Shown here: piece by piece, positions 1 through 64,000 of the stretch
How positions within the stretch are numbered: the first letter of the stretch is position 1
How the letters are laid out: each line of letters opens with the position of its first letter
Assembly (NCBI GenBank): GCA_903838415.1
Contig: CAILYI010000077.1
Coordinates: 1-64,000 of the forward strand
Length of the DNA: 64,000 bases
Direction: 5' to 3'
Source: an uncultured Anaerolineae bacterium
GTDB taxonomy: Bacteria; Chloroflexota; Anaerolineae; Anaerolineales; Villigracilaceae
Made by a program: the position numbers and the translations under genes
Notes under the pieces: generated by a model
What the model saw: only the letters and a program-made list of their open reading frames with translations
Database searches by the model: none
What the model was told of the DNA's origin: nothing

Positions 1-24
1 AATCTCTTGTGAGTTGAAAGTCAT
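1..24 (-). CDS. 5' end of an unidentified gene cut by the window edge
   Basis: An ATG at 24-22 on the minus strand follows an AGGAG ribosome site eight bases upstream, and the frame stays open to the edge. Only eight codons are visible (MTFNSQEI), so no function can be given. A good promoter lies about 35-60 bases upstream, so this is probably the start of its own transcription unit. Confidence 0.5.
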
Positions 25-56
25 GGAATTTCTCCTGAAGTGGTTTGTCCAAACTC

Positions 57-102
57 ACTTTACCAGAGATATCATCGGCTTTCAACTCAATTTTCAACTC
101 AA
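57..102 (-). promoter_or_regulatory. Promoter with TTTCAACTCAA direct repeats
   Basis: On the minus strand TTGAAA (85-80) and TAAAGT (62-57) are separated by exactly 17 bases and point at the gene starting at 24. On the plus strand the 11-mer TTTCAACTCAA occurs at 80-90 and again at 92-102, one helical turn apart and covering the -35 box; a related inverted copy lies at 10-20. This looks like an operator. The adjacent HTH regulator (289-924) is the obvious candidate binder, but that is inference. A tiny frame (MNWVRFI, 122-99) with a good ribosome site also overlaps the repeats. Confidence 0.5.
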
Positions 103-145
103 ATGAAACGCACCCAATTCATTTTTTCTCCTAAGATTTTTTAGG

Positions 146-292
146 CTATGCGCCCGGCGTAATTCCAAGCATGGCCAGCCCCGTCATAACGAAAACAGCC
201 AAAAGACCCAGTAAAATGACCACCAAAATAACCGGCACCAGTTTTTCGGTCAACGCCGAAGGGTTGAAGCGTTGTGAACGTTTTGCGCTCAT
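146..292 (-). CDS. 48-aa single-span membrane peptide
   Basis: The frame starts at 292-290 and ends with TAG at 148-146. The product begins MSAKRSQRFNPSALTEKL and continues into one hydrophobic helix (about residues 17-44) ending in ITPGA. The start overlaps the stop of the upstream HTH gene as ATGA, so the two are translationally coupled. The basic N-terminus suggests an N-in, single-pass protein. No family is recognised. The coupling and the hydrophobic pattern argue for a real gene despite its size. Confidence 0.6.
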   Translation of the reverse strand: MSAKRSQRFNPSALTEKLVPVILVVILLGLLAVFVMTGLAMLGITPGA

Positions 293-924
293 GAATGCGA
301 CTCGTCAAACGCCTGATACGTTTTGAGCAAATCCACCAGAATCTGATCGGTAAAGGTGTGGATCTTATTGAGCATTTTCCCCCAGGCCAATCCCGGCGGC
401 ACCCGCGCATCCTCGTAGGCATTCACCAGCGCTTCCAGCAGACTGTTACGAAAAAACAAAAAAGCCTGCGTCGCATCGATACTGCTCAAGCCGAACCGCC
501 GCGCGCGCGATGCATAATCGTATCCCAGCACATACGCCTCCGAAGAAGCATCCACATCCTGGCTGGAGAGATAATTCATCAACCCGTGTACCAGCGTCAT
601 GCCACTTAAGCGGTACTGCATGCGCGCCTCCTGATTCAGTTTCTGGTACCAGAGCTCCGCTTCCAGGCGTCCTTCGGCAATTTGAATGCGCATCTGTCCC
701 ACCGCGCTTTGCATGGCGCTGGCTGGTTCCATCACATTTTTTTGGTCAGACGTTTTTATCCACAGGTCAATTTCTCCGCGCAAATACCGCCGGTGTCCGC
801 CCGAAGTGCGGTGGACGGGAAATACACCCTTATCCGACCACAGCCGCAGCGTGGAGGGATGCACCCCAATCAGCGCCGCCGCGCCGGATAGCGATAACCA
901 ATCTTCCCGCAGCCTGTCTGCCAT
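289..924 (-). CDS. HTH (MerR/excisionase-type) regulator with helical sensor domain
   Basis: The 211-aa product has an N-terminal winged-helix segment of MerR/excisionase type (about residues 8-55, including IGVHPSTLRLWSDKG and SGGHRRY). This is followed by an all-helical C-terminal domain (about 95-205) with LGYDYASRARRFGLSS and LFFRNSLLEALVNAYED. The C-terminal part resembles the helical sensor domains found at the N-terminus of RsbR-type proteins, but the match is only by eye. It lacks a recognisable cobalamin-binding motif, so it is not a CarH photoreceptor. It lies between the BCD transporter gene and the 48-aa membrane peptide, all leftward, and may regulate itself or the gene at the left edge. 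Confidence 0.7.
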   Translation of the reverse strand: MADRLREDWLSLSGAAALIGVHPSTLRLWSDKGVFPVHRTSGGHRRYLRGEIDLWIKTSDQKNVMEPASAMQSAVGQMRIQIAEGRLEAELWYQKLNQEARMQYRLSGMTLVHGLMNYLSSQDVDASSEAYVLGYDYASRARRFGLSSIDATQAFLFFRNSLLEALVNAYEDARVPPGLAWGKMLNKIHTFTDQILVDLLKTYQAFDESHS

Positions 925-939
925 TTAATCAGCCTCTTT

Positions 940-2238
940 CTAATCTGCCAGCGCCACGCGTTCCAACACTGACGGTGCTTCGACCTGTTTATGGAAAGCA
1001 TCGGCGTCGATGATGAATAACATCCCGATCGCCACTGCCAGCATGGCGGCTTCAATACCAAAGACAATCAGGTATCCCAGAATCGCATTGTGCGTCAGCC
1101 GGGTCACCACGTCGCGGACGACGCCAGCCGTGAGTGTGCCCACCAGTCGCGAGAGTGCGTTTGAAACGCCCCAGGCGCCAATGAACAATCCAATATAGCC
1201 AGGGATGGTGAGATCAAACATCAGTGCCAGATTCGCCACGGTAGCGAGACCGGTTCCAGCGCCGAGCAACAAAACTCCGCTGTAAAAACCGCTGGTCGAT
1301 ACCAGAATGCCGCTCATTAAAATGACCAGAAAGCCGCTCAGGGCAGCGATATTTCCAATTTGAGCCACCAATTTCCGGGGAATTCTCTTTTCCAATGCTC
1401 CAGCGACGAGAATTGTTAATAAAACGGCTGTGCCCCAAATCGATGTGATTCTCGTCGTCTGCTGGACGGTCATTCCAAAAACTTCTGCGGCAAATGGCTC
1501 GAGCAGCACATCCTGGCCTAAAATGGCGGCCAGTAATAGTGTCAGATACCAGAAAAACAAAGTGGCTTGCCGGCTTTTGAGGATGACGGCGGCCATGTCT
1601 TTGAAAGTGTAATTTTCGGCGTGGTGGGTTTGAATACTCACAGAGCGGCTTTCCAGCCGGATGAGACCCAGCAGGCCGAGGCCCAGGGCGGTCAAACCGA
1701 TCATCCAGAAGGCGCGCTGCAGCACCTCTGGCGAATAAGGTTCGACCATGCGGCTGATGGTGATGGCAGTCAAGATGATGCTGACGATCATCATGAACCA
1801 CATGGTGGCAATGGTTTTCCCCCGCTCCTTCTCTCCGGAGAGTTCGGAGGCCAGGGCCAGGTAAGAGACACTGGACAGGTTGTAACCCATGCCCCAGGCG
1901 CCAAAGGCCAGTCCGGCGGCCAGCAATCCCAGGGTGGGGTTATTGGCCATTAAAAAGGCGATTTGTGGGGAAACAACCAGCCCGGTAACACAAAGCAGTA
2001 GGCCCAGTAAAATGTAAGGTGTCCGTTGAAACCCTAAAACAGGGTGGCGATCAGAGTATGAGCCGATCGCCACCTGTAATGGTGAGAAAATATAAGGCAA
2101 GGAAGCCAGAATTGCGACCACCGTGGCGGCAATGCCCAATTCTTTAATCATCACCCGGTTGAGGGTGCTGTTGATGGGGACCAGTGTCATGGCAATGGCG
2201 ACGTGAATCAATCCAAGTTGCAGGCGCTTTCGCAGCAT
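940..2238 (-). CDS. BCD-family (PucC-like) MFS transporter
   Basis: The 432-aa integral membrane protein has about twelve hydrophobic segments. It carries hallmarks of the bacteriochlorophyll-delivery (PucC/LhaA) branch of the major facilitator superfamily: an N-terminal LQLGLIHVAIAMTLV, FSPLQVAIGSYSD with RTPYI, and the segment GQDVLLEPFAAEVFGMT. In phototrophs the family helps assemble light-harvesting complexes, but homologues occur in non-phototrophs and their substrates are unknown. No chlorophyll or reaction-centre gene is seen in this window. It is co-directional with the HTH regulator 15 bases downstream. The family assignment is fairly secure; the substrate is not. Confidence 0.8.
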   Translation of the reverse strand: MLRKRLQLGLIHVAIAMTLVPINSTLNRVMIKELGIAATVVAILASLPYIFSPLQVAIGSYSDRHPVLGFQRTPYILLGLLLCVTGLVVSPQIAFLMANNPTLGLLAAGLAFGAWGMGYNLSSVSYLALASELSGEKERGKTIATMWFMMIVSIILTAITISRMVEPYSPEVLQRAFWMIGLTALGLGLLGLIRLESRSVSIQTHHAENYTFKDMAAVILKSRQATLFFWYLTLLLAAILGQDVLLEPFAAEVFGMTVQQTTRITSIWGTAVLLTILVAGALEKRIPRKLVAQIGNIAALSGFLVILMSGILVSTSGFYSGVLLLGAGTGLATVANLALMFDLTIPGYIGLFIGAWGVSNALSRLVGTLTAGVVRDVVTRLTHNAILGYLIVFGIEAAMLAVAIGMLFIIDADAFHKQVEAPSVLERVALAD

Positions 2239-2354
2239 AAGTTATCCATTCTAAGTTTTATTGATAAGGTACCCAAATTTAACGTCCAAATTCAATGGCG
2301 TCAATGTAGATTTATGTAGAATTTTACTATAGCTGGTTTAGAGTTTATTAAATA

Positions 2355-2424
2355 CAGAAGCCGATAGCGGAAGTCCCCCTTCCCTCTATCGGCTTCTGGT
2401 GCGTGGAGCCCCTTTAACCACGCA
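2355..2424. other. Two tandem hairpins in the 2239-2491 intergenic space
   Basis: The first hairpin has 13-base perfect arms CAGAAGCCGATAG (2355-2367) and its complement (2386-2398), with an inner GGAAG/CTTCC stem. A second has 7-base arms TGCGTGG (2400-2406) and CCACGCA (2418-2424). They lie downstream of the SARP-type gene on the minus strand. No U-tract follows, so an intrinsic terminator is possible but unproven; a processing or stability element is equally likely. Nothing else was seen in this 250-base gap. Confidence 0.4.
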
Positions 2425-2491
2425 GCAATTGGAACCGGTAATGCTCTGTATTTATATCATGTTCATGTAGACAAGCTGTAGACATTCATTA

Positions 2492-5400
2492 CTATTCCGG
2501 GGCAATTCTTGTGCGGTAGTTCTGCCATTCAGCCTGTAAAGGCGCTTTTTGGAGCGAGCTTTCCAACTTTGCCAACAATTCATCGATACGGAGCTGGACC
2601 GGTTCAAGCTCAAGTCCCAACTGCCGGGAGGATTGTTCCACAATTCGCAGGCAGGATAATTCATACCAGGGCACTTGAAACTGGCTATATAGTTTAATGG
2701 AGGGCTGCGCCAGAGTCAGCGCGCGTTGGTAGTCGCCCTGTTTAAAGGCATGCTCCGCAATCATACGATTAAAATTGCCGGTCACGTCAATTTTGGCGCG
2801 CTCCAAGACGAGTTCCTTGAGCCATTTTGCGCGTTCTTCGAACTCAGCTTGTTCTCCGCGGATAAGGTGAACCGCTAATTGATTAAAGGTCCCCAAAATT
2901 GCGATTGAGCCCAGTTCACTCTCCCAGGCAGTGTTGATGGCCTGCGTGAGATAATGACGGCCGATTTCCTGCCCCATCAGCGTCAGGGTATAGCCAAAAC
3001 GATACATGTTTTCCAGGGCGACAAAGTGCTGGCCTGCCGCCGACATGCCTTGTTGATAGGCTTCGCTGGCTTTCTCGATGGCGCCAAGATGGAAATAAAC
3101 ATGACCGACAACCCGATACCCCAACCCGACAATCTCACCATGTCCCTGGCGGTAGCCAATCTCGATCGCTTTTTGGGCATGCTCCCAGGCGTCGTCCACC
3201 AGCCCCATTTCCGTTTCGCAGAAGGCCGCATAACTGCACAGATATCCGTACATGCGCCATCCATCCACGCGACTTGCCAGCTCAATGCCGCGCAGGCAGG
3301 CTTCAAGCCCGCTGGCATAGTTTGAGACTAAAAAATTGGCCAGTCCTATGACGCTATAAGCGACAATCTGTCCGTAGATATTGCGCGCCTGCTGTTGGGC
3401 TTGCAACGACTGCCTGGCATGTTCCAATCCAATCAAGGGATAACCGCGCAGTGTTTCGGTAATGGCCAGCTGGTAGAAACTGGTGCCCCGCTCAATCAGG
3501 GAGAAAAAATCGGCCGCACCTTGAGTGAGCTCCAGGGCGCGCAAAAAATAGGGCTGCGATTCGCGGATATGCCCGAGCATATACTCGTAGACGCCCCAGC
3601 GCTCGAGCGCGCGCGCTTTTTCGTAAGAATTGTCAGTTTTTTGCAGATATCCAAAGGCTTGTTGAACATATTCCAGCGCCTGACCAAACTGGTTACGGGA
3701 CATTTCCGCATCGCTCAGGCCTGTCAGGGCCGCACCAATCAACAGATTACTATTGAGGTCTTTTCCAAGGGTCTGCAGGGTCTGGTTGAGCGTTTCCAGC
3801 GTTTTAAAGTCGTCATTTTGAAAAGCGATTTCATTCCAAACCCGGTACATTTTGTAGATTTGTTCTTCGGTCACTTCACCAGCGCGCAGAATCAGGCGTT
3901 CGGCGCGGCGACAGGCATCCATCGCTTCGTAGGTGGACATCAGCCGCCAGGCATGCTCTGCCGCCAGGACCCAGGCATCAAATGCTTTGGAATGCATCCC
4001 GCCTTCTTCGAAGTGATAGGCCAATAAAGAGGCTTGCGAAATAATATTGGTGCTCAAGTAACTTTCCAATGCCAGCGCCACTTTGCGGTGCAGCAAGCGC
4101 TTGCGATTCTGGTTTAGTTGGAGCAGCAAGCCTTCGCGCAATTTTTCGTGGACAAACCCAAAAGAACCATTCCCTTTGTGTAAGGGATGAATGATGCGGG
4201 CCTGTTCCAATTCTTCGAGCGCCAGCAGATATTCGTCCGCTGAGAGCGAGACCGCGGCTTCGAGCATGGATATTTCAAACTGACTCCCCAGCACGACGGC
4301 AGTGATGATCACATCCCGTGCCGGGCGTGAAAGCGCATTAAATTTGCGCTGGATGGCGTCTGTGATGGAGAGCGGAATCGGGAGCGAAGCGACGTTTCCA
4401 AAATCGAGGTTGGGGTTTTCCTCCCAAAACGCTTGCAGGATTTGGATGGAGAAAAACTCGTTTCCGCCGGTATCCTGATATAGTTTTTCGACAAACTCTG
4501 GCGGCGCGGCGCGGGAAAAGGCAAAGTAGCACAACTCGGCCAGGTTTTCCCTGGTGAATAATTGCGTGTTGATGCGCCGCAGCTGTTCCGGATGAGGCGC
4601 CATCAGGAATTTATCGAGCATTGAATTTTTCTCTTCAGTCCGCGCGGAGAGGATTAACAGGCTGCGCCCCGGACGAAAGAATGACTTTTTCAGCAGATAC
4701 GAGACCAGCGCCAGGCTGGATTCATCCGCCCAGTGGGCATCATCCATAAAAAGGATGAGCATGTTTTTTTGCGTCAGATGGCTTAATAGCTGATAACCGG
4801 CTTCCATCAAAACGGTGCGCGGAATTTCGGAAGGTGGAAGATGTAGGTCGGTTCGGAGGGCGTGCAGTTCGGGGAAAAGCATGGACAGCGGCGCGGCCCA
4901 ACTGACATCCAGTTGGCGCCAATCTTCTTCAGACATGGAGGCACGCAGCAAGCTGACCCAGGGCGCGAAAGGCATGCCGGTTTCCAACGGCTGGCAGGAT
5001 GCCACCAACAAGCGTGTTCCGGCCCCCAAGCGACGGCAAAACTCATGCACCAGGCGGGTTTTTCCTGAGCCGCCATCGCCCAGGACGATCACAGCGCCGC
5101 CGCGTTTGCTGACGTTGATCAATTCAGTCAGCGCTTCTTTTTGTCCGATGAAGGGCACCGGCAGCCCGGGTTGAATGCTCCAATTGGGGTTTTCAGCGAT
5201 TGCGCTGACTGTATGGTGAAGTGTCAAGCGTGGCTTGAGCGCCAGAAGGATTTCAGGGATTTCCCCGTCTCCGTCAGCTTCATAGAGTGCCTTAACGGCT
5301 TCGTAATGTTCGCGAGCTTCAGAAGAGCGCTGCGCGTTTAGATAGGCTTCAATCAAATTGCGGTTCAGGGTTTCGCTGTATTCGTCAAATTCGAGGGCCT

Positions 5401-5977
5401 GGGTTAGAAAATGAATGGCCTGATCCAGATTGCCAGTCAAGGTTTCATGTGCAGCCAGACGAGTCAGCAGGCGCAGGAAAAACTCTGCATTATCTGCGCG
5501 AATTCCTGCCAGCCAGTTTTCGAGCTCGGGAGAGACCGCCACATCATCATTTTCGATGAATTCGGCGCTATGCCAGATTGCGAGCGCCTCGGTCATGTTT
5601 TGATGCAAACTGGCATTCAGGGCCTGATCCGGTTTGGTTGCGCCTAATTGTTTGTTGATTTGCTTCGCTAAATCCCGGATTTTCAGCCAATCCACCTCCA
5701 CCAATTGGGAATTGAGCGCGATAAACGGCAGGAAGGTATTGATCGACCCTTTTTCCTTCAAATCACTGCGCAGCTTGGAGAGCGTATCCGTCAGGGCCAG
5801 GCGGGCTTTTTCAAGTGGCTCGTCGGGCCAGAAAAGCTCCATCAGTGTTTCGCGGTGGACAGGTTTTCCAAAGGCTGCGAGGTAAAACAACAAGGCGCGC
5901 GTTGTCCGGCGCTTAATCAGCACAGGGACGTCATCCTTGAAGACAGCAGGCAGGCCAAATAACCGAATGCGAAGCAT
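2492..5977 (-). CDS. SARP/BTAD-AAA-TPR transcriptional regulator
   Basis: The product is about 1161 aa from the chosen ATG (MLRIRLFGLPAVFKDD); a longer form adds 14 residues that look non-coding. An N-terminal OmpR-like winged helix (about 1-95, RRTTRALLFYLA) is followed by a bacterial transcriptional activation domain (about 100-240). An AAA/NACHT-like ATPase comes next, with Walker A GDGGSGKT and Walker B ILFMDDAHWAD, and then a long TPR-like helical C-terminus. This is the architecture of large SARP/AfsR- or MalT-like regulators that sense ligands through the TPR region. It lies next to recN and points the same way. A CATAAT box sits six bases before the start codon, so the mRNA may be leaderless. 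Its target genes are unknown. Confidence 0.85.
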   Translation of the reverse strand: MLRIRLFGLPAVFKDDVPVLIKRRTTRALLFYLAAFGKPVHRETLMELFWPDEPLEKARLALTDTLSKLRSDLKEKGSINTFLPFIALNSQLVEVDWLKIRDLAKQINKQLGATKPDQALNASLHQNMTEALAIWHSAEFIENDDVAVSPELENWLAGIRADNAEFFLRLLTRLAAHETLTGNLDQAIHFLTQALEFDEYSETLNRNLIEAYLNAQRSSEAREHYEAVKALYEADGDGEIPEILLALKPRLTLHHTVSAIAENPNWSIQPGLPVPFIGQKEALTELINVSKRGGAVIVLGDGGSGKTRLVHEFCRRLGAGTRLLVASCQPLETGMPFAPWVSLLRASMSEEDWRQLDVSWAAPLSMLFPELHALRTDLHLPPSEIPRTVLMEAGYQLLSHLTQKNMLILFMDDAHWADESSLALVSYLLKKSFFRPGRSLLILSARTEEKNSMLDKFLMAPHPEQLRRINTQLFTRENLAELCYFAFSRAAPPEFVEKLYQDTGGNEFFSIQILQAFWEENPNLDFGNVASLPIPLSITDAIQRKFNALSRPARDVIITAVVLGSQFEISMLEAAVSLSADEYLLALEELEQARIIHPLHKGNGSFGFVHEKLREGLLLQLNQNRKRLLHRKVALALESYLSTNIISQASLLAYHFEEGGMHSKAFDAWVLAAEHAWRLMSTYEAMDACRRAERLILRAGEVTEEQIYKMYRVWNEIAFQNDDFKTLETLNQTLQTLGKDLNSNLLIGAALTGLSDAEMSRNQFGQALEYVQQAFGYLQKTDNSYEKARALERWGVYEYMLGHIRESQPYFLRALELTQGAADFFSLIERGTSFYQLAITETLRGYPLIGLEHARQSLQAQQQARNIYGQIVAYSVIGLANFLVSNYASGLEACLRGIELASRVDGWRMYGYLCSYAAFCETEMGLVDDAWEHAQKAIEIGYRQGHGEIVGLGYRVVGHVYFHLGAIEKASEAYQQGMSAAGQHFVALENMYRFGYTLTLMGQEIGRHYLTQAINTAWESELGSIAILGTFNQLAVHLIRGEQAEFEERAKWLKELVLERAKIDVTGNFNRMIAEHAFKQGDYQRALTLAQPSIKLYSQFQVPWYELSCLRIVEQSSRQLGLELEPVQLRIDELLAKLESSLQKAPLQAEWQNYRTRIAPE

Positions 5978-6063
5978 GGAAATATTATGACAAAAAAAAG
6001 GTTGTATTGCCATAGACAAACAACCTAATTTCGTCGGGGATTTTTACAGGGACAAAATGAAAC

Positions 6064-7800
6064 TTACTTTTTTCCACCCTGGCTGGCGGTTTGCGCCGAT
6101 TGTAAAATGTCATGCGCCGAGCGCAGCGTGCCCTCGGTCACTTCTCCGAGCATGTTTGCCAGTTCCAGCAGGCGTTCATCCCCTTCCATGCGCTTAACTT
6201 GCGTTGAGGTGCGTCCGTTATTGACCAGTTTCTGCACCTGAAAATGCTGGTCGCCAAAGGCAGCCAACTGCGGCAGGTGCGTAATGCACAGGACCTGGTG
6301 CGCGCGTCCCAAATGCCAGAGTTTTTGCCCCACCACGCCGCCCACGCGTCCGCCAATGCCCTGGTCGATTTCGTCGAATACCAGGCTGGGGATTTGATCG
6401 GCGCGGGCCAGCACGTTTTTGAGCGCCAACATGAGACGGGATGTTTCGCCGCCCGAGGCGATTCGGGCGAGTGATTTCAACCCTTCGCCTGGATTCGGCG
6501 CGACGAGGAATTCCACCCGATCGAAGCCGCTTCCGTCAAACGCCACCCGCGAATCTTGCCCCAAGGGCAAGCCCTGGGCGTCGGGTTTGGTCTGGAAATC
6601 GACGCCAAAACGGGCCGATGCCATTTTCAGGTCATCCAGTTCGGTTTCGATGCCCCTGGAGAGGACGGTGGCAGCCTTTTTGCGTTTCTCAGAGAGTTTT
6701 TCGCCGCGCTCGGAAAGTTCCTTGAGCAAATCGGCTTCTTTGGTCTGCAAAATGTCAATTTTTTCGGCGGCGTTGGTGATGTTATCCAGGTCATTGCGGG
6801 CTTTGACTCCAAACGCCAGCACGGATTCAATCGTTCCGCCATATTTGCGCAGTAGACGGTGCATCATATCGAGGCGTTCTTCCGCGTCTTCGAGGCGCTT
6901 CGGATTGTATTCGATGGTTTCCAGGTAATCGCGCAGTTCGCCGGAAATGTCAGAGATATTTTCGAGCAGGGCTTCAGCGCGGGCGGCGAGTTCCGCCTTG
7001 CTGGTATCCACGCGCGCCAGGGAAGAAAGCGCGGCAGTGGCTTGTCCCAACTGGTCGGTGACCGCCGGGGTTTCAGGCGTGCCGTCATCCAGCAGCTGCA
7101 GGGCTTCCTGGGCGTTTGCCGCCAGCGATTCGGCGTTGGCGAGGCGGTCCCGTTCCTGACGGAGTTCGGCGTCCTCGCCGGGTTTCAGACGGGCGGCTTC
7201 AATTTCCTCGGCCTGGTAGGTGAGCATCTCTATCCTGCGCTGTGAATCGGCCTGGGCGGTGCGCAGTTCGTTCAAGTCGCGGCGAACGGTTTGCAGCTGG
7301 GTGTAGGTTTGACGGTAGGCGGTCAGCAGGGAGTCGGTGTCAGCGAAACGGTCCAGCAGCCCAAGGTGGGCGCGCGGGTCGAGCAGGGACAGGTGTTCCG
7401 TCTGCCCGTGAATATCCACCAAAAACGCGCCGATTTCCCGCAGCAGCGTCACGTTGATGGTGCGGCCATTGACGCGGGCCGTCGATCGGCCTTCGCGGCG
7501 CACTTCGCGCGCCAGGGTGACGTAGTTTTCGTCATCCAGCAGGTCTTCGCGCTTGAGAATCTCGTTGACGGATTCTTTGGTGGCGCCGGTCAGCTTGAAG
7601 ACACCCTCCACGCTGGCACGTTCGGCATCGGTGCGTAAAACCGTGGCGTCGGCGCGACCGCCGAGCAGCATTTCGAGCGCGTCCATGATAATGGATTTGC
7701 CTGCGCCGGTTTCACCGGTGAAGATGATCAGCCCGGCGCTGAAATCGAGCTCGAGTTTATCGATAATGGCAAAGTTTTCGATGCGGAGTTCGCTGAGCAT
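6064..7800 (-). CDS. recN: DNA repair protein RecN
   Basis: The 578-aa SMC-like ATPase is of normal RecN length. Visible motifs are Walker A GETGAGKS near residue 30, the ABC signature ASGGETSRLMLALK, Walker B LVFDEIDQGIGG and a C-terminal ITHLPQLAAFGDQHF H-loop. Between them lie two coiled-coil stretches (about 150-370). RecN acts in recombinational repair of double-strand breaks by bridging DNA ends. The next upstream gene ends three bases before the start codon, so it is expressed in the nadK-centred operon, and it is separated from the SARP gene by 86 bases. Confidence 0.95.
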   Translation of the reverse strand: MLSELRIENFAIIDKLELDFSAGLIIFTGETGAGKSIIMDALEMLLGGRADATVLRTDAERASVEGVFKLTGATKESVNEILKREDLLDDENYVTLAREVRREGRSTARVNGRTINVTLLREIGAFLVDIHGQTEHLSLLDPRAHLGLLDRFADTDSLLTAYRQTYTQLQTVRRDLNELRTAQADSQRRIEMLTYQAEEIEAARLKPGEDAELRQERDRLANAESLAANAQEALQLLDDGTPETPAVTDQLGQATAALSSLARVDTSKAELAARAEALLENISDISGELRDYLETIEYNPKRLEDAEERLDMMHRLLRKYGGTIESVLAFGVKARNDLDNITNAAEKIDILQTKEADLLKELSERGEKLSEKRKKAATVLSRGIETELDDLKMASARFGVDFQTKPDAQGLPLGQDSRVAFDGSGFDRVEFLVAPNPGEGLKSLARIASGGETSRLMLALKNVLARADQIPSLVFDEIDQGIGGRVGGVVGQKLWHLGRAHQVLCITHLPQLAAFGDQHFQVQKLVNNGRTSTQVKRMEGDERLLELANMLGEVTEGTLRSAHDILQSAQTASQGGKK

Positions 7801-7803
7801 AGG

Positions 7804-8325
7804 TTATTTGAAGAGTTGAATACCAGAAAGCCGGTAATAGGCTGTGGGAACAGAAATGAACAGGTAGATGGCCTGGAAGAGAATGCCAAAAATGTTGAAG
7901 GTGAAGATTTGGAAGAGCCCAAGCGGCAGCGCTCCGATGATGATGGCCGCCAAAATGACTTTGAAGAGCTGTACCGAGCGATGACGCCGAATTGCAAAGC
8001 GGACGGCTTCGGCGATGACCACTCCGGCGACCGGCGCGGCGGCGGCTACCAGGATAAAGCCGAAGAAGCCAATCATGCCCAGCAGGCTGATGATGAAGCT
8101 CCCAATCCCTGAAAGCAGACCGGCGACGGTGAAGCCAAGTATGTAATCAATCCCTTCGGCGGTTTCAAAGGATTTTTGCTGGCTCTTGACGCATTCGGGG
8201 CAGCGGTAGCCAACCGGTGATTTAATGGCGCATTTGGAGCAAATCGGCTTTTCACAGCGATTGCAACGCAGGGCTGTTTCGACAGTGGGATGATTGGCGC
8301 AGTGCAGGGCGGTGTTTTCGCTCAT
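7804..8325 (-). CDS. B-box zinc-finger membrane protein
   Basis: The 173-aa protein begins with a B-box/zinc-ribbon-like module rich in Cys and His (HCANHPTVETALRCNRC, then ICSKC and YRCPEC within the first 42 residues). Three or four hydrophobic helices follow (about 58-165) and the protein ends in YRLSGIQLFK. Such proteins are common and uncharacterised in Chloroflexota; the zinc module probably faces the cytoplasm. Its start overlaps the nadK stop as ATGA and its stop lies three bases from recN, so it is translated as part of that operon. The function is unknown. Confidence 0.75.
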   Translation of the reverse strand: MSENTALHCANHPTVETALRCNRCEKPICSKCAIKSPVGYRCPECVKSQQKSFETAEGIDYILGFTVAGLLSGIGSFIISLLGMIGFFGFILVAAAAPVAGVVIAEAVRFAIRRHRSVQLFKVILAAIIIGALPLGLFQIFTFNIFGILFQAIYLFISVPTAYYRLSGIQLFK

Positions 8326-9188
8326 CGAGGCAAACCTATGGTGGCGTTCTGATTCATGTGGGCGGTCAGGTTGCGGTAGAAATAACCGGGATCGCCGAAG
8401 CGGATAAATTTAACGGTGTCTTCCCCCACGTGGACATCGACGCGGTCATCTTCAGCCAGGCCAACCGGGATCTGACCATCCACGCTGAAGACGGCGTTGT
8501 CACTCAGGACGGTCATGCTAACGGTGGAGCCTTCTGATAGCACCACGGCGCGATCGACGGACAGGTGCGGGGCGATCGGAATAATCAGGATGTTGCGCAG
8601 TTCGGGCGGCAGGATGGGACCTCCGGCGGCCAGGGCGTAGGCGGTGGAGCCGGTGGCGGTCGAGGCGATTAAGCCATCCGCGACGTAGGTCGTCAGGTAT
8701 TGTTCATCCACGCTGGCCTTGATATGGATTGGACGTAGAAATTGTCCACGGCTGACGACGACATCGTTGAGCGCTTCCCAGGAACCGAGCGATTCGTCGG
8801 CGCGGATGTGCTCGGCGCGCAGCATCATGCGATTCTCAACCCAGAATTCTCCGGCCAGCAGTTGGGCGAGCAATTTCTGCCAGCCGCCTTCTTCCACCTG
8901 AAACAGGAAGCCCAGTCGGCCTTTGTTGACGCCCAACACTGGAATCCCGTGCGGGGCGCATAAATGACCGGCACGCAGCATGGTCCCATCTCCGCCGACG
9001 GCGATCAGCAGGTCAAATTCCCCGGCATGGATGCGCTTGCGTAGCTTTGCATCGTAGAGCGAACCATGCGGAGCATCCATGCCCTGGTCTTTCAGATAGG
9101 CGGAGATGGCCTGCGCTTCCTCGAAGGATTCGGGCAGTTTAGGGTGACCAGTGACAACGATGCGCCGGGGAATATCTTGAGTTTCCAT
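8322..9188 (-). CDS. nadK: NAD kinase
   Basis: The product is about 288 aa (PpnK/NadK family) and phosphorylates NAD to NADP with ATP or polyphosphate. The family motif GGDGTMLRAG, the NAD-binding STATGSTAYALAAGGPI and the SVDGQIPVGL segment are all present. ATG at 9188 was chosen; a TTG three codons upstream is an alternative. TATAAT lies at 9202-9197, only eight bases before the ATG, and no ribosome site is visible, so an internal promoter could give a leaderless nadK mRNA in addition to readthrough from upstream. The stop overlaps the B-box gene start. Confidence 0.93.
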   Translation of the reverse strand: METQDIPRRIVVTGHPKLPESFEEAQAISAYLKDQGMDAPHGSLYDAKLRKRIHAGEFDLLIAVGGDGTMLRAGHLCAPHGIPVLGVNKGRLGFLFQVEEGGWQKLLAQLLAGEFWVENRMMLRAEHIRADESLGSWEALNDVVVSRGQFLRPIHIKASVDEQYLTTYVADGLIASTATGSTAYALAAGGPILPPELRNILIIPIAPHLSVDRAVVLSEGSTVSMTVLSDNAVFSVDGQIPVGLAEDDRVDVHVGEDTVKFIRFGDPGYFYRNLTAHMNQNATIGLPR

Positions 9189-9238
9189 AGGGGTCAATTA
9201 TAGTGCGTTTGGGCGGTGTCGGCGTAAAGCATTCCGCG

Positions 9239-9757
9239 CTACAGCTTCTGCTCGCAGACGTTGCGAAAACCGCACTTTGCGCAGCGCGCGGCGTTTTCAT
9301 GCGAGCGGGACACTTCATCGCGGCGCTCGTCGCGGCGCATTTCGGCCAGGATGTCGAGCAGGGCGCTTTCCAGCGCCGGGGTGTAATCGACAGCAAAATC
9401 CCGATCTTCGTAATGGAGAATGCCGTAGGGCGGACGGTGGCCCGTCGTTTTTTCCACCAGCAGGCAGTAAGAAGCCAGCTGATAGATGTGCGCATCGTAC
9501 GGCGCCTGCGGCGCTTTGCCGGATTTGACTTCGACGGGGATGGTATGCCCGTTTTTCTCAACCAGATAATCCGGTTTTCCGGTCAGGCCGAGTACGCCAT
9601 CATAGAGCGGTTTCTCAACTTTGCTGCCCCAGGAACGCGTGTCGGTGTAGATGACACGTCCGCCCGGCAGACCGGCGGCTTTTTGCGCGCGCCCGGCTTG
9701 CCAGAACAGGACGAGCGCAATGATCAGCAGAATGAGACCAAGCGAAACGGCGATCAT
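9239..9757 (-). CDS. Membrane-anchored Cas4-like nuclease, catalytic half
   Basis: The 172-aa protein starts with a transmembrane helix (MIAVSLGLILLIIALVLFW). It then carries the PD-(D/E)XK core of the Cas4/Dna2/RecB type: GKPDYLVE, the catalytic IPVEVKSGKAP and the QLASY motif of the Q-x-x-x-Y kind. It ends in a three-cysteine cluster, CAKCGFRNVC. In Cas4 proteins these three cysteines join one N-terminal cysteine to hold an Fe-S cluster; here that cysteine is on the upstream protein. The ATG overlaps the upstream stop as TAATG. There are no cas genes nearby. A repair role is inferred from the recN neighbourhood only. Confidence 0.8.
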   Translation of the reverse strand: MIAVSLGLILLIIALVLFWQAGRAQKAAGLPGGRVIYTDTRSWGSKVEKPLYDGVLGLTGKPDYLVEKNGHTIPVEVKSGKAPQAPYDAHIYQLASYCLLVEKTTGHRPPYGILHYEDRDFAVDYTPALESALLDILAEMRRDERRDEVSRSHENAARCAKCGFRNVCEQKL

Positions 9758-9999
9758 TAGTTCCCCAGCAGTGAGACCAGGCCGAAGGCCGTCAGCAGGA
9801 CGCAGCCAGCCAGCAAAAGGATAAATCCCAGCGAGCGCATCAGCCCGGCCTCCAGGACGCGGCGGCCATGTTTGCGATGCAGGTCTGTCCCGGCGGCCAT
9901 TTCGGCCTGGTTGATGGATTCCTGACCATTCAGGCGATACCACCAGGCCCGGCGGCAGTACAGGTAGGAGCCAATGTCAGAAGCGCGGACGGGTTTCAT
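9757..9999 (-). CDS. Membrane-anchored Cas4-like nuclease, N-terminal half
   Basis: The 80-aa protein begins MKPVRASDIGSYLYCRRAWW, the typical N-terminus of Cas4-like nucleases with the single Fe-S cysteine. A conserved-looking GTDLHRKHGRRV (the H motif) follows, and then a hydrophobic helix (about 53-79) to the stop. The catalytic residues are encoded by the next gene, which starts on the same TAATG and opens with its own transmembrane helix. Together the two give the complete order Cys, His, TM, TM, Asp, Glu-x-Lys, Gln-x3-Tyr, three Cys. A sequencing frameshift is possible but the coupled stop/start fits a natural split. Confidence 0.75.
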   Translation of the reverse strand: MKPVRASDIGSYLYCRRAWWYRLNGQESINQAEMAAGTDLHRKHGRRVLEAGLMRSLGFILLLAGCVLLTAFGLVSLLGN

Positions 10000-10298
10000 G
10001 GGGAAATGTCACAAGGGAGGGTATGGGTCAAGTAGTTTAGCACATTCATTCTATCATGTTTTTATTTGCCTTCGCGGCGTAGTGCGGGGCGGCTGGACAG
10101 GTTGAGCCTGTGGGATGGTGGATATAGGATGAGCGTAGGATGAACGAAAACAGCGGTAATTTTGTTTTGGTCAAAGACCAGCCTGGTTCGATAATTCCAT
10201 CCCGCAATGACTTCACTCGCACGTTCAGCCGGTTGGCGCTGTTCAGTTTTGGCAAAGTCTGTCAAAACCAAACCTGTTTGCCGAAAAAAATCAATCGC

Positions 10299-10363
10299 AC
10301 CACAGATAAACTTGGATGAACGAAGATACTAAAAAAATCTGCTTTTATCTGTGGTTATCTTCG
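10299..10363. repeat. Palindromic intergenic repeat in the 10000-10497 gap
   Basis: ACCACAGATAAA (10299-10310) and its exact complement (10344-10355) form a hairpin. CGAAGATA (10321-10328) and TATCTTCG (10356-10363) give a competing or interlocked pairing. The sequence resembles the dispersed CACAGAT-type repeats seen between genes in many bacterial genomes. The remainder of this 500-base gap between divergent units shows no convincing gene. It does hold the TATAAT box just before the thioesterase. Confidence 0.45.
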
Positions 10364-10497
10364 GTGAATAAATTAAAGTCGGTTTTTTTCCGCCAAGCCG
10401 CCCCCTGCACTGCGGGGGAGAGCGATAAAGGTTTTGACTTTAAGAAAAGCGTGGCCATGCGGGCGATGATTAGCCAGTTAGGTTTTATAATTCAATC

Positions 10498-10926
10498 ATG
10501 GCCGATCCCCACTTTTTTTATCCGATCGAAATTCGTTACTCGGATCTGGACCCGCAGGGTCATGTCAACAATGCGCGCTTTCTGACCTATTTTGAGCAGG
10601 CGCGCGTGAATTATTTAATCAACCTGGATTTGTTCAGCAAGAACCAATCGTTTCTCGAAACCGGCATTATTATCGCCGAGGCCAAAGTGACGTTTAAGGC
10701 GCCGGTCTATTTTGAGACGGAGGCTCGCATCGGCGTGCGCGTCAGCCGGTTGGGTAATAAGTCGTTCACCATGGAATATGAGATGTCGGATCAGGCTGGC
10801 AAGCTGTATGCCAGCGGCTCAACTTCGATCGTAACTTTTGACTACAGATCGCACGCCACCATTCCCGTCCCGCCCATGTGGCGCGAGAAGATTCTGTCGT
10901 TTGAAAGTTTGGAAAGTGCCGGGTAA
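10498..10926 (+). CDS. Hotdog-fold acyl-CoA thioesterase (YbgC/FadM-like)
   Basis: The 142-aa protein carries the 4-hydroxybenzoyl-CoA thioesterase signature IRYSDLDPQGHVNNARFLTYFEQAR, abbreviated here as YSDLDPQGHVNNARF, with the catalytic Asp in the SDLD element. The family hydrolyses acyl-CoA thioesters in the cytoplasm. Its preferred substrate cannot be read from sequence. TATAAT at 10486-10491 lies six bases before the ATG and there is no ribosome site, which suggests a leaderless transcript. The next gene follows 38 bases downstream in the same direction. Confidence 0.88.
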   Translation: MADPHFFYPIEIRYSDLDPQGHVNNARFLTYFEQARVNYLINLDLFSKNQSFLETGIIIAEAKVTFKAPVYFETEARIGVRVSRLGNKSFTMEYEMSDQAGKLYASGSTSIVTFDYRSHATIPVPPMWREKILSFESLESAG

Positions 10927-10964
10927 GAGCGTTTCACTTTATTTCAAGAAAAGGATCAATTCCC

Positions 10965-12020
10965 ATGGCTACTGTTTCACCTGCAACTGTTGATAGCGCT
11001 TTCCTGCTCGATTTTCTTGTCGAGCTGTTGAATACCCCCTCGCCCACCGGATTGGCTGAACCGGCGCTGGCTTTTACCGAGCAGACGCTGAAGGCTTTCC
11101 CGGAACTGACGCTGACGCGCACGCGCAAGGGGGCGCTGGTGGCCTGTTGGCCAGGCCAAAAGTCGGATGCGCCGCGCGCGCTGACGGCGCATGTCGATAC
11201 GCTGGGGGCGATGGTCAAGGAGATCAAGCCCAATGGACGCCTGAAACTGACCAGAATCGGCGGTCTGCTGCTAAACGGAGTCGAAACCGAGGGCTGCTGG
11301 GTACTGCTCAATAACGGCGATAAGGTGCGTGGCTCGTACATGTTCGAAAAAGCCTCCAGCCACGTCCACGGTGCACTTGTCAACGAAACCCGGCGCAGCG
11401 AGGACAATATGGAAGTCCGGCTGGATGCGCGTACCACCAATGCTGAGGAAACGCGCGCGCTCGGCATCCAGGTTGGCGATTTTGTGGCGTTTGACCCGCG
11501 CGTCGAAGTGACCGACGGTTTTGTGCGCTCGCGTTTTCTGGATGATAAAGCCTGCGTGGCGACGCTGGTGGCCGCCATCCAGGCCCTGCATCAGGCCGGT
11601 CTCAGGCCGCAGCAGTCGGTTTATTTCCACTTCAGCAACTATGAGGAGGTCGGGCACGGCGCGTCAGCCGGAATCCCGCCGCAGGTGCATGAACTGCTGA
11701 CGGTGGATATGGCGGCGATCGGCGATGGTCAGACTTCGGACGAGTACAGTGTGACGTTGTGCGTCAAGGACAGCGGCGGGCCGTATCATCATGGCTTCAG
11801 CCAAAAGCTGCGCGCGCTGGCCGAAGAGCACGGTATCGCTTACAAAACGGATATATATCCGTTTTATGGCTCGGATGGCGAGGCTTTCTGGCGCGCGGGC
11901 GGCGACGTGGCCGTGGCGCTGATTGGCCCCGGCGTGGATGCTTCACACAATTATGAGCGCACCCATTTGGATGCGCTGCTGGCAACCACCCATTGGATTA
12001 TCGCGTATTTGCTCAGTTAG
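10965..12020 (+). CDS. M42-family metallo-aminopeptidase
   Basis: The 351-aa protein belongs to the M42 (glutamyl aminopeptidase/endoglucanase-like) family. The metal ligands are recognisable: TAHVDTLG, RFLDDKAC, the catalytic SNYEEVGHGAS, TVDMAAIG, and a late ASHNYERTH histidine. These enzymes are usually cytoplasmic multimers that trim peptides. An AAGGA ribosome site precedes the ATG. It is followed nine bases later by a luciferase-like oxidoreductase, probably in one transcript. Confidence 0.88.
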   Translation: MATVSPATVDSAFLLDFLVELLNTPSPTGLAEPALAFTEQTLKAFPELTLTRTRKGALVACWPGQKSDAPRALTAHVDTLGAMVKEIKPNGRLKLTRIGGLLLNGVETEGCWVLLNNGDKVRGSYMFEKASSHVHGALVNETRRSEDNMEVRLDARTTNAEETRALGIQVGDFVAFDPRVEVTDGFVRSRFLDDKACVATLVAAIQALHQAGLRPQQSVYFHFSNYEEVGHGASAGIPPQVHELLTVDMAAIGDGQTSDEYSVTLCVKDSGGPYHHGFSQKLRALAEEHGIAYKTDIYPFYGSDGEAFWRAGGDVAVALIGPGVDASHNYERTHLDALLATTHWIIAYLLS

Positions 12021-12028
12021 GAGACTCT

Positions 12029-13039
12029 ATGAAACTGGATGCTGCTCTGCCCCCTGCCCCGCTGGCGGATGTTCCCGCCATTGCGCGGGCCGCCGAATCG
12101 ACCGGCTTTTCGGCCATCTGGACGACTGAAACCCATCACGATCCATTTCTGCCGCATGCCCTGATCGCCGAGCACACCAGGCGGATTCATTCCGGAACCG
12201 GTATTGCGGTTTCCTTTGGGCGCTCCCCGGCGACGATCGCCTATACCGCCTGGGACCTGGCGGCGCAGTCGAAAGGGCGCTTCATCCTTGGGCTGGGAAC
12301 GCAGGTCAAGGCGCATGTTGAGCGGCGTTTTGGGATGGAATGGCCCGCCTCCGTCACCGGCAAGCTGCGCGAGCAGATTCAAGTTATCCGCGCCTTTTGG
12401 GATACCTGGCAGCATGGCGTGCCGCTCAATTTTCGCGGCGACTATTACAAGATCACGCTGATGTCGCCCTTTTTCAATCCCGGACCGAATGAGTATCCCG
12501 AAATCCCGATTTTTATTGCCGGAGTCAACACCGGGCTGGCGCGCCTGGCCGGTGAGATGTGCGATGGATTCCATGCGCATCCCTTCAGCACGCCGCGCTA
12601 TTTGAGCGAGGTGATACTGCCCGCGATTGAAGCGGGCGCGGCCAAAACCGGCCGCACGCGCGGTGATGTGACCATGGCCGTCTCTGTTTTTGCCGCCACC
12701 ACTTCGGAAGAACTGCAAGCCTGCCGCCAGTCGATCTCTTTTTACGCTTCCACGCCATCCTACCGGCCGGTATTGGAGCATCATGGCTGGCTGGAAGTGG
12801 GCGAAAAACTATCCGCCCTGGCCGCGCGCGGACAGTGGGCCGAGATGCCCGAACTGATTACGGATGACATCCTGGCCGAATTCTGCACCTGGGCCGAGAG
12901 TCCCGCCGCGATGGCGGCCGCGCTCAAGCAGCGCTACACGGGAATCGCGGATCGGATTGCGATCTATATTCCCTTCATCCCCGGCGATAAGGATGCCTGG
13001 TGGCGCGAGTTGGCGCTTGAATTTGACGGAAACGAATAA
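12029..13039 (+). CDS. LLM-class F420-dependent oxidoreductase
   Basis: The 336-aa luciferase-like TIM-barrel protein has WTTETHHDPFLPHALIAEHT near the N-terminus, GTGIAVSFGRSP, and FILGLGTQVKAHVERRFG. These are characteristic of the F420-dependent TIGR03617-like group; FMN use is the alternative. ATG 12029 was chosen because GTTAGGAG lies a few bases upstream; an earlier ATG overlaps the peptidase gene. The substrate is unknown. It sits between an M42 peptidase and an SDR-type oxidoreductase in a likely operon. Confidence 0.85.
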   Translation: MKLDAALPPAPLADVPAIARAAESTGFSAIWTTETHHDPFLPHALIAEHTRRIHSGTGIAVSFGRSPATIAYTAWDLAAQSKGRFILGLGTQVKAHVERRFGMEWPASVTGKLREQIQVIRAFWDTWQHGVPLNFRGDYYKITLMSPFFNPGPNEYPEIPIFIAGVNTGLARLAGEMCDGFHAHPFSTPRYLSEVILPAIEAGAAKTGRTRGDVTMAVSVFAATTSEELQACRQSISFYASTPSYRPVLEHHGWLEVGEKLSALAARGQWAEMPELITDDILAEFCTWAESPAAMAAALKQRYTGIADRIAIYIPFIPGDKDAWWRELALEFDGNE

Positions 13040-13043
13040 CGCC

Positions 13044-14027
13044 ATGAAACGTATCCTGGTCACCGGCGCAACCGGCAAGGTTGGAAGTGCTTTTATCGCT
13101 GGCCTGCTGGCCGATCCGAAATTTGATTCGTTCGTGATGCGCGCGCTGTGTCACAACCGCAAACTTGAAGCGCAAACACGCCTGGAAGTTATCCAGGGCT
13201 CCCTCGCTGATCTTGAAACCGTCCAAACGGCTTTGGATAGTGTGACGCATGTCTTACACCTGGCGACTTGCAAAGAGACGCCGCAGGAGCTCATGGATGT
13301 GGCGGTGAAGGGCTTATTCTGGCTGCTGGAAACCTGTCGGGTCAGCCCCAGTTTTGAGCAGTTTATTCTGATTGGCGGCGATGCGGCGGTGGGACATTTT
13401 GTCTATCCCCATCCGCTGCCGGTGACCGAGCAGCAGAGACACAGTGCTTATCCAGGCTGTTACGCGCTCTCCAAAGTGCTGGAAGAAACCATGCTGGAGC
13501 AGTATTACATCCAATATGACCTGAATGGCTGCTGCCTGCGCGCGCCCTGGATCATGGAAAAGGACGATTTCAAGTACCAACTGTCCTTTGGCGAGGATGT
13601 TTTTGGCGGCCCGCGCTGGCGGGAGCTGGTCGGCGCTCAACAGGCGGATGAATTCATCCGCACCCGGACCATTCCGCTCATGCTCGACCCGCAAGGTGTG
13701 CCCGTTAAACGGAATTTCGTCCACGTGGATGACCTGGTCAGCGCGATTTTATCTGTTATCGACCACCCCAAGTCCCGTCAACAGACCTTTAACATCTGCA
13801 TGGACGAGCCAGTCGATTACGGTGAGATGGCTCGCTATCTGGCTGAAAGCCACTGGCTGCCCTCCGTCGGCATCCGGACGCCTTATCATTCCACCTGGCT
13901 GGATAATTCCAAGGCCAAACTCTTGCTCGGCTGGCGGCCCGGGGTTGACTTGAAAGAGATGATCGACCGGGCCTGGAATTACCGGCGCGCCGCGGACGAT
14001 CCGCGCATTGTTTGGTACCCGGGATAA
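13044..14027 (+). CDS. NAD-dependent epimerase/dehydratase-family protein
   Basis: The 327-aa extended SDR protein has a Rossmann glycine motif at the start (ILVTGATGKVGSAF) and the active-site YALSKVLEE (Tyr-x3-Lys). It has a late NFVHVDDLVSAI segment typical of nucleotide-sugar epimerases and related reductases. The ATG at 13044 follows the previous stop by a few bases. The substrate is unknown. Confidence 0.85.
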   Translation: MKRILVTGATGKVGSAFIAGLLADPKFDSFVMRALCHNRKLEAQTRLEVIQGSLADLETVQTALDSVTHVLHLATCKETPQELMDVAVKGLFWLLETCRVSPSFEQFILIGGDAAVGHFVYPHPLPVTEQQRHSAYPGCYALSKVLEETMLEQYYIQYDLNGCCLRAPWIMEKDDFKYQLSFGEDVFGGPRWRELVGAQQADEFIRTRTIPLMLDPQGVPVKRNFVHVDDLVSAILSVIDHPKSRQQTFNICMDEPVDYGEMARYLAESHWLPSVGIRTPYHSTWLDNSKAKLLLGWRPGVDLKEMIDRAWNYRRAADDPRIVWYPG

Positions 14028-14073
14028 TGGCTGTTGTCGTCCGTTGTGGCGTCCACCGAATTGGAGCGTAACG

Positions 14074-14502
14074 ATGATTTTCCAGCTAATGTATACCAGT
14101 ACAGCTGCTCACCCGATGAGCGAAACTGAATTGATCGAGGTGTTGACCGAAGCGCGGCGCTTCAATGCCGAGCACGAAATAACCGGGATGCTGCTCTACC
14201 TGGATGGGACTTTCGTGCAGGTGTTGGAAGGCGAGGAGCAAACAGTGCGCGATCTATATGCTCGCATTTTGCTCGATCGCAGGCATCATGGTTGTAAGAC
14301 ATACCTTGAAGAGTACGTCCCTGAGCGTGATTTTACCGAATGGACGATGGGTTTTCGCAGCTTGCCGGGCATCAAACCCGAACAGCTGCCAGGGTTCGTC
14401 AATCTGACCAATTGGCGCGAAGATACAAACAATATGACTTTGCGGCGGGGTTCGCTGCGTAAGATTCTGCTCAACCTGGCGGCGGCCAATCGGGAGATCT
14501 AG
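14074..14502 (+). CDS. BLUF-domain blue-light photoreceptor
   Basis: The 142-aa protein is almost entirely a BLUF (FAD-binding blue-light) domain. It shows MIFQLMYTSTA with the photoactive Tyr, RRFNAEHEITGMLLYLDG with the flavin-contacting Asn, FVQVLEGEEQTVRDLY with the key Gln, and FTEWTMGFRSL. A short C-terminal helix follows, and no effector domain is attached. Short BLUF proteins act through partner proteins. ATG 14074 has GGAG eight bases upstream. It may be co-transcribed with the preceding SDR gene. Its partner is not obvious; the GGDEF/phosphorelay at 21-26 kb is only a guess. Confidence 0.85.
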   Translation: MIFQLMYTSTAAHPMSETELIEVLTEARRFNAEHEITGMLLYLDGTFVQVLEGEEQTVRDLYARILLDRRHHGCKTYLEEYVPERDFTEWTMGFRSLPGIKPEQLPGFVNLTNWREDTNNMTLRRGSLRKILLNLAAANREI

Positions 14503-14550
14503 CCCAAATTCGCGAGCTTTTCAATCCAATTTCAGGTTTTATCCTGCCCT

Positions 14551-15000
14551 ATGACAACACTCATCCATGAACGCGTTGAACTGGCCCGCCAGGGTCAAAA
14601 TCCCACTCTTTTGTGCAAAATGGAGTCGGGCTGGGTCGTCTTTAGCGATGTGCAAATTCTGAATGGTTACTGCCTGCTGCTGCCGGATCCCGTTCCGCCC
14701 GATTTGAACGCACTCTCCATCCCGGAGCGCCAGAAATTCTTGCGTGATATGTCGATCGTTGGTGACGCGCTGCTTGAAGTGACCAGTGCGGCGCGCATCA
14801 ATTACGAGATTTTGGGAAACAGTGAACAGGCGCTGCACGCGCACATCATTCCACGTTATGAGGCCGAACCGGATGATCTGGGTAAAGGCCCGGTCTGGTT
14901 TTACGACTGGAGCCAGGCCCCGCACTTTGATTTGGCGACTCACAAACCGCTGATGGATAAAATCTGCGCGGCGTTGGAGAAACGCATTGCGCTGATTTAA
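14551..15000 (+). CDS. HIT-superfamily protein
   Basis: The 149-aa protein has a histidine-triad-like motif ALHAHIIPRYEAEP near residue 96 and the upstream pattern GYCLLLPDPVPPDLNAL. These fit a HIT nucleotide hydrolase or transferase, although the first His of the usual H-x-H-x-H is altered, so catalysis is uncertain. A TATCCT-like box lies close to the ATG and no strong ribosome site is seen. The gene ends in a bidirectional terminator. Confidence 0.7.
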   Translation: MTTLIHERVELARQGQNPTLLCKMESGWVVFSDVQILNGYCLLLPDPVPPDLNALSIPERQKFLRDMSIVGDALLEVTSAARINYEILGNSEQALHAHIIPRYEAEPDDLGKGPVWFYDWSQAPHFDLATHKPLMDKICAALEKRIALI

Positions 15001-15039
15001 AAAAAGCGGGGCGACCATTTTGTGGTCGCCCCGCTTTTT
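15001..15039. terminator. Bidirectional intrinsic terminator
   Basis: Perfect 17-base arms AAAAAGCGGGGCGACCA (15001-15017) and complement (15023-15039) surround a five-base loop. The A-run and T-run serve both strands, between the convergent HIT and MFS genes. Confidence 0.9.
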
Positions 15040-15047
15040 GGTTTCTG

Positions 15048-16283
15048 CTAAGGCTCATTGAGCGGATTGTGTTGCTGGTGCAGACGGTTGGCGCGGCGGA
15101 TGAGCGGCAAGGCGGGCGTGATCAGCAGGCTGGCAAAGGCGATGGCGGCCTGCACACTCCACAGGCTGACGAGTCCCGCCAGCGGCCCGGAGGCAATCTG
15201 CCCGATGGCATCCACCTGGCCGGACATGGAGACGACCGTGGCGCGCGTGTCAGAATCCAGGCGCTGGTTGACCCAGGCATCGTATAAGGGGCTGAGCACG
15301 TTGCGGGTGATGCTGACCAACCAGACGGCGGCCACCGCCATAGCCAGCACGGGCGCAAAGGCAAAGCTGAAAATTCCCAGGGCCAGCAGGCCCGTCAGCC
15401 AGAACATGGCTTTCGCAATTGAGGGGGCGTGGGCAGCGTCGAGCCGTTTTTCCACCTGACGGGTGACCAGGATCGAGAGCAGCATCCCGCCCGCGCGCAG
15501 CAATCCAAAAAAGGCCACGTCATTCATCCCAAAAATGTGCGGAATCTGGAAGGTATCCACTAGGTATTTGACCCACAGCCGGTCCCAGCCTTCGGAGTAC
15601 AGGCCGTAGATCAGTCCGACGCCCAGGACGGCCATCAGCGCCGGGCGCTGGCGCACCGCGGCCAGTCCTTTGCGGAAGATGTCGCCCATGTGCTGCCAGG
15701 TGTTGCGGTTTTCGGGCAGGACGGGTGCGAAGCCGGTTTCGGGCATGAGCAGCGCCAGCGCGACGGCAATCAGCGCGACGCACAGGCCACCCGCTAGGAT
15801 GGGCAGGTTGACGGCGATGTTCCCGAGCGGGATAGCGATCAACATGCCGAGTAAGGCCCCGGCCAGGTCGAACTGGTTGGCGCGCAGGAAAGCGCGGTTG
15901 GCGTTGTCCTCGCCGATTTCGTCGGAGAGCCAGGCTTGCGTGGCGCCGCTGGTGAAGGTGAAGCCCAGGCCCCACAGGCTGGAGGCCAGCAGGATGGTGC
16001 CGAAGTAGGGAAACAGCCCCTCGATCACGAATCCCAGCCCCATAATGGCGTAGCCGATGATGACGGAGAGCCGCCGCGAGTAGGCGTCGGCGACGATGCC
16101 GGTGGGTACTTCAAAGAGCAGGATGACGACTTCGAGCGTGGTGCCGACCAGGACGAGCTGCAAGCCCGTCAGCCCGGCGACGGTGGCCTCGTAGTAGGAG
16201 GCCACAACGAAGATCATGCTGAAAAAGAGCGCGTTGCAGAACGTCAGGGCCAGGTAGAGTGGGTAAGCGGGGAGTTTTTGCAT
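15048..16283 (-). CDS. MFS transporter (DHA3-like efflux family)
   Basis: The 411-aa protein has about twelve transmembrane helices and the MFS loop signature EVPTGIVADAYSRRLSV between helices 2 and 3. It has the DHA3/tetracycline-like features GATQAWLSDEIGE and LSPLYDAWVNQRLDS. It is probably a drug or metabolite exporter; the substrate is unknown. It is transcribed leftward from the gap shared with the HicBA operon. Confidence 0.82.
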   Translation of the reverse strand: MQKLPAYPLYLALTFCNALFFSMIFVVASYYEATVAGLTGLQLVLVGTTLEVVILLFEVPTGIVADAYSRRLSVIIGYAIMGLGFVIEGLFPYFGTILLASSLWGLGFTFTSGATQAWLSDEIGEDNANRAFLRANQFDLAGALLGMLIAIPLGNIAVNLPILAGGLCVALIAVALALLMPETGFAPVLPENRNTWQHMGDIFRKGLAAVRQRPALMAVLGVGLIYGLYSEGWDRLWVKYLVDTFQIPHIFGMNDVAFFGLLRAGGMLLSILVTRQVEKRLDAAHAPSIAKAMFWLTGLLALGIFSFAFAPVLAMAVAAVWLVSITRNVLSPLYDAWVNQRLDSDTRATVVSMSGQVDAIGQIASGPLAGLVSLWSVQAAIAFASLLITPALPLIRRANRLHQQHNPLNEP

Positions 16284-16305
16284 TCAGTCTCCGGGGGAGT
16301 TATGC

Positions 16306-16329
16306 TATACTTTAATCACTTTCGAGGAG
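16306..16329 (+). promoter_or_regulatory. Extended -10 promoter and ribosome site of hicBA
   Basis: TGCTATACT (16303-16311) is an extended -10 box, and GAGGAG (16324-16329) lies six bases before the ATG at 16336. This spacing decides for the 16336 start over the ATG at 16330. No clear -35 box is visible. Confidence 0.45.
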
Positions 16330-16335
16330 ATGGCG

Positions 16336-16584
16336 ATGTCACAGATTTATAAATTACCACTCATGCTGGAACCACAACCGGAAGGCGGGTATGTTGTCAC
16401 CTGTCCGCTATTGCCTGAATTAATTACAGAGGGAGAAACAGCGCAGGAAGCAATTCAAAATGCGAATGATGCACTTTCAGCCATGATCGAAGCTTTCCAA
16501 CATCTGAAAAAGCCGCTGCCGTTGGTTCTTCAAGCGGAAAGAAAAGATTCGCCGCTTTGGCTGGAGACGGTGTTTTCGGTATGA
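16336..16584 (+). CDS. hicB: HicB-family antitoxin
   Basis: The 82-aa protein has the HicB partial RNase-H-like fold: YKLPLMLEPQPEGGYVVTCP, then LPELITEGETAQEAIQNAND. It lacks a C-terminal DNA-binding extension, as in the short HicB forms. HicB neutralises the HicA mRNA interferase. The antitoxin comes first and its stop overlaps the toxin start as ATGA, the reverse of the classical hicA-hicB order. Confidence 0.85.
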   Translation: MSQIYKLPLMLEPQPEGGYVVTCPLLPELITEGETAQEAIQNANDALSAMIEAFQHLKKPLPLVLQAERKDSPLWLETVFSV

Positions 16585-16796
16585 AGTATCGCGTTGCGGC
16601 TCAAAAACTGCGGGTTTTGGGCTGTGAGGAGTTGCCCAGGCATGGCGCCGGGTCTCATCGCGTCTGGCATAATCCGCAAAACGGAAAGATTGCGCCTCTG
16701 CCCGATTGGGGCGCCAAAGACATCAAGCTGGGAACTCTGAGGGCGGTGATCCGCCAGTTGGGGCTGGATTGGCAGGAGTTTTCAAAGGCGAAATAA
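16581..16796 (+). CDS. hicA: HicA-family mRNA interferase toxin
   Basis: The 71-aa dsRNA-binding-fold toxin has the catalytic histidine in HGAGSHRVWHNP and the LGTLRAVIRQLGL helix. It cleaves mRNA when HicB is depleted. The ATG (16581) overlaps the hicB stop. A terminator hairpin follows 24 bases after the stop. Confidence 0.87.
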   Translation: MKYRVAAQKLRVLGCEELPRHGAGSHRVWHNPQNGKIAPLPDWGAKDIKLGTLRAVIRQLGLDWQEFSKAK

Positions 16797-16819
16797 TCCG
16801 GCCATCACAAATCGAGATC

Positions 16820-16856
16820 AAACCGGTAGACAGGGATATGCTCTGTCTACCGGTTT
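16820..16856. terminator. Terminator between hicA and the Eis-like gene
   Basis: Arms AAACCGGTAGACAG (16820-16833) and complement (16843-16856) form a 14-base stem followed by T/G-rich sequence. It lies between convergent genes and could serve either side. Confidence 0.7.
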
Positions 16857-16883
16857 TGTATTGGGCAGAATGGCGGCGTAATT

Positions 16884-18212
16884 TTACACAATCCCCATAA
16901 ACGAGGATGGCTTTTTGGGGAACAGGCTGGTCAGCAGCAGGCGCGGACGGTCGCCGTCCCACCAGCAGTCGGCGTAGGATTGGTGCAGTTCGTCCAGCGT
17001 GCGGTGACCGAAGATCAGCTGGAGAAAGGTCAGGTAGGGGAAGGCGATCTCGCCTTCTTCGGGGCCGGGGCCGGGTTGCCAGGCTTCGGCGAGGGCCAGT
17101 TTGCCCCGCTCAAATTCCAGGCGCAGGCCGCTGCGGTAAAAACTGATCCGCACGCCGCCGCTGAAGCCGGGGATGAGCGAATCTTCCAGGCGCTGTTCGA
17201 GCACCGGGGCAATGTGACGGATGAATCCGGGCAGGTCGGGAACGCGCAGGTACCAACAGTAGGGCGGGCGGATACGCGGCAGGCTGTCGCGCAGGATTTC
17301 GTAGACCGGGTGCGTGCTCGACAGCCCAAAGGTGAAGGCGGTGCATTTTTTGCCTTCGCTGGCGCAGATGGCCTGGCCGACTTCCCACATGTGGCGCACC
17401 ACCGAGGGGGTGACCTCCAGCCAGGAGATGCCCGGCTTGAGTTCGTAAGCGGCGACGGCGACGGAGACGACCCACGAAAACCAGGGATGCGCCAGGTAGC
17501 CAAGCGGCTCGCCATCCGCGGCGCGCTCGATGATTTTCCAGACCAGGCGGTTGACGTTCTTCTCGCTGCGCCCGTTCAGTTCGAGGCGCCAGAGCGGCTC
17601 ATCGCGCACGGCGGAGAGCAGGCTGCGGCGCGCGGCATAAGCGTAGACATCACCCAGAAACGGGATATCGGCTTCGGTGGCGGGGCGCAGCCGGTAGGGT
17701 TCAGGGGCGCTATCCGGCAGTTTGGGTAGATTCATCTCGAAGCCTGAGCGGCTGCCATCCAAATCGACGCACATTTCGTAGCCGAACAGGCGGTAGTAGA
17801 ACGGGATGCCGGTGATGGCCTGCACCATTTCGCCGCGGTCGGCGCTCCAACGGTGGATTTCCTCGAACTGGGCGCGCACCAGTCCGCGTTTGCGGAATTC
17901 GGGCAGGGTGCCGACCAGTTCGGGCCGCCCGACTTTGAAGGGCAGGCCGTCATACGTCCAGATCTGGGAGATGTGATTGAGCGAGGAAACCAGTCGCCCG
18001 GTGGCCTGCTCCTCGATCAGGGTGAAATCACCCGCGCCGAAGGTGGGATGCGGCTTCTCGACCAGGTCGCGCGCCCATTGTCCGATGCGCTCGTCGGGGC
18101 CGTTATCGCCGTGAATCAGGGCGTTGAAATCGAATAGTTTTTGCCCGTCGGCGGGGGTGGAGCGGCGCAGGATCAGGCCGCGGGGAAGGCCAAGGTCAGG
18201 GTCATAGGTCAT
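16884..18212 (-). CDS. Eis-like GNAT acetyltransferase
   Basis: The 442-aa protein has the three-part Eis architecture. An N-terminal GNAT domain carries VGTLPEFRKRGLVRAQFEEI, the acetyl-CoA-binding R-x2-G-region. A second divergent GNAT domain follows, and then an SCP2-like C-terminal domain (LTFLQLIFGHRTLDEL). Eis enzymes acetylate aminoglycosides or protein lysines; the substrate here is unknown. The start codon lies inside the heptad repeat at 18200-18281, so its exact N-terminus is less certain. Confidence 0.78.
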   Translation of the reverse strand: MTYDPDLGLPRGLILRRSTPADGQKLFDFNALIHGDNGPDERIGQWARDLVEKPHPTFGAGDFTLIEEQATGRLVSSLNHISQIWTYDGLPFKVGRPELVGTLPEFRKRGLVRAQFEEIHRWSADRGEMVQAITGIPFYYRLFGYEMCVDLDGSRSGFEMNLPKLPDSAPEPYRLRPATEADIPFLGDVYAYAARRSLLSAVRDEPLWRLELNGRSEKNVNRLVWKIIERAADGEPLGYLAHPWFSWVVSVAVAAYELKPGISWLEVTPSVVRHMWEVGQAICASEGKKCTAFTFGLSSTHPVYEILRDSLPRIRPPYCWYLRVPDLPGFIRHIAPVLEQRLEDSLIPGFSGGVRISFYRSGLRLEFERGKLALAEAWQPGPGPEEGEIAFPYLTFLQLIFGHRTLDELHQSYADCWWDGDRPRLLLTSLFPKKPSSFMGIV

Positions 18213-18281
18213 AAGGTCATAGGTCGTAAGGTCGTACGTAATAAGTCAAAGGTCTTGATTTATGATCTATGACCTATGACC
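18200..18281. repeat. GGTCATA heptad array with inverted copy
   Basis: Imperfect head-to-tail copies of GGTCATA run from 18200 to about 18255. GGTCATAGGTCAT (18200-18212) is matched by its exact complement at 18269-18281. The array supplies both the last codons of the HAD gene (VIGHRS) and the first codons of the Eis-like gene (MTYDPD), so it has spread into coding sequence. Confidence 0.7.
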
Positions 18282-18874
18282 AGCAACTGCTTCACATCCG
18301 CCAGCACCTGCTCGGCGGTTTTGAATTGGACGCCCTGCATGCCGAGCGCCTGGCAGGCGGCGATGTTTTCGGGCATGTCGTCGACGAAAACCGCTTCTTC
18401 GGGTTGGATGCCGAATTTGTCGAGCGCCAGCTGGTAGATGCGCGCATCCGGTTTGACGATGCCGACCTCGGCGGAGACGATCACATCGTCAAAGGGCGCG
18501 AGGAAGCCATTTTTGCGCATGTAATCGCGCAGGCCGTTCCAGGCATTGCTGATCACGCCGGTTTTGATGGCCGGGCGCACGGATTCGATGAAGGCCAGCA
18601 TGTCGCGGTCAATTTTATCCCCGCCGAAGAAGGCGTCGGCGATGGACTGCCAATCGCTTTCAGGTTGTTCGAGGCGGCGGGCCACGTCGCGCCAGTGTTG
18701 TTCCTCGCTGATCAGGCCGATCGAGGCTTTTTTGGCGGTTTCGCAGCCAAAGACGAAGCGGTCGATCTGGTCGTAAGTCATGCCGAAGCGCTGACCCAGC
18801 TCGGTGCGCAGGGTTTTATCCTCGGTGCGGACGATCACCCCGCCGAGGTCGAAATAGATGGCTTTAATCGGCAT
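18260..18874 (-). CDS. HAD-superfamily (subfamily IA) phosphatase
   Basis: The 204-aa protein starts with the HAD motif I YFDLGGVIV. It also shows motif II (GVISNAW), the motif III lysine (VGIVKPDARIYQLAL) and motif IV (VFVDDMPENI). It resembles YihX/GPH-type phosphatases of small metabolites. In motif I the second aspartate of the usual D-x-D is replaced by Gly (DLGGV), as in epoxide-hydrolase N-terminal-type and YihX-like members, so activity is uncertain. The last codons come from the heptad repeat. Confidence 0.85.
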   Translation of the reverse strand: MPIKAIYFDLGGVIVRTEDKTLRTELGQRFGMTYDQIDRFVFGCETAKKASIGLISEEQHWRDVARRLEQPESDWQSIADAFFGGDKIDRDMLAFIESVRPAIKTGVISNAWNGLRDYMRKNGFLAPFDDVIVSAEVGIVKPDARIYQLALDKFGIQPEEAVFVDDMPENIAACQALGMQGVQFKTAEQVLADVKQLLVIGHRS

Positions 18875-18877
18875 AGA

Positions 18878-19072
18878 TCATTCTTCCAGCATTTTCTTGT
18901 AAAGCGGGTGGATCTCGAAGGATTTTTTCGAGAGCTTGGTGGAGCGCCGGCACTTCGGGCATTGCGCGTCGTAGTGGGCGTGGCTGTCGTTCTTCAAAAT
19001 TGCAATGGCATCGGCAACTTGTTCGTTGCTGAGCGCAAAGGGCATGGCGCATTGGGCACATTTGATTTGCAT
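18878..19072 (-). CDS. Small zinc-ribbon protein
   Basis: The 64-aa protein has two CxxC knuckles: IKCAQCAMPF at the start and DAQCPKCRRSTK near residue 38. A helical segment lies between them and a basic tail follows. It has a good AAGGAG site. It is likely a zinc ribbon with RNA-, DNA- or protein-binding role; nothing more specific can be said. It ends four bases before the HAD gene, so the two are probably co-transcribed. Confidence 0.7.
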   Translation of the reverse strand: MQIKCAQCAMPFALSNEQVADAIAILKNDSHAHYDAQCPKCRRSTKLSKKSFEIHPLYKKMLEE

Positions 19073-19277
19073 GGAAAGCTCCTTGTTGATGATGAACGGT
19101 AGGTCGAGCGCGGTTTTGAAACAGCATAATCGACCCCCTTAAGGATAACAGAAATATAGCCAATTAATCCACCCATAAATCCCGATCAAGGGACAGTTTT
19201 TGCAGACCGGATGACAGCGGCCGGGTATAATTCAGCCCACTTTCGTACCGGTCTTGTGATCTACCGCTGGAGCCCCC

Positions 19278-19757
19278 ATGCCCATCCAAATTGATGAATT
19301 GAACCGTCTACCGTTCCGGCAGTTTCGTAGCTTATTCGCGTCCCTTGCCATATCTGGCGTGGATACGCTGCCTGGCACCTATCGAGCGGCTTTCGTTGGG
19401 CCAGCCTGGCTGAGAACTTCCGCCGGGCCGGCCCTGTCCGTAAGCGGACTTGGCGGCTGGTGGGGCAAGGAATTCTTCACGAATGGCAGCGCCATCAACA
19501 TCATCCGGCGCGCCGGGGTCTTCAGTACGCGCTTCCCAATGAAACTGGTCCAGACTCGTTCGCTGATCGATCAAAAAGATGGTCTTTCGCTGCATTATGA
19601 AGCGGGCAGCCCTTTCCCATGGATGTTCGTGGTGGATGAAATCCGCTGCCTGGATGACAACAGCCTGCTCGGCATGACCATTGCCAACCTGCGCGGCCTG
19701 CGTGGCCTGGCTTTTCCCTTTATTTTGCAAAAATCTGAAACGGCCTGGAGGTCATAA
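19278..19757 (+). CDS. Conserved-looking protein of unknown function next to a GMC oxidoreductase
   Basis: The 159-aa protein shows aromatic and glycine-rich patterns (TLPGTYRAAFVGPAWLR, GLGGWWGKEFF, SPFPWMFVVDEIRCLDD) that suggest a small beta-rich domain. No family is assigned. It ends exactly where the GMC oxidoreductase begins, so the two are surely coupled and may work together. TATAAT at 19226-19231 is a possible -10 box. Confidence 0.6.
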   Translation: MPIQIDELNRLPFRQFRSLFASLAISGVDTLPGTYRAAFVGPAWLRTSAGPALSVSGLGGWWGKEFFTNGSAINIIRRAGVFSTRFPMKLVQTRSLIDQKDGLSLHYEAGSPFPWMFVVDEIRCLDDNSLLGMTIANLRGLRGLAFPFILQKSETAWRS

Positions 19758-21323
19758 ATGGATTTTGATGCCATCGTCATCGGTTCCGGTTTTGGGGGCA
19801 GCGTCTCCGCCCTGCGGTTGAGCGAAAAAGGGTATCGCGTGGCCGTCATCGAGATGGGACGCCGTGTCAGCCGCGCCGATATCCAAAAGGCCAATCAATC
19901 TCCGCGGCACCTTTTCTGGATGCCGTCGCTGGGGATGAAGGGTTTTTTCACCCAGCGCTTTTTTCAGCATGTCAATATTGTTGGCGGAGTGGGCGTTGGG
20001 GGCGGCAGCCTGGTCTATGCGGCGGTTTTGCTCGAGCCGAAAGCGGCTTTTTATCGTGACCCGGCCTGGGATGGCACCGGTCATGATTGGGAATCCGAAT
20101 TGCGCCCGCATTATCAGACCGCGGCGCGCATGCTTGGGCGCGTGACCTGCCCTACTTTTCATGTGCAGGATGATTTTCTGAAAAAGACGGCCGAGGCGTT
20201 GGGCGCCGGATCTACTTTCGGCCCGGTTCCGCTTGGCATTTATTTTGGTGGAGAAAACAGCCCGGATCCGTTTTTCAATGGCGAAGGTCCGCTGCGCAAC
20301 GGTTGTATTGAGTGCGGTACCTGCCTGGCGGGCTGTGCTGCCGGGGCCAAGAATACTCTCGACAAGAATTATCTCTACCTGGCCGAGAAATTGGGCGCGC
20401 AAATTTTGCCCGATCGCAAGGTGACGATGATTCGTCCGATTGATGGTGGATATTCGTTGGAAATGACCAATCCGCTAACCGGGGAAGTCTACCCGTCCCT
20501 TGCCACCCCGCGCCTGATTCTGGCCGCCGGAGTTTTGGGCACGCTGGAAATTTTGTTCCGCTCGCGGGAGCGCGGTGCCCTTAATCAGCTTTCGCCCCTG
20601 CTTGGAAAGCGGGTGCGGACCAATTCTGAAGCCATCACCGGGGTGCTCTCGCATGACTCTTCCGTGGATATGAGTCATGGCCCGGCGATTTCATCCGATT
20701 TCCACGCCAACGAGCACACGCATATCACTCAAAACCGCCTGCCTGCCAGCTACTGGTTCATGAAGTTGTATTCCGGGCCGCTGGTGGATGGCGCCCGGCC
20801 TTTGGGGCGCGCGCTCAAAACCCTGCTCCACTTTTTCGTCCATCCGGTTGAATCGACGGCCTCCCTGCGCACCTTCAAGGATTGGCATAAGCGGATTACG
20901 CTCATTTCGACCATGCAAAGCTTGGATAACCAGATGGCATTTCGCTGGGCGCGAGGCATATTTTCGGGTTTTCGTCTGGGGTTGCAATCAGATACGCCGT
21001 CTGGAAAATCGTCCCCGACCTATATCCCGGAAGCCAACGCTGCGGCGCGGATGTATGCGCGTCTTTCGGCGGGCACACCGCACAATGCCCTGCTGGAAAG
21101 TCTGCTCAATATGTCTGTGACGGCCCATATTCTGGGCGGCTGTCCCATCGGCGCGGATGCGGAACACGGCGTCATTGATGCGCAGCACGAAGTTTTTGGT
21201 TACCCCGGCCTGTTCGTCATGGATGCTTCCGCGATCCCGGCCAACGTGGGGGTTAATCCCAGTTTGACCATCACCGCCATGGCTGAGCGCGCCATGAGTC
21301 TTGTGCAGCGCAGCGCAAGTTAA
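19758..21323 (+). CDS. GMC-family FAD oxidoreductase (cholesterol-oxidase-like)
   Basis: The 521-aa protein opens with a dinucleotide fold (IVIGSGFGGSVSALRLSEKG). It has VGGVGVGGGSLVYAAVL, a cysteine-rich NGCIECGTCLAGCAAGAKNT like that of cholesterol-oxidase-type GMC enzymes, and the C-terminal FVMDASAIPANVGVNPSLT. It oxidises an alcohol group with FAD; sterol or long alcohol substrates are possible but not shown. It overlaps the convergent GGDEF gene by four bases. Confidence 0.85.
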   Translation: MDFDAIVIGSGFGGSVSALRLSEKGYRVAVIEMGRRVSRADIQKANQSPRHLFWMPSLGMKGFFTQRFFQHVNIVGGVGVGGGSLVYAAVLLEPKAAFYRDPAWDGTGHDWESELRPHYQTAARMLGRVTCPTFHVQDDFLKKTAEALGAGSTFGPVPLGIYFGGENSPDPFFNGEGPLRNGCIECGTCLAGCAAGAKNTLDKNYLYLAEKLGAQILPDRKVTMIRPIDGGYSLEMTNPLTGEVYPSLATPRLILAAGVLGTLEILFRSRERGALNQLSPLLGKRVRTNSEAITGVLSHDSSVDMSHGPAISSDFHANEHTHITQNRLPASYWFMKLYSGPLVDGARPLGRALKTLLHFFVHPVESTASLRTFKDWHKRITLISTMQSLDNQMAFRWARGIFSGFRLGLQSDTPSGKSSPTYIPEANAAARMYARLSAGTPHNALLESLLNMSVTAHILGGCPIGADAEHGVIDAQHEVFGYPGLFVMDASAIPANVGVNPSLTITAMAERAMSLVQRSAS

Positions 21324-22255
21324 TCGCTGTCGGTTGTGGAGTCCCCAAAGAAAATCTGGTTGCCGCCTTTTCGTTTGGCCTGGTACATGGCCTTATCTGC
21401 GCGGTCCAGGATTTTTTCCAATTCTTCATTTGGACCTGGTGACACCACCCCGAGACTTAGCGTAATTGAGAGTTCGCCCACCGCGGTATGGATTACGCTT
21501 CCATTGACGGAAGTCAATAGCCTTTCATAAAGACACCCGCTTTTTTCTCCGTGCGTCTCCGGCGCGATCACCAGGAATTCATCTCCGCCCAGGCGACCGA
21601 AAATATCATACGCCCGCAGTTGGGAGGTAATCAGGCCAACCACGCCCTGCAAGACTTCATCCCCAACCAAATGTCCATGCTGATCGTTGATGATTTTAAA
21701 ATTGTCAATATCGAAAAAGCCGACGCTCAACAGGGCGTCATCGCTGCGCAGAACTCCGCGCCGGACTCGCGCCAATTCTCTGACAAACTGTTCGAGCAGG
21801 CCGCGCCGGTTCAGAATGCCAGTCAACGAGTCGTAAATGGCCAGGCGCGCCAGCAGTTGTTTGCTCTCAAGGTTACTGGCTTGCAGTTCGAGCGAACGTT
21901 GACCGACCCGGATTCTGGCCAGCAGTTCATCGTGGTCAAAGGGCTTCTTGATGTAGTCGTTGGCGCCAGCCTCAAGCCCGGTGGAAATATCGCCCCTTTG
22001 GTCTCTACCGGTAATCAAAATGATATAGGGCGGCTGTTCGGTCAAGCGGGCGCGCACCTGGCGAGTTACCTCCAGGCCATCCATGCCGGGCATCATCCAA
22101 TCCAGAATCACCAATAGCGGGGCATCCGGTTGTTGGAGGACTTTCCAGGCAGTTGGACCATCCACGACAACAATCAACTCGTAGCCCCACTTTTTCAGCA
22201 GGCCAATCAGAATGGTGCGAGCGGTCAGATCATCTTCGGCAATCAGGATTCGCAT
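21320..22255 (-). CDS. Response regulator with diguanylate cyclase (REC-GGDEF)
   Basis: The 311-aa protein has an N-terminal receiver domain (1-120) with acidic pocket AEDD and phospho-acceptor Asp52 in ILDWMMPGMDG, and Lys in YIKKPFD. A linker helix follows and then a GGDEF domain (about 150-305) with an intact GGDEF and an RxxD inhibition site (RAYD) five residues before it. It should make c-di-GMP when phosphorylated. It lies downstream of a HPt protein and a large histidine kinase, so it is their likely output. Confidence 0.9.
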   Translation of the reverse strand: MRILIAEDDLTARTILIGLLKKWGYELIVVVDGPTAWKVLQQPDAPLLVILDWMMPGMDGLEVTRQVRARLTEQPPYIILITGRDQRGDISTGLEAGANDYIKKPFDHDELLARIRVGQRSLELQASNLESKQLLARLAIYDSLTGILNRRGLLEQFVRELARVRRGVLRSDDALLSVGFFDIDNFKIINDQHGHLVGDEVLQGVVGLITSQLRAYDIFGRLGGDEFLVIAPETHGEKSGCLYERLLTSVNGSVIHTAVGELSITLSLGVVSPGPNEELEKILDRADKAMYQAKRKGGNQIFFGDSTTDSD

Positions 22256-22306
22256 GTCATGTCCCGGTCAGGCGGCTGCGGGAGCCAGCTGACATTGTCA
22301 AAAGTT

Positions 22307-22723
22307 TCATCGACCCACGACCTGTTCTCGGTTGGGGGTTCTACCAATAAGATTCTTTCCGGCGCGTTCGCTGTCAGATGCACATTGTAATTCCTTGCTC
22401 AACGCGTTTTTCAGGCGCGCGAACTGTAATTCTAGGGCGGCCATGCGCATGGCGGGCAAGTCACAATTTTTACCACAGGTTTCCATCTCAAAAACAATTG
22501 CTCTCAACGCTTCGCCGCTCAGGTTGGCGGCTGCGCCCTTGATGCTATGGGCCTGACGTTCGGCGCAAAATATATCATCTTTTTCCAGATAATCTTTCAG
22601 CGCCTCGGCGCCGTTGGAGGCGATATCAGCTACCAGCAGGACGCGCACGCCGGGTTTTACCGGAAGGCGAGAGATTCCGTTGGAGGAGCGCCGATTCTTG
22701 AGCAGCTGGTTTTTGCCAGCCAT
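22307..22723 (-). CDS. Histidine-containing phosphotransfer (HPt) protein
   Basis: The 138-aa protein contains an HPt domain (about 28-115) with phospho-histidine motif AHSIKGAAANLSG. The start is uncertain because no strong ribosome site is seen. The first 25 and last 20 residues look disordered. It lies between the kinase and the REC-GGDEF genes, all leftward, and could carry phosphate between them. The kinase itself has no receiver domain, so the relay may include a receiver protein from elsewhere. Confidence 0.78.
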   Translation of the reverse strand: MAGKNQLLKNRRSSNGISRLPVKPGVRVLLVADIASNGAEALKDYLEKDDIFCAERQAHSIKGAAANLSGEALRAIVFEMETCGKNCDLPAMRMAALELQFARLKNALSKELQCASDSERAGKNLIGRTPNREQVVGR

Positions 22724-22800
22724 GACACTGTCCGTCAGGTGCGCGTCAGAATTGACGAGTGAGGTAATCAGGATATTGTTCAGTTCTGAATAACGCCGGT

Positions 22801-25800
22801 TTATTGATGGTCGACTGGCATCCAGATAACGAACTGAGAGCCTTTGCCAACTTTGCTGTGAACCTTGATGGTGCCTCGGTGTTTTTCCATGATCGAACGG
22901 ACGATGAACAAACCAATCCCCGTCCCCTGGATTTCTTCCTGGATGGCGTTTGTGCCTCGAAAGAAGCGATTGAACAGCATCGGGATATCTTCACTTAGAA
23001 TGCCAATACCCGTATCTACGACCGAAATTTCGATCCCGCCGTTAATTCTCTTCAATAAAATGCTGACACGGCCCCCGACCGGGGTAAATTTGATGGCATT
23101 CCCGACCAGATTCACAAAAACCTGGGTCAAGGCGTTTTCATCGGCAAAGACCACAAATGAGTTTCCGTCCAGCGCGCCCATGGTCTGCAAAGACAGCTTG
23201 ATCTCTTTTTCGCGGGCAGGCACTTCAAATTGTGACATGGCTTGCCGCACGATTTTTTCGCTATCAATAAACTGGAAATGCCACTGCGCCTGGTCACTTT
23301 CCAGGCGTCCGGCGCTTAACAGGTCTTCCACGAGGGTCCGCTCCCGCCCCAATTCGCTCTTTAGGATTTTCCAATACTCCAAACGTTCTTCATCGGTGGC
23401 ATCTCCATCCAGCAGGTCAATCATCAGGATCATGGTGGCGATCGGGGTGCGTAATTCGTGGGTCGCCCGGTTGATGAAATCGGATTTCATCTGTTCCAGG
23501 CGGGCCCGGTCGCTGACATCCCGAATAATGGCCGTGACTTCATCCGCGCCGCTATCTTTAAAGCGCGCTTCAAAGACGTGCGAGGAATCGCCCAAGTCAA
23601 GGGAAAATTCCATGGTTTTGTTTTCTTTGGTTTGCAGCACCTGATTGATATGGTTCATGGCTTCTTTCATCAGATGGTCGGGCACTATGTGGCTGATTGA
23701 ACTCCCGACAATCTGTAAAGACGCTGGTAATTCATTCGCTGAGCTTGGTTTGTAATCTGTCACGGTGCCATCGCGATGAATTCGAAGAATCATATCTGGC
23801 ACTGCGCTGAGCAAAGCCGTATTCCGTGCTTCGCTTTGCAGTAGATCGTTTTGCATTTTTATGTGCGTCAAGGCGTTTGACAGGATATCTCCAGCCATTT
23901 TGATTAATAAAATGTTATCCGGTGACCAAACCCGCTGCTTCGTGACTGCGTCGAACCCGAAAAAGCCGACCAGGGTATTCCGTGAAACCAGCGGCACTAC
24001 CAGCACCGATTGGACGGACTGCGCTTCCAGATGCGTCCGCTCGGCTTGCGCCTCCGCAGGGAGTTGAGAGACGAGCGGGATATAAACTTCCTCCAGCTTT
24101 TCCAGCTTGCTCATCAGCCAGGGGAAAAGGCCGGTGGAAAGCGCCTGCATTTTTTTGATTTGTGGCTCAATTCCTGCCGCACACCATTCGTGCGTGTTGC
24201 TCATCGAGGCTGTATCGTGGTCAAACTGGAAAACATAACTGCGGTTCACCTGCTCCAACTCACCCACTCGTCTGAGCAGGTTGTCAATTTCCTGGTCAAT
24301 TTCTGATGAGGGCAGGTTGATAAAGCGGGTTGAAATCGAAGTCAGCGTTTCTTCAAATTTTTGTCGATATTCCAACAACCGGGTCTGTTTGAGACGTGCT
24401 TCTTCCGCCGCTTTTCGCTCAGTAATATCCCGGCTGACTCCGATCAAAACATCCTGGTTGCCCCAGCGTCCATGCACCACTTTCGTTTCAACGGGGATGT
24501 AGCTGCCGTCTTTTCTGAGCAAATCAAGGTGGCAGGTATCCAGCAAACCGTCCAGCATATCCTGCACAATTTTCCAGGCGTAGGCGCGTTGTTCGGCAGG
24601 ATGCACTTCCAGGACGCTGACCTCCAGCAATTCTTTTTTCGAATATCCCAGGCTGTCCAGCACTTTTTGATTGACCTCGATGATGCTGCCATTGCCATCG
24701 AGCACAAAAACGTAATCCTGCAGTGAATCAAACATGCTGCGCAGTTCATTTTGGCTTTCTCGCAGTTCATCCTGGGCCTGGAAGCGGGCGATCATGTTCC
24801 CGATCTGAAAAGCGAAATTTTCCAGCGCATTACGGCGATACTCGGGCATGTCATCAAGCGTATGGGATGCGACGTTCATGCAGGCGATCACGTTGTCATT
24901 AAATTTTACCGGGATGATCGCGGAAATATGCAGGCCTTCATTCATGGCGATTTGATTTTTGCTGGTTGGCAGATGCAAATAGGGCTGATAGATGGGTTCA
25001 CCTTTCATCACCACATTGTATTGACCTGAACCGGTGGGAAACCTGCTGGCCCGGGAAACAAACGCCTCTGAAAGCCCCTTGTGAGTCATCAATACCAGGT
25101 CACGGCTTTTTTGCTCGACCAGATAGATGCCGCCGCAGTCCATATCCGCAACGTGCAGCGCTAAATCCAATACCAGCGGCAGTGCATCCGCCGCAGCGGA
25201 TTTCTGCGCCAGCACAATGGCCAGGTTTCTTTCAATAATGGCAATCTCTTCTGCCTTTTTGCGCGCGGTGATGTCGCGGCTGATGCCAAGGATGCCGATG
25301 GTTTTGCCATGAATATCCTGAAAGGGTGCTTTCAAGGTGTCCAGGAGAATTTCTTTACCGTCCGGGTATTTTATCCACTCTTCGTTATGACGCTGCTGCT
25401 TTTGTTCCATCATCTTGCGGTCGTTTTCCCGGAAAACTTCCGCCATTTCACGATCAAAGAAATCAAAATCGGTTTTATTCACAATTTCATCGAGCGGTTT
25501 CCCGATCACCCGGGCAAATTCTGGATTGCCTCCCAGGTAAACACCTTCCGTATCCTTGAAAAAGGTGATATCCGGGATTGAATTCAGTAAACCTGAAAGC
25601 AGGGAATTTTTATTGGACAATTCAGCTTCGATATTTTTTTGTTCCGTGATGTCGACGCCGATCCCCTGGATTTCGTAAAGATTTTTGGCATCATCCTGAA
25701 TGATGCTGTCTTCCCAGCTAATCCAGCGCCAGCCGTTGGCTGTCATCACGCGCTGTTCAACCGCGATGCGATAGGGCGGCACTTCCAGCCCTTTCATCGC

Positions 25801-26433
25801 TTCCAGGGTTTGGGGGAGGTCATCCGGGTGCACCAACGGCGCAAATGATTTTTCGATCAATTCGTCCAGACTCTTGCCAAACATCGCGCAGTAAGCCTGA
25901 TTGACAAAGACAAGGCGATTTTCACGATCCACACGCACTACGAGTGTGTTTTGCGAATCGATGATTCCGCGGTAACGCTGTTGACTTTCGTTCAGGGCTT
26001 GCTGATAGGCTAACTGGTTGCGGTTATCACGCGGCATACAAATGACATAGGACTGGTTTTTATATTTTCGACGGGCGACGGGGATTTCCAACGGGATTAA
26101 ATTTCCGCTGCGATGTTTGCCGTAGACGATTCGGTTTTCTCCAATTTGGCAGGAACCGCTTTCGCTGGATAGCATCTCTTGCAATTTGCCTTGATGATTC
26201 CCCATAAATTGCTCTGGAATAAAAATTTCCAGGTTTTGACCAAGCGCTTCGTTGGTCGGATACCCAAACAGAGTCACAGCGGCGGAATTTAAATATAAAA
26301 TCCGCATGGCTTCATCCAGAATAATGACTGCATCAGGCAGAATGTCTGCGAATTCAGCAAACGACCAATCTAAAAAAGTTGATTCCAGTGGTTTGATTTC
26401 CCGGAATGAGCTGGTTCGTTTCGTCATTTTCAT
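22801..26433 (-). CDS. Multi-PAS/GAF sensor histidine kinase
   Basis: The product is about 1210 aa from the ATG at 26433; a longer form starting at 26514 is possible and neither start has a strong ribosome site. Domains in order are PAS (LPDAVIILDEAMRILYLN), PAS/PAC, PAS/PAC, GAF, PAS (LQDYVFVLDGNGSIIEVN), GAF and PAS. Then come HisKA with phospho-His in THELRTP, and HATPase_c with N-box NLVGNAIKF and G-boxes VDTGIGI and GTGIGLFIVRS. No transmembrane helix is evident, so it is a soluble, multi-input sensor. It heads the HPt/REC-GGDEF group. Confidence 0.9.
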   Translation of the reverse strand: MKMTKRTSSFREIKPLESTFLDWSFAEFADILPDAVIILDEAMRILYLNSAAVTLFGYPTNEALGQNLEIFIPEQFMGNHQGKLQEMLSSESGSCQIGENRIVYGKHRSGNLIPLEIPVARRKYKNQSYVICMPRDNRNQLAYQQALNESQQRYRGIIDSQNTLVVRVDRENRLVFVNQAYCAMFGKSLDELIEKSFAPLVHPDDLPQTLEAMKGLEVPPYRIAVEQRVMTANGWRWISWEDSIIQDDAKNLYEIQGIGVDITEQKNIEAELSNKNSLLSGLLNSIPDITFFKDTEGVYLGGNPEFARVIGKPLDEIVNKTDFDFFDREMAEVFRENDRKMMEQKQQRHNEEWIKYPDGKEILLDTLKAPFQDIHGKTIGILGISRDITARKKAEEIAIIERNLAIVLAQKSAAADALPLVLDLALHVADMDCGGIYLVEQKSRDLVLMTHKGLSEAFVSRASRFPTGSGQYNVVMKGEPIYQPYLHLPTSKNQIAMNEGLHISAIIPVKFNDNVIACMNVASHTLDDMPEYRRNALENFAFQIGNMIARFQAQDELRESQNELRSMFDSLQDYVFVLDGNGSIIEVNQKVLDSLGYSKKELLEVSVLEVHPAEQRAYAWKIVQDMLDGLLDTCHLDLLRKDGSYIPVETKVVHGRWGNQDVLIGVSRDITERKAAEEARLKQTRLLEYRQKFEETLTSISTRFINLPSSEIDQEIDNLLRRVGELEQVNRSYVFQFDHDTASMSNTHEWCAAGIEPQIKKMQALSTGLFPWLMSKLEKLEEVYIPLVSQLPAEAQAERTHLEAQSVQSVLVVPLVSRNTLVGFFGFDAVTKQRVWSPDNILLIKMAGDILSNALTHIKMQNDLLQSEARNTALLSAVPDMILRIHRDGTVTDYKPSSANELPASLQIVGSSISHIVPDHLMKEAMNHINQVLQTKENKTMEFSLDLGDSSHVFEARFKDSGADEVTAIIRDVSDRARLEQMKSDFINRATHELRTPIATMILMIDLLDGDATDEERLEYWKILKSELGRERTLVEDLLSAGRLESDQAQWHFQFIDSEKIVRQAMSQFEVPAREKEIKLSLQTMGALDGNSFVVFADENALTQVFVNLVGNAIKFTPVGGRVSILLKRINGGIEISVVDTGIGILSEDIPMLFNRFFRGTNAIQEEIQGTGIGLFIVRSIMEKHRGTIKVHSKVGKGSQFVIWMPVDHQ

Positions 26434-26787
26434 CTCAATTCTGTTAGGGTGTTGGGAAGAACCAGGCCTGACTTTTTTGAAAAGCAAATACCTGGCCCTT
26501 ATCCCCCTAATCATATCAAAGAATGCAGCATTTCCAAATCTAAAACTTGATGATCGGGAAGATAGTATTCAAGCCCGGCAAAATGTTTATTTCCGAAAAA
26601 TCGAATTGTAGATTTGGACTTGCTGGTATTGCACTGTGTAAGAATCGTTTCACACGGGAACCGCAATTCCAAGTTGAAACCGGGGCTCTTGCCTGATGGC
26701 GCTGATTTGTTATTTATCGCCCGCTTCCTGTATGTTTTGGCTGGAGCAACAGCCCATAGCGAGAATCGTGTGGAAACGATCGTAAAT

Positions 26788-26816
26788 TTGCCAGTCGGGG
26801 AGTCCTGCGTTATAAT
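26788..26816 (+). promoter_or_regulatory. Near-consensus promoter of the RNA ahead of rtcB
   Basis: TTGCCA (26788-26793) and TATAAT (26811-26816) are exactly 17 bases apart; transcription should start near 26823-26824. Just upstream, ATCGTTTCACACG (26644-26656) and a near-perfect inverted copy (26767-26780) may be a pair of protein sites. Between 26515 and 26787 nothing else was recognised. Confidence 0.65.
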
Positions 26817-26823
26817 TCGTCTT

Positions 26824-26980
26824 ATGAAACAGCTAACCGCCTCCCACAAGTCAACTGGACGCCGATCCGCGCCACATATATCGAGACCTATTTCAATCTG
26901 ACCACGTCTGGAAGCTCAGGCCGATGCTGAATTTTCGCCCACACAGGACAGTCACTTTGAAAAAGGTGGCTGTCTTTTTT
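26824..26980 (+). ncRNA. Candidate small RNA or attenuated leader of rtcB (about 157 nt)
   Basis: The segment runs from a near-consensus promoter to an intrinsic terminator. The terminator has arms GACAGTCAC (26947-26955) and GTGGCTGTC (26966-26974) with one G-U pair, then six T (26975-26980). An ATG near the 5' end opens a 25-codon frame (MKQLTASHKS...) but lacks a ribosome site. No known riboswitch, 6S or SRP core was recognised by eye. Beyond the terminator two further hairpins (CTGCGG 26988-26993 with 27003-27008; TTCGCG 27021-27026 with 27034-27039) reach the rtcB ribosome site. This suggests either an independent sRNA or a regulated leader. Confidence 0.5.
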
Positions 26981-27050
26981 ATATCATCTGCGGGCGTGGG
27001 GTCCGCAGTACGAACCAACCTTCGCGCAAGGAACGCGAAAGGAGTAGAAG

Positions 27051-28472
27051 ATGGAACTTATCACTGGAAACATTCTCAAAATCAACCATTGGCCCGATGG
27101 CAAGATCATCGGCATTGCCAAAAACATCGCGGCTGAACTCGCCCAACAGGGCCTTGACCGTGAGTCGATTCTCGCGCGGCTGGATGCCGTCCGGCAAAAC
27201 CCGGGGCAGTTTCTTATCGATGCCCTGATGGCAGATTTGGCGCGGGAGTGCCTGCGCCTGGTTCCGAAAGCAGCCGACGAGTTAGACGAACTGCGCGAGT
27301 CGCCCCTGCCCTATCCGATCTGGGGCCGCGCAGGGATTGACGAAAGTTCGCTGGCCCAGATGGACAGCGCCATGCGTCTGCCGGTCAGCGTGGCCGGTGC
27401 GTTGATGCCCGATGCGCATGTCGGTTATGGATTGCCGATCGGCGGCGTGCTGGCCACGGACAATGCCGTCATCCCCTACGCTGTGGGGGTTGATATCGCC
27501 TGCCGGATGCGTCTTTCAATTTATGAGGTTTCCCCCTATCTGTTGGGGCAAAAGAAAGGCCTGTTCGAAGACGCGCTCTGGGAGCGCACCTCCTTTGGAA
27601 TCGGCGCACAGTGGCAGGGCAAGCAGCGCGCCGATCATGCTGTGCTCGATGATCCGGCCTGGCATGCCACTCGCTTGCTGAAAAGCTTGCAGGATAATGC
27701 CGCGCGCCAGTTGGGCACCAGCGGCACTGGCAATCACTTTGTGGAGTGGGGCGCCTTCCGTTTGCATGAGCCTTTGTTGGGCCTGAAGCCGGGTGATTAC
27801 CTGGCCTTGCTCTCCCACAGCGGTTCGCGCAGTGTCGGATTCAAAATCGCAGATCGCTACAGCAAACTGGCGATGGAAAAGCATCCCGATCTGGATAAAA
27901 GCATCCGGCATCTTGCCTGGTTGTCACTGGATACCGAGGAAGGACAGGAATACTGGCTGTCGATGGAACTGGCGGGTCGCTTTGCTTCCGCTAATCACTA
28001 CATCATCCATAGGCGGGTGGCCGAGGCGGTCGGGCTGAAGGAAGCTGCGGTGGTGGAAAACCATCACAATTTCGCCTGGTCCCAAACCATGCCGGATGGG
28101 AAGACTGTCATCGTGCATCGCAAGGGCGCAACCCCGGCGGGCAAGGGTGTGTTGGGTGTCATTCCCGGTTCGATGGGGGATGCCGGTTACGTGGTGCGCG
28201 GCCGGGGCTTGAGCGATGCGCTCGACTCCGCTTCGCATGGCGCAGGGCGTTTGATGAGCCGTAAGGCTGCCCTGGGTTCGATCAGCAAAATCTCCCGCGA
28301 TGAATATCTCAAGGAGCGCGGCGTCACCTTGCTGGGCGGCGGGCTGGATGAATCACCGCAGGCCTACAAGCCGATCGAACAGGTCATCGCTGCGCAGCAA
28401 GAATTGGTCGAAGTGCTGGGGAAATTCTCTCCGCGCATCGTCCGCATGGCGGCTGAGACTGGAGATTTTTAG
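27051..28472 (+). CDS. rtcB: RtcB-family RNA ligase
   Basis: The 473-aa protein of the RtcB fold ligates RNA 3'-phosphate or 2',3'-cyclic phosphate to 5'-OH ends with GTP and manganese. Visible motifs are MPDAHVGYGLPIGGVLA, GVDIACRM with the metal Cys, GTSGTGNHFVEWG, LLSHSGSRSVG, HRKGATPAGKG, PGSMGDAGYVVRG and SASHGAGR with the probable guanylylated His. Several positions differ from the canonical GVDIGCGM and GSMGTSSYV, so this may be one of the divergent RtcB branches. It has a strong AAAGGAG site beside a hairpin. Confidence 0.88.
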   Translation: MELITGNILKINHWPDGKIIGIAKNIAAELAQQGLDRESILARLDAVRQNPGQFLIDALMADLARECLRLVPKAADELDELRESPLPYPIWGRAGIDESSLAQMDSAMRLPVSVAGALMPDAHVGYGLPIGGVLATDNAVIPYAVGVDIACRMRLSIYEVSPYLLGQKKGLFEDALWERTSFGIGAQWQGKQRADHAVLDDPAWHATRLLKSLQDNAARQLGTSGTGNHFVEWGAFRLHEPLLGLKPGDYLALLSHSGSRSVGFKIADRYSKLAMEKHPDLDKSIRHLAWLSLDTEEGQEYWLSMELAGRFASANHYIIHRRVAEAVGLKEAAVVENHHNFAWSQTMPDGKTVIVHRKGATPAGKGVLGVIPGSMGDAGYVVRGRGLSDALDSASHGAGRLMSRKAALGSISKISRDEYLKERGVTLLGGGLDESPQAYKPIEQVIAAQQELVEVLGKFSPRIVRMAAETGDF

Positions 28473-28513
28473 AAAAAAGGTGTACCGGCAATTTTCGCCG
28501 GTACACCTTTTTT
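28473..28513 (+). terminator. rtcB terminator
   Basis: Seventeen-base perfect arms AAAAAAGGTGTACCGGC (28473-28489) and complement (28497-28513) start right after the rtcB stop and end in six T. They also serve the convergent VOC gene. Confidence 0.92.
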
Positions 28514-28548
28514 AATTTTCAATTCAGCAACATTGAGCTGTCGTTGGT

Positions 28549-28950
28549 TTATCGTTCGCTCGTTCGCTCGATGAAATCCCATTTATTCCCGTACAAATCT
28601 TCAAAAACAACGACAGTGCCATACGGCTCCGATCGCGGCTCTTCCAAAAACACGACGCCTTTGGCCCGCATGGCGTTGTAGTCGCGCCAGAAATCGTCCG
28701 TGAGCAGAAACAGGAAGACTCGTCCGCCGGTTTGATTGCCGATGGCTTTTTCCTGCTCGGGCGTGACAGCCCGGGCCAGCAGCAGGCTGGTTTCCATTGA
28801 ACCGGGCGGGGCGACTCGCACCCAGCGTTTGCCGTTGCCCAACCCCGTATCTTCCAGTAGCGTAAAATCCAGCTTTTGGGTGTAAAACGCAATCGCTTCG
28901 TCGTAATCACGTACGACCAGGGCTAGGGAACCGATTTTTTGCTTCATCAT
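28549..28950 (-). CDS. VOC-superfamily (glyoxalase-like) protein
   Basis: The 133-aa protein has the paired beta-alpha-beta repeats of the vicinal oxygen chelate fold. It begins KIGSLALVVRDYDEAIAFYTQKLDF and ends VVVFEDLYGNKWDFIE with the C-terminal metal Glu region. It may be a small-molecule lyase, dioxygenase or resistance protein; the substrate is unknown. AAGGAGG lies eight bases before the first of two adjacent ATGs. It is the last gene of the leftward GNAT operon, 30 bases after the previous stop. Confidence 0.85.
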   Translation of the reverse strand: MMKQKIGSLALVVRDYDEAIAFYTQKLDFTLLEDTGLGNGKRWVRVAPPGSMETSLLLARAVTPEQEKAIGNQTGGRVFLFLLTDDFWRDYNAMRAKGVVFLEEPRSEPYGTVVVFEDLYGNKWDFIERTSER

Positions 28951-28980
28951 CAGGTTTTCCTCCTTCGAATCTTACCAGCA

Positions 28981-30006
28981 TCACAAGCTTTGGGTGCTGA
29001 TTTCCTTGCCGGGGCGCAATTCCTTCTCAAACTTGTCGAACTGGCGGGCGATGTGCATTCCGGCGCGTTCATACAGGCGCAGCGCCCCGGTCAGACTTTC
29101 CGCATCCACACCCAGCCCGGCGCGTTTTTGTCCGCGCGCACGGAAGGCCGCGAAAGCGTGCTGAAGCAGGGCAAAGCCCAATCCCTGTTTGCGCCAGGCG
29201 CGACGCATGCCCAATTCGCTGACCCAGCCGCTTTCGGCGTCTTCCTCGTCGACGGGGCGGCACAGGCAAATGCCAGCGATTTCATTCCCGTCGACAGCCA
29301 CGAACCAGAATCGGGGGTCGTACCCCGGCATATCGATCAGGTTGTGCCTGAATTCTTTGAAGCCGTGCTCGAAGGGCGGTTCCACGAAATCAAAATGATC
29401 GCGGAACGAGTCGATCAGGCAGTGATAAACCGCCTCGGTCTCGCTGACCGGGTCATAGGGGCGGATGGTGAGGCCCGCGGGCAGGGCGGGAACTTCCGGC
29501 GCGGAATCCAGATCGATTTCCATGCGGTAGAACGAGCGCAGGGGCGTCCAGCCCAAATTTTTGATGATGCGGATGCTGGCCGGATTGTGATGTTCCGTGC
29601 CGGTATGGGCCGACACGCGCAAACCGGGTTCCACCAGCTCGAGCGCTGCCCTGGAGCGATTTTCTGCCCAAGTGAGCAGGTGCTCCCAAACGTGATTTTC
29701 CATGTGGTCGGGATGCACATACACCCGATTCCAGGGATGAACCGGCGGTTTGTCAATCATCCAGCATTCCACGAGACCGACCAGGGCTCCATCAGGCGCA
29801 AAAACGGCGCGGATGTCGGTTTCAGGGTTGAAGCCGTCGTTCAGCCAATCCAGGCGGATCAGTTCCGGGTCGTTCAGGTCGTTGCGGCCGTTTAGTCGCC
29901 GGGAATGGGCGTTGACCAGTTCAAAGCAAAGCTGATAGTCCGATAATTTCCCGGCGCGGGCGGTAAACCCGGCCGGGAGCATGTCTGAATAAAGTTTGGT
30001 TTGCAT
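28981..30006 (-). CDS. Double-GNAT acetyltransferase (mycothiol-synthase-like)
   Basis: The 341-aa protein has two GNAT halves. The N-terminal half (about 15-165) ends with ASIRIIKNLGW. The C-terminal half (about 175-330) has the strong acetyl-CoA motif ELGMRRAWRKQGLGFALLQH and GALRLYERAGM. The tail reads KFEKELRPG. The layout matches MshD-like and other tandem GNAT enzymes; mycothiol itself is not expected in Chloroflexota, so the substrate is open. It is part of a run of four GNAT genes. Confidence 0.83.
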   Translation of the reverse strand: MQTKLYSDMLPAGFTARAGKLSDYQLCFELVNAHSRRLNGRNDLNDPELIRLDWLNDGFNPETDIRAVFAPDGALVGLVECWMIDKPPVHPWNRVYVHPDHMENHVWEHLLTWAENRSRAALELVEPGLRVSAHTGTEHHNPASIRIIKNLGWTPLRSFYRMEIDLDSAPEVPALPAGLTIRPYDPVSETEAVYHCLIDSFRDHFDFVEPPFEHGFKEFRHNLIDMPGYDPRFWFVAVDGNEIAGICLCRPVDEEDAESGWVSELGMRRAWRKQGLGFALLQHAFAAFRARGQKRAGLGVDAESLTGALRLYERAGMHIARQFDKFEKELRPGKEISTQSL

Positions 30007-30025
30007 AAGTGGTTCCGTTTTTTGA

Positions 30026-30616
30026 TTAAAAAGCTTTTAGTTGCGCCGGGCGCAGTTCTTTTTCATACACTTTGCGCGGATTTGTGCTGACGGCTTTCTG
30101 ATAGAGACTCATGATGCCGTTTTGAAGGCTTCCGGCAGCTTGCGCCAGCGCAGACCAACCCAGGTTGCGATAGAGGGCTGTCACCTGCGGCCGCACTGCG
30201 CTGGGGAGCGTGCGTGGAGCAAAACGGACGCCCGGTTCGAGCACATATAACTCGGTCATGATACGCACTTCCGCCCATTTTAGCAGAACCGTGCCAACGC
30301 CGCGGCCTTCATAATTGGGATGGACGCAGCCCCAGACCCACGGCTCCGGGCAGTGATGGGTTGTCCACGTTTCGACGTAGCCGACCAGCCGTCCGCGCGT
30401 ATCAAAGACGAGGCGCGCATCAAAGGACGGGTGAAAACCGGGCGTCAGCCATTCGGCGCGTACTTGTTCGCTGCGCAGAGTCGCTGCGCCGTAGTCGCTT
30501 TCAACGCGGATATTGAGTAAATCGGTCACGGCCTTCGCGTCTTGCATAACCGGATTGCGAAACTCAAATCCGTCGGGTAAAGATGTCATGGGTGATACAT
30601 ATTTTATGGCAGCCAT
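30026..30616 (-). CDS. GNAT paralogue with most of its second domain deleted
   Basis: The product is 196 aa from the ATG at 30616, which has GGAGG just upstream; a start seven codons earlier has none. Residues to about 150 match the N-terminal GNAT half of the next gene (HPNYEGRGVGTVLLKWAEVR is its acetyl-CoA motif). The protein then jumps to GSLQNGIMSLYQKA and KVYEKELRP, which align with the extreme C-terminus of that neighbour (ESLTGALRLYERA, KFEKELRP). About 130 residues of the second GNAT domain are therefore missing. It may still work as a single-domain enzyme or be decaying. Confidence 0.72.
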   Translation of the reverse strand: MAAIKYVSPMTSLPDGFEFRNPVMQDAKAVTDLLNIRVESDYGAATLRSEQVRAEWLTPGFHPSFDARLVFDTRGRLVGYVETWTTHHCPEPWVWGCVHPNYEGRGVGTVLLKWAEVRIMTELYVLEPGVRFAPRTLPSAVRPQVTALYRNLGWSALAQAAGSLQNGIMSLYQKAVSTNPRKVYEKELRPAQLKAF

Positions 30617-30646
30617 CAGGCCTCCACTTACTTTCATTACGAACTG

Positions 30647-31210
30647 TCAATACATGGCCGAATCCTTCAGCCATTCTTCGCGCAGCACGCCCATGAAAAC
30701 CACATCCCAACGCTGGCCTTCACGCATCATCATGCTACGCTGGCGTCCTTCGATTTTGAACCCGGCCTTCTCATACGAGTGGATGGCGCGCGGATTGTAG
30801 TCGAAGACATCCAGCGAAACCCGGTGCAGGTTCAGTTCCATGAAGGCGTACCGCAGGATGATTTTCATCGCGTCTGTGCCGTAGCCCTTGCCCCAGAAAG
30901 CCGGGTCGCCAATCCCAATGCCCACAAAGGCATCTCCGTGGACTTTCATCTCGCCGCCCAATCCAAGCGAACCGATTAACTGGTCGCCATCCAGGGTGTG
31001 GATGTGGAATTCGTGGGCCAGCCAGTCGTCCAGGTGTTTTTCGATCCAGGCGCGGGTGGCTTTGGCAGAGTGGACGATCGCCGGATCCATATCCAGCAGG
31101 CGGGCATATTCACTATTGGTGCGCCAATTGACCCAGGCGCTCGCGGCGCTTTCCGGGTCGAGGGCGGCCAGTCGTACCAATTTTCCAGTCAACAGGTCAG
31201 TGCTAAGCAT
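30647..31210 (-). CDS. RimJ/RimL-type GNAT acetyltransferase
   Basis: The 187-aa protein begins MLSTDLLTGKLVRLAALDPE. It carries the RimJ-type motifs FVGIGIGDPAFWGKGYGTDA and LNLHRVSLDVFDYNPRAIHSYEKAGF. This family acetylates protein N-termini, small amines or antibiotics. ATG 31210 was chosen for its GAAGGAG site. It overlaps the upstream paralogue by eight bases, so they are translationally coupled. Confidence 0.87.
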   Translation of the reverse strand: MLSTDLLTGKLVRLAALDPESAASAWVNWRTNSEYARLLDMDPAIVHSAKATRAWIEKHLDDWLAHEFHIHTLDGDQLIGSLGLGGEMKVHGDAFVGIGIGDPAFWGKGYGTDAMKIILRYAFMELNLHRVSLDVFDYNPRAIHSYEKAGFKIEGRQRSMMMREGQRWDVVFMGVLREEWLKDSAMY

Positions 31211-31778
31211 GGAATTTCTCCTTCCATTCATCAACGAGCAAGCCAAAATGGCAGATGTCCCAGCGGCGGCCATCGCGGGCCAGGGCCTCGCGGCGGCGGA
31301 CTTCTTCGCTGAATCCGGCCTTCAGGAACAGCGCTCGCGCCGCTTGGTTATATTCCGGGATGACGGCCGTCAGCCGAAACAGATTCAGCTCAGAAAAAGC
31401 GTAGCGCAGCAACAGGCCAAGGGCTTCGAAGCCGAATCCTTTGCCACGATCTTCAGCCGCGCCCAGTCCCAGGCGGATAAATCCGCTGCCATTGGGCCAC
31501 GAAATCCTGCCAAGTTCACCAAACCCGAGCAGGCGTTCATCTGAACTGGCGCGGATGCGAAAATGGAACAGGTTTTTATCTTCATCGATTTCTTTTTCGA
31601 GCATCTCGTACTTTTTCTTCAGCTGAAAAACTGAGAGTGGACGCATCGGGTCGATGTACATCATGCGCATGAAAGCCGGGTCATGCGTCCAGCGGGATTC
31701 GATTTCTGGGTCTTTTTCGTGGTCAATCGGACCCAGGCGAACAAATTTCCCATCAAAGAGTGGAGCGGAGATATCCAT
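31203..31778 (-). CDS. RimJ/RimL-type GNAT acetyltransferase, first of the operon
   Basis: The 191-aa protein begins MDISAPLFDGKFVRLGPIDH, with acetyl-CoA motif IRLGLGAAEDRGKGFGFEAL and LNLFRLTAVIPEYNQAARALFLKAGF. It is a clear paralogue of the next gene. ATG 31778 has AAAGGAA upstream; earlier in-frame ATGs lie in the leader with its terminators. Expression probably needs readthrough of those terminators, or a promoter not recognised here. Confidence 0.87.
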   Translation of the reverse strand: MDISAPLFDGKFVRLGPIDHEKDPEIESRWTHDPAFMRMMYIDPMRPLSVFQLKKKYEMLEKEIDEDKNLFHFRIRASSDERLLGFGELGRISWPNGSGFIRLGLGAAEDRGKGFGFEALGLLLRYAFSELNLFRLTAVIPEYNQAARALFLKAGFSEEVRRREALARDGRRWDICHFGLLVDEWKEKFHA

Positions 31779-31820
31779 TGGAATTCCTTTCAGTTTGAAA
31801 TGGCGCATAAAAATAAAAAC

Positions 31821-31843
31821 GGCCACGGGTTTTGCCGATGGCC
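31821..31843 (-). terminator. Second terminator in front of the GNAT operon
   Basis: On the minus strand GGCCATCGG (31843-31835) pairs with CCCGTGGCC (31829-31821) with one mismatch and a five-base loop. It is followed by GTTTTTATTTTTATG (31820 downward). It lies 43 bases before the first GNAT start. Confidence 0.72.
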
Positions 31844-31873
31844 GCCAAAATTTAGAATTTTGACAAATAAAAA

Positions 31874-31897
31874 GGCCACGGCGAGTGCGCCGTAGCC
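31874..31897 (-). terminator. First terminator, after the 32-aa peptide gene
   Basis: On the minus strand GGCTACGGCG (31897-31888) pairs with CGCCGTGGCC (31883-31874) through a four-base loop and one G-U pair, then TTTTTATTTG. It begins 24 bases after the peptide stop codon. Confidence 0.82.
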
Positions 31898-31921
31898 AGG
31901 GTTTACGATAAATCGTGAAAC

Positions 31922-32020
31922 TTATCTGGAAGCAGGCGCAATCCAAGAATCAACAGCCAAACCACCGCCAAGGCTGGCGGCGCAAGAGCTGGAATAAACT
32001 TCAGTGCGGGCGATGCTCAT
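31922..32020 (-). CDS. 32-aa peptide: leader peptide or small secreted/modified peptide
   Basis: The frame MSIARTEVYSSSCAASLGG followed by GLAVDSWIAPASR has an excellent AGAAAGGAG ribosome site nine bases before ATG and a near-consensus promoter. It is followed by two intrinsic terminators and then the GNAT genes. The middle is rich in Ser, Cys and Gly, which recalls modified-peptide cores, but no modification enzyme is near. A leader peptide for ribosome-mediated attenuation of the acetyltransferases is the simplest reading. It could also be an independent peptide gene. No family is recognised. Confidence 0.6.
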   Translation of the reverse strand: MSIARTEVYSSSCAASLGGGLAVDSWIAPASR

Positions 32021-32060
32021 GAATTGCGACTCCTTTCTGCAAAGATTAATTTCTAATGAG

Positions 32061-32089
32061 AGTCTATCACGGCCAAATAGCCCCGTCAA
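32061..32089 (-). promoter_or_regulatory. Promoter of the 32-aa peptide gene
   Basis: On the minus strand TTGACG (32089-32084) and TAGACT (32066-32061) are 17 bases apart. The expected start near 32054 gives a leader of about 33 bases that includes the ribosome site. Confidence 0.7.
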
Positions 32090-32130
32090 GGGAATTTTCC
32101 AATCGCCCGGGGAAAAACCAAATCGCATAA

Positions 32131-32159
32131 TTGACTCCCCTTCTGACCTGTGGTAATAT
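32131..32159 (+). promoter_or_regulatory. metK promoter
   Basis: TTGACT (32131-32136) and TAATAT (32154-32159) are 17 bases apart, just upstream of the SAM riboswitch. They are divergent from the peptide-gene promoter. Confidence 0.75.
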
Positions 32160-32190
32160 CCCGAAACAATTCAATAGCCCCAATACGGCA

Positions 32191-32365
32191 CTCTTATCCA
32201 GAGAGGCGGAGGGACCGGCCCTATGATGCCTCGACAACCGGTTAGGCTTCAGCATTTTGCTGATTCCTAAAATCGGTGCCAATTCCGACAGAAAACATCT
32301 GGGAGATGAGAGGGCAGCCGAGCCTCTGCGCAAAATGCCCTTTCAGTTTGACCGAGGGGCATTTT
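32191..32365 (+). promoter_or_regulatory. SAM-I (S-box) riboswitch with terminator, metK leader
   Basis: The aptamer (32191-32312) starts CTCTTATCCAGAGAGGCGGA and contains GGGACCGGCCCTATGATGCC, CTCGACAACC, GGTGCCAATTCC and the closing GATGAGAG, all core SAM-I elements. The expression platform follows: AAAATGCCC (32332-32340) with GGGCATTTT (32357-32365) can form a terminator-like hairpin. SAM binding should switch off metK, whose ATG is at 32384. Confidence 0.93.
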
Positions 32366-32383
32366 CTATTCAAGGAGACGATT

Positions 32384-33595
32384 ATGAGCAACACTTTTAT
32401 GAATTCCCCCAAACTGCTGTTCACATCCGAATCTGTGACTGAAGGTCACCCTGACAAAATTTGCGATCAGGTTTCTGATGCTGTTCTGGATGCCTGCCTC
32501 GAGCAGGATCCGTACTCACGCGTGGCGTGTGAAACCGCCACCAAGACCGGTTTCATCATGGTGTTGGGTGAAATCACCACCAACGCCTTTGTCAATTTTG
32601 ATGACCTGGTGCGGAAAGTTGTCAAAGAAATTGGCTACGACAGCAGTGAAAAAGGGTTTGACGGCAACACTTGCTCCGTGCTGTCAGCCATCGCCAGCCA
32701 GAGCGCGGATATCGCCCTGGGCGTTGATCACGCCATGGAAGATAAAAGCGGCGAAATGACCGACAAAAACATCGAACACGTCGGCGCTGGCGATCAGGGC
32801 ATGATGTTCGGTTTTGCTTGCAATGAAACCGACACCCTGATGCCGATGCCGATCTACATGGCGCACAAACTGAGCCGCCGTTTGAGCGAACTGCGCAAAG
32901 ATGGCACTCTGCCCTGGCTGCGCCCGGATGGCAAGAGCCAGGTCACCGTGGAATATGCCTACGGCAAGCCCAAGCGCATCGACACGGTGCTCATCTCCAC
33001 CCAGCACGCCCCTGAAATCTCACACGCCGAAATCGTCGAACAGATCAGCGAGCACATCATTTTCCCCACTTTGCCCAAAGACATGGTTGATGATAAGCTG
33101 AACATCTACATCAACCCTACCGGGCGTTTTGTGATCGGTGGCCCAATGGGCGATGCCGGTGTGACCGGCCGCAAAATCATCGTCGATACCTACGGCGGCA
33201 TGGGCCGTCATGGCGGCGGCGCTTTCTCGGGTAAGGACCCCACGAAGGTCGATCGCTCCGCCGCTTATGCCGCGCGCTGGGTGGCCAAGAATGTGGTCGC
33301 TGCCGGGTTGGCGGATCGCTGCGAAATTCAGGTTGCCTATGCCATCGGCGTGGCGCATCCGCTCTCGATTAACGTCGAAACCTTCGGTACCGGCAAAATT
33401 GCCGATGAAAAGATCAGCGAACTGATCAGCCAGCATTTTGACCTGCGCCCCGGTGCCATCATCCGCGATTTGGATCTGCGCCGCCCGATTTACCGCAAAA
33501 CCGCCGCCTACGGTCACTTTGGCCGCGACGACGTGCAATTCCCGTGGGAAAATACTGACCGCGCTGCAGCCCTCAAAAAAGCTGCCGGGCTGTAA
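32384..33595 (+). CDS. metK: S-adenosylmethionine synthetase
   Basis: The 403-aa protein makes SAM from methionine and ATP. Signature segments [34 protein letters not shown] and the P-loop-like [16 protein letters not shown] are present, and the length is normal. ATG 32384 follows AAGGAG. It lies under a SAM-I riboswitch, giving direct product feedback. It ends in its own terminator. Confidence 0.97.
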
Positions 33596-33609
33596 ACGCT
33601 TCAAAACAC

Positions 33610-33647
33610 AAAAAATGGGATGGCCATTACCGGCCATCCCATTTTTT
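33610..33647. terminator. Terminator between metK and the HDAC-like gene
   Basis: Sixteen-base perfect arms AAAAAATGGGATGGCC (33610-33625) and complement (33632-33647) serve both convergent genes. The right arm overlaps the stop of the leftward gene. Confidence 0.92.
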
Positions 33648-34647
33648 AATCCAAGGCATGCCACTTGCGGAAAAAATCTACCCGTTTGCTGATATCCGGC
33701 TCGGGATGGATGGACGGATCGTCCACCCTTGGAGGCTCGCTGCCGGTTAATGCGGCGAAGACGGCCCGGATGCCGTTGGCGACGTTGCGCGGATCGTAGC
33801 CGCCTTCCAGCACGAAAACGATTTTTCCGCCGCAAATTTCATCCGCCAAATCAACCAGTTTCCTGGAGATGGCATAATATCCGGCACTAGAGAGTCCCAG
33901 CGAGGTGAGGGGATCGTTCCAGTGTGCGTCAAACCCGGCTGAAACGAGAATCAGCCCGGGCTGAAAGGATTTTGCCAGCGGCGCGAGGGCTTCGTCAAAG
34001 AGCCGGAAAAAGCATTTGTCACCGGCATACGCTGGCAGGGGAAAATCGGCGATGCGGCCTTTAGCGTGCGGCGCGCCATCCATGGCGCCGCTGCCCGGAT
34101 AGATGTTTTCCTGGTGCGTGGAGAAATACCCGGCGCGTGGATTGTTCCAAAAGGCTTTTTCGGTGCCGTTGCCGTGATGCGCGTCATAATCGACCACCAA
34201 AATCCGTTCAACGCCGCTGACCAGGGCATCCTGCGCGGCGATGGCGATGTTGTTGAACAGGCAGAATCCCATGGCGCGCTCTGGTTCGGCGTGGTGCCCC
34301 GGCGGGCGGACGATGGCAAAGGCGTTTTTGGCCTGTCCTTTGACAACCGCCCTGCTGGCCGCCAGGCTTGCGCCAGCAGCCAGCAGGGCTGATTCAAACG
34401 ATTTGGCGGTCACAAAGGTCGGGGCGTAGTCGATAATTCCCGGCCCGGCCTGGCAGGCCGCTTCCAGTTGCGCAATCATCCCGTCAGTGTGGATTCGGCT
34501 CACTTCATCCACGCTTGCGGCTGAAAACGGGCTGGATTGAATCCCCGGAATTGCATCCAGGTTGAGAAGATCCAGCCGCCCGGGTCGTTCGGGGTGATCG
34601 GGGAATGCGTGTTCAGGCGCGGGGGCGTAGGTGTAAATCGTGCTCAT
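33646..34647 (-). CDS. Histone-deacetylase-family (AcuC/HDAC class II-like) deacetylase
   Basis: The 333-aa arginase/deacetylase-fold protein has all zinc-site motifs: RPPGHHAEPERAMGFCLFNN, VDYDAHHGNGT, SAGFDAHWNDPL and the catalytic-Tyr segment EGGYDP. Family members remove acetyl groups from lysines, polyamines or acetoin-utilisation proteins. The bacterial class II-like features suggest protein or acetylpolyamine substrates. It is notable beside a cluster of acetyltransferases 2 kb away, but a link is only inference. Confidence 0.9.
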   Translation of the reverse strand: MSTIYTYAPAPEHAFPDHPERPGRLDLLNLDAIPGIQSSPFSAASVDEVSRIHTDGMIAQLEAACQAGPGIIDYAPTFVTAKSFESALLAAGASLAASRAVVKGQAKNAFAIVRPPGHHAEPERAMGFCLFNNIAIAAQDALVSGVERILVVDYDAHHGNGTEKAFWNNPRAGYFSTHQENIYPGSGAMDGAPHAKGRIADFPLPAYAGDKCFFRLFDEALAPLAKSFQPGLILVSAGFDAHWNDPLTSLGLSSAGYYAISRKLVDLADEICGGKIVFVLEGGYDPRNVANGIRAVFAALTGSEPPRVDDPSIHPEPDISKRVDFFRKWHALD

Positions 34648-34668
34648 GACAATATTTTACTCTTAAAC

Positions 34669-34705
34669 GATTACCCGGTATGTCTTTAGGACATACCGGG
34701 TAATC
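34669..34705. other. Perfect 16-bp hairpin between HDAC-like and YacP-like genes
   Basis: GATTACCCGGTATGTC (34669-34684) and its complement (34690-34705) flank TTTAG. No U-tract follows on either strand. It lies 22 bases upstream of the HDAC-like start, so it could be an operator or mRNA structure. The rest of the 34648-34854 gap holds a run of eight G (34738-34745) and GACACC/GGTGTC repeats, with no gene seen. Confidence 0.5.
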
Positions 34706-34854
34706 TTGAGGGGGAGGGACACCACCGATTGGGGCATGGGGGGGGCATGCTTGACCAATTTGTTCGGTGAGGACACCAGTTGTACCAATAAAAGGAGGCA
34801 GGTGTCGTTAGAGATATATTACACCTACTTTACCTGATTTATATTAATAATGGA

Positions 34855-35337
34855 TTAGAGTTTGGAACGATCGTCCGCGCCCTCGTCAAACAGCGTCAGC
34901 CACTCTTTGAGCTCGTGCTCGCTCATGCTTTTCTTCTCGGTCACTGGCGGACCGGCGCGCAGGGTTTCGATGACTGTGGCTGAAAATTCTTCTGACGAGA
35001 TGACCTGTGCCCCGGCGGCCCTGGCATCAGCCTGAACGCGACGATCGGATGAGACGACGCTCCAGTTTTTGGCGGCATTTCCCAGCTTTTTGAGGCGCTG
35101 ACGGATGGCTTCGTCGGCGATCAGCGGTCTGCGGATGAAATGGGCGGTGACCTGTCCCATTTTGCGAGTCTGGGGAACGGCTGGCGGGGCGTTATCGAAG
35201 TAAATTTCCACCTGGGCCCGGCGCGAAAGACGACAGAATTCATTCAGGCGATCAACCAGGTCGGTTTCATCGTCGAATGATCTCAAATCCAGACCCATTT
35301 TGGGGATCAGGTTGTGGCCGTCAATCAAGTAGGGCAT
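34855..35337 (-). CDS. NYN-domain (YacP-like) RNA-binding or nuclease protein
   Basis: The 160-aa protein starts MPYLIDGHNLIPKMGLDL, the PIN-like NYN/YacP N-terminus with the metal-site Asp. It continues with VEIYFDNAPP, SSDRRVQADARAAGAQVISS and SATVIETL. YacP proteins are linked to mRNA turnover. The shorter start at 35337 was chosen because the conserved domain begins there; the upstream 27 residues look like untranslated leader. Confidence 0.8.
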   Translation of the reverse strand: MPYLIDGHNLIPKMGLDLRSFDDETDLVDRLNEFCRLSRRAQVEIYFDNAPPAVPQTRKMGQVTAHFIRRPLIADEAIRQRLKKLGNAAKNWSVVSSDRRVQADARAAGAQVISSEEFSATVIETLRAGPPVTEKKSMSEHELKEWLTLFDEGADDRSKL

Positions 35338-35400
35338 GGAGCGATTATACACACGTCTCACTCCAAAGCTACTCTTTCGCGGCGAATTTCGCAGATTGAC

Positions 35401-35440
35401 CAAAAATGGCCGACTCATTCTTGCGAGTCGGCCATTTTTG
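35401..35440. terminator. Terminator after the OsmC gene
   Basis: Arms CAAAAATGGCCGACTC (35401-35416) and complement (35425-35440), 16 bases perfect with an eight-base loop. A/T runs on both outer sides end OsmC transcripts before the YacP-like gene. Confidence 0.88.
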
Positions 35441-35468
35441 TTGATTTCAGGTTTGGTGTGACGGGATG

Positions 35469-35858
35469 TCAGGCGGTTGCGACCTGTTTTGTGGTCACTT
35501 CGAAAGTGGGCGGATTCTCAAGATGCTTTTTGACGGCGCACAGTTCGGCGGAGCGGATGAGCGAGTCGCGGTATTTTTCGGGGAAGGATGGCGGGATTTG
35601 GATTTCAAGGTCGATCTTTTTGACCATGCCGCTGAAATCGCTGTGAATGCGCTGAACGATGCGGATGCCCTCGGTGGGCAGTCCGCGCTGGTTGCAGAAA
35701 CCGAGCACATAAATCCCGGCGCAAGTCCCGATGGAGGACAGGAAAACGGCAAAGGGGGTGGGGGCGCTGGCGGAGGGTGGCTGATCCGTTTTAACGGTGT
35801 GCGGGCCAAAGTGGGCGTCGACGCGGGCGCCGCCGGGGAAGTCGATGATCAATTCCAT
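35469..35858 (-). CDS. OsmC-family protein
   Basis: The 129-aa protein has the OsmC/YhfA fold. It shows PTPFAVFLSSIGTCAGIYVLGFC and ELCAVKKHLENPP, each with a redox cysteine as in the peroxidase branch. Such proteins reduce organic hydroperoxides or bind thiol persulfides. It is a single-gene unit between a terminator and the divergent metY promoter. Confidence 0.82.
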   Translation of the reverse strand: MELIIDFPGGARVDAHFGPHTVKTDQPPSASAPTPFAVFLSSIGTCAGIYVLGFCNQRGLPTEGIRIVQRIHSDFSGMVKKIDLEIQIPPSFPEKYRDSLIRSAELCAVKKHLENPPTFEVTTKQVATA

Positions 35859-35977
35859 AATGGTGTAGTCTCCTGATTGAGAAATATCATGTACAAATTA
35901 TTTGTGCTTTCTGGTGTTTTTGATGCTGTTTGCGTGGAAAAGTTGCAGATTCGCTGGGAATTGCTTGAATTACACCC

Positions 35978-36006
35978 TTGACAGTCTAATTTATGGATGA
36001 TATAAA
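35978..36006 (+). promoter_or_regulatory. metY promoter
   Basis: A consensus TTGACA (35978-35983) and TATAAA (36001-36006) are 17 bases apart, about 25 bases upstream of the SAM riboswitch. Confidence 0.82.
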
Positions 36007-36030
36007 CGCGGACTAACAATTCAATTTACG

Positions 36031-36188
36031 CTCTTATCCAGAGAGGCGGAGGGACCGGCCCTACGAAGCCTCGACAACCTGACCATTTCATGAGTCAAGG
36101 TGCCAATTCCGGCAGTACGATCTGGAAGATGAGAGGATGGTGAACGCGCGCAGCCTCTTCTTAACTTTCCGGAAGAGGTTATTTTTTT
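36031..36188 (+). promoter_or_regulatory. SAM-I riboswitch with terminator, metY leader
   Basis: The aptamer at 36031-36135 shares its first 32 bases with the metK riboswitch. It has CCTCGACAACC, GGTGCCAATTCC and closing GATGAGAG. Next, CCTCTTC (36154-36160) pairs with GAAGAGG (36172-36178) and is followed by TTATTTTTTT (36179-36188), a clear intrinsic terminator. SAM should stop transcription before metY (ATG 36236). Confidence 0.94.
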
Positions 36189-36235
36189 CTCTTCTGGATA
36201 AGGGTGGAATTCAACTAACTCTAGGAGGAGTTACA

Positions 36236-37525
36236 ATGTCAACGAATTCACGCAAGTTTGGTTTTGCCACTCGTCAGCTTCATTCCGGCTACAGCCCCGA
36301 TCCGGCCACTGGCAGCCGGGCAGTTCCCCTGTATCAAACCACCAGCTATCAATTCAAAAGCACAGAACACGCGGCCAATTTGTTTGCCCTGAAAGAATTG
36401 GGCAATATTTACACGCGCCTGATGAATCCCACCACGGATGTGCTCGAGCAGCGCATCGCTGACCTGGAAGGCGGCGTTGGCGCGCTGGCGACCTCCTCCG
36501 GGCACGCGGCTCAGTTCCAGGCCATTTTCACGCTGTGCGGCGCGGGCGACCACATCGTTTCGTCCAGCCGTTTGTATGGCGGCACCTACAACCAGTTCGC
36601 CTATTCCTTCCCCCGGCTGGGCATCGATGTGACCTTTGTCGATCCGTCAGACCCGAAAAATTTCGAGGCCGCCATCCGCCCGAATACCAAGATCATCTAC
36701 GGCGAAAGCCTCGGCAACCCCGATATCGCCATCTTCCCCTTCGAGGAAGTGTCCGCGATCGCCAAAAAGCACAACATTGTGCTGATGATCGACAACACCT
36801 TCGCCACACCCTACCTGTTTCGCCCGTTTGAATGGGGCGCGAACGTGGTCACGCACAGCACCACCAAGCTGATCGGCGGACACGGCACCAGCATCGGCGG
36901 AATCATCGTCGACGGCGGGAATTTCGACTGGACGAGCGGCCGCTTCCCCAACTTCACCGACCCGGATCCGTCATACCACGGCCTGGTCTACTCCACGCTG
37001 ACGCAGGTCGGCCTGCCGCCCTTCATCATCAAGGCGCGCGTCCAGATTTTGCGCGATTTTGGCGGATGCCAATCGCCGTTCAATGCCTGGCAGACCATCC
37101 AGGGCGTTGAGACGCTATCCATCCGCGTTGAGCGTCACTCCCAGAACGCCCAGGCGGTGGCCGAATATCTCGAAAAGCACTCCAAGGTCAGCTGGGTCAA
37201 GTACCCCGGCCTGAAGAGCCATCCCGACTACGCACGCGCGCAGCGCTACCTGCCCAAGGGAGCGGGCTCTGTGCTCGGGTTTGGCGTCAAAGGCGGGGCC
37301 GAGGCCGGTCGGAAATTCATCGAGAGCCTGCAACTCTTCAGCCACCTCGCCAATGTCGGGGACGCGAAATCCCTCGCCATCCACCCCGCCACCACCACCC
37401 ACAGCCAGCTCAACGACGAGCAGCTCGTCTCCGCCGGTGTCAGCCCCGATTTTGTCCGCCTGAGCATTGGAATCGAGGATATCGACGATATTCTGTGGGA
37501 TCTCGACCAGGCGTTGAACGCGTAG
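36236..37525 (+). CDS. metY: O-acetylhomoserine aminocarboxypropyltransferase
   Basis: The 429-aa PLP enzyme of the Cys/Met metabolism family makes homocysteine from O-acetylhomoserine and sulfide. Visible are FATRQLHSGYSPDPATGSRA, TRLMNPTTDVLEQRIADLEG, the SSRLYGGTYNQF segment and the PLP lysine in HSTTKLIGGHGTSIGG. The start follows AGGAGGAG. It is controlled by the SAM-I riboswitch and is followed by metA 80 bases downstream. Confidence 0.95.
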   Translation: MSTNSRKFGFATRQLHSGYSPDPATGSRAVPLYQTTSYQFKSTEHAANLFALKELGNIYTRLMNPTTDVLEQRIADLEGGVGALATSSGHAAQFQAIFTLCGAGDHIVSSSRLYGGTYNQFAYSFPRLGIDVTFVDPSDPKNFEAAIRPNTKIIYGESLGNPDIAIFPFEEVSAIAKKHNIVLMIDNTFATPYLFRPFEWGANVVTHSTTKLIGGHGTSIGGIIVDGGNFDWTSGRFPNFTDPDPSYHGLVYSTLTQVGLPPFIIKARVQILRDFGGCQSPFNAWQTIQGVETLSIRVERHSQNAQAVAEYLEKHSKVSWVKYPGLKSHPDYARAQRYLPKGAGSVLGFGVKGGAEAGRKFIESLQLFSHLANVGDAKSLAIHPATTTHSQLNDEQLVSAGVSPDFVRLSIGIEDIDDILWDLDQALNA

Positions 37526-37533
37526 GAAGTAGA

Positions 37534-37586
37534 AAGGTAAACAAGTAGACAACAAATACCTGTTTCCTTGTCTACTTGTTTACCTT
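37534..37586. repeat. 19-bp perfect inverted repeat between metY and metA
   Basis: AAGGTAAACAAGTAGACAA (37534-37552) and its exact complement (37568-37586) flank a 15-base loop, with further AAGTAG-like copies just upstream. It sits within the likely metYA transcript and ends ten bases before the metA ribosome site. It has no U-tract. Confidence 0.75.
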
Positions 37587-37605
37587 GTATTCTCCCGGAG
37601 GCCCC

Positions 37606-38547
37606 ATGCCCGTCAAAATTCCTAATACCCTGCCTGCCCGCGTAATCCTTGAATCGGAAAATGTTTTCGTGATGGGTGAGGCGCGCGCCGAACATCAGGA
37701 TATCCGCCCGTTAAGGGTGGCCATCCTGAACCTGATGCCGACCAAAATTGCCACTGAAACGCAACTCCTGCGGCTTTTGGGCAATTCGGCGCTCCAGGTG
37801 GATGTGACACTGCTCCACACCGCCAGTCACGAAGCCAAAAACACCGATGCCGAGCACTTGCTCAATCACTATGACACCTTCGAACAAGTGCGCAATGAAA
37901 AATTTGACGGACTAATCATCACCGGCGCGCCAGTTGAACAGATTGACTTTGAAGAAGTGGATTACTGGCCAGAATTGACCCAGATACTCGACTGGGCTGA
38001 GACGAATGTCGAATCCAATTTCTACATTTGTTGGGGCGCACAGGCCGGGCTGTATCATCGCTACGGCATCCCGAAATATCCGCTGCCCGCCAAAATGTTC
38101 GGCGTTTTTGAGCACCATACCCTGGCGCCCACCGAGAAATTACTGCGCGGTTTTGACGATACCTTCCTGGCTCCGCACTCGCGCCACACCGAAATCCGTC
38201 GCGCGGATATTGAGAAGGTGCCCGACTTGCAAATCCTGGCCGAATCGGACGATGCCGGGGTGTACATCGTCGGCTCAAAAGACGGACGCCACTTATTCAT
38301 CACCGGTCATTCCGAATATGACCCGCTGACGCTCAAGGGTGAATACGACCGCGATGTCAGCAAGGGCCTGCCCATCAACGTTCCGCGCAATTACTTTCCC
38401 AACGACGACCCGTCCAAACCTCCGCAGGTGCGCTGGCGCGGACACGCCAGCTTGCTGTACGCCAACTGGCTCAACTACTACGTTTATCAGGTGACGCCTT
38501 ACGATCCCGCCCAAATTCCATCCGGCTCGACCCACGGCGATTTCTAA
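37606..38547 (+). CDS. metA: Homoserine O-acetyltransferase (MetA family)
   Basis: The 313-aa MetA-fold enzyme activates homoserine. Catalytic Cys142 (ICWGAQAG), His235 and Glu237 (FITGHSEYD) fall at the expected numbers. Residue 111 is Glu (GAPVEQ), which in this family is the reported determinant of acetyl-CoA rather than succinyl-CoA use. This agrees with MetY, which needs O-acetylhomoserine. ATG 37606 has CGGAGG upstream. It probably shares the metY riboswitch. Confidence 0.94.
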
Positions 38548-38595
38548 AAAAATGGAAAGATGAGAGCGCAACATGCTCTCATCTTTCCATTTTTT
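38546..38595 (+). terminator. metA terminator
   Basis: An A-rich 20-plus-base stem with core ATGGAAAGATGAGAGC (38552-38567) and complement (38575 onward) begins at the metA stop codon. It ends in six T at 38590-38595. Confidence 0.92.
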
Positions 38596-38644
38596 AGGCT
38601 ACTTGTGCCGCTCGAATCACGTATAATAACGGCAGGAGTAAGCC

Positions 38645-39019
38645 ATGAATAAAAAACCTTCTCAAAGCATCATTCCGTCCCAGGGCGGCGTTTTAAAAGA
38701 CATCACTCTGCGCGCAAAATTGGTTTTTCGCCTGCTGGGCGATAAGCGCGTCAGCCCCTGGATAAAACTGATTCCCATCGGCGCGCTCGTTTACCTGGTT
38801 TCCCCGATCGACCTGATTATGGGCATCCCCGGTCTCGACGCGCTCGACGACGCCGCCATTCTGTGGCTGGGCTATTACACCTTTATTGAACTTTGCCCGC
38901 CAGAAATCGTCCGCGAACTGTCCAAAAATATTGTCAGCAACAACTCGATTATTGATGAAGCCACGCAAGATGATGACGAAATCGTGGATGGTGAGGCGAC
39001 TGACGTTACCGACAAATAG
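38645..39019 (+). CDS. DUF1232 (YkvA-like) membrane protein
   Basis: The 124-aa protein has the DUF1232 signature VSPWIKLIPIGALVYLVSPIDLI, with DLIMGIPGLDALDDAAIL continuing it, and one or two membrane helices. An acidic tail (EATQDDDEIVDGEA) follows. The function of the family is unknown. GGCAGGAG precedes the ATG and TATAAT at 38626 may be its -10 box. The next gene starts ten bases after the stop. Confidence 0.82.
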   Translation: MNKKPSQSIIPSQGGVLKDITLRAKLVFRLLGDKRVSPWIKLIPIGALVYLVSPIDLIMGIPGLDALDDAAILWLGYYTFIELCPPEIVRELSKNIVSNNSIIDEATQDDDEIVDGEATDVTDK

Positions 39020-39028
39020 GAGCCATAG

Positions 39029-40258
39029 ATGACTCCCCGCTTCCTTTTTACTGTTATTCTGATTCTGGGTTTCTCTCTGACGGGTTGCGGCGCTCCAGCC
39101 CCGAGCCAAGCGACACTTACTGCCCCCACCGCCGCGCCGCTGACAGTTGCCACCGTCACAGTCAGCGCTCCTCAGCCCGCGCCGACCGACATCCCGCCGA
39201 CTTCCACCTCCGTCCTTGAACCGACGACCGTTCCCGCGCAAATCCCCGACGCCTCCGCTTACGTCTGGACGCCTGTCATCAACGGTCTGAACCATCCCAG
39301 CGACATCCAGTCAGCCGCGGATGGTTCAGACCGTCTTTTTGTGCTCGAACAACCGGGGCGGATTCGCATTTTTCAGAACGGCATTCTGCTCGAAAGGCCA
39401 TTTCTCGATATCACCGATCGCGTCGGCAGCAATGGCTCTGAGCAAGGGCTGCTTGGCCTGGCTTTCCACCCCAAGTTTGCGCAAAACGGCTGGTTCTACG
39501 TCAACTACACTGATTTTGACGGCAACACCCATATCGCGCGATTTACCGCCAGCGGCGACTCAGCTGACCCGGCCAGTGAAAAAAGTATCCTTTTTGTGCC
39601 GCAGCCCTTTCAAAATCACAACGGCGGCGCGCTTGCTTTCGGACCGGATGGTAATCTGTACATCGGCCTGGGTGATGGCGGCTCGGCGGGCGATCCTTAC
39701 GACAACGCCCAATCCGGCAATTCGCTGCTTGGCAAGATTCTGCACATTGACGTGGATCACGGCGAAGTCAACCCGGAAATTTGGGCGGCCGGTTTGCGCA
39801 ATCCCTGGCGCTTTTCCTTTGACCATTTGACCGGCGATTTGTGGATTGGCGATGTGGGACAGAATCTGTACGAAGAAGTTGATTTTGTCGCGGCAGGTAC
39901 GCCCGGCGGCTTGAACTTTGGCTGGAAAAAAATGGAAGGGAATCATCCCTATAAAGGCGGCAACCAACCGGAATTCACCGCACCGGTTGCCGAGTATTCG
40001 CACGCGGAAGGCTGCGCCGTCACTGGCGGGTATGTCTATCGCGGCGCGGCGCTGCCAGCCTGGCAGGGAGTTTATTTCTACGCTGATTACTGCTCCGGTA
40101 CAATCTGGGGTTTGACCAGTCCGCCGCTCAGCGTAATCCAACCAACAGTTTTGTTCCAAACCGCTTTCAAAATCAGCACTTTTGGCGTGGATGATGCCGG
40201 GGAGCTTTACCTGGCCGATTACACCGGCGCAATTTATCGGCTGGAGAAAATCCAATAA
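39029..40258 (+). CDS. PQQ-dependent glucose/sorbosone dehydrogenase-like lipoprotein
   Basis: The 409-aa protein has a lipoprotein signal peptide with lipobox LTGC near residue 20 and a Pro/Thr linker to about residue 75. A six-bladed beta-propeller of the GSDH family follows: GSEQGLLGLAFHPKFAQNGWFY, FQNHNGGALAFGPDGNLYIGLGDGG, AAGLRNPWRFSFD and WIGDVGQNLYEEVDF. Soluble PQQ aldose dehydrogenases have this fold, but many homologues act on unknown substrates. It is probably anchored outside the cytoplasmic membrane. Confidence 0.87.
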   Translation: MTPRFLFTVILILGFSLTGCGAPAPSQATLTAPTAAPLTVATVTVSAPQPAPTDIPPTSTSVLEPTTVPAQIPDASAYVWTPVINGLNHPSDIQSAADGSDRLFVLEQPGRIRIFQNGILLERPFLDITDRVGSNGSEQGLLGLAFHPKFAQNGWFYVNYTDFDGNTHIARFTASGDSADPASEKSILFVPQPFQNHNGGALAFGPDGNLYIGLGDGGSAGDPYDNAQSGNSLLGKILHIDVDHGEVNPEIWAAGLRNPWRFSFDHLTGDLWIGDVGQNLYEEVDFVAAGTPGGLNFGWKKMEGNHPYKGGNQPEFTAPVAEYSHAEGCAVTGGYVYRGAALPAWQGVYFYADYCSGTIWGLTSPPLSVIQPTVLFQTAFKISTFGVDDAGELYLADYTGAIYRLEKIQ

Positions 40259-40383
40259 AAATACAGGATGAATAGGATATTTGTCGTCCGAAATTATGAC
40301 GTTGTCATGTGCTTTGATGACGCCTGTCACTGGCAAACATGTCAGACATATCGTAAACTAAGAAAAGTATTCGGAGGTGTTTA

Positions 40384-40599
40384 ATGGCAGAAAAAAAATG
40401 GGAAGTTACCAAGATCCGTTATTGTGACCATGTGGGCCACGAAGTGGCCTTCGAAACCGAAGTCATCTATCCGATTGATTTCTTACCCGATGCTCCGCGC
40501 GTCACAGCCCGGCGCTGTTCAAATGCAAAAGAGTGCAACATGTTTGATCGCCCTACTTGCGTTTGGTGCGGCACCAATCCGAACCACGAACCCTTGTAA
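40384..40599 (+). CDS. Small cysteine-rich protein of unknown function
   Basis: The 71-aa protein begins MAEKKWEVTKIRYCDHVGHE and has Cys at about positions 14, 45, 51, 59 and 62, ending PTCVWCGTNPNHEPL. The spacing suggests a zinc or iron site. GGAGG lies 7 bases before the ATG. No family is recognised. After its stop a short hairpin (ATCCCGCG 40665-40672 with 40679-40686) lies before the convergent ABC gene. Confidence 0.6.
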   Translation: MAEKKWEVTKIRYCDHVGHEVAFETEVIYPIDFLPDAPRVTARRCSNAKECNMFDRPTCVWCGTNPNHEPL

Positions 40600-40692
40600 A
40601 CACTGGGCGGATATCCTCCTGCCGCCTGTGAAAAACTCTCTCCTCCCTCTGAGTTGGTCAGGCTATCCCGCGATTACTCGCGGGATGTGCTG

Positions 40693-41409
40693 TTAAAACC
40701 CCAGGAATGCGGCGATCTCGGTGCTGGCCGGGTTGGCGAAGACTTCCTGCGGGCTGCCGATCTGCACAATTTCGCCCTGCAGCATGACCGCCACGCGGGT
40801 GGCCAGCCTGGCGGCTTCCTTCAAATCGTGGGTGATCAGTACCGTGGTGGTGTTGGTCTCGTTCAGGATGGATTTCAAATCGTCGAGCAGGCGCAGGCGC
40901 GTGGGGGCATCCAGTGCGCTGAAAGGTTCATCGAGCAGGAGCAGTTCCGGATTTAAGACGAAGGCGCGGGCCAGGCTGACGCGCTGCGCCTCGCCCCCGG
41001 AGAGTCGCGCACCTGGGCGTTTGCTCAGGGATTCGATCCCCACCCGCGCCAGCCACTTGTTGACCCGTTCTTTAATCTCATCTGACGGGAGTCCGCGGTA
41101 GCGCAGGCCGATGGCGATATTCTCGAAGACCGGGGCATCCAGTAGCAGCGGTTCTTGCAGCACCAGCGCAATGCGTCGGCGGTACTCCAGCGGTTTCAGC
41201 GCCGAAAGCGGCATCCCGTTCCAGTGCAGATCACCTTTCTCGGGCTGGAGCAGGCGCGCCAGTGTCAGCAGCAGGCTACTTTTGCCGGTTCCGTTGGGGC
41301 CGATCACTGCCAGCACCTCGCCTTTTTCCAGGCTGAGGGCTTTTATTTCCAGCACCTGGCGTTTATCTCGACAAACGGTTAAATCGCGAATTTCGAGCAG
41401 GGTGGTCAT
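40693..41409 (-). CDS. Tungstate/molybdate ABC transporter ATPase (TupC-like)
   Basis: The 238-aa ABC ATPase has Walker A GPNGTGKSS, Q-loop LVLQEPLLLDAP, signature RLSGGEAQRVSLARAF, Walker B LLLLDEPFSALD and H-loop ITHD. It lacks the C-terminal TOBE domain found in ModC; a separate Mop protein is encoded upstream. It overlaps the permease gene as ATGA and is the last gene of the operon. Confidence 0.88.
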   Translation of the reverse strand: MTTLLEIRDLTVCRDKRQVLEIKALSLEKGEVLAVIGPNGTGKSSLLLTLARLLQPEKGDLHWNGMPLSALKPLEYRRRIALVLQEPLLLDAPVFENIAIGLRYRGLPSDEIKERVNKWLARVGIESLSKRPGARLSGGEAQRVSLARAFVLNPELLLLDEPFSALDAPTRLRLLDDLKSILNETNTTTVLITHDLKEAARLATRVAVMLQGEIVQIGSPQEVFANPASTEIAAFLGF

Positions 41410-42080
41410 CGCTGTTTGGCTCCCCGCTGCTGAATCCAGGTCAGCGCGTAATTGATGAGGAATGTAATCGTTAGCAAGAGTGCCCCAAGGATGATGGCGC
41501 GTTCAAATTCGCCTTTATTGGTTTCCAGGACAATGGCGGTGGTCAGCACGCGGGTCTGGCCTTTGATGTTGCCGCCCACCATCATGGAGGCGCCCACTTC
41601 GGAGATGACGGAGCCAAAACCGGCCATCAGCGCGGCCAGCAGCGGCAGGCGCGCCTCGCGCCAGAGCGTCAGCACCATCTGCGGGGTGGAGGCGCCCAAG
41701 CCGAGCAGCTGCAGCTGCAGGCGCGGATCCAGCTGTTGGAGCGCGGCGGACGTCAGCCCGGTCACGACCGGAGCGGCGATAATCGTCTGGGCGATGATGA
41801 TGGCGGAGGGCGTGTAAATGAGATGCAAATCGCCGAGAAACCCGGAGCGCCAGAGCGTCATGGCGACTGCCAGGCCAACCACGACGGGCGGCAGCGCCAT
41901 GCCCGTATTGATGATACTCAGCATGAACGACCTCCCGGGGAATTTTGCCATGGCGAGCAATGTTCCCAGTGGCAGGCCAATCACCAGGCTGATCAGCGTG
42001 GCTATCCCTGAGACTTTCAGAGATAGCAGGGTGACTTCAAGAACTTCAGGATCAGAGAAAAGGCTGTTTAATAAATCCAT
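41406..42080 (-). CDS. Tungstate/molybdate ABC permease (TupB-like)
   Basis: The 224-aa permease has five to six membrane helices and the EAA-type coupling loop (LGASTPQMVLTLWREARLPLL). It also has the TupB-typical FGSVISEVGASMMVGGNIKG. The family passes tungstate or molybdate oxyanions delivered by TupA. Its stop overlaps the ATPase start. Confidence 0.88.
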   Translation of the reverse strand: MDLLNSLFSDPEVLEVTLLSLKVSGIATLISLVIGLPLGTLLAMAKFPGRSFMLSIINTGMALPPVVVGLAVAMTLWRSGFLGDLHLIYTPSAIIIAQTIIAAPVVTGLTSAALQQLDPRLQLQLLGLGASTPQMVLTLWREARLPLLAALMAGFGSVISEVGASMMVGGNIKGQTRVLTTAIVLETNKGEFERAIILGALLLTITFLINYALTWIQQRGAKQR

Positions 42081-42116
42081 AATGGTGCATAGTATACGAG
42101 AAAGCGGTTAAAAATA

Positions 42117-42156
42117 GAAAGTGGAAAGCAGCCAATTTCATCTACTTTCCACTTCC
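42117..42156. repeat. Imperfect inverted repeat between tupA and tupB
   Basis: GAAAGTGGAAAGCAG (42117-42131) and the complement of GGAAGTGGAAAGTAG (42142-42156) match at 13 of 15 positions. The unit GGAAAGT recalls the AAGTAGA-rich repeat between metY and metA. It may fold in the mRNA and lower permease expression relative to the binding protein. Confidence 0.5.
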
Positions 42157-42179
42157 CCAGATTGTCCTTGAAACTGATT

Positions 42180-43139
42180 TTACTTCAAGCCGAGGTCGGC
42201 ATCGGTTTTGGTGGCGTCGCCGATGAACAGGGCCTGGCCGTATTTATCGACACCGAATTTGCCAATCACTTCCTGGGTGGCCGGGTCGGTCATGAATTTG
42301 CCAAAAGCCACGGCGCCCTCGTAATTGACTTTGGGCCACTTGGCCGGGTCAACGGTGATGACGTGATAGACATTCAAGAAGGCGTTGTTGCCTTCGAGCA
42401 GGATTTCCAGCTGGAGATTGGCTTTGTTGGCAAGGAAGGTGGCGCGATCGGTGAGGGTGTAGCCGCCTTTTTCGGATGCAATTGTCAGCGTGGGGCCCAT
42501 GCCCTGGCCGGTTTCCACGTACCAGGCGGGTTTCGTCCCGGCCGGATCGATAGCGGCTTTCTTCCAGAAATCGAGTTCCTTGGTGCTGGTGCCCGATTTG
42601 TCGGCGCGCGCGATGAAGGTGGCTTTGCCTTCGTCCCCGGCTTTGGCCATGGCAACGAACGCATCCTTGGGGCCGAGTCCTTTAATCGCGGCTGGGTCGC
42701 CGGCCGGGCCAACGATGATGAAGTCGTTGTGCATGATCAGCAGGCGTTCTTTGCCCCAACCATCGCTCATGAAAGTCTTTTCAGCGGCGGGCGAGTGGAC
42801 CAGCAGGACATCGGCATTGCCTTCCTGTCCCATCTGGATGGCTGCGCCAGAACCGACTGCGGTGGTCTTGACCTTGAATCCGGTCTGCTGTTCAAAGAGC
42901 GGAATCAGCACGTCGAGCAGGCCTGAATCCTGGGTGGATGTGGTGGTAGCCAGGATCAAATCAGGGTTGGCTGGGCCAGCCGGGACAGCGGTGGGCGGGA
43001 CAGCGGTCGGTTCGGCGGTGGGTGGGACTGCTGTTGGCGCGGCAGTGGGTTCCGGGGTGGCGGCTGGCGCGCAAGCGGAAAGCGCTACAGCCAGAACCAA
43101 GAACAGGGTTAGCAGGAAGTTACGGGTGGTGAGTTTCAT
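42180..43139 (-). CDS. Tungstate-binding lipoprotein (TupA-like)
   Basis: The product is 319 aa from ATG 43139 (AAAAGGAG upstream). A lipoprotein signal peptide with LSAC is followed by a Pro/Ala/Thr repeat linker to about residue 55. The TupA signature DLILATTTSTQDSGLLDVL comes next, with ADVLLVHSPAAEK and ADKSGTSTKELDFWK. TupA proteins bind tungstate with very high affinity and discriminate it from molybdate; specificity here is inferred from family resemblance. Confidence 0.9.
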   Translation of the reverse strand: MKLTTRNFLLTLFLVLAVALSACAPAATPEPTAAPTAVPPTAEPTAVPPTAVPAGPANPDLILATTTSTQDSGLLDVLIPLFEQQTGFKVKTTAVGSGAAIQMGQEGNADVLLVHSPAAEKTFMSDGWGKERLLIMHNDFIIVGPAGDPAAIKGLGPKDAFVAMAKAGDEGKATFIARADKSGTSTKELDFWKKAAIDPAGTKPAWYVETGQGMGPTLTIASEKGGYTLTDRATFLANKANLQLEILLEGNNAFLNVYHVITVDPAKWPKVNYEGAVAFGKFMTDPATQEVIGKFGVDKYGQALFIGDATKTDADLGLK

Positions 43140-43155
43140 CTTTTCTCCTTTTAGA

Positions 43156-43728
43156 TCAAATCTTTGGTGTTGTTCGACGGATGCCGAGCACGAATAACGC
43201 TCCGAGCAGTCCGCCAATTAGTCCGTAAAGAATATGGCTGGCAATCGGATAAACCACTCCAAAGCGGAAGGAGCCGTATGACCAACCGGAGAGGATGGTG
43301 ATGCCGAGTCTGATGACGGGCTTGGTGGCGTGCGCCAGCCCGCCGAGAATCATCAGGAACCAGAGTTTATCGGCGTAGCGCGGCAGGTAGCGGAAGGCGA
43401 TATCCATCAGCGGGCCGGGCACCAAATAAATCAGCCAGATGAAAGGATCGTTTGCGGCGCCCCAGCCTGGCAGCATCGCCAGCCCGGCTGCGCCGAGGCT
43501 GGCGATGCTGCCAGCGCCGCGGAAGCGCGAGAGGGAGCGGCCCATGATTAACAAGGCCATCCATTCAATGCCGTGGTGGCCGGGCAGCCCCAATGCCAGG
43601 CTGAAACTGCGGTGCAGAACCACCGCCAGCGCGCCGCTGCTGATCAGCAGCGCGGCTTCCCACCAGGTCAGCGCCCACTCAGTTGGAAAGGCTTTTGATG
43701 CGGTCTTTTGCGAGAATGTGCCATTCAT
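43156..43728 (-). CDS. Membrane protein of the Mo/W operon (ECF S-component-like)
   Basis: The 190-aa protein has about five or six hydrophobic helices (WWEAALLISSGALAVVL, then several to YPIASHILYGLIGGLLGALF). The general layout recalls ECF-transporter substrate-binding components, but no signature proves it. ATG 43728 has GGAGGAG upstream and the gene overlaps the TiaS-like gene by 50 bases, an unusually long coupling. Position just before tupA suggests a part in uptake or in cofactor-precursor transport. Confidence 0.6.
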   Translation of the reverse strand: MNGTFSQKTASKAFPTEWALTWWEAALLISSGALAVVLHRSFSLALGLPGHHGIEWMALLIMGRSLSRFRGAGSIASLGAAGLAMLPGWGAANDPFIWLIYLVPGPLMDIAFRYLPRYADKLWFLMILGGLAHATKPVIRLGITILSGWSYGSFRFGVVYPIASHILYGLIGGLLGALFVLGIRRTTPKI

Positions 43729-44407
43729 GATTTTGCTCCTCCACAAATAAGATAGCCTGGCCTCCGTGCAAAATGGGACGGACCCATTCGCCCACATTAA
43801 CCAGAGTTTCGGGGGATAAATTCGCACCGTCAATCGGACGGATGCCATCGATATGTCCATGCGCACAAATTTCAGTGACCGGATGGATGCCACTCAGGTC
43901 GCGCAGGCCGGGCAGCCACAAAAAACGACCATCATTGCCCGCATGGTGCAAACCCACCGCCGATAGCGCGCCGATGATTCCGCCGTGCGTGCCCGTCAGC
44001 CCTTGCAGGCGGATTTCATTAGCGAGGGCGGTTTGCTCGGCTTCAAGCTGAGTCAGAACCACCAGCTTGGCGCGCGCTCCAAAAGCGCGGATCGGCGCGC
44101 TGACCGCCTCCCATTTTGCCAGGCACAGACCGGCGTCAGAACCGGGGGCGCTTTCGCGCAGCAGGAATTCGCAGCAGGCGTTCCATATGGCCGTCTCGTT
44201 TTCCGGTACGGCGTCCACGTGCAGGCAGGCCGAACTATTGTGTGACGTGTATGGAATTTCGGGCGAGACGAGCAATTGGTGACGGGTGATGCCCAAAGGA
44301 CGGGCCAATCCATCCGCGCTGAGGCTTTCAGCCAGCTGACGGGCGCGATGCCCGGTGCCGCGGCTTTCGAGATTATCTGTATCGTCCACGCCGATTAAGT
44401 AGCGCAT
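43679..44407 (-). CDS. TiaS-like (DUF1743-type) protein in the Mo/W operon
   Basis: The 242-aa protein begins MRYLIGVDDTDNLESRGTGH, the hallmark N-terminus of TiaS, the archaeal tRNA(Ile2) 2-agmatinylcytidine synthetase. It also has LQGLTGTHGGIIGALSAVGLH. It is much shorter than TiaS and lacks the C-terminal OB and zinc-ribbon domains that bind tRNA. A different ATP-dependent role is therefore likely; the operon points to molybdopterin, Mo or W handling. The start overlaps the previous stop as TAATG. Confidence 0.7.
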   Translation of the reverse strand: MRYLIGVDDTDNLESRGTGHRARQLAESLSADGLARPLGITRHQLLVSPEIPYTSHNSSACLHVDAVPENETAIWNACCEFLLRESAPGSDAGLCLAKWEAVSAPIRAFGARAKLVVLTQLEAEQTALANEIRLQGLTGTHGGIIGALSAVGLHHAGNDGRFLWLPGLRDLSGIHPVTEICAHGHIDGIRPIDGANLSPETLVNVGEWVRPILHGGQAILFVEEQNHEWHILAKDRIKSLSN

Positions 44408-44868
44408 TATTTGACCTTGATCTCGCTGACATCCTTGGTCCAATTGGCTTTGGGGATGTAAGTGCTGGCGAGTTTGACGGTGCCGTGATTGTTGAAGTCG
44501 AGGATGGTGTTATCGTCCACCTGGGCCTTGGTCAATGTGGCCGGGCTGGAACTGCCGTTCAGGCTGACTTCGCTGAAATCGGTCACCCCGGCGGCTGTCA
44601 GGACGTCGCTGAGTTTGGGGCCTTCCTCAACCTTGCCATCGACCGTCAGATTTGCCAGCGGGAGCTTTTTCAGGTCATCCCAGGTCATTCCAAAACTGGA
44701 GCCGTCGGCTTTTACCACCTGAAATAGGGCAGTCGAGACGGGGGTGGGCTGAAGGGCCAGCGGAGTCTTGGGCGCAGTTTCAGCCGTGCTGGGTGTGGTG
44801 GTTGCTGCAGGCTGACAGGCAAAGAGCAAAAGGCTGCAAGCAAAGAGCAAAATATTCCTGAGTTTCAT
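44407..44868 (-). CDS. Lipoprotein with molybdopterin-oxidoreductase-like domain
   Basis: The 153-aa protein has a signal peptide with two successive LLFAC motifs and a Thr/Pro linker to about residue 45. A compact domain follows: MTWDDLKKLPLANLTVDG, EEGPKLSDVLTAAGV and STYIPKANWTKD. The pattern resembles the small helper or substrate-like domain of the sulfite-oxidase fold (GPxLxDVLxxAGV). It is too short to hold a complete cofactor site. It may bind a pterin or metal outside the membrane; this is inference. Confidence 0.65.
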   Translation of the reverse strand: MKLRNILLFACSLLLFACQPAATTTPSTAETAPKTPLALQPTPVSTALFQVVKADGSSFGMTWDDLKKLPLANLTVDGKVEEGPKLSDVLTAAGVTDFSEVSLNGSSSPATLTKAQVDDNTILDFNNHGTVKLASTYIPKANWTKDVSEIKVK

Positions 44869-44870
44869 CC

Positions 44871-45080
44871 CTAATCTACCCCAACCATAATGTTGGAGGC
44901 CTTGATGACGGCGTAGGCTTCTTTGCCTTCGGTGAGCGCCAGACTGTCAACGGAGCAATTGGTGATGATGGAAACAATCTGGGTTCCGCCGGGCAATTCA
45001 ATGGTCACTTCGGCGTTGACAGCGCCCTTGGTGATCTTGATGACTTTGCCTTTGAGAATATTACGGGCACTGAGTCTCAT
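44871..45080 (-). CDS. mop: Mop-type molybdate/tungstate-binding protein
   Basis: The 69-aa molbindin has a single TOBE/Mop domain: RLSARNILKGKVIKITKGAV, NAEVTIELPGG, and ending AYAVIKASNIMVGVD. Mop proteins form hexamers that store or buffer molybdate and tungstate in the cytoplasm. ATG 45080 follows AGGAG. It is the second gene of the operon and ends two bases before the lipoprotein gene. Confidence 0.92.
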   Translation of the reverse strand: MRLSARNILKGKVIKITKGAVNAEVTIELPGGTQIVSIITNCSVDSLALTEGKEAYAVIKASNIMVGVD

Positions 45081-45090
45081 GGGAATTCTC

Positions 45091-46065
45091 CTATAGTGGG
45101 ATTTGTTCACCGCTGTGGGCGGTGTTATAACCTGTCAGTGTGTTGAGCTCGCGGCGGAAGGATGCGGTTTGCAGGTGATCGAGCAGCGGCCCAACCAGTT
45201 TGGCCCGTTCATCCGGGATGATCAAGTCGTAACGTTCTTCAAATAAGGGGATAAAGTCCAGCTGATATTCTCGCGCCGCGGCCTGGATGCCGATCGTGGC
45301 GTCGGCTGTGCCCACATCGATGGTTTTGGCCGATTCACTGTGAGTGTGGACAAAATGTTCGTAGCCTCGGATCAAGCTGACGGGGAGATTAATCCGGCTG
45401 AGTTCTTTGTCGAGCCAGAGTCGAGTCCCGGAGCCGGGATTCCGGTTGACAAAGGTCACGTCTTCGCGGGTCAAGTCTTCCAGTGCTTTAATGCCTTTGG
45501 GATTGCCTGGTGCAAGAATTAATCCTTGCGTTCGATAAGCCAATGTGACCATTGAAACGGGGCGATCGGGGAACAGGTGACGCACAAAGGGGGTGTTGTA
45601 TTCGCCGCTCGAGTCGAGCAGGTGTGCCCCGGCGATGTGGCACAACCCCTGGCGCAGGTTGATCAGACCATCCAGTGAACCGACCGGCAGGGTGAGCACG
45701 GTGATGTGCCGAGAGAGTTTACTGGCGATGTGTTCCAGCGCGGTATCGTGACTGCCCGAGAAAATGATGACGGGTTTATCGCTCTGGGGCAGGATGAGTT
45801 CCTGTAAAAGCAAGGCCGATGCTTTGGCGCGGTAGAATTTTTCGGTGACGCCGTTGGTGATTTTGATTTCAGTGATTTCAATCAGCCCGGCGGCTTCGAG
45901 TGTTTTGATGTGATGCCGTACCCAGGCCGGGGATTCGCCCATAGCGGCCCCGAGTTGGGTGAGCGTGGCGGAATCAGCCATGAGCCGGCGCAGGATGGTC
46001 ATACGGTGCGAATCGGCCAATATTTTGATCTGTTCAAAGGCGTGCAGGGTTTGAATTTTTTCCAT
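45091..46065 (-). CDS. ArsR-type HTH fused to a PBP-like domain, probable Mo/W regulator
   Basis: The 324-aa protein has a winged helix (about 8-80, ILADSHRMTILRRLMADSAT and ESPAWVRHHIKTLEAAGL). A periplasmic-binding-protein-like domain (about 95-315) follows, with FSGSHDTALEHIASKL, NRNPGSGTRLWLDKEL and GTADATIGIQAAA. The second part is the PBP-like fold found in molybdate-linked regulators and cofactor proteins. As first gene of the operon it is the likely sensor, repressing or activating uptake when oxyanion or cofactor is bound. Confidence 0.82.
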   Translation of the reverse strand: MEKIQTLHAFEQIKILADSHRMTILRRLMADSATLTQLGAAMGESPAWVRHHIKTLEAAGLIEITEIKITNGVTEKFYRAKASALLLQELILPQSDKPVIIFSGSHDTALEHIASKLSRHITVLTLPVGSLDGLINLRQGLCHIAGAHLLDSSGEYNTPFVRHLFPDRPVSMVTLAYRTQGLILAPGNPKGIKALEDLTREDVTFVNRNPGSGTRLWLDKELSRINLPVSLIRGYEHFVHTHSESAKTIDVGTADATIGIQAAAREYQLDFIPLFEERYDLIIPDERAKLVGPLLDHLQTASFRRELNTLTGYNTAHSGEQIPL

Positions 46066-46173
46066 CGGCTGCCTCTAGGGAAAAACTTAACGGCACTCTA
46101 GTTTAGCACGGGGAAGGAAGGCAAGTCAAGATGCAGAGTAAATTTATCTCTTCAGGGATTTTGGAATGAAATT

Positions 46174-46202
46174 TGACAATACTTATCCCCTATGATAAAA
46201 GT
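46174..46202 (+). promoter_or_regulatory. Promoter placed to give a leaderless mRNA
   Basis: TTGACA (46174-46179) and TAAAGT (46197-46202) are 17 bases apart. Initiation is expected near 46208, exactly the second of two adjacent ATGs. No ribosome site is present. Confidence 0.65.
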
Positions 46203-46207
46203 TTATG

Positions 46208-46636
46208 ATGATTTGCCCTGAATGTGGTGCGCCAGAAATGAGCTGTCAATCCGTTTTTGATGAATGTCTCGTTAAAGAATTCACGGATGCGGGTTATGGC
46301 GCTGTCCATCATTTGACGATGGCTGCTTACATGCTGCAGCACTCCAGCAAATTGAGTTGCGATGGCTGGCTGCATATGCGCGAGTTATTGAGAGAATTCC
46401 TGGTTGAAAATAAGTCACCCTCTTTTATCAGGCAGCAGAATAAAGATTTGGTCGACAGCGGCAAGCGCAAATTCAAAATCACCTCGCGAGACGGACAGCC
46501 CGTCATCAGCCAGACTGTGTGGACGAGAACAATCCTGAACATTCGTCTGGATAATGCGGAAGTCTACTGCGCTGATGTGACCGCGTGGGCGAAATCTGTG
46601 TTGGATGAGAGCGAGAAAATTGTATTTTGCGGGTAG
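46208..46636 (+). CDS. DUF5946-family protein
   Basis: The product is 142 aa from the ATG at 46208 (46205 is also possible). It shows the family pattern ICPECGAPEMSCQSVFDECL, then GYGAVHHLTMAAYMLQHSS and a C-terminal VTAWAKSVL helix. The CxxC and His residues may bind a metal. The function is unknown. It is a single-gene unit divergent from the Mo/W operon. Confidence 0.72.
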   Translation: MICPECGAPEMSCQSVFDECLVKEFTDAGYGAVHHLTMAAYMLQHSSKLSCDGWLHMRELLREFLVENKSPSFIRQQNKDLVDSGKRKFKITSRDGQPVISQTVWTRTILNIRLDNAEVYCADVTAWAKSVLDESEKIVFCG

Positions 46637-46716
46637 GGGCTACCCTTCAAGGCCAACATTCGCATTTTTATGCCGAACCATCCTACCTGACAGCTTGATT
46701 TTTACGCGGGTCGCCC

Positions 46717-46998
46717 CTACTTGCTATAATGATAGCGAGCTTGCAAAAAATCGACCCGCTCCTCGCGCACCAGATAGACAATGTGATGCTCCTGCGTCAG
46801 TCGCCGCGACCAGCAGCCCGGTGCGATATATTTAAGTGGTTCGGGTTTGCCAATCCCATCAAATGGGTCGCGCAGGATGGCGTAGATCAGTGTTAAGACA
46901 CGCAGGGCTGATTTCACCCTGAGCGGAGCCGAAGGGTCAACCCAATAGCGCAAATCTTCGATAAACTCAGGCTGGAAAACCGCATCACGCTTTTTCAT
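46717..46998 (-). CDS. yoeB: YoeB-family mRNA interferase toxin
   Basis: The 93-aa RelE-fold toxin has the YoeB signature DPFDGIGKPEPLKYI, WSRRLTQEHHIVYLV and the C-terminal ARYHYSK with catalytic His-Tyr. It cleaves mRNA on the ribosome. ATG 46998 overlaps the antitoxin gene by 14 bases, the usual coupling. Confidence 0.92.
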   Translation of the reverse strand: MKKRDAVFQPEFIEDLRYWVDPSAPLRVKSALRVLTLIYAILRDPFDGIGKPEPLKYIAPGCWSRRLTQEHHIVYLVREERVDFLQARYHYSK

Positions 46999-47272
46999 CC
47001 AACCCCACCTCGCGGCGCAAATCATTGACGGATTGAGATTGTCCATCGTTTTTCAGCGCCCGCCCCAACGCGGAAAGCAGCCGTTCGGCGTTTTCCGGCG
47101 AACGCAGCAGGTAGGCGCTCTCGGTCAGGCTGGCGAGTTCATCGGCAGAAATCATGGCGACATCCTCGCCGCCGCGCCGGTGGATGATGACCACTTCGCG
47201 GTCTTGCGTCACCCGATCGAGCAGGCTGGCAAGCTGCTCGCGGGCACTGGAGTAAGTGAATTCGATAGTCAT
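46985..47272 (-). CDS. yefM: YefM/Phd-family antitoxin
   Basis: The 95-aa protein has the Phd/YefM N-terminal DNA-binding fold (MTIEFTYSSAREQLASLLDR, VVIIHRRGGEDVAMISADEL) and a toxin-wrapping tail (NAERLLSALGRALKN). ATG 47272 follows AAAGGAG. It should repress its own promoter, which carries a TGTACA palindrome. Confidence 0.92.
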   Translation of the reverse strand: MTIEFTYSSAREQLASLLDRVTQDREVVIIHRRGGEDVAMISADELASLTESAYLLRSPENAERLLSALGRALKNDGQSQSVNDLRREVGLDEKA

Positions 47273-47280
47273 AAAAGCTC

Positions 47281-47326
47281 CTTTATTGTACAGGAATACT
47301 GTACAATAAAGAGTGTAAAATGTCAA
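47281..47326 (-). promoter_or_regulatory. yefM-yoeB promoter and palindromic operator
   Basis: On the minus strand TTGACA (47326-47321) and TACAGT (47303-47298) are 17 bases apart. A palindrome with 13-base perfect arms (47281-47293 and 47299-47311) covers the -10 box. Each arm contains TGTACA, the core motif known for YefM binding in E. coli. Confidence 0.85.
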
Positions 47327-47430
47327 GGATTGACCTAACCCGTCACCGCCAAGAAAACAAACAATCCGCGCCCTACTGATTCGATTAGAAAATTCGCGCA
47401 ATTCGATGCAAAAGCCCCAGGAGTAACTTA

Positions 47431-50400
47431 ATGATCCGTAAATACACCAACCGCTCGTACCTCGACGCCCTCGAGAAGAAAGTGCTCGTCTTCGACGGCG
47501 CGATGGGCACCAGCTTGCAAAATCTGCATCTGACCGCCGAACACTTTGGCGGCGAAAAACTCAACGGATGCAATGATTTCCTGGTCATCTCTTATCCACA
47601 GGCCGTTGAGACTGTTCATCGCTCCTTCCTCGAAGTTGGCGTGGATGTGCTCGAAACCGACACCTTCCGATCCAATCGCCTGACGATGGCGGAATATGGG
47701 CTTGGCGAGCGCGTGCTCGAAATCAACAAGGCTGCCGCAGCCCTCGCCCGCCGTCTCTGTGATGAATTCGCTGTCAAAACCGGCCAGCCGCGTTTCGTGG
47801 CTGGATCGCTTGGTCCGAGCGGTAAACTCCCATCCGCAGATGACCCGGAACTCTCCAATACCGGCTTTGATGAACTGGCCGATATTTTCCGCGAACAGGC
47901 CATTGGGCTGCTTCAGGGCGGCGCGGATCTGTTGCTGATTGAAACCTCGCAAGATATTCTCGAAGTCAAAGCCGCCATTACTGGCATCCAGAAAGCCTTT
48001 GAAGAGAGCGGTATCTATGTGCCGATTCAGGCCCAGGTCACTTTGGATGTCACCGGGCGCATGCTGCTCGGTACCGATATGGTGGCTGCGCTGACCATCC
48101 TGGAAGGCCTGCCGATTGATGTGATTGGCCTGAACTGCTCCACGGGCCCCGAGCACATGCGCGAGCCCATTCGCATTCTTGGGGAACAGTCCACGCTGCC
48201 GGTTTCCTGCATCCCCAACGCCGGGCTGCCGCTCAACGTCGATGGTCAGGCCGTCTATCCGCTCGAACCGGAACCATTTGCAGCGGCGCTGATCGAATTT
48301 GTCGAGAAGGATAAAATTTCAGTGGTGGGCGGATGCTGCGGGACGACTCCCGCTCATTTGAAACTACTGGTCGAAAAGCTGGATTCCCGCCCCCATCCGA
48401 CCCGCTCCACCGAACCCACCCCGCGTCTTTCATCCTCCATAACGGCCATTTCCATGCGACAGGATCCGCCGCCCCTCCTGATCGGTGAGCGCTGCAATGC
48501 CCAGGGTAGCAAAAAATTCAAGCGTCTGTTGCTCGAGGAAGATTACGACGCGATCCTTGAAATTGCCCGCGAACAGGTCAACTTTGGCGCGCATGCCGTG
48601 GATATATCCACAGCCGTCACCGAACGTCCGGACGAAATCGAGTTGATGCGCAAAACAGTAAAAAAGCTGGAAATGGGTGTGGAAGTTCCGCTGGTGATCG
48701 ACACCACCGAACTGGATGTGCTCGAAGTGGCGCTGAAGACTGCTCCCGGGCGCTGCCTGATCAATTCCACGCATCTTGAAGCGGGGCGCGCCAAGGCGGA
48801 TAAGATTTTCGCCCTGGCCAAAACGCACAACGCCGCCGTCATCGTCCTGACGATCGACGAAAACGGCATGGCGAAAAGCGCTAATCGCAAATTGGAAGTT
48901 GCCAAGCGGATTTACGATATCGCTGTCAATGACCACGGCCTGCGCCCCGATGCGCTGGTCTACGATGCCCTGACCTTTACCCTGGCTACCGGTGACCCTG
49001 AATTCGCCGAGTCCGCCATCGAGACGATCGCGGGCATCCGATTAATCAAGGAGAATCTGCCCGGCGTCCTGACTTCGTTGGGCGTTTCCAACCTGTCTTT
49101 TGGGCTGGCTCCGCAGGCGCGTCCCGCCTTGAATTCGATCATGCTGTATCACTGTGTTCAGGCTGGTTTGGATATGGCCATCATCAATCCGGCCCACGTC
49201 ACGCCGTACGCTGACATTCCCGCCGCGGAAAAAGAACTCTGCGAGGACTTGATCTTCAACAAACGTCCTGACGCTTTACAGCGTTTCATTGAACACTTTG
49301 AGAACGTTTCGCCCGCCTCCGCTGAAAATGCCGCCATCGATCCCACTGAAGGCATGACTCCCGAACAGCGCTTGCACTGGCGCATCGTACATCGTCACAA
49401 AGAAAACGTCGAAGCGGATATTGACGAGATTATCAATCGTGATAGTTTCCCAACCCGCCACGAATGCGCCGTTTTCATCCTCAACAACACGCTGCTGCCC
49501 GCCATGAAAGAAGTCGGTGATAAATTCGGCGCGGGTGAGCTGATTCTGCCCTTCGTGCTGCAATCCGCCGAAGTGATGAAAAAAGCCGTCGCGCACCTCG
49601 AAAATTACCTCGAGAAAGTGGAAGGCGTCACCAAGGGCACGGTTGTGATAGCCACCGTCTATGGCGACGTGCATGATATTGGAAAGAACCTCGTCAAAAC
49701 GATTCTGGCTAATAACGGCTACACCGTCATCGACCTGGGGAAACAAGTCCCCGCTGAAACCATTATCTCAAAAGCTGTGGAAGTCAATGCCACTGCCATT
49801 GGACTTTCGGCGCTGTTGGTCAGCACCTCCAAGCAAATGCCGCTGATTATCAATGAGCTTCAACGCCGAGGACACAAAATCCCGGTGCTGGTGGGCGGCG
49901 CGGCCATCAACCGGCGTTTTGGCCGCCGCATCCTGTTCACCGACGATGGCGCAGCTTACGATCCCGGTGTGTTCTATTGTAAGGATGCGTTTGAAGGCCT
50001 CGATACCATGGATCAGCTCATTGATCCGCAGCGTAAACCGGCGCTGATGGCGCAGCTCCGCAAGGAAGCCGATATGGAAATGGGACGCGTCTCCCAGGCG
50101 CCTGCCCACCGTCAAACTGAGGGCACGCGCTCGAATGTAGTGCCCGCGCCGATCAAGCTGCCCGAAAAACTTGGTTTCCGCGTCGTCAAAGACATGCCGC
50201 TCGAAATGGTACTACAGCATCTGAATATTAATGAACTCTATCGTCTTTCGTGGGGCGCCAAAAATGCCCACGGCCCGGACTGGGAAAAATTGCAAAAAGA
50301 ATTCGGCGCCCGGCTCGAAAAGATGACCAAGGCGGCGCTCAAGGAAGGTTGGCTCAAGCCGCAGGCGGTCTATGGCTTTTTCCCCTGCCAGGCGGATGGC

Positions 50401-50946
50401 GACGACCTCATCATCTACTCCCCTCTCCAGCAGGGAGATGGGTCGGGGGTGAGGGAGATTTCCCGCTTCCACTTCCCCCGTCAGCCGTATGATGAGCATT
50501 TGGCGCTTTCCGATTACTTCGCCAGCGTCGAATCCGGTCAGATGGATGTGGTCGCATTTCAGGTGGTCACTGTCGGTTTGGCAGCCACCGAAAAGTTCGA
50601 TAAACTTCAATCGTCCGGCGATTACAGCGAGGCGTATTTCACGCATGGTTTGGCCGTCCAGACGGCAGAGGCCACCGCGGAGTATCTTCATCAGCACATC
50701 CGCCGCGAGTTGGGAATATCCGCCGGGCAGGGCAAGCGCTATTCGTGGGGCTATCCCGCCATCCCAGAATTGGAAGATCACCGCAAAGTGTTTGATCTGC
50801 TGCCTGTGGAGAAAGAACTCGGGATGCAGCTAAGCCCCGCTTATCAATTGATCCCCGAGCAGTCGACCGCGGCGATTATTTTGCACCACCAAAATGCCAA
50901 ATATTACAGCACCGGCGAAAGCCGCGTGGAGCAGTTGATGAAATAA
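47431..50946 (+). CDS. metH: Cobalamin-dependent methionine synthase
   Basis: The 1171-aa protein carries all four MetH modules. They are a homocysteine domain (1 to about 320; zinc Cys in GLNCSTG and GGCCGTTP), a pterin-binding domain (about 350-620; IGERCNAQGSKKF), a B12 cap and cobalamin domain (about 640-870; DVHDIGKN with lower-ligand His near 748), and a reactivation domain (about 930-1171). It methylates homocysteine with methyl-THF. A repeat element has expanded the reactivation domain near residue 1000. Start by AGGAG; the stop overlaps the next gene as TAATG. Confidence 0.96.
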   Translation: MIRKYTNRSYLDALEKKVLVFDGAMGTSLQNLHLTAEHFGGEKLNGCNDFLVISYPQAVETVHRSFLEVGVDVLETDTFRSNRLTMAEYGLGERVLEINKAAAALARRLCDEFAVKTGQPRFVAGSLGPSGKLPSADDPELSNTGFDELADIFREQAIGLLQGGADLLLIETSQDILEVKAAITGIQKAFEESGIYVPIQAQVTLDVTGRMLLGTDMVAALTILEGLPIDVIGLNCSTGPEHMREPIRILGEQSTLPVSCIPNAGLPLNVDGQAVYPLEPEPFAAALIEFVEKDKISVVGGCCGTTPAHLKLLVEKLDSRPHPTRSTEPTPRLSSSITAISMRQDPPPLLIGERCNAQGSKKFKRLLLEEDYDAILEIAREQVNFGAHAVDISTAVTERPDEIELMRKTVKKLEMGVEVPLVIDTTELDVLEVALKTAPGRCLINSTHLEAGRAKADKIFALAKTHNAAVIVLTIDENGMAKSANRKLEVAKRIYDIAVNDHGLRPDALVYDALTFTLATGDPEFAESAIETIAGIRLIKENLPGVLTSLGVSNLSFGLAPQARPALNSIMLYHCVQAGLDMAIINPAHVTPYADIPAAEKELCEDLIFNKRPDALQRFIEHFENVSPASAENAAIDPTEGMTPEQRLHWRIVHRHKENVEADIDEIINRDSFPTRHECAVFILNNTLLPAMKEVGDKFGAGELILPFVLQSAEVMKKAVAHLENYLEKVEGVTKGTVVIATVYGDVHDIGKNLVKTILANNGYTVIDLGKQVPAETIISKAVEVNATAIGLSALLVSTSKQMPLIINELQRRGHKIPVLVGGAAINRRFGRRILFTDDGAAYDPGVFYCKDAFEGLDTMDQLIDPQRKPALMAQLRKEADMEMGRVSQAPAHRQTEGTRSNVVPAPIKLPEKLGFRVVKDMPLEMVLQHLNINELYRLSWGAKNAHGPDWEKLQKEFGARLEKMTKAALKEGWLKPQAVYGFFPCQADGDDLIIYSPLQQGDGSGVREISRFHFPRQPYDEHLALSDYFASVESGQMDVVAFQVVTVGLAATEKFDKLQSSGDYSEAYFTHGLAVQTAEATAEYLHQHIRRELGISAGQGKRYSWGYPAIPELEDHRKVFDLLPVEKELGMQLSPAYQLIPEQSTAAIILHHQNAKYYSTGESRVEQLMK
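50418..50458 (+). repeat. In-frame palindromic repeat inside metH
   Basis: CTCCCCTCTCCAGCAGGGAG begins at 50418 and runs into GGTCGGGGGTGAGGG, matching the CCCTCTCC...GGGTGAGGG hairpin repeats usually found between genes. It encodes about 13 residues (SPLQQGDGSGVRE) where other MetH proteins have a short turn between IIY and the RFHFPRQ strand. Confidence 0.6.
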
Positions 50947-52883
50947 TGCAAACTGTACGGCGTATTTTCCGCTCGAAAGCGTTGCCGCTCACCGCGTTGA
51001 TTCTCTTGAATCTTGTCATTGGGCTGATTGTTTTGCCAGCTTACAGTGAGAGTTGGGATGAAGCCGGTTTGTTGGGCTATGCCGCGCGCTCTTTGCGGGC
51101 TTACCCGGCCCTGCTTAGCCCGGACCTGATGCCTGTCAGCCTGGTGCGCGGTGATGCGCTTTTCGGTGATCATGGCCCGGCTTTTGTGATGGTTGTTGTC
51201 TTGCTGCAGCGTCTTGTGGCGGCCTGGGGCATCCCTGTTTTGCAGGTTCAGGTTGATCATCTGGTGTATTTCCTGACCTTCCAGGCTGGGATCGTGGCCT
51301 TGTATTTTCTGTGCCGCCGTTGGATGAGCTCCTGGGCTGCTTTTGGGGCGACTTTGTCATTTTCCACGCAGCCGCTGTTGTGGGGACAGGCCTTCATCAA
51401 TCCGAAGGATACGCCATTCATGGCTTTTTTCCTGGTTAGCCTGGCGCTTGGATTTTGGATGGTCGACAAAACGCCGGGCACTTTGCCCGCTGAAGGCGCT
51501 TCCGCGCTGTCCCTGCGCCGGGAATGGGACTCCGCGCCGTCAATTCGCAAAAAACGCTTTGTGCTGATGCTGACGCTCTGGTTCGTTTTGTCCGCGGCTT
51601 TATGGATTTTTGGCGCAAAGGTTGTTCAACAATTGGTAGAAAAAGCCTACAACGATGGAACGGTCTCGCTGCTTGGACGTCTGTTTCAACAGGTTGCGCC
51701 GCAGGCGCACAGCCTGCAGGCTGGCGACTATGTCCGTAAAGCGCTGGCCTTGCTAAACTGGATCCAACTTGGCGCGAGTTTTGCCGCCCTCGGCCTGCTT
51801 GCGTGGACTTTTGCCGTCATCGCCCCGACATCTTTCCGCGCTACTTTGAGCGGATTGAAAAATAAGATTACGGCTACGCTGGTGGCTTTTGTTTCGCCAT
51901 CTGTGTTGGTGGCCGGTTTTGTGCTCGGTTTTACCGCCGCCATTCGGATTGTGGCGCCTCTTGCCGGGGTGATTGTTGTGGGATTTGCACTCTTGCGGAA
52001 AAAGGTTGCTTTGCCGCGGCTGCTGGCGTATGCCGTCATCTCCATTTTGGTGATGATTGCGCTCTGGCCGCATCTCTGGCCAGATTTATGGGAACGGCTG
52101 CTTTACAGTGTTTCGAACAGCTCGACCTATCCGTTGGAGATGAAAACACTCTTTGCTGGGCAGCTTTATATTGCCAATCAAATCCCGCGCGCGTATTTAC
52201 CGGTTCTGCTCAGTCTGCAGTTGACCGAGACGACGCTTATTCTCGTCATTACCGGTATGGGAGTGGCCTTAGCCGCCCTGTTGCGAAAAAAACTGGCGTT
52301 TGAATATCTCTTGCTGCTCATTTTCTGGTTTTTCCTGCCATTTATCAGCTTTGTTGTTTTCAGAACTCCGCTCTTTGACAATTTTCGGCATGTCCTGTTT
52401 ATTTTGCCGCCGCTTTTCATGTTGGCGGGCACCGGCCTCGACTGGTTGTTCGCCAAATTGGCATCACCGGTTGTTCGTTCTTTTGTGCTAACAGTTGCCA
52501 TCCTGCCGGGCGTTGTGGCGGGCGTGCGCCTGCATCCGTATCAATACCTTTACTACAATCAACTGGCGGGTGGTGTTCCGGGCGCTTTTCGCCAGTACCA
52601 GCTCGATTACTGGTGCATTTCCTATCGAGAAGTGGCGCTGTATCTCAATCAAGTGGCTCCGCAATATGCGCGCATTGTTCCGATTGGACCATGGCATCTC
52701 ATGCGTTTTTACGCCCGACCCGATTTGCAGTTCATTGACCCCTACACCGTTTCATCCTGGCAGGATTACGATTACCTCGTCATCAGCACGCGTGATAACC
52801 AGGATCTCAATTTCGGGCAATTCCAAACGGTTTTTTCCGTTGAGCGCGAGGGCGTGCCCCTGGCGGTGGTGAAGAAACCATAG
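50946..52883 (+). CDS. GT39-like membrane glycosyltransferase with inserted domain
   Basis: The 645-aa polytopic protein has about 13 helices and the GT-C layout of dolichol-phosphate-mannose-type transferases. An acidic SWDEAG motif lies in the first outer loop near residue 36, GQAFINPKDTPFMAF follows, and late motifs are DNFRHVLFILP and HPYQYLYYNQLAGG. Compared with the next gene it has about 150 extra residues (roughly 180-330) with two additional helices. It probably moves a sugar from a polyprenyl donor at the outer membrane face. Its start overlaps the metH stop, an odd coupling. Confidence 0.8.
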   Translation: MQTVRRIFRSKALPLTALILLNLVIGLIVLPAYSESWDEAGLLGYAARSLRAYPALLSPDLMPVSLVRGDALFGDHGPAFVMVVVLLQRLVAAWGIPVLQVQVDHLVYFLTFQAGIVALYFLCRRWMSSWAAFGATLSFSTQPLLWGQAFINPKDTPFMAFFLVSLALGFWMVDKTPGTLPAEGASALSLRREWDSAPSIRKKRFVLMLTLWFVLSAALWIFGAKVVQQLVEKAYNDGTVSLLGRLFQQVAPQAHSLQAGDYVRKALALLNWIQLGASFAALGLLAWTFAVIAPTSFRATLSGLKNKITATLVAFVSPSVLVAGFVLGFTAAIRIVAPLAGVIVVGFALLRKKVALPRLLAYAVISILVMIALWPHLWPDLWERLLYSVSNSSTYPLEMKTLFAGQLYIANQIPRAYLPVLLSLQLTETTLILVITGMGVALAALLRKKLAFEYLLLLIFWFFLPFISFVVFRTPLFDNFRHVLFILPPLFMLAGTGLDWLFAKLASPVVRSFVLTVAILPGVVAGVRLHPYQYLYYNQLAGGVPGAFRQYQLDYWCISYREVALYLNQVAPQYARIVPIGPWHLMRFYARPDLQFIDPYTVSSWQDYDYLVISTRDNQDLNFGQFQTVFSVEREGVPLAVVKKP

Positions 52884-52885
52884 CT

Positions 52886-54352
52886 ATGCCGAAAATCATC
52901 CCCAGGCACCTGCCAATGCTTCTGTTGCTCGCCGTTTGCCTTGTCAGCGGCGCGTTGACGTTCAAGGACTTCGGCATCAGTTGGGATGAACCCAGCAGCT
53001 ATCAGTACGGGCGCGAAGCGCTTTCGGCGTACGCACATCCCGCCAGTGAGCCAACCTACTCTGACAGCGATGGCCTGCTTCAATATTACGGCGCGGCGTA
53101 CCTGGTCACTGGCGCAGCGCTGAATTTGTCAGCGCAATCCCTACATCTTGTAAACTTTATCCTTTTTCTGCTGGGCGTTGCCGTCTTTTACCTTTTGCTT
53201 GGGCGCTGGGTGTCGACTCCATCCGCATTCGCCGTGACGCTGCTCCTCGTCAGCCAGCCGTTGCTGTGGGGGCACGCCTTCATCAATCCCAAAGATATCC
53301 CCTTTATGGCGTTTTTCCTCGTCAGCCTGGTGGCGGGTTTTTGGATGGCGGATAAAAGCGAGGCTGTCACTGGCTGGAAGCGGATTCTGCTTCCAATTCT
53401 CCCCGGCTTCATCCTGGGATACGCCACCTCCACCCGTATCGTCGCTCCGTTGGCGGGAATCATCATCTCGCTGATGGTTTTGTACCGCTTGCGCTGGAAA
53501 GCGCTTCCGTTTTTGGGCCTGTATTGGCTCTCATGTTTCGTCGCCGTTTACGTTACCTGGCCTTTCCTGTGGCCGGATCCGTTTAACCGGTTTTTCGCCA
53601 GCCTGCAAACCATGACATCCTTCCCGTGGAATGGCAAAATCCTGTTTGACGGGATTGAATACCATGCCAGCAACCTTCCCTGGCGCTATTTGCCAAAGCT
53701 GATGATGCTCCAGTTCACCGAACCGGTTTTGCTGCTGGCCCTGGCAGGGATGATTGTGCTCGTTTTTCGGTTTCGCTTCCATAAAGAACTGATTTTCATC
53801 CTGCTGACCTGGTTCGCCCTGCCTTTCGCCTGGATTGTTCTTGCGCGGCCCACCATGTATGATAATTTCCGTCAGTTTTTGTTCATCACGCCGCCCATTT
53901 TTATTTCTTGCGCTCTCGCGCTGGATGAACTGCTTAAACGGTTGACAGGTTCAAAAATCCGGTTTTTTTTGTTGTTTCTCGCGGTGCTTCCAGGACTGGT
54001 TGCCGGAATCCGCCTGCATCCGTATGAATACATCTATTACAATTCTCTGGCCGGGAATATTTCCGGTCGCTACGAAACGGATTATTGGGCCACTTCCTTC
54101 CGCGATGCGGCGAATTACATTAATGAACACGCGCCGCAAAATGCGGTTGTCTCGATTGGCCCGTGGGGATTAATTCAAGAACTCCTGCGCCCCGATTTGA
54201 AAATTGATCGCGCCGAAGTTTCTGCCGATTCGGATTATGTCGTCATCTTCTCGCGTTGGAATTATGAGAAAAACCCGGCTTTTACCGGTCGGTCGGTTTA
54301 TACTGTGGAGCGCAATGGCGCGGTTTTTCTGACCATTCAGCGTATGCCCTGA
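52886..54352 (+). CDS. GT39-like membrane glycosyltransferase
   Basis: The 488-aa paralogue of the preceding protein shares GISWDEPSSYQYG, WGHAFINPKDIPFMAFFLVS, STRIVAPLAGIIIS, YDNFRQFLFITPP and LHPYEYIYYNSLAGN, but lacks the insertion. It begins two bases after the upstream stop. The acidic SWDEP motif is the likely catalytic Asp/Glu. Acceptor and donor are unknown. Confidence 0.82.
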   Translation: MPKIIPRHLPMLLLLAVCLVSGALTFKDFGISWDEPSSYQYGREALSAYAHPASEPTYSDSDGLLQYYGAAYLVTGAALNLSAQSLHLVNFILFLLGVAVFYLLLGRWVSTPSAFAVTLLLVSQPLLWGHAFINPKDIPFMAFFLVSLVAGFWMADKSEAVTGWKRILLPILPGFILGYATSTRIVAPLAGIIISLMVLYRLRWKALPFLGLYWLSCFVAVYVTWPFLWPDPFNRFFASLQTMTSFPWNGKILFDGIEYHASNLPWRYLPKLMMLQFTEPVLLLALAGMIVLVFRFRFHKELIFILLTWFALPFAWIVLARPTMYDNFRQFLFITPPIFISCALALDELLKRLTGSKIRFFLLFLAVLPGLVAGIRLHPYEYIYYNSLAGNISGRYETDYWATSFRDAANYINEHAPQNAVVSIGPWGLIQELLRPDLKIDRAEVSADSDYVVIFSRWNYEKNPAFTGRSVYTVERNGAVFLTIQRMP

Positions 54353-54367
54353 TGAAAGTGAATTGAA

Positions 54368-56224
54368 ATGACAGTCGATTTTTTCCAGCTTTTGAATGAA
54401 AACACTCTGGTTGCCGATGGCGCGATGGGCACCATGCTCAACGCGCGCGGCGTGAGTTTTGAAAAATGTTTCGATGAACTTAACCTGACCAACCCGGCCG
54501 TGGTGGCCGAAGTGCATCGTGAATATATCGAAGCGGGGGCGCAGATTATTCTGACCAATACTTTCAGCGCCAATCGCTATAAACTTGAAAAACATGGCCT
54601 GCAGGATAAGCTCGCCGCTATCAACACCGCTGGCGTGGAATTGGCCAAGCGTGTGGCGGCGGCCTCCTTCAAGGATGTGCTCATCGCCGGGGATCTTGGC
54701 CCGCTGGGTGTGCGCCTGGCGCCTTTCGGGCGCGTCCAGCTCGAAGACGCGCGCGCCGCGTTTGCCGAACAGGTGGACGCCTTGTGCGCCGCCGGGGTTG
54801 ATTTACTCGTCATCGAAACGATTGCTGATTTGTACGAAGCCCGCGAAGCGGTGCAGGCCGCCAAAGAGCATTGTTCCAAGCCGGTCATCGTCTCGGTAAC
54901 CTTTACGCGCGATGGACGCACCATTTTGGGTGATACCCCCGAAAAAGCGGCGCGAGTCCTGGCCGAATCCGGCGCGGACGTGATCGGCGTCAATTGTTCG
55001 GGCGGCCCGGCCCAACTTCTGCGCATTTTACGTCAGATGAAGCTGGCGGTCGGGGCCAATTCCCGGCCTTATTTTTGGGTCAAACCCAACGCAGGTTGGC
55101 CCGAGCAGGTTGGCGGGCGCATCATGTATCCGGCTGACCCTGAATACTTTGGCGATTACGCCCTGTCCTTCCGCGCCGCGGGCGCAAACATCGTCGGCGG
55201 CTGTTGCGGAACCACGCCTCATCATATCGCGGCCATGCGCAAGGCGCTCGATTCGGCTCCGGCGCAGAGCATCATCTTTTCGCAGCCTTCTGAAATTCCT
55301 GAAATATCTGACGATTCGGAAGTTGAGCCGCCCACCCGTCTGGCTCAAAAACTGGCGGATGGAAAGTTTGCCATCGCTGTTGAGATGGATCCGCCCCGCG
55401 GGCTTTCCACGCACAAGCTGATGGCGGGCGCCTCGCTGTTGGCCGAGGCTGGTGCGGACGTGATCGACGTAGCGGACAGTCCGATGGCGCGCATGCGCAT
55501 GTCGGCCTGGGCCGTTTGTGACATCGTCCAGCGCAAGGTGGATGTGGAAACCACGCTGCATTTCCCCACGCGTGGGCGCAACCTGCTGCGCGTGCAGGGT
55601 GACCTGCTCGCCGCGCACGCCCTCGGCATCCGCAATGTGTTCGTGGTGATGGGCGATCCCACTTCCATCGGCGATTACCCCGAAGCCGCTGACAATTACG
55701 ACATCGTCCCCTCGGGGTTGATCAAGCTGATTAAGCAGGGTTTCAATACCGGCCTGGATCATTCCGGAGCCAGCATCGGGCAGCCGACCAACTTCTTTGT
55801 CGGTTCCGCGCTCAATTTATGTCCGCAGGATTTTGCCGCCGAAATCAAGAATCTGCGCCGGAAATTAAACTCTGGCGCGGACTTTTTCCTGACTCAGCCC
55901 ATTTTCGACCCGCAGCTGGCTGAGGCTTTTCTGAAGCGTTATTCCAGCGAATTTGGGGCGCTCGAAAAACCCGTTTTGGTGGGGATTCTGCCCCTCTTCA
56001 GCACCCGTCATGTCAATTTTTTGCACCACGAAGTCCCCGGAATCAGCATCCCCGAACCGATACGAGCGCGCATGGAAAAAGCAGGCGCGGATGGCGTCAA
56101 GGAAGGCATCCGCATCAACATCGAATTGGTGGAACAGATCAAGCTTTGGGCGCAGGGCATATACGTCATGCCGCAGTTTAATCGCTACGACGTGGTGGCG
56201 GAAATGATCGAAGCGGTCATTTAG
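54368..56224 (+). CDS. Homocysteine S-methyltransferase fused to methylenetetrahydrofolate reductase
   Basis: The 618-aa fusion has an N-terminal BHMT-like domain (1 to about 295; LVADGAMGTMLNARG, zinc Cys in GVNCSGG and GGCCGTTPHH) and a C-terminal MetF-like TIM barrel (about 325-615; AVEMDPPRGLSTHK, NVFVVMGDPTS, FFLTQPIFDP). YitJ of Bacillus has this arrangement. The reductase supplies methyl-THF to MetH; the first domain may use another methyl donor. It sits 15 bases after a glycosyltransferase gene and before coaX. Confidence 0.93.
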   Translation: MTVDFFQLLNENTLVADGAMGTMLNARGVSFEKCFDELNLTNPAVVAEVHREYIEAGAQIILTNTFSANRYKLEKHGLQDKLAAINTAGVELAKRVAAASFKDVLIAGDLGPLGVRLAPFGRVQLEDARAAFAEQVDALCAAGVDLLVIETIADLYEAREAVQAAKEHCSKPVIVSVTFTRDGRTILGDTPEKAARVLAESGADVIGVNCSGGPAQLLRILRQMKLAVGANSRPYFWVKPNAGWPEQVGGRIMYPADPEYFGDYALSFRAAGANIVGGCCGTTPHHIAAMRKALDSAPAQSIIFSQPSEIPEISDDSEVEPPTRLAQKLADGKFAIAVEMDPPRGLSTHKLMAGASLLAEAGADVIDVADSPMARMRMSAWAVCDIVQRKVDVETTLHFPTRGRNLLRVQGDLLAAHALGIRNVFVVMGDPTSIGDYPEAADNYDIVPSGLIKLIKQGFNTGLDHSGASIGQPTNFFVGSALNLCPQDFAAEIKNLRRKLNSGADFFLTQPIFDPQLAEAFLKRYSSEFGALEKPVLVGILPLFSTRHVNFLHHEVPGISIPEPIRARMEKAGADGVKEGIRINIELVEQIKLWAQGIYVMPQFNRYDVVAEMIEAVI

Positions 56225-56251
56225 ACACGAAAATCAAATTGTCGAGGTTCT

Positions 56252-57016
56252 ATGCTTCTCACGATTGACATTGGCAACACCAACCTGACGATTGGCCTGT
56301 ACGAAGGCGAAAGGCTTGGCTGGCACTGGCGACTCGCCACCGACCATAACCGCATGCCCGATGAATATGGCCTGCAACTGCTGGGACTTCTCCAACACGC
56401 CGGGCATAATATTCACGACCTGATCGGGATTTCGCTTTCGTCAGTTGTCCCGCCGCTGACGGGACGCGTCACGCAGGCCTGTCGCGAATATCTTAAGCAG
56501 GAGCCACTGGTGGTGGATACGGGCGTCAAAACCGGAATCCGCATTCGCTACGAGGATCCAAAAGCCGTCGGCGCGGATCGAGTCTGCGACGCGGCGGCGG
56601 TGATGCAGTTTTATGGCGGCCCGGCCTGCGTCATTGATTTCGGAACAGCGACCACTTTCAACGCAGTCACGAAGCAGGGCGACTACCTGGGCGGCGCCAT
56701 CACGGCTGGTATCAACCTGGCGGCCGAAGCGCTGTACACGCGCGCCGCCAAACTGCCGCGCATCGACTTGCAGCGTCCGCCCAATGTAATTGGGCGCAAT
56801 ACCGTCCACGCCATGCAGTCAGGATTATTGTTCGGTTACGTCAGCATGGTCGAAGGCATGGTGGAACGTTTTCGGAAGGAACTTGGCCCGGATATGAAAG
56901 TCGTCGCCACCGGCGGATTGGCCGAAGTGGTCGCAAAAGAGACGCCGGTCATCCAGCACATTGCCCCCTGGCTGACGCTGGATGGTTTGCGGATTATTTG
57001 GGAGCTCAATCAGTAG
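56252..57016 (+). CDS. coaX: Type III pantothenate kinase
   Basis: The 254-aa CoaX begins LLTIDIGNTNLTIGLYEG, with PKAVGADRVCDAAAV, ACVIDFGTATTFNAV, GGAITAGINLAAEAL and VVATGGLAEVV. It is the first enzyme of CoA synthesis and uses ATP without feedback inhibition. It ends four bases from a convergent glycosyltransferase gene, with no terminator visible. Confidence 0.95.
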   Translation: MLLTIDIGNTNLTIGLYEGERLGWHWRLATDHNRMPDEYGLQLLGLLQHAGHNIHDLIGISLSSVVPPLTGRVTQACREYLKQEPLVVDTGVKTGIRIRYEDPKAVGADRVCDAAAVMQFYGGPACVIDFGTATTFNAVTKQGDYLGGAITAGINLAAEALYTRAAKLPRIDLQRPPNVIGRNTVHAMQSGLLFGYVSMVEGMVERFRKELGPDMKVVATGGLAEVVAKETPVIQHIAPWLTLDGLRIIWELNQ

Positions 57017-57020
57017 CTGG

Positions 57021-58721
57021 TTACTGTCCCAGCGCCGTGAAGACTGATTCGGGCAAATCCGACACTTTGTAGATGCGGATATATTCAATGTCATTGAACC
57101 AGATGACCTTTTCAGGGGTAGCCGGTTCCATGATTTTGATAAATCCATCCGGGATGTCGCGCCGGTTTTGTTGAGCATAATAAACCACGAGATAATCCGT
57201 GGCGCGTAAATTGTCGAGCGCGTCCTGATTCAGGGATGTAGTGGGTTTGAAAACGACCGTTTCACCGGGGAAATAATAGGAAAAGCTGCGTCCGTACCAG
57301 GCTGTGACGCTTAATTCCTGCGCATTAGGCTTGGCGGCGAGATAATGGGCAGCCTGTTCCAGGACTTCTGCATAGCCGTAGTTTGGGTTTTGACCGGGGA
57401 ACAGCGCCAGCATCACAGGGTTGGAATAAGTGTAATAATACGGATACTGCGACAGCCCGCCCGCGCCGTGCAGCACTATCACCAGTAGCAGCATCGCAAA
57501 ATTGAGCGCGGGGCGTTGAAATGTCTTTTTCCATGCTGCCAGTTGCTCGAAGGCAAATACAAAACCCAGCCCGGCGATCAAGTCTACGCAGACGAAACTT
57601 GTCATCACATAATGCGCTGCGTTGCGTCCACGCGCAATACCAAATAACAGCAGGAACAGGGCCGCCAGCGCGAGTAAATACGCGCCAGTCAGCCTCGTGT
57701 TTCGCTGTGTTGTGCGTGAAAATAGCATCCACATAACCAGCAACAGACCAAGCCAGGCGAAAGGCGTGGTGCGCCAGAGCATGCTGACCAGGTATTCAGG
57801 GATTCCGCCTGATTCCAGCGCAAAACGGCTGGTTTCCAGATCTTGAGTCACTTCTAGGCGGCCACCTTGAAAGGCATAGCTGAAGGCATTTCCATATACT
57901 TTGTAGATCATATCGCCTGGTTTGGCCCACATGCCTGGCCAGAGAATGACATATGCCAGCACAGCCACGCCCAGCCAAATCAGCAGACTGCGAGTCAGAT
58001 GCCAGAACAAGGCTTTTCGGGCTGCGGGGCCATTTTTCCAATCAGTAATAAACTTAACCAACAAGATCAGCCCCATCAACGGGAACAACACCAGGGCGGA
58101 GGACTTCGTCAGATTTGCAAGAGCAGCAAACAGCGCGGAAAATAACAGGTAGCGGTTTCCGCCAGTGCGGTACGTCCAAATCAACAGAGTCAGCACGCTC
58201 AAAATACTGAATAACGAAAGCATGCCCTCATGGTTGAGCAGGCGCGAGTGCCCCAAAAAAAACGGATCAACGGAGGCCAGTAGCACAGCCACGAGCGCCG
58301 TTTTCCGTCCCGTAAGCTGCCGCAGGCAAAAATAAACCAGCAGCAGCAAAACGCACACCACCAGCACTTCCACCACGCGCGCCCGCCAGACCAAATCCAG
58401 GGGCGGATGGCCGCTGGATTTCAAAAAATCGTCAAACTGCGAGCCTTTCCAAAAATATTCAGGCGCAATCGCCCGATAGGCGCGAAATCCCCACAGGAAA
58501 CCGGCAGTCACGATCCACATGGTGGTGACAGCCGGATGATAATCGTAGACGGTGCTTCCGAAATCACCGCTGCTGATGCCGCGGTAAAAATTGGCGCCAA
58601 ATTTCAACCAGTCCGGCTCGTCCACGCTGACAAAAGCGTCCAATCCCACCAGGCGGGGGATCAAGATCAAGGCTGCCAGGCAGAGTACGATGAAAACTTC
58701 GACGCGATGTTCTTTGCTCAT
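57021..58721 (-). CDS. GT39-like membrane glycosyltransferase
   Basis: The protein is 566 aa from ATG 58721 and has about 12 helices. It carries VSVDEPDWLKFGANFY in the first outer loop (acidic catalytic motif), LLASVDPFFLGHSRLLNHEGML and a soluble C-terminal part with VTAWYGRSFSYYFPGE. It is related to, but more distant from, the two enzymes at 51-54 kb. A TATAAT box (58756-58751) directly precedes an alternative ATG at 58751, so the later start with AAAGAG is preferred. Confidence 0.83.
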   Translation of the reverse strand: MSKEHRVEVFIVLCLAALILIPRLVGLDAFVSVDEPDWLKFGANFYRGISSGDFGSTVYDYHPAVTTMWIVTAGFLWGFRAYRAIAPEYFWKGSQFDDFLKSSGHPPLDLVWRARVVEVLVVCVLLLLVYFCLRQLTGRKTALVAVLLASVDPFFLGHSRLLNHEGMLSLFSILSVLTLLIWTYRTGGNRYLLFSALFAALANLTKSSALVLFPLMGLILLVKFITDWKNGPAARKALFWHLTRSLLIWLGVAVLAYVILWPGMWAKPGDMIYKVYGNAFSYAFQGGRLEVTQDLETSRFALESGGIPEYLVSMLWRTTPFAWLGLLLVMWMLFSRTTQRNTRLTGAYLLALAALFLLLFGIARGRNAAHYVMTSFVCVDLIAGLGFVFAFEQLAAWKKTFQRPALNFAMLLLVIVLHGAGGLSQYPYYYTYSNPVMLALFPGQNPNYGYAEVLEQAAHYLAAKPNAQELSVTAWYGRSFSYYFPGETVVFKPTTSLNQDALDNLRATDYLVVYYAQQNRRDIPDGFIKIMEPATPEKVIWFNDIEYIRIYKVSDLPESVFTALGQ

Positions 58722-58882
58722 GTTCTCTTTCCAATCTCGAGATATTGACATTATATAATGCCCCCGGTCAGAAATTGCGGTTTTCCTTTAAGCAAAAAAA
58801 CTCAATTTGTGACCGTACGGGGTATAACTGTTGACAAACCTGCCGCGCAAAGTGGATGGGTCATTGGGGACGGCTTGTCAGG

Positions 58883-58895
58883 TATAATCGGGAGA
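58883..58895 (+). promoter_or_regulatory. -10 box adjacent to the parvulin start codon
   Basis: TATAAT (58883-58888) lies seven bases before ATG 58896. Transcription should begin at or next to the start codon. GGGAG in between is too close to act as a normal ribosome site. No clear -35 was seen. Confidence 0.5.
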
Positions 58896-59795
58896 ATGTC
58901 TACCCTGAAACTTGCTTTCGTTTTGATGATTTTACTCGCGCTGACAGCCTGTTCCTCTGGCGGGCCAGCCAGCTTCCCGGCTGTTTTTGGTTCGCCGACC
59001 CCGCAGCCACCTACAGCCACGCCTGCGCCGCCGACTGAAACCCCGGTTCCGATGGCGATTACCGTCAACGCTGACGGAATTTCTGTGGATGAATTGGACG
59101 CAGAGCTTGGCCGCTATAAAGCCGCCCAAACTGCGTTAGGAAACACTGTCAGCGATGAGCAGGCTTTGCAGGCTGTGCGTGATGACCTGATTGCTCAGCT
59201 TTTGCTGATGCAGGGCACCGTTGAATCCGGTTTTGTGATAGACGATGCCGCTTTGCAGCAGCGCCTGGATGCGCTTTCGTCCGAAATCGGCGGGGCGGAC
59301 AAGCTCACAGCCTGGCAGCAGGCTCATGGGTATACGGAAGCAGGCTTCAGGTCGGCGCTTAAACGGGCGGCGGCTTCGGCCTGGATGCGTGACAAAATCA
59401 TGTCGACTGTCCCCAGTACTGTAGAGCAGGTTCACGTCCGCCAGATTTTGCTCTATAATGAGGATGTTGCTAAGAAGTATTATGATCAGCTTCAAGCGGG
59501 CGCGGATTTTGACGAATTGGCCGCGCAGGTGGATACAGTGACTCGCGGTGATATCGGTTGGTTTCCGCGCGGCTATTTGACCGAAAAATCGGTGGAAGAT
59601 GCGGCATTTTCGCTCGAAGTGGGCGCGTACAGCGCAGTTGTCTCCAGTGAGGTTGGATTTCACATTCTCAAATTGATGGAACGTCAGCCAGATCGGGCGC
59701 TTTCGCCAGATGCTTTGATGGCTTTGCAAAACCAGGCGTTGAATGATTGGCTGACAAATCGTCGCCAGCAGAGTAGTATTGTCCCGGCTCCATAA
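58896..59795 (+). CDS. Parvulin-type peptidyl-prolyl isomerase lipoprotein
   Basis: The 299-aa protein has a lipoprotein signal peptide (MSTLKLAFVLMILLALTACS) and a Pro/Thr linker to about residue 50. A SurA/PrsA-like N-terminal helical domain follows. The parvulin domain (about 175-275) has VRQILLYNEDVAKKYYDQL, GADFDELAAQVDT, GDIGWFPRGYLTE and SSEVGFHILKL. It probably helps fold secreted proteins outside the membrane, like PrsA. An earlier in-frame ATG lies in the promoter and was not used. Confidence 0.88.
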   Translation: MSTLKLAFVLMILLALTACSSGGPASFPAVFGSPTPQPPTATPAPPTETPVPMAITVNADGISVDELDAELGRYKAAQTALGNTVSDEQALQAVRDDLIAQLLLMQGTVESGFVIDDAALQQRLDALSSEIGGADKLTAWQQAHGYTEAGFRSALKRAAASAWMRDKIMSTVPSTVEQVHVRQILLYNEDVAKKYYDQLQAGADFDELAAQVDTVTRGDIGWFPRGYLTEKSVEDAAFSLEVGAYSAVVSSEVGFHILKLMERQPDRALSPDALMALQNQALNDWLTNRRQQSSIVPAP

Positions 59796-59821
59796 CCTGT
59801 TACGACAGGAGAGACAAACGA

Positions 59822-60598
59822 ATGAGTAATTACGACGAATTTCTTAATGAAAACCCCAAAAAGAGTAGTTCCCGGAGAAAGTCTAGCCCCGATTTGACGT
59901 GGAATTTGCTCACGGTGGTCATGGTGGTGATGACGATCTGCGCCTGTGGCTTTTTCTTCAGCCTGTTCAGGGACCCGAATTCGGCGCTGAATCCATTCCC
60001 ACCTAGCACGCTTGTGCCGCCGCCCCCGACTGCCACGGCGACGTTGCTCAGTTATCAGGCGACCTGGACGCCCACACTGACGGTGCAACCGACGGAAACC
60101 GCCACGCCGCGCCCAACGTATACGCTGGTGCCAAGCACCACGCCTTTTTCGCTTTCAACGGCCACTCCTGAGTTTACGGCGACCAGCACCTCATCACCTA
60201 CCAAGACGCCGCGTCCAACAGGTGTGCCTTATTCCATTACTGTAACCTATAATGAAAGCACCACTTTCAGATCGGATACAAGCTGCAGTTCGATGTATGT
60301 GGCCGGGCAGGCTCTTTCGACCCAAAATAAGCCCGCGATTGGTCTGCAGGTAAAGCTGGGAGGCAGTGTTCCGGGCAAAGCTTTCAATCCGGCGCTGACC
60401 ACGTTGACGGGAATTTCCCCGGCTTACGGGCCAAGTGGGTTTGAGTTTGACTTGCGCGTGGGGCCGGTGGCTTCCTCCAAGGCGCTCTGGGTGCAGTTGT
60501 ACGATCAATCCGGCGCGCCGCTCTCAGACCAGGTTCAGGTGACCACTTACAGCGATTGCAAGAAGAACCTGATTTTTGTCCGCTTCCAACAGAAATAG
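59822..60598 (+). CDS. Single-pass membrane protein with Thr/Pro stalk and beta domain
   Basis: The 258-aa protein has a cytoplasmic basic N-terminus (about 1-27), one transmembrane helix (LLTVVMVVMTICACGFFF) and a long Thr/Pro/Ser-rich stalk (about 60-140). A beta-rich C-terminal domain contains a Cys pair (DTSCSSMYVAGQAL and YSDCKKNLIFVRF) that may form a disulfide. The stalk is a likely O-glycosylation site. It follows the parvulin gene by 26 bases, so the two are probably co-expressed. No family is recognised. Confidence 0.68.
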   Translation: MSNYDEFLNENPKKSSSRRKSSPDLTWNLLTVVMVVMTICACGFFFSLFRDPNSALNPFPPSTLVPPPPTATATLLSYQATWTPTLTVQPTETATPRPTYTLVPSTTPFSLSTATPEFTATSTSSPTKTPRPTGVPYSITVTYNESTTFRSDTSCSSMYVAGQALSTQNKPAIGLQVKLGGSVPGKAFNPALTTLTGISPAYGPSGFEFDLRVGPVASSKALWVQLYDQSGAPLSDQVQVTTYSDCKKNLIFVRFQQK

Positions 60599-60610
60599 AT
60601 TGTCTGGATG

Positions 60611-60654
60611 CGCAACAAAAAACCGGCCTCGCAAGAGACCGGTTTTTTGTTGCG
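60611..60654. terminator. Bidirectional terminator with GCAA tetraloop
   Basis: Perfect 16-base arms CGCAACAAAAAACCGG (60611-60626) and complement (60639-60654) enclose a CTC-GCAA-GAG stem-loop. It lies between the stalk protein and the convergent ilvE gene. Confidence 0.92.
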
Positions 60655-60658
60655 TTGA

Positions 60659-61579
60659 TTATTCGACTGCCACGTTCCAGTGATTGTATTTTTCAACTTT
60701 TCCATGCACCACGTCATTGAACAAATCGCGCAGTTTGGCGGTGATTGGACCCATTTTGCCATCTCCCACCGGGCGATGATCGACTTTGGCGACGACCGTC
60801 ACCTGTGCGGCGGTGCCGGTCAGGAACAATTCTTCGCACACAAAAGTTTCTGTGCGGTCAATCGAACGCTCCACCACCGTCAGCCCCAACTCGTTTTTTG
60901 CCAGTTCGATCACTGTGCGACGGGTGATTCCTTCCAGAATATTCTCATAGACGGGCGGAGTAATCAGCACGCCATCCCGCACAATGAACACATTCATGGC
61001 GGTGCCTTCAGAAACATGACCTTGGTTATCGAGCACCAGGGCTTCGTCGAAACCGGATCTGGCGGCGTCCGTTTTGATTAACGCTGAGTTGGCATACGCC
61101 CCACTGATTTTGCCACGCGCCGGGATGACGTTATCGTCAATGCGCCGCCAGGATGAAATTGTGACATGCGCCCCATCCTCGTTTTTGCCATAGGCGCCAA
61201 AGGGCACGGCAAAAATGGTGATTTCGTCGTGCAAGTCGTGCAGGCGCACGCCGATCAGGGCATCCGCTTTGTAGCACAGCGGGCGGATGTAGACATCCTG
61301 TTGCCAGCCGTCGAGCTTGAGCAGGTCCTTGGTGATTTGCGTCAGGCTTTCGGGCGTATGCGGCAAGTCCATTGCCAAAATCCTGGACGATTGCAGCAGG
61401 CGTTTGAAATGGTCATAAGGGCGGAAGACAAACAACTTTTTCTGCTCGGCATTCCAATAGCCGCGCATTCCGCCAAACGCCGCCGTACCATAATTCAAGC
61501 CATGTGTGGCAACGCTGACTTTTGCCTCGCCAAACGGGACAATTTTGCCTTCGAAATAGGCATGTTGGGTTTGTTCCAT
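60659..61579 (-). CDS. ilvE: Branched-chain amino-acid aminotransferase
   Basis: The 306-aa fold-type IV PLP enzyme has VSVATHGLNYGTAAFGGMRG, YIRPLCYKADALIG, the PLP lysine in PARGKISGAYANSALIK, DEALVLDNQGHVSEGTAMNVF and FLTGTAAQVTVV. It catalyses the last step of Val, Leu and Ile synthesis. Its upstream region shares the gap with the ArsR-type gene; TATAAT-like sequence near 61620 on the minus strand may be its -10 box. GGAG precedes the ATG. Confidence 0.94.
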   Translation of the reverse strand: MEQTQHAYFEGKIVPFGEAKVSVATHGLNYGTAAFGGMRGYWNAEQKKLFVFRPYDHFKRLLQSSRILAMDLPHTPESLTQITKDLLKLDGWQQDVYIRPLCYKADALIGVRLHDLHDEITIFAVPFGAYGKNEDGAHVTISSWRRIDDNVIPARGKISGAYANSALIKTDAARSGFDEALVLDNQGHVSEGTAMNVFIVRDGVLITPPVYENILEGITRRTVIELAKNELGLTVVERSIDRTETFVCEELFLTGTAAQVTVVAKVDHRPVGDGKMGPITAKLRDLFNDVVHGKVEKYNHWNVAVE

Positions 61580-61679
61580 TGGATTTCTCCGCCTTGCAGG
61601 ATGATTTCACGCGGTCAAATTATACCTGACGCTTCCCCCGAACCCGGAATTTCGTTAAATTTGCCTTTGTGCTCATGAC

Positions 61680-61744
61680 TTGACAAATATGCGTGTTCTG
61701 CGTAAAATTAATTAGATATATATCTAATTAATTTTACGCAGAAC
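61680..61744 (+). promoter_or_regulatory. Promoter overlapping a 50-bp perfect palindrome
   Basis: TTGACA (61680-61685) and TAAAAT (61703-61708) are 17 bases apart. A perfect palindrome runs from 61695 to 61744: the left arm starts GTTCTGCGTAAAATTAATTA and the centre is TATATA at 61717-61722. It covers the -10 box and start point. It is the likely operator of the downstream ArsR-type regulator, and the transcribed right arm could also form an RNA hairpin. Confidence 0.85.
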
Positions 61745-61771
61745 ATACCGTTTGAAATATTGGAGGTCTGG

Positions 61772-62356
61772 ATGATTGAAAATTCCAACCCTGTTGGGGA
61801 TTCGATTGAACTGGTCGACGTTTTTAAGGCTCTCGCTGATTCCAGCCGTCTGAAAATTGTTGGGTTACTGGCGCAACAGCCCTGCACTGTTGAGCAATTG
61901 GCCGCCATGTTGGGGCTCAAAGCGCCGACGATTTCCCACCACCTGTCGAAGCTCACGGAAGTGGGCCTGGTCTCAGCCCGCGCGGAAGGCTACTACAACG
62001 TCTACCGGCTCGAAAAGACCGCGCTGGATGACCACATGCGCCGCATCACTTCCAGCGAGCAAATCGCAGCCGTCAGCGCCACGGTCGATCTGGACGCTTT
62101 TGAAAAAAAGGTGGTCAAGGATTTCAGCCTGCCGGATGGAAAGTTGAAAATCATCCCGGCGCAGCGCAAAAAGCTGGAAGCCATCCTGCGCCACGTAGTG
62201 CGGGCTTTCGATCCGGGCCTTCGCTACAGCGAGAAACAGGTCAATGAAATTTTGTCCCGCTTCCATGCGGATACGGCCACTTTGCGCCGCGAACTTGTTG
62301 GATATGGCTTGATGCAGCGTGAAGGTGGCGGATGCGAATACTGGCGGATAGAATAA
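61772..62356 (+). CDS. ArsR-family regulator with DUF2087 domain
   Basis: The protein is 194 aa from ATG 61772 (GGAGG six bases upstream; an earlier ATG overlaps this site). The winged helix (about 10-85) has ALADSSRLKIVGLLAQQPCT and LKAPTISHHLSKLTEVGL. The C-terminal DUF2087 domain (about 125-190) has PDGKLKIIPAQRKKLEAIL and LRRELVGYGLMQREGG. No obvious metal-binding cysteine pair is seen. It probably represses itself through the 50-bp palindrome. Confidence 0.88.
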   Translation: MIENSNPVGDSIELVDVFKALADSSRLKIVGLLAQQPCTVEQLAAMLGLKAPTISHHLSKLTEVGLVSARAEGYYNVYRLEKTALDDHMRRITSSEQIAAVSATVDLDAFEKKVVKDFSLPDGKLKIIPAQRKKLEAILRHVVRAFDPGLRYSEKQVNEILSRFHADTATLRRELVGYGLMQREGGGCEYWRIE

Positions 62357-62391
62357 AAAAGCTGGGGCGGTTCAAACCCGCCCCAGCTTTT
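62357..62391. terminator. Bidirectional terminator
   Basis: AAAAGCTGGGGCGG (62357-62370) pairs with CCGCCCCAGCTTTT (62378-62391) through a seven-base loop. It lies between the ArsR-type gene and the convergent DUF711 gene and overlaps the latter's stop. Confidence 0.9.
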
Positions 62392-63610
62392 ATTTGTTTC
62401 TGTGATGCAATGAGAATGTCTCATTGCTGGAAAACAGCCTTCCGAGTGGTTCTGCCTCGAGTGCCATTACGGTGCTGTTGGCGAAATAATCGAAGTTGAA
62501 ATTGGTGGCGTCCCCCGCGCTTTTACCGGGGATCGGCATCAGCCGCGCGGTGAGCGGCTTGTGCAGACGCAAAGCCAGCGCGGATATATCCAGTAAAAGG
62601 GCCGAAATTTGATCAGCGGTCACATTACCGGGGATGGGGACAGTATCCAGGCCCGAGCCGCAAACGGATGAATACATCAACAGGTCTTTGACGGTTAACA
62701 CCTTTTCGCTGGCGCGCTTTGCCAAAACGGCGTCTTCCAGCATCGGCATCATCAGCCCGCAAAAACCGGCGCGCGGGAAATCGGCTCGATCGATGGCATC
62801 CGTCAAAATAGAGGCCGCGGCCAGTGAGCCGTGCTGCCCAATTTTGGGCGCGCCCAGGCGTTCAAAAGCGGCTCCGAGTGAGCGGGCTTCAACCGGGAAC
62901 GGTGCCAGCGAAAAGTCAATGCCGCCAAAACGCACGCTGAAACGGAATTTAAGCGGTTCCGCGGCATAAGCCAGTTTGCGCGCATGGTTTTCGAGTTCGT
63001 TAATCAGCGCCTGTCGGCCTTCCTCGATCGTTTTTGCGTTTGCGAAAGATTCCACAGCCAGATCCGCCGCTTCAAGAGCCAGTGCAAACGTGGGCGTATC
63101 CGAATCGTGATAGGAGGCAGGGAAGAAGGGCCCACCGGGTAATACGTTTGCCAGCGCAGCAAATCGCAGGTTGGCAAAGCCATCCGGCGAGATCGTCGCA
63201 TTACGAATCATGACCTCGGCGCAGGCGCGAATGGCCGGCAGGTAAATTCCACCCTGCGCTGTGGCCATCACGCCCGTGAAAAAGATATTTTTAGAGGCGG
63301 CGATCGCATCCGGGATCATTTCATAGCTTTCGGGCACATCCGGCAGCGCCGGGCCGAGCGAAGCATAGTCGATGCCGTTGGCCGCAATCGCGTTGCTCAA
63401 GCGCTGCGCGAATCGCGGCGTCAGGCCAATCGCATCAGCGCCCAGCAGCGTCGTAAACGGCACAGACGCAATGCGCGTGGTCTGCACTTCGTACCCGGCC
63501 GCTTCGAAAGCTGCGCGCGCGGTTGAAAGGAAAATCCCGGCGTCTTGAATCCGGTCTTCCTTCATTGGCCAGCCCACATTCATAAAATAAGTGATCGAAC
63601 GAATTTTCAT
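62390..63610 (-). CDS. DUF711-family protein
   Basis: The 406-aa protein is close to the usual DUF711 length. It has KIRSITYFMNVGWPMKEDRI at the start, PFTTLLGADAIGLTPRFA, then GAAFERLGAPKIGQHGSLAA, and a central FCGLMMPMLEDAVLAKR segment. The family is related by fold to glycyl-radical/formate-lyase-like proteins but has no established activity. It overlaps the upstream SpoU gene as ATGA. Confidence 0.85.
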   Translation of the reverse strand: MKIRSITYFMNVGWPMKEDRIQDAGIFLSTARAAFEAAGYEVQTTRIASVPFTTLLGADAIGLTPRFAQRLSNAIAANGIDYASLGPALPDVPESYEMIPDAIAASKNIFFTGVMATAQGGIYLPAIRACAEVMIRNATISPDGFANLRFAALANVLPGGPFFPASYHDSDTPTFALALEAADLAVESFANAKTIEEGRQALINELENHARKLAYAAEPLKFRFSVRFGGIDFSLAPFPVEARSLGAAFERLGAPKIGQHGSLAAASILTDAIDRADFPRAGFCGLMMPMLEDAVLAKRASEKVLTVKDLLMYSSVCGSGLDTVPIPGNVTADQISALLLDISALALRLHKPLTARLMPIPGKSAGDATNFNFDYFANSTVMALEAEPLGRLFSSNETFSLHHRNK

Positions 63611-64000
63611 CTTGCCTCGCTTCTTTGTCGGACGACTTCAAACATCAGCACAGCCCCGGCCACGCCTGCATTTAATGATTCTATTTTACCCGGCATTGGG
63701 ATATTAACAAAAACATTGGCCAGATTTTTGGCCGATTGGCTGGCTCCATCCGCCTCGCCGCCTACGATCAAGGCGCATGGAGTTGAAAAATCTGCGCCCC
63801 AGCAGGAAGTTTGGCCCTCGGCATCTGCCAGAAAAGCGGTCAGCCCCGTTATGTGGGCGCGGATTTCATCCCACCCGAGGCTGCACACCGCTAAATGGAA
63901 GTGTGCCCCCATCCCGGCGCGCACCACCTTCGGCGCAAACGGATCCGTGGTTTCTGGTGGAATGAAGACGGCCTGCGCGCCAGCCGCCGCGGCCGTGCGG
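63607..64000 (-). CDS. SpoU/TrmH-family RNA 2'-O-methyltransferase, 5' part missing
   Basis: The visible C-terminal 130 residues of the SPOUT knot domain contain VFIPPETTDPFAPKVVRAGM, ALIVGGEADGAS, and the SAM-knot motif VNIPMPGKIESLNAGVAGAV. These identify a TrmH/RlmB-type 2'-O-ribose methyltransferase of rRNA or tRNA. The frame is open through the right edge, where its N-terminus lies. A GTG near 63927 is internal, not the start. Confidence 0.88.
   Translation of the reverse strand, partial: RTAAAAGAQAVFIPPETTDPFAPKVVRAGMGAHFHLAVCSLGWDEIRAHITGLTAFLADAEGQTSCWGADFSTPCALIVGGEADGASQSAKNLANVFVNIPMPGKIESLNAGVAGAVLMFEVVRQRSEAR

Follow-up and report, generated by a model that had tools for sequence, protein, structure and literature searches.

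A TiaS-type kinase-domain protein and a membrane protein recur as a gene pair, a candidate uptake cassette in molybdenum and tungsten gene neighbourhoods

A short protein with the kinase domain of TiaS (TIAL) and a membrane protein (MEM) recur together as a gene pair, and on balance we favour the reading that the two form an uptake cassette for a Mo- or W-related solute in which TIAL acts with ATP; TIAL probably helps in the uptake of something needed for Mo/W enzymes. The pair was met in a 64,000-nucleotide stretch of an uncultured Anaerolineae contig (the window), where the original prediction had joined it with a lipoprotein (LIP) as an undescribed module for metal or pterin handling. An undescribed module for Mo/W-related solutes remains the best reading, but the recurrent unit is TIAL with MEM. 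The only Mo/W importers known to us are oxyanion ABC importers, and the pair suggests a route linked to Mo/W metabolism that is TonB-fed or ECF-driven. Neither TIAL, MEM nor such a route is described in the portions of the open-licence PMC literature that were consulted. A widespread family (351 relatives in one pattern scan), which has no curated model of its own in Pfam or NCBIfam, thereby gains a testable function.

In the window, the predicted eight-gene Mo/W operon at 40693-46065 is confirmed, with all genes on the minus strand in the 5' to 3' order REG, Mop, LIP, TIAL, MEM, TupA, TupB and ABC ATPase (Table 1). Packing is as tight and overlapping as had been described: the LIP stop and TIAL start have one base in common (TAATG), TIAL and MEM overlap over 43679-43728 with GGAGGAG preceding the MEM ATG, and the TupB and TupC genes share 4 bp. 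Mop scores 91 bits against TIGR00638 (cut-off 55). The TupABC assignment is a family-level one, because the equivalog scores do not separate W from Mo. The full gene order is repeated in three loci of named Anaerolineae/Chloroflexi records (L043, L045 and L049), and two more (L044 and L047) have the same genes except for a Mop match; the operon is thus more than a chance arrangement.

Table 1. Genes of the Mo/W operon in the window
Gene	Product	Coordinates	Strand	Basis or remark
REG	regulator, 324 aa	45091..46065	-	ArsR-type HTH + PF12727 PBP-like sensor domain (206 bits)
Mop	molbindin-type oxyanion-binding protein, 69 aa	44871..45080	-	TIGR00638 + PF03459 above cut-off
LIP	lipoprotein, 153 aa	44407..44868	-	possible distant SUOX-fold (Oxidored_molyb) relative; no Pfam match of its own
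TIAL	TiaS-type kinase-domain protein, 242 aa	43679..44407	-	without tRNA-binding domains
MEM	membrane protein, 190 aa	43156..43728	-	ECF S-component-like; 50 bp overlap with TIAL
TupA	TupA-type oxyanion-binding lipoprotein, 319 aa	42180..43139	-	PF12849; NF041772 222 bits (cut-off 400)
TupB	TupB-type permease, 224 aa	41406..42080	-	NF038017 above cut-off; NF041773 155 bits (cut-off 320)
TupC	TupC-type ABC ATPase, 238 aa	40693..41409	-	PF00005

The likeness of TIAL to TiaS, proposed from the sequence, is upheld by structure and by conserved catalytic positions. The AlphaFold model has a pLDDT of 91.9, and its nine PDB matches at E <= 0.001 are TiaS without exception; they cover residues ~1-157 at 20-27% identity over 152-160 alignment columns. 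TIAL possesses the fold of the TiaS TCKD kinase domain with its Asp cluster and Thr18, a residue with a role in TiaS, together with the IGxDDTD positions and an IGALAAVG-type motif; D8, D9, T10, D11 and G17 occur in 99/99 alignment rows and T18 in 98/99. The tRNA-binding domains are absent, as had been claimed: the matches stop near residue 157 of 242, Pfam and NCBIfam TiaS models match residues 1-153 only, the NF040849 model is covered over just positions 1-152 of 422 at 23.6 bits (cut-off 600), and the Ferredoxin-like, OB and Zn-ribbon domains of TiaS (agmatine, tRNA) were found neither among the structure matches nor with NCBIfam. In contrast to TiaS, the C-terminal ~85 aa of TIAL match none of its other domains.

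The idea that TIAL came from archaea and modifies tRNA(Ile2) can be given almost no credence, genuine as the kinase-domain homology is, and was rejected, since the tRNA-binding domains are missing and TilS was found in 19/20 TIAL genomes. Because of that TilS distribution TIAL is no substitute for tRNA(Ile2) modification; its genomes do not combine it with the lack of tilS that would signal such a need, and its gene context, unlike that of TiaS, consists of Mo/W genes. Among curated NCBIfam models, methanogenesis marker protein 11 (TIGR03280) gives the lowest E for window TIAL and for 6/6 further TIAL proteins (5.8e-8 to 3.5e-15), and the domain is apparently shared with that protein; however, only profile positions of about 133-286 of 292 are matched, with scores of 32-56 bits where the cut-off is 255.8, and the TIAL hosts scanned are bacteria and one haloarchaeon.

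The association of TIAL with MEM was followed in 80 named loci, the best-scoring of the 351 relatives and possibly unrepresentative of them, with frame-wide HMM searches for MEM, LIP and TIAL (the gene caller behind the neighbour clusters is crude). The record titles include Bacteroidota, Proteobacteria, Cyanobacteria, Actinomycetes and Clostridia, and TIAL also lies on two haloarchaeal plasmids, so that the family, for which a neighbourhood analysis across Chloroflexota had been proposed, is present there but not special to them. Where the locus left room (77 loci), 65 have MEM downstream of TIAL on the same strand and no more than 600 bp away, two have it 3.2 kb onward with ABC ATPase and EcfT-like genes in between, and one has it as a divergent neighbour; the search did not find it in nine. 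The match to the MEM profile starts 43-61 bp ahead of the TIAL stop in 62 of the 65, and the conserved N-terminus of MEM may be partly a product of this gene overlap. In a class sample MEM occurs in 10/298 genomes, all ten of which belong to the 20 TIAL genomes (P 1.4e-13 on the assumption that genomes are independent), and in an overlapping phylum sample in 7/400, six of them with TIAL. The seventh carries a broken MEM and keeps REG, LIP and TupABC, with TIAL not found, and is a remnant in an operon that lost TIAL. Only half of the class TIAL genomes (10/20) have MEM, and these together with the nine loci lacking it mean that TIAL can occur without detectable MEM.

MEM, a membrane protein left unassigned at first, is still a membrane protein but now most resembles ECF S-components, below firm significance. 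The top Foldseek match is the S-component YkoE (5edl; probability 1.00, TM 0.61/0.58) at E 0.022, with none reaching E 0.001, and ThiT and RibU are also in the list, where unrelated membrane proteins rank between S-components. At the sequence level, the MEM profile matches 5edl at E 0.0062, ranked under four spurious antibody matches; PF09819 is matched by 7/37 MEM members and NCBIfam by none of the 37, and window MEM has no Pfam or NCBIfam match at E 0.1. EcfA and CbiQ-type EcfT are co-encoded with the cassette at some loci in Chloroflexota and Clostridia, including L037 (PF02361), with CbiQ matches at the L035 place and, by coordinates, L119. MEM nevertheless differs from the YkoE/PF09819, ThiT and RibU components in being a new sequence family linked to TIAL, one that occurs without detected EcfT in 19 of 37 genomes tested, among them 19 of the 21 from Bacteroidota and Proteobacteria. 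The window's own genome has four CbiQ matches, none on this contig. A cobalt ECF is the subject of PMC13119186.

The Mo/W setting of the original prediction extends well beyond the window. A Mo/W gene lies within 3 kb of TIAL in 44 of the 80 named loci, so that the gene is not mostly found outside such clusters, a TonB receptor gene within 3 kb in 42, and one or the other in 63; none of the ten scored Mo/W families lies within 3 kb in 36. Neighbours of the pair are TupABC, ModE, molybdenum-storage, AOR or Moco genes, and both the Mo/W and the TonB families decay with distance from TIAL. The neighbour families are represented by profiles built from gene clusters and were identified from one member each (TonB receptor, AOR, ModE), by similarity to genes of the window or of L037/L031 (TupA, TupB, Mop, REG, Moco), or by eye (ModA/WtpA). 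Co-occurrence with AOR was set aside as evidence, since 240/298 class genomes have AOR, every one of the 20 TIAL genomes among them, which makes it little informative.

It is conceivable, though rather doubtful, that TIAL is an ATP-dependent accessory for tungstate or molybdate, for example in charging the storage protein MoSto or gating MEM, with MEM as a channel for oxyanions or metal chelates. TupABC, Mop, ModE and REG as neighbours fit this, as does a MoSto-type gene, whose one tested member is a molybdenum storage protein relative (E 7.6e-74). This gene groups within ~1 kb of TIAL in 7/20 class loci (the window and 19 that were fetched) and is also matched in L081, L121 and L140. Against it, the MoSto-type gene is matched in only 2/80 named loci, the TiaS domain is known as a kinase domain and not as a metal-oxyanion binder, and small free oxyanions should not need a TonB receptor.

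Rfam scans of the window and of 28 author-chosen loci among the 80 place an RF01055 Moco/W riboswitch ahead of TIAL in L118 and L119, again ahead of LIP-MEM in the same two, and ahead of LIP-TIAL in L114. These three of 28 are Clostridia/Bacillota, two of them near relatives; the window has no RF01055. To our knowledge neither TIAL, MEM nor the TonB receptor is part of a described TupABC/Moco-riboswitch system. The window resembles that regulon in its TupABC neighbours, and the three relatives in their riboswitch, but the three components are not among the parts described in the excerpt of PMC3766115. The riboswitches bear on a further alternative, in which the cassette would take up an unrelated vitamin-like compound and the hosts' use of Mo/W enzymes would be a coincidence. 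It is suggested by the likeness of MEM to YkoE, the HMP/thiamine component; in fold and in sequence MEM comes nearest to YkoE, ThiT and RibU. Fourteen of the 80 loci have neither scored Mo/W families nor a TonB receptor within 9 kb of the sequence covered, although the riboswitch is present in three of these and a MosA-like gene in two. We consider this alternative quite unlikely, because three loci have a Moco riboswitch ahead of the genes, a thiamine riboswitch was reported in none of the 28 scanned, ModE-type and PF12727-type regulators adjoin TIAL, and the cassette lies within TupABC operons.

In the favoured reading of TIAL and MEM as an uptake cassette, MEM would carry a solute across the inner membrane, and cytoplasmic TIAL, acting as a working kinase, would use ATP on what MEM brings in, most likely phosphorylating or activating it and so leading to trapping or processing. 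Most of the tested genomes of Bacteroidota and Proteobacteria are without EcfT, so that uptake there may be driven by trapping through TIAL; a TonB-dependent receptor gene is often beside the cassette in these groups. Over 64 loci, the start of a TonB receptor gene lies within 300 bp past MEM in only 13. Energy for MEM would come from EcfA/EcfA'/EcfT in some Chloroflexota and Clostridia. In the window the cassette is embedded in a TupABC oxyanion operon whose first gene is REG, with its periplasmic-binding-protein-like sensor domain. The PDB relatives of the TonB receptor gave no answer as to its substrate, siderophore, haem and B12 receptors matching alike.

TiaS activates a carbonyl of a pyrimidine ring, and pterins contain that ring too. 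A conceivable but rather doubtful elaboration by analogy is salvage of the Mo/W cofactor or its pterin, whereby the TonB receptor and the S-component would import a pterin or a metal-pterin/metal-chelate complex and TIAL would phosphorylate what is imported. Cofactor salvage by such a pathway would be new in kind and, as far as we know, the first small-molecule job for the TiaS kinase fold; we know of no description of Moco salvage in bacteria, which would become directly testable if the solute is a pterin. Pterin auxotrophy was rejected as proof of salvage, because 35/37 genomes have a match to the MoaA C-terminal domain (33 over cut-off; partial in several Bacteroidota), 15/18 have MoaC and 17/18 MoeA, and most of the TIAL genomes tested encode their own pterin synthesis. 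The MoaA domain was not matched in G327 and G329. MoaC was not matched in G328, G329 and the genome of the window, but is present in G327 and in G331, which carries the near-identical locus L118. Missing sequence is the likelier cause of these gaps, and this argues against simple salvage in place of synthesis. PMC12282271 contains the suggestion that cobalamin or molybdopterin may be taken up with the help of some T11SS outer-membrane proteins.

LIP is a lineage-limited partner of TIAL-MEM: no more than 16 of the 80 named loci have it at a distance of 400 bp or less from TIAL. Of its earlier description as a molybdopterin-fold lipoprotein, the lipoprotein part stands but the fold call rests on weak PF00174 (Oxidored_molyb, SUOX fold) matches of relatives, two of 24 alignment members with a best value of 9.4e-5; window LIP has no Pfam or NCBIfam match at E 0.1, and a comparison with PDB sequences gave nothing useful. 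A C-terminal extension of TupA in L037 matches PF00174 at 1.1e-7.

Eight genes run along the minus strand of the window in the order REG (a regulator joining an ArsR-type HTH to PF12727), Mop (a molbindin-type oxyanion-binding protein), LIP (a lipoprotein of 153 residues), TIAL (a TiaS-type kinase-domain protein of 242 residues), MEM (a 190-residue membrane protein resembling ECF S-components), TupA, TupB and TupC, and on re-examination both the coordinates and the gene order of the original prediction proved correct. From REG through TupA, neighbouring genes either overlap or are separated by 2-16 bases; the TIAL/MEM overlap is 50 bp, and a GGAGGAG motif lies upstream of the MEM start. TupA and TupB score below the tungstate equivalog cut-offs, and these scores do not separate tungsten from molybdenum.

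Coordinates of the operon and of other features discussed in the text
Feature	Record	Strand	Position
Eight-gene operon, REG to TupC	window	minus	40693-46065
Lipoprotein gene beside the operon	window		39029-40258
SAM riboswitch	window	plus	32191-32312
SAM riboswitch	window	plus	36031-36135
Divergent TIAL/MEM, Pimelobacter chromosome	L111		8244-9717
TIAL, Natribaculum plasmid	L132		7947-8705
Broken MEM remnant	L133 (G602:C7:403000-413000)		about 5090-5367

TIAL had been described as a TiaS-like protein devoid of tRNA-binding domains, and both parts of that description hold. An AlphaFold model built on an alignment of 18 relatives is confident (pLDDT 91.9), and a Foldseek search with this model gave nine PDB chains at E ≤ 0.001, every one of them TiaS, over 152-160 columns. 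In a profile alignment D8, D9, D11 and T18 fall on the same-numbered residues of TiaS, T18 being the autophosphorylated residue of that enzyme; over 100 aligned TIAL rows, D8, D9, T10, D11 and G17 are present in all 99 rows having a letter, and T18 in 98 of 99. Neither fold nor profile comparison matched the ferredoxin-like, OB or zinc domains of TiaS in TIAL. Curated family libraries returned only weak, sub-threshold matches confined to residues 1-155, including methanogenesis marker protein 11 (E 9.8e-11) and TiaS (E 1.7e-5). The former (TIGR03280) is the best curated match of the TIAL family, an indication that the kinase domain of TiaS is also present in this protein of methanogens. That TIAL might itself be a tRNA enzyme, serving a genome that needs tRNA(Ile2) modification for want of TilS, was rejected, because TilS is found in the window's own genome and, with that genome counted, in 19 of the 20 Anaerolineae genomes with TIAL, the exception being a 91% complete draft.

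TIAL occurs in 20 of 298 Anaerolineae and 12 of 400 Chloroflexota genomes (the two samples overlap), and a single scan of the named collection gave 351 relatives, the best-scoring 80 of which, mostly from draft bins, constitute the named loci. By record title their hosts are Chloroflexota, Bacteroidota, Gamma-, Alpha- and Betaproteobacteria, Cyanobacteria, Actinomycetes, Clostridia/Bacillota and others, and TIAL is found in two haloarchaeal plasmid records too. On one of the two, a Natribaculum plasmid, TIAL and an ABC importer with an iron-type annotation are divergently oriented; the importer's binding protein is similar to those for iron complexes and also, weakly (E 7e-8), to HI_1472, the molybdate-binding MolA.

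The usual partner of TIAL is MEM. Among 77 named loci (three of the 80 lack downstream room), MEM lies on the same strand within 600 bp downstream of TIAL in 65, lies 3.2 kb beyond it in two (L118 and L119), with ABC ATPase and EcfT-like genes between, is the divergent neighbour in one (Pimelobacter), and was not found in nine that had downstream room. In 62 of the 65 same-strand loci the match to the MEM profile starts 43-61 bp ahead of the TIAL stop, position here meaning the start of the profile match, with the start codon itself inspected in the window; because the genes overlap, a share of the N-terminal conservation of MEM may stem from TIAL. The divergent Pimelobacter pair is present both on the chromosome and on a 3.8-kb plasmid record (L131). 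All ten MEM-bearing genomes of the class sample of 298 are among the 20 with TIAL (hypergeometric 1.4e-13, assuming independent genomes, which they are not). MEM is undetected in the other ten, so that TIAL can occur without a detectable MEM; because only a restricted set of first-look candidates was scored in the genome searches, some matches may have been missed. MEM is present in seven of the 400 phylum genomes, six of which also have TIAL. In the seventh (L133), from the same family, MEM is a broken remnant and TIAL has no match at the locus, which retains REG, LIP, two TupA, TupB and TupC; this naturally occurring case points to MEM being retained only where TIAL is present and to an accessory role for the pair beside TupABC.

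The MEM model (pLDDT 90.9) has as its best fold match the ECF S-component YkoE (5edl; TM 0.61/0.58, probability 1.00, E 0.022), with ThiT at ranks 5, 8, 9 and 11, RibU at rank 28, and unrelated membrane proteins of lower TM-score between. The MEM profile also reaches 5edl at E 0.0062, ranked below four spurious antibody matches. PF09819 was matched by seven of 37 MEM members, three further Pfam matches were chance-like and limited to single members, and NCBIfam matched none of the 37. ECF partners accompany some loci: the cassette of one Anaerolineae locus (L037) contains a double ABC ATPase together with an EcfT of the CbiQ type, CbiQ matches occupy the corresponding gene place in L035 and, judging from the coordinates, also in L119, and paired ATPase matches adjoin TIAL in seven of 19 class loci (L030, L031, L033, L034, L035, L037 and L042). 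Of 37 TIAL genomes searched for EcfT, whose completeness is not stated, 19 lack it, and these 19 are drawn from the 21 Bacteroidota and Proteobacteria in the set; there MEM must act alone or with another partner.

The original prediction placed TIAL in a Mo/W context, as against a gene occurring mostly outside such clusters, and the neighbourhoods bear this out. With family profiles for ModE, REG, TupA, TupB, Mop, ModA/WtpA, AOR, MoaA, MoaC and MoeA, a Mo/W gene lies within 3 kb of TIAL in 44 of the 80 named loci, a TonB receptor in 42, and either in 63; in 13 of 64 loci the receptor gene begins no more than 300 bp beyond MEM. Both signals decay with distance in the 39 loci having 7 kb on each side, Mo/W genes from 23 loci (within 3 kb) to seven (4-7 kb) and TonB receptors from 19 to two. 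One member of the ModE cluster matched PDB ModE (E 3e-9), a molybdenum-binding repressor (E 7e-12) and TIGR00637 (E 4.7e-24, below the model cut-off). In L037 an amino-acid-kinase gene close to TIAL proved to be a relative of molybdenum storage protein (E 7.6e-74), and its cluster recurs in seven of 20 class loci (19 plus the window) and two of 80 named loci. An Rfam scan of 28 named loci and the window placed the Moco/W riboswitch RF01055 upstream of TIAL in two closely related loci, L118 and L119, which have second copies ahead of LIP-MEM, and upstream of LIP-TIAL in L114; L050 has one copy and L077 a cobalamin riboswitch, both distant from TIAL. No Moco riboswitch was found in the window. 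Counting against the Mo/W link, fourteen of the 80 named loci show no scored Mo/W or TonB family in the available DNA within 9 kb; these include the RF01055 loci L114, L118 and L119, two with a MosA-like gene (L081, L121) and five with LIP close by (L052, L053, L063, L072, L114). In seven of 80 loci (for example L084, L085, L092 and L097) the genes found up to 3 kb from TIAL include a PpnP-type nucleoside phosphorylase. A lipoprotein-like family (cluster 3), without a Pfam match in the one member tested, lies within 3 kb in 24 of 80, and in Bacteroidota loci such as L055, L056 and L061 stands between MEM and the TonB receptor.

An uptake cassette is the simplest account of TIAL-MEM and the TonB receptor. 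In Bacteroidota and Proteobacteria the receptor would be the entry point for a solute at the outer membrane, the S-component-like MEM would import it across the inner membrane, and TIAL would spend ATP on it in the cytosol. EcfA and EcfT, where present, would power MEM; elsewhere trapping of the solute by TIAL could drive uptake, much as in kinase-coupled carriers. Its regulators and riboswitches connect the cassette with Mo/W or a Mo/W cofactor, and possible solutes are a pterin, a metal chelate or the bare metal. The cassette would not be replacing absent cofactor synthesis, since most TIAL genomes tested encode MoaA (35 of 37), MoaC (15 of 18) and MoeA (17 of 18). The genome from which the window comes gave three matches each for MoaA-type proteins and MoeA but no MoaC match; sequence is possibly missing. 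No description of the cassette was found in the open-access literature searched; it combines known kinds of components in a new way and is not a categorically new system. Finally, the lipoprotein encoded beside the operon, which resembles soluble sugar dehydrogenases, has a homologue in locus L024, and in five named relatives homologues judged by eye (cluster 21) come after the cassette.
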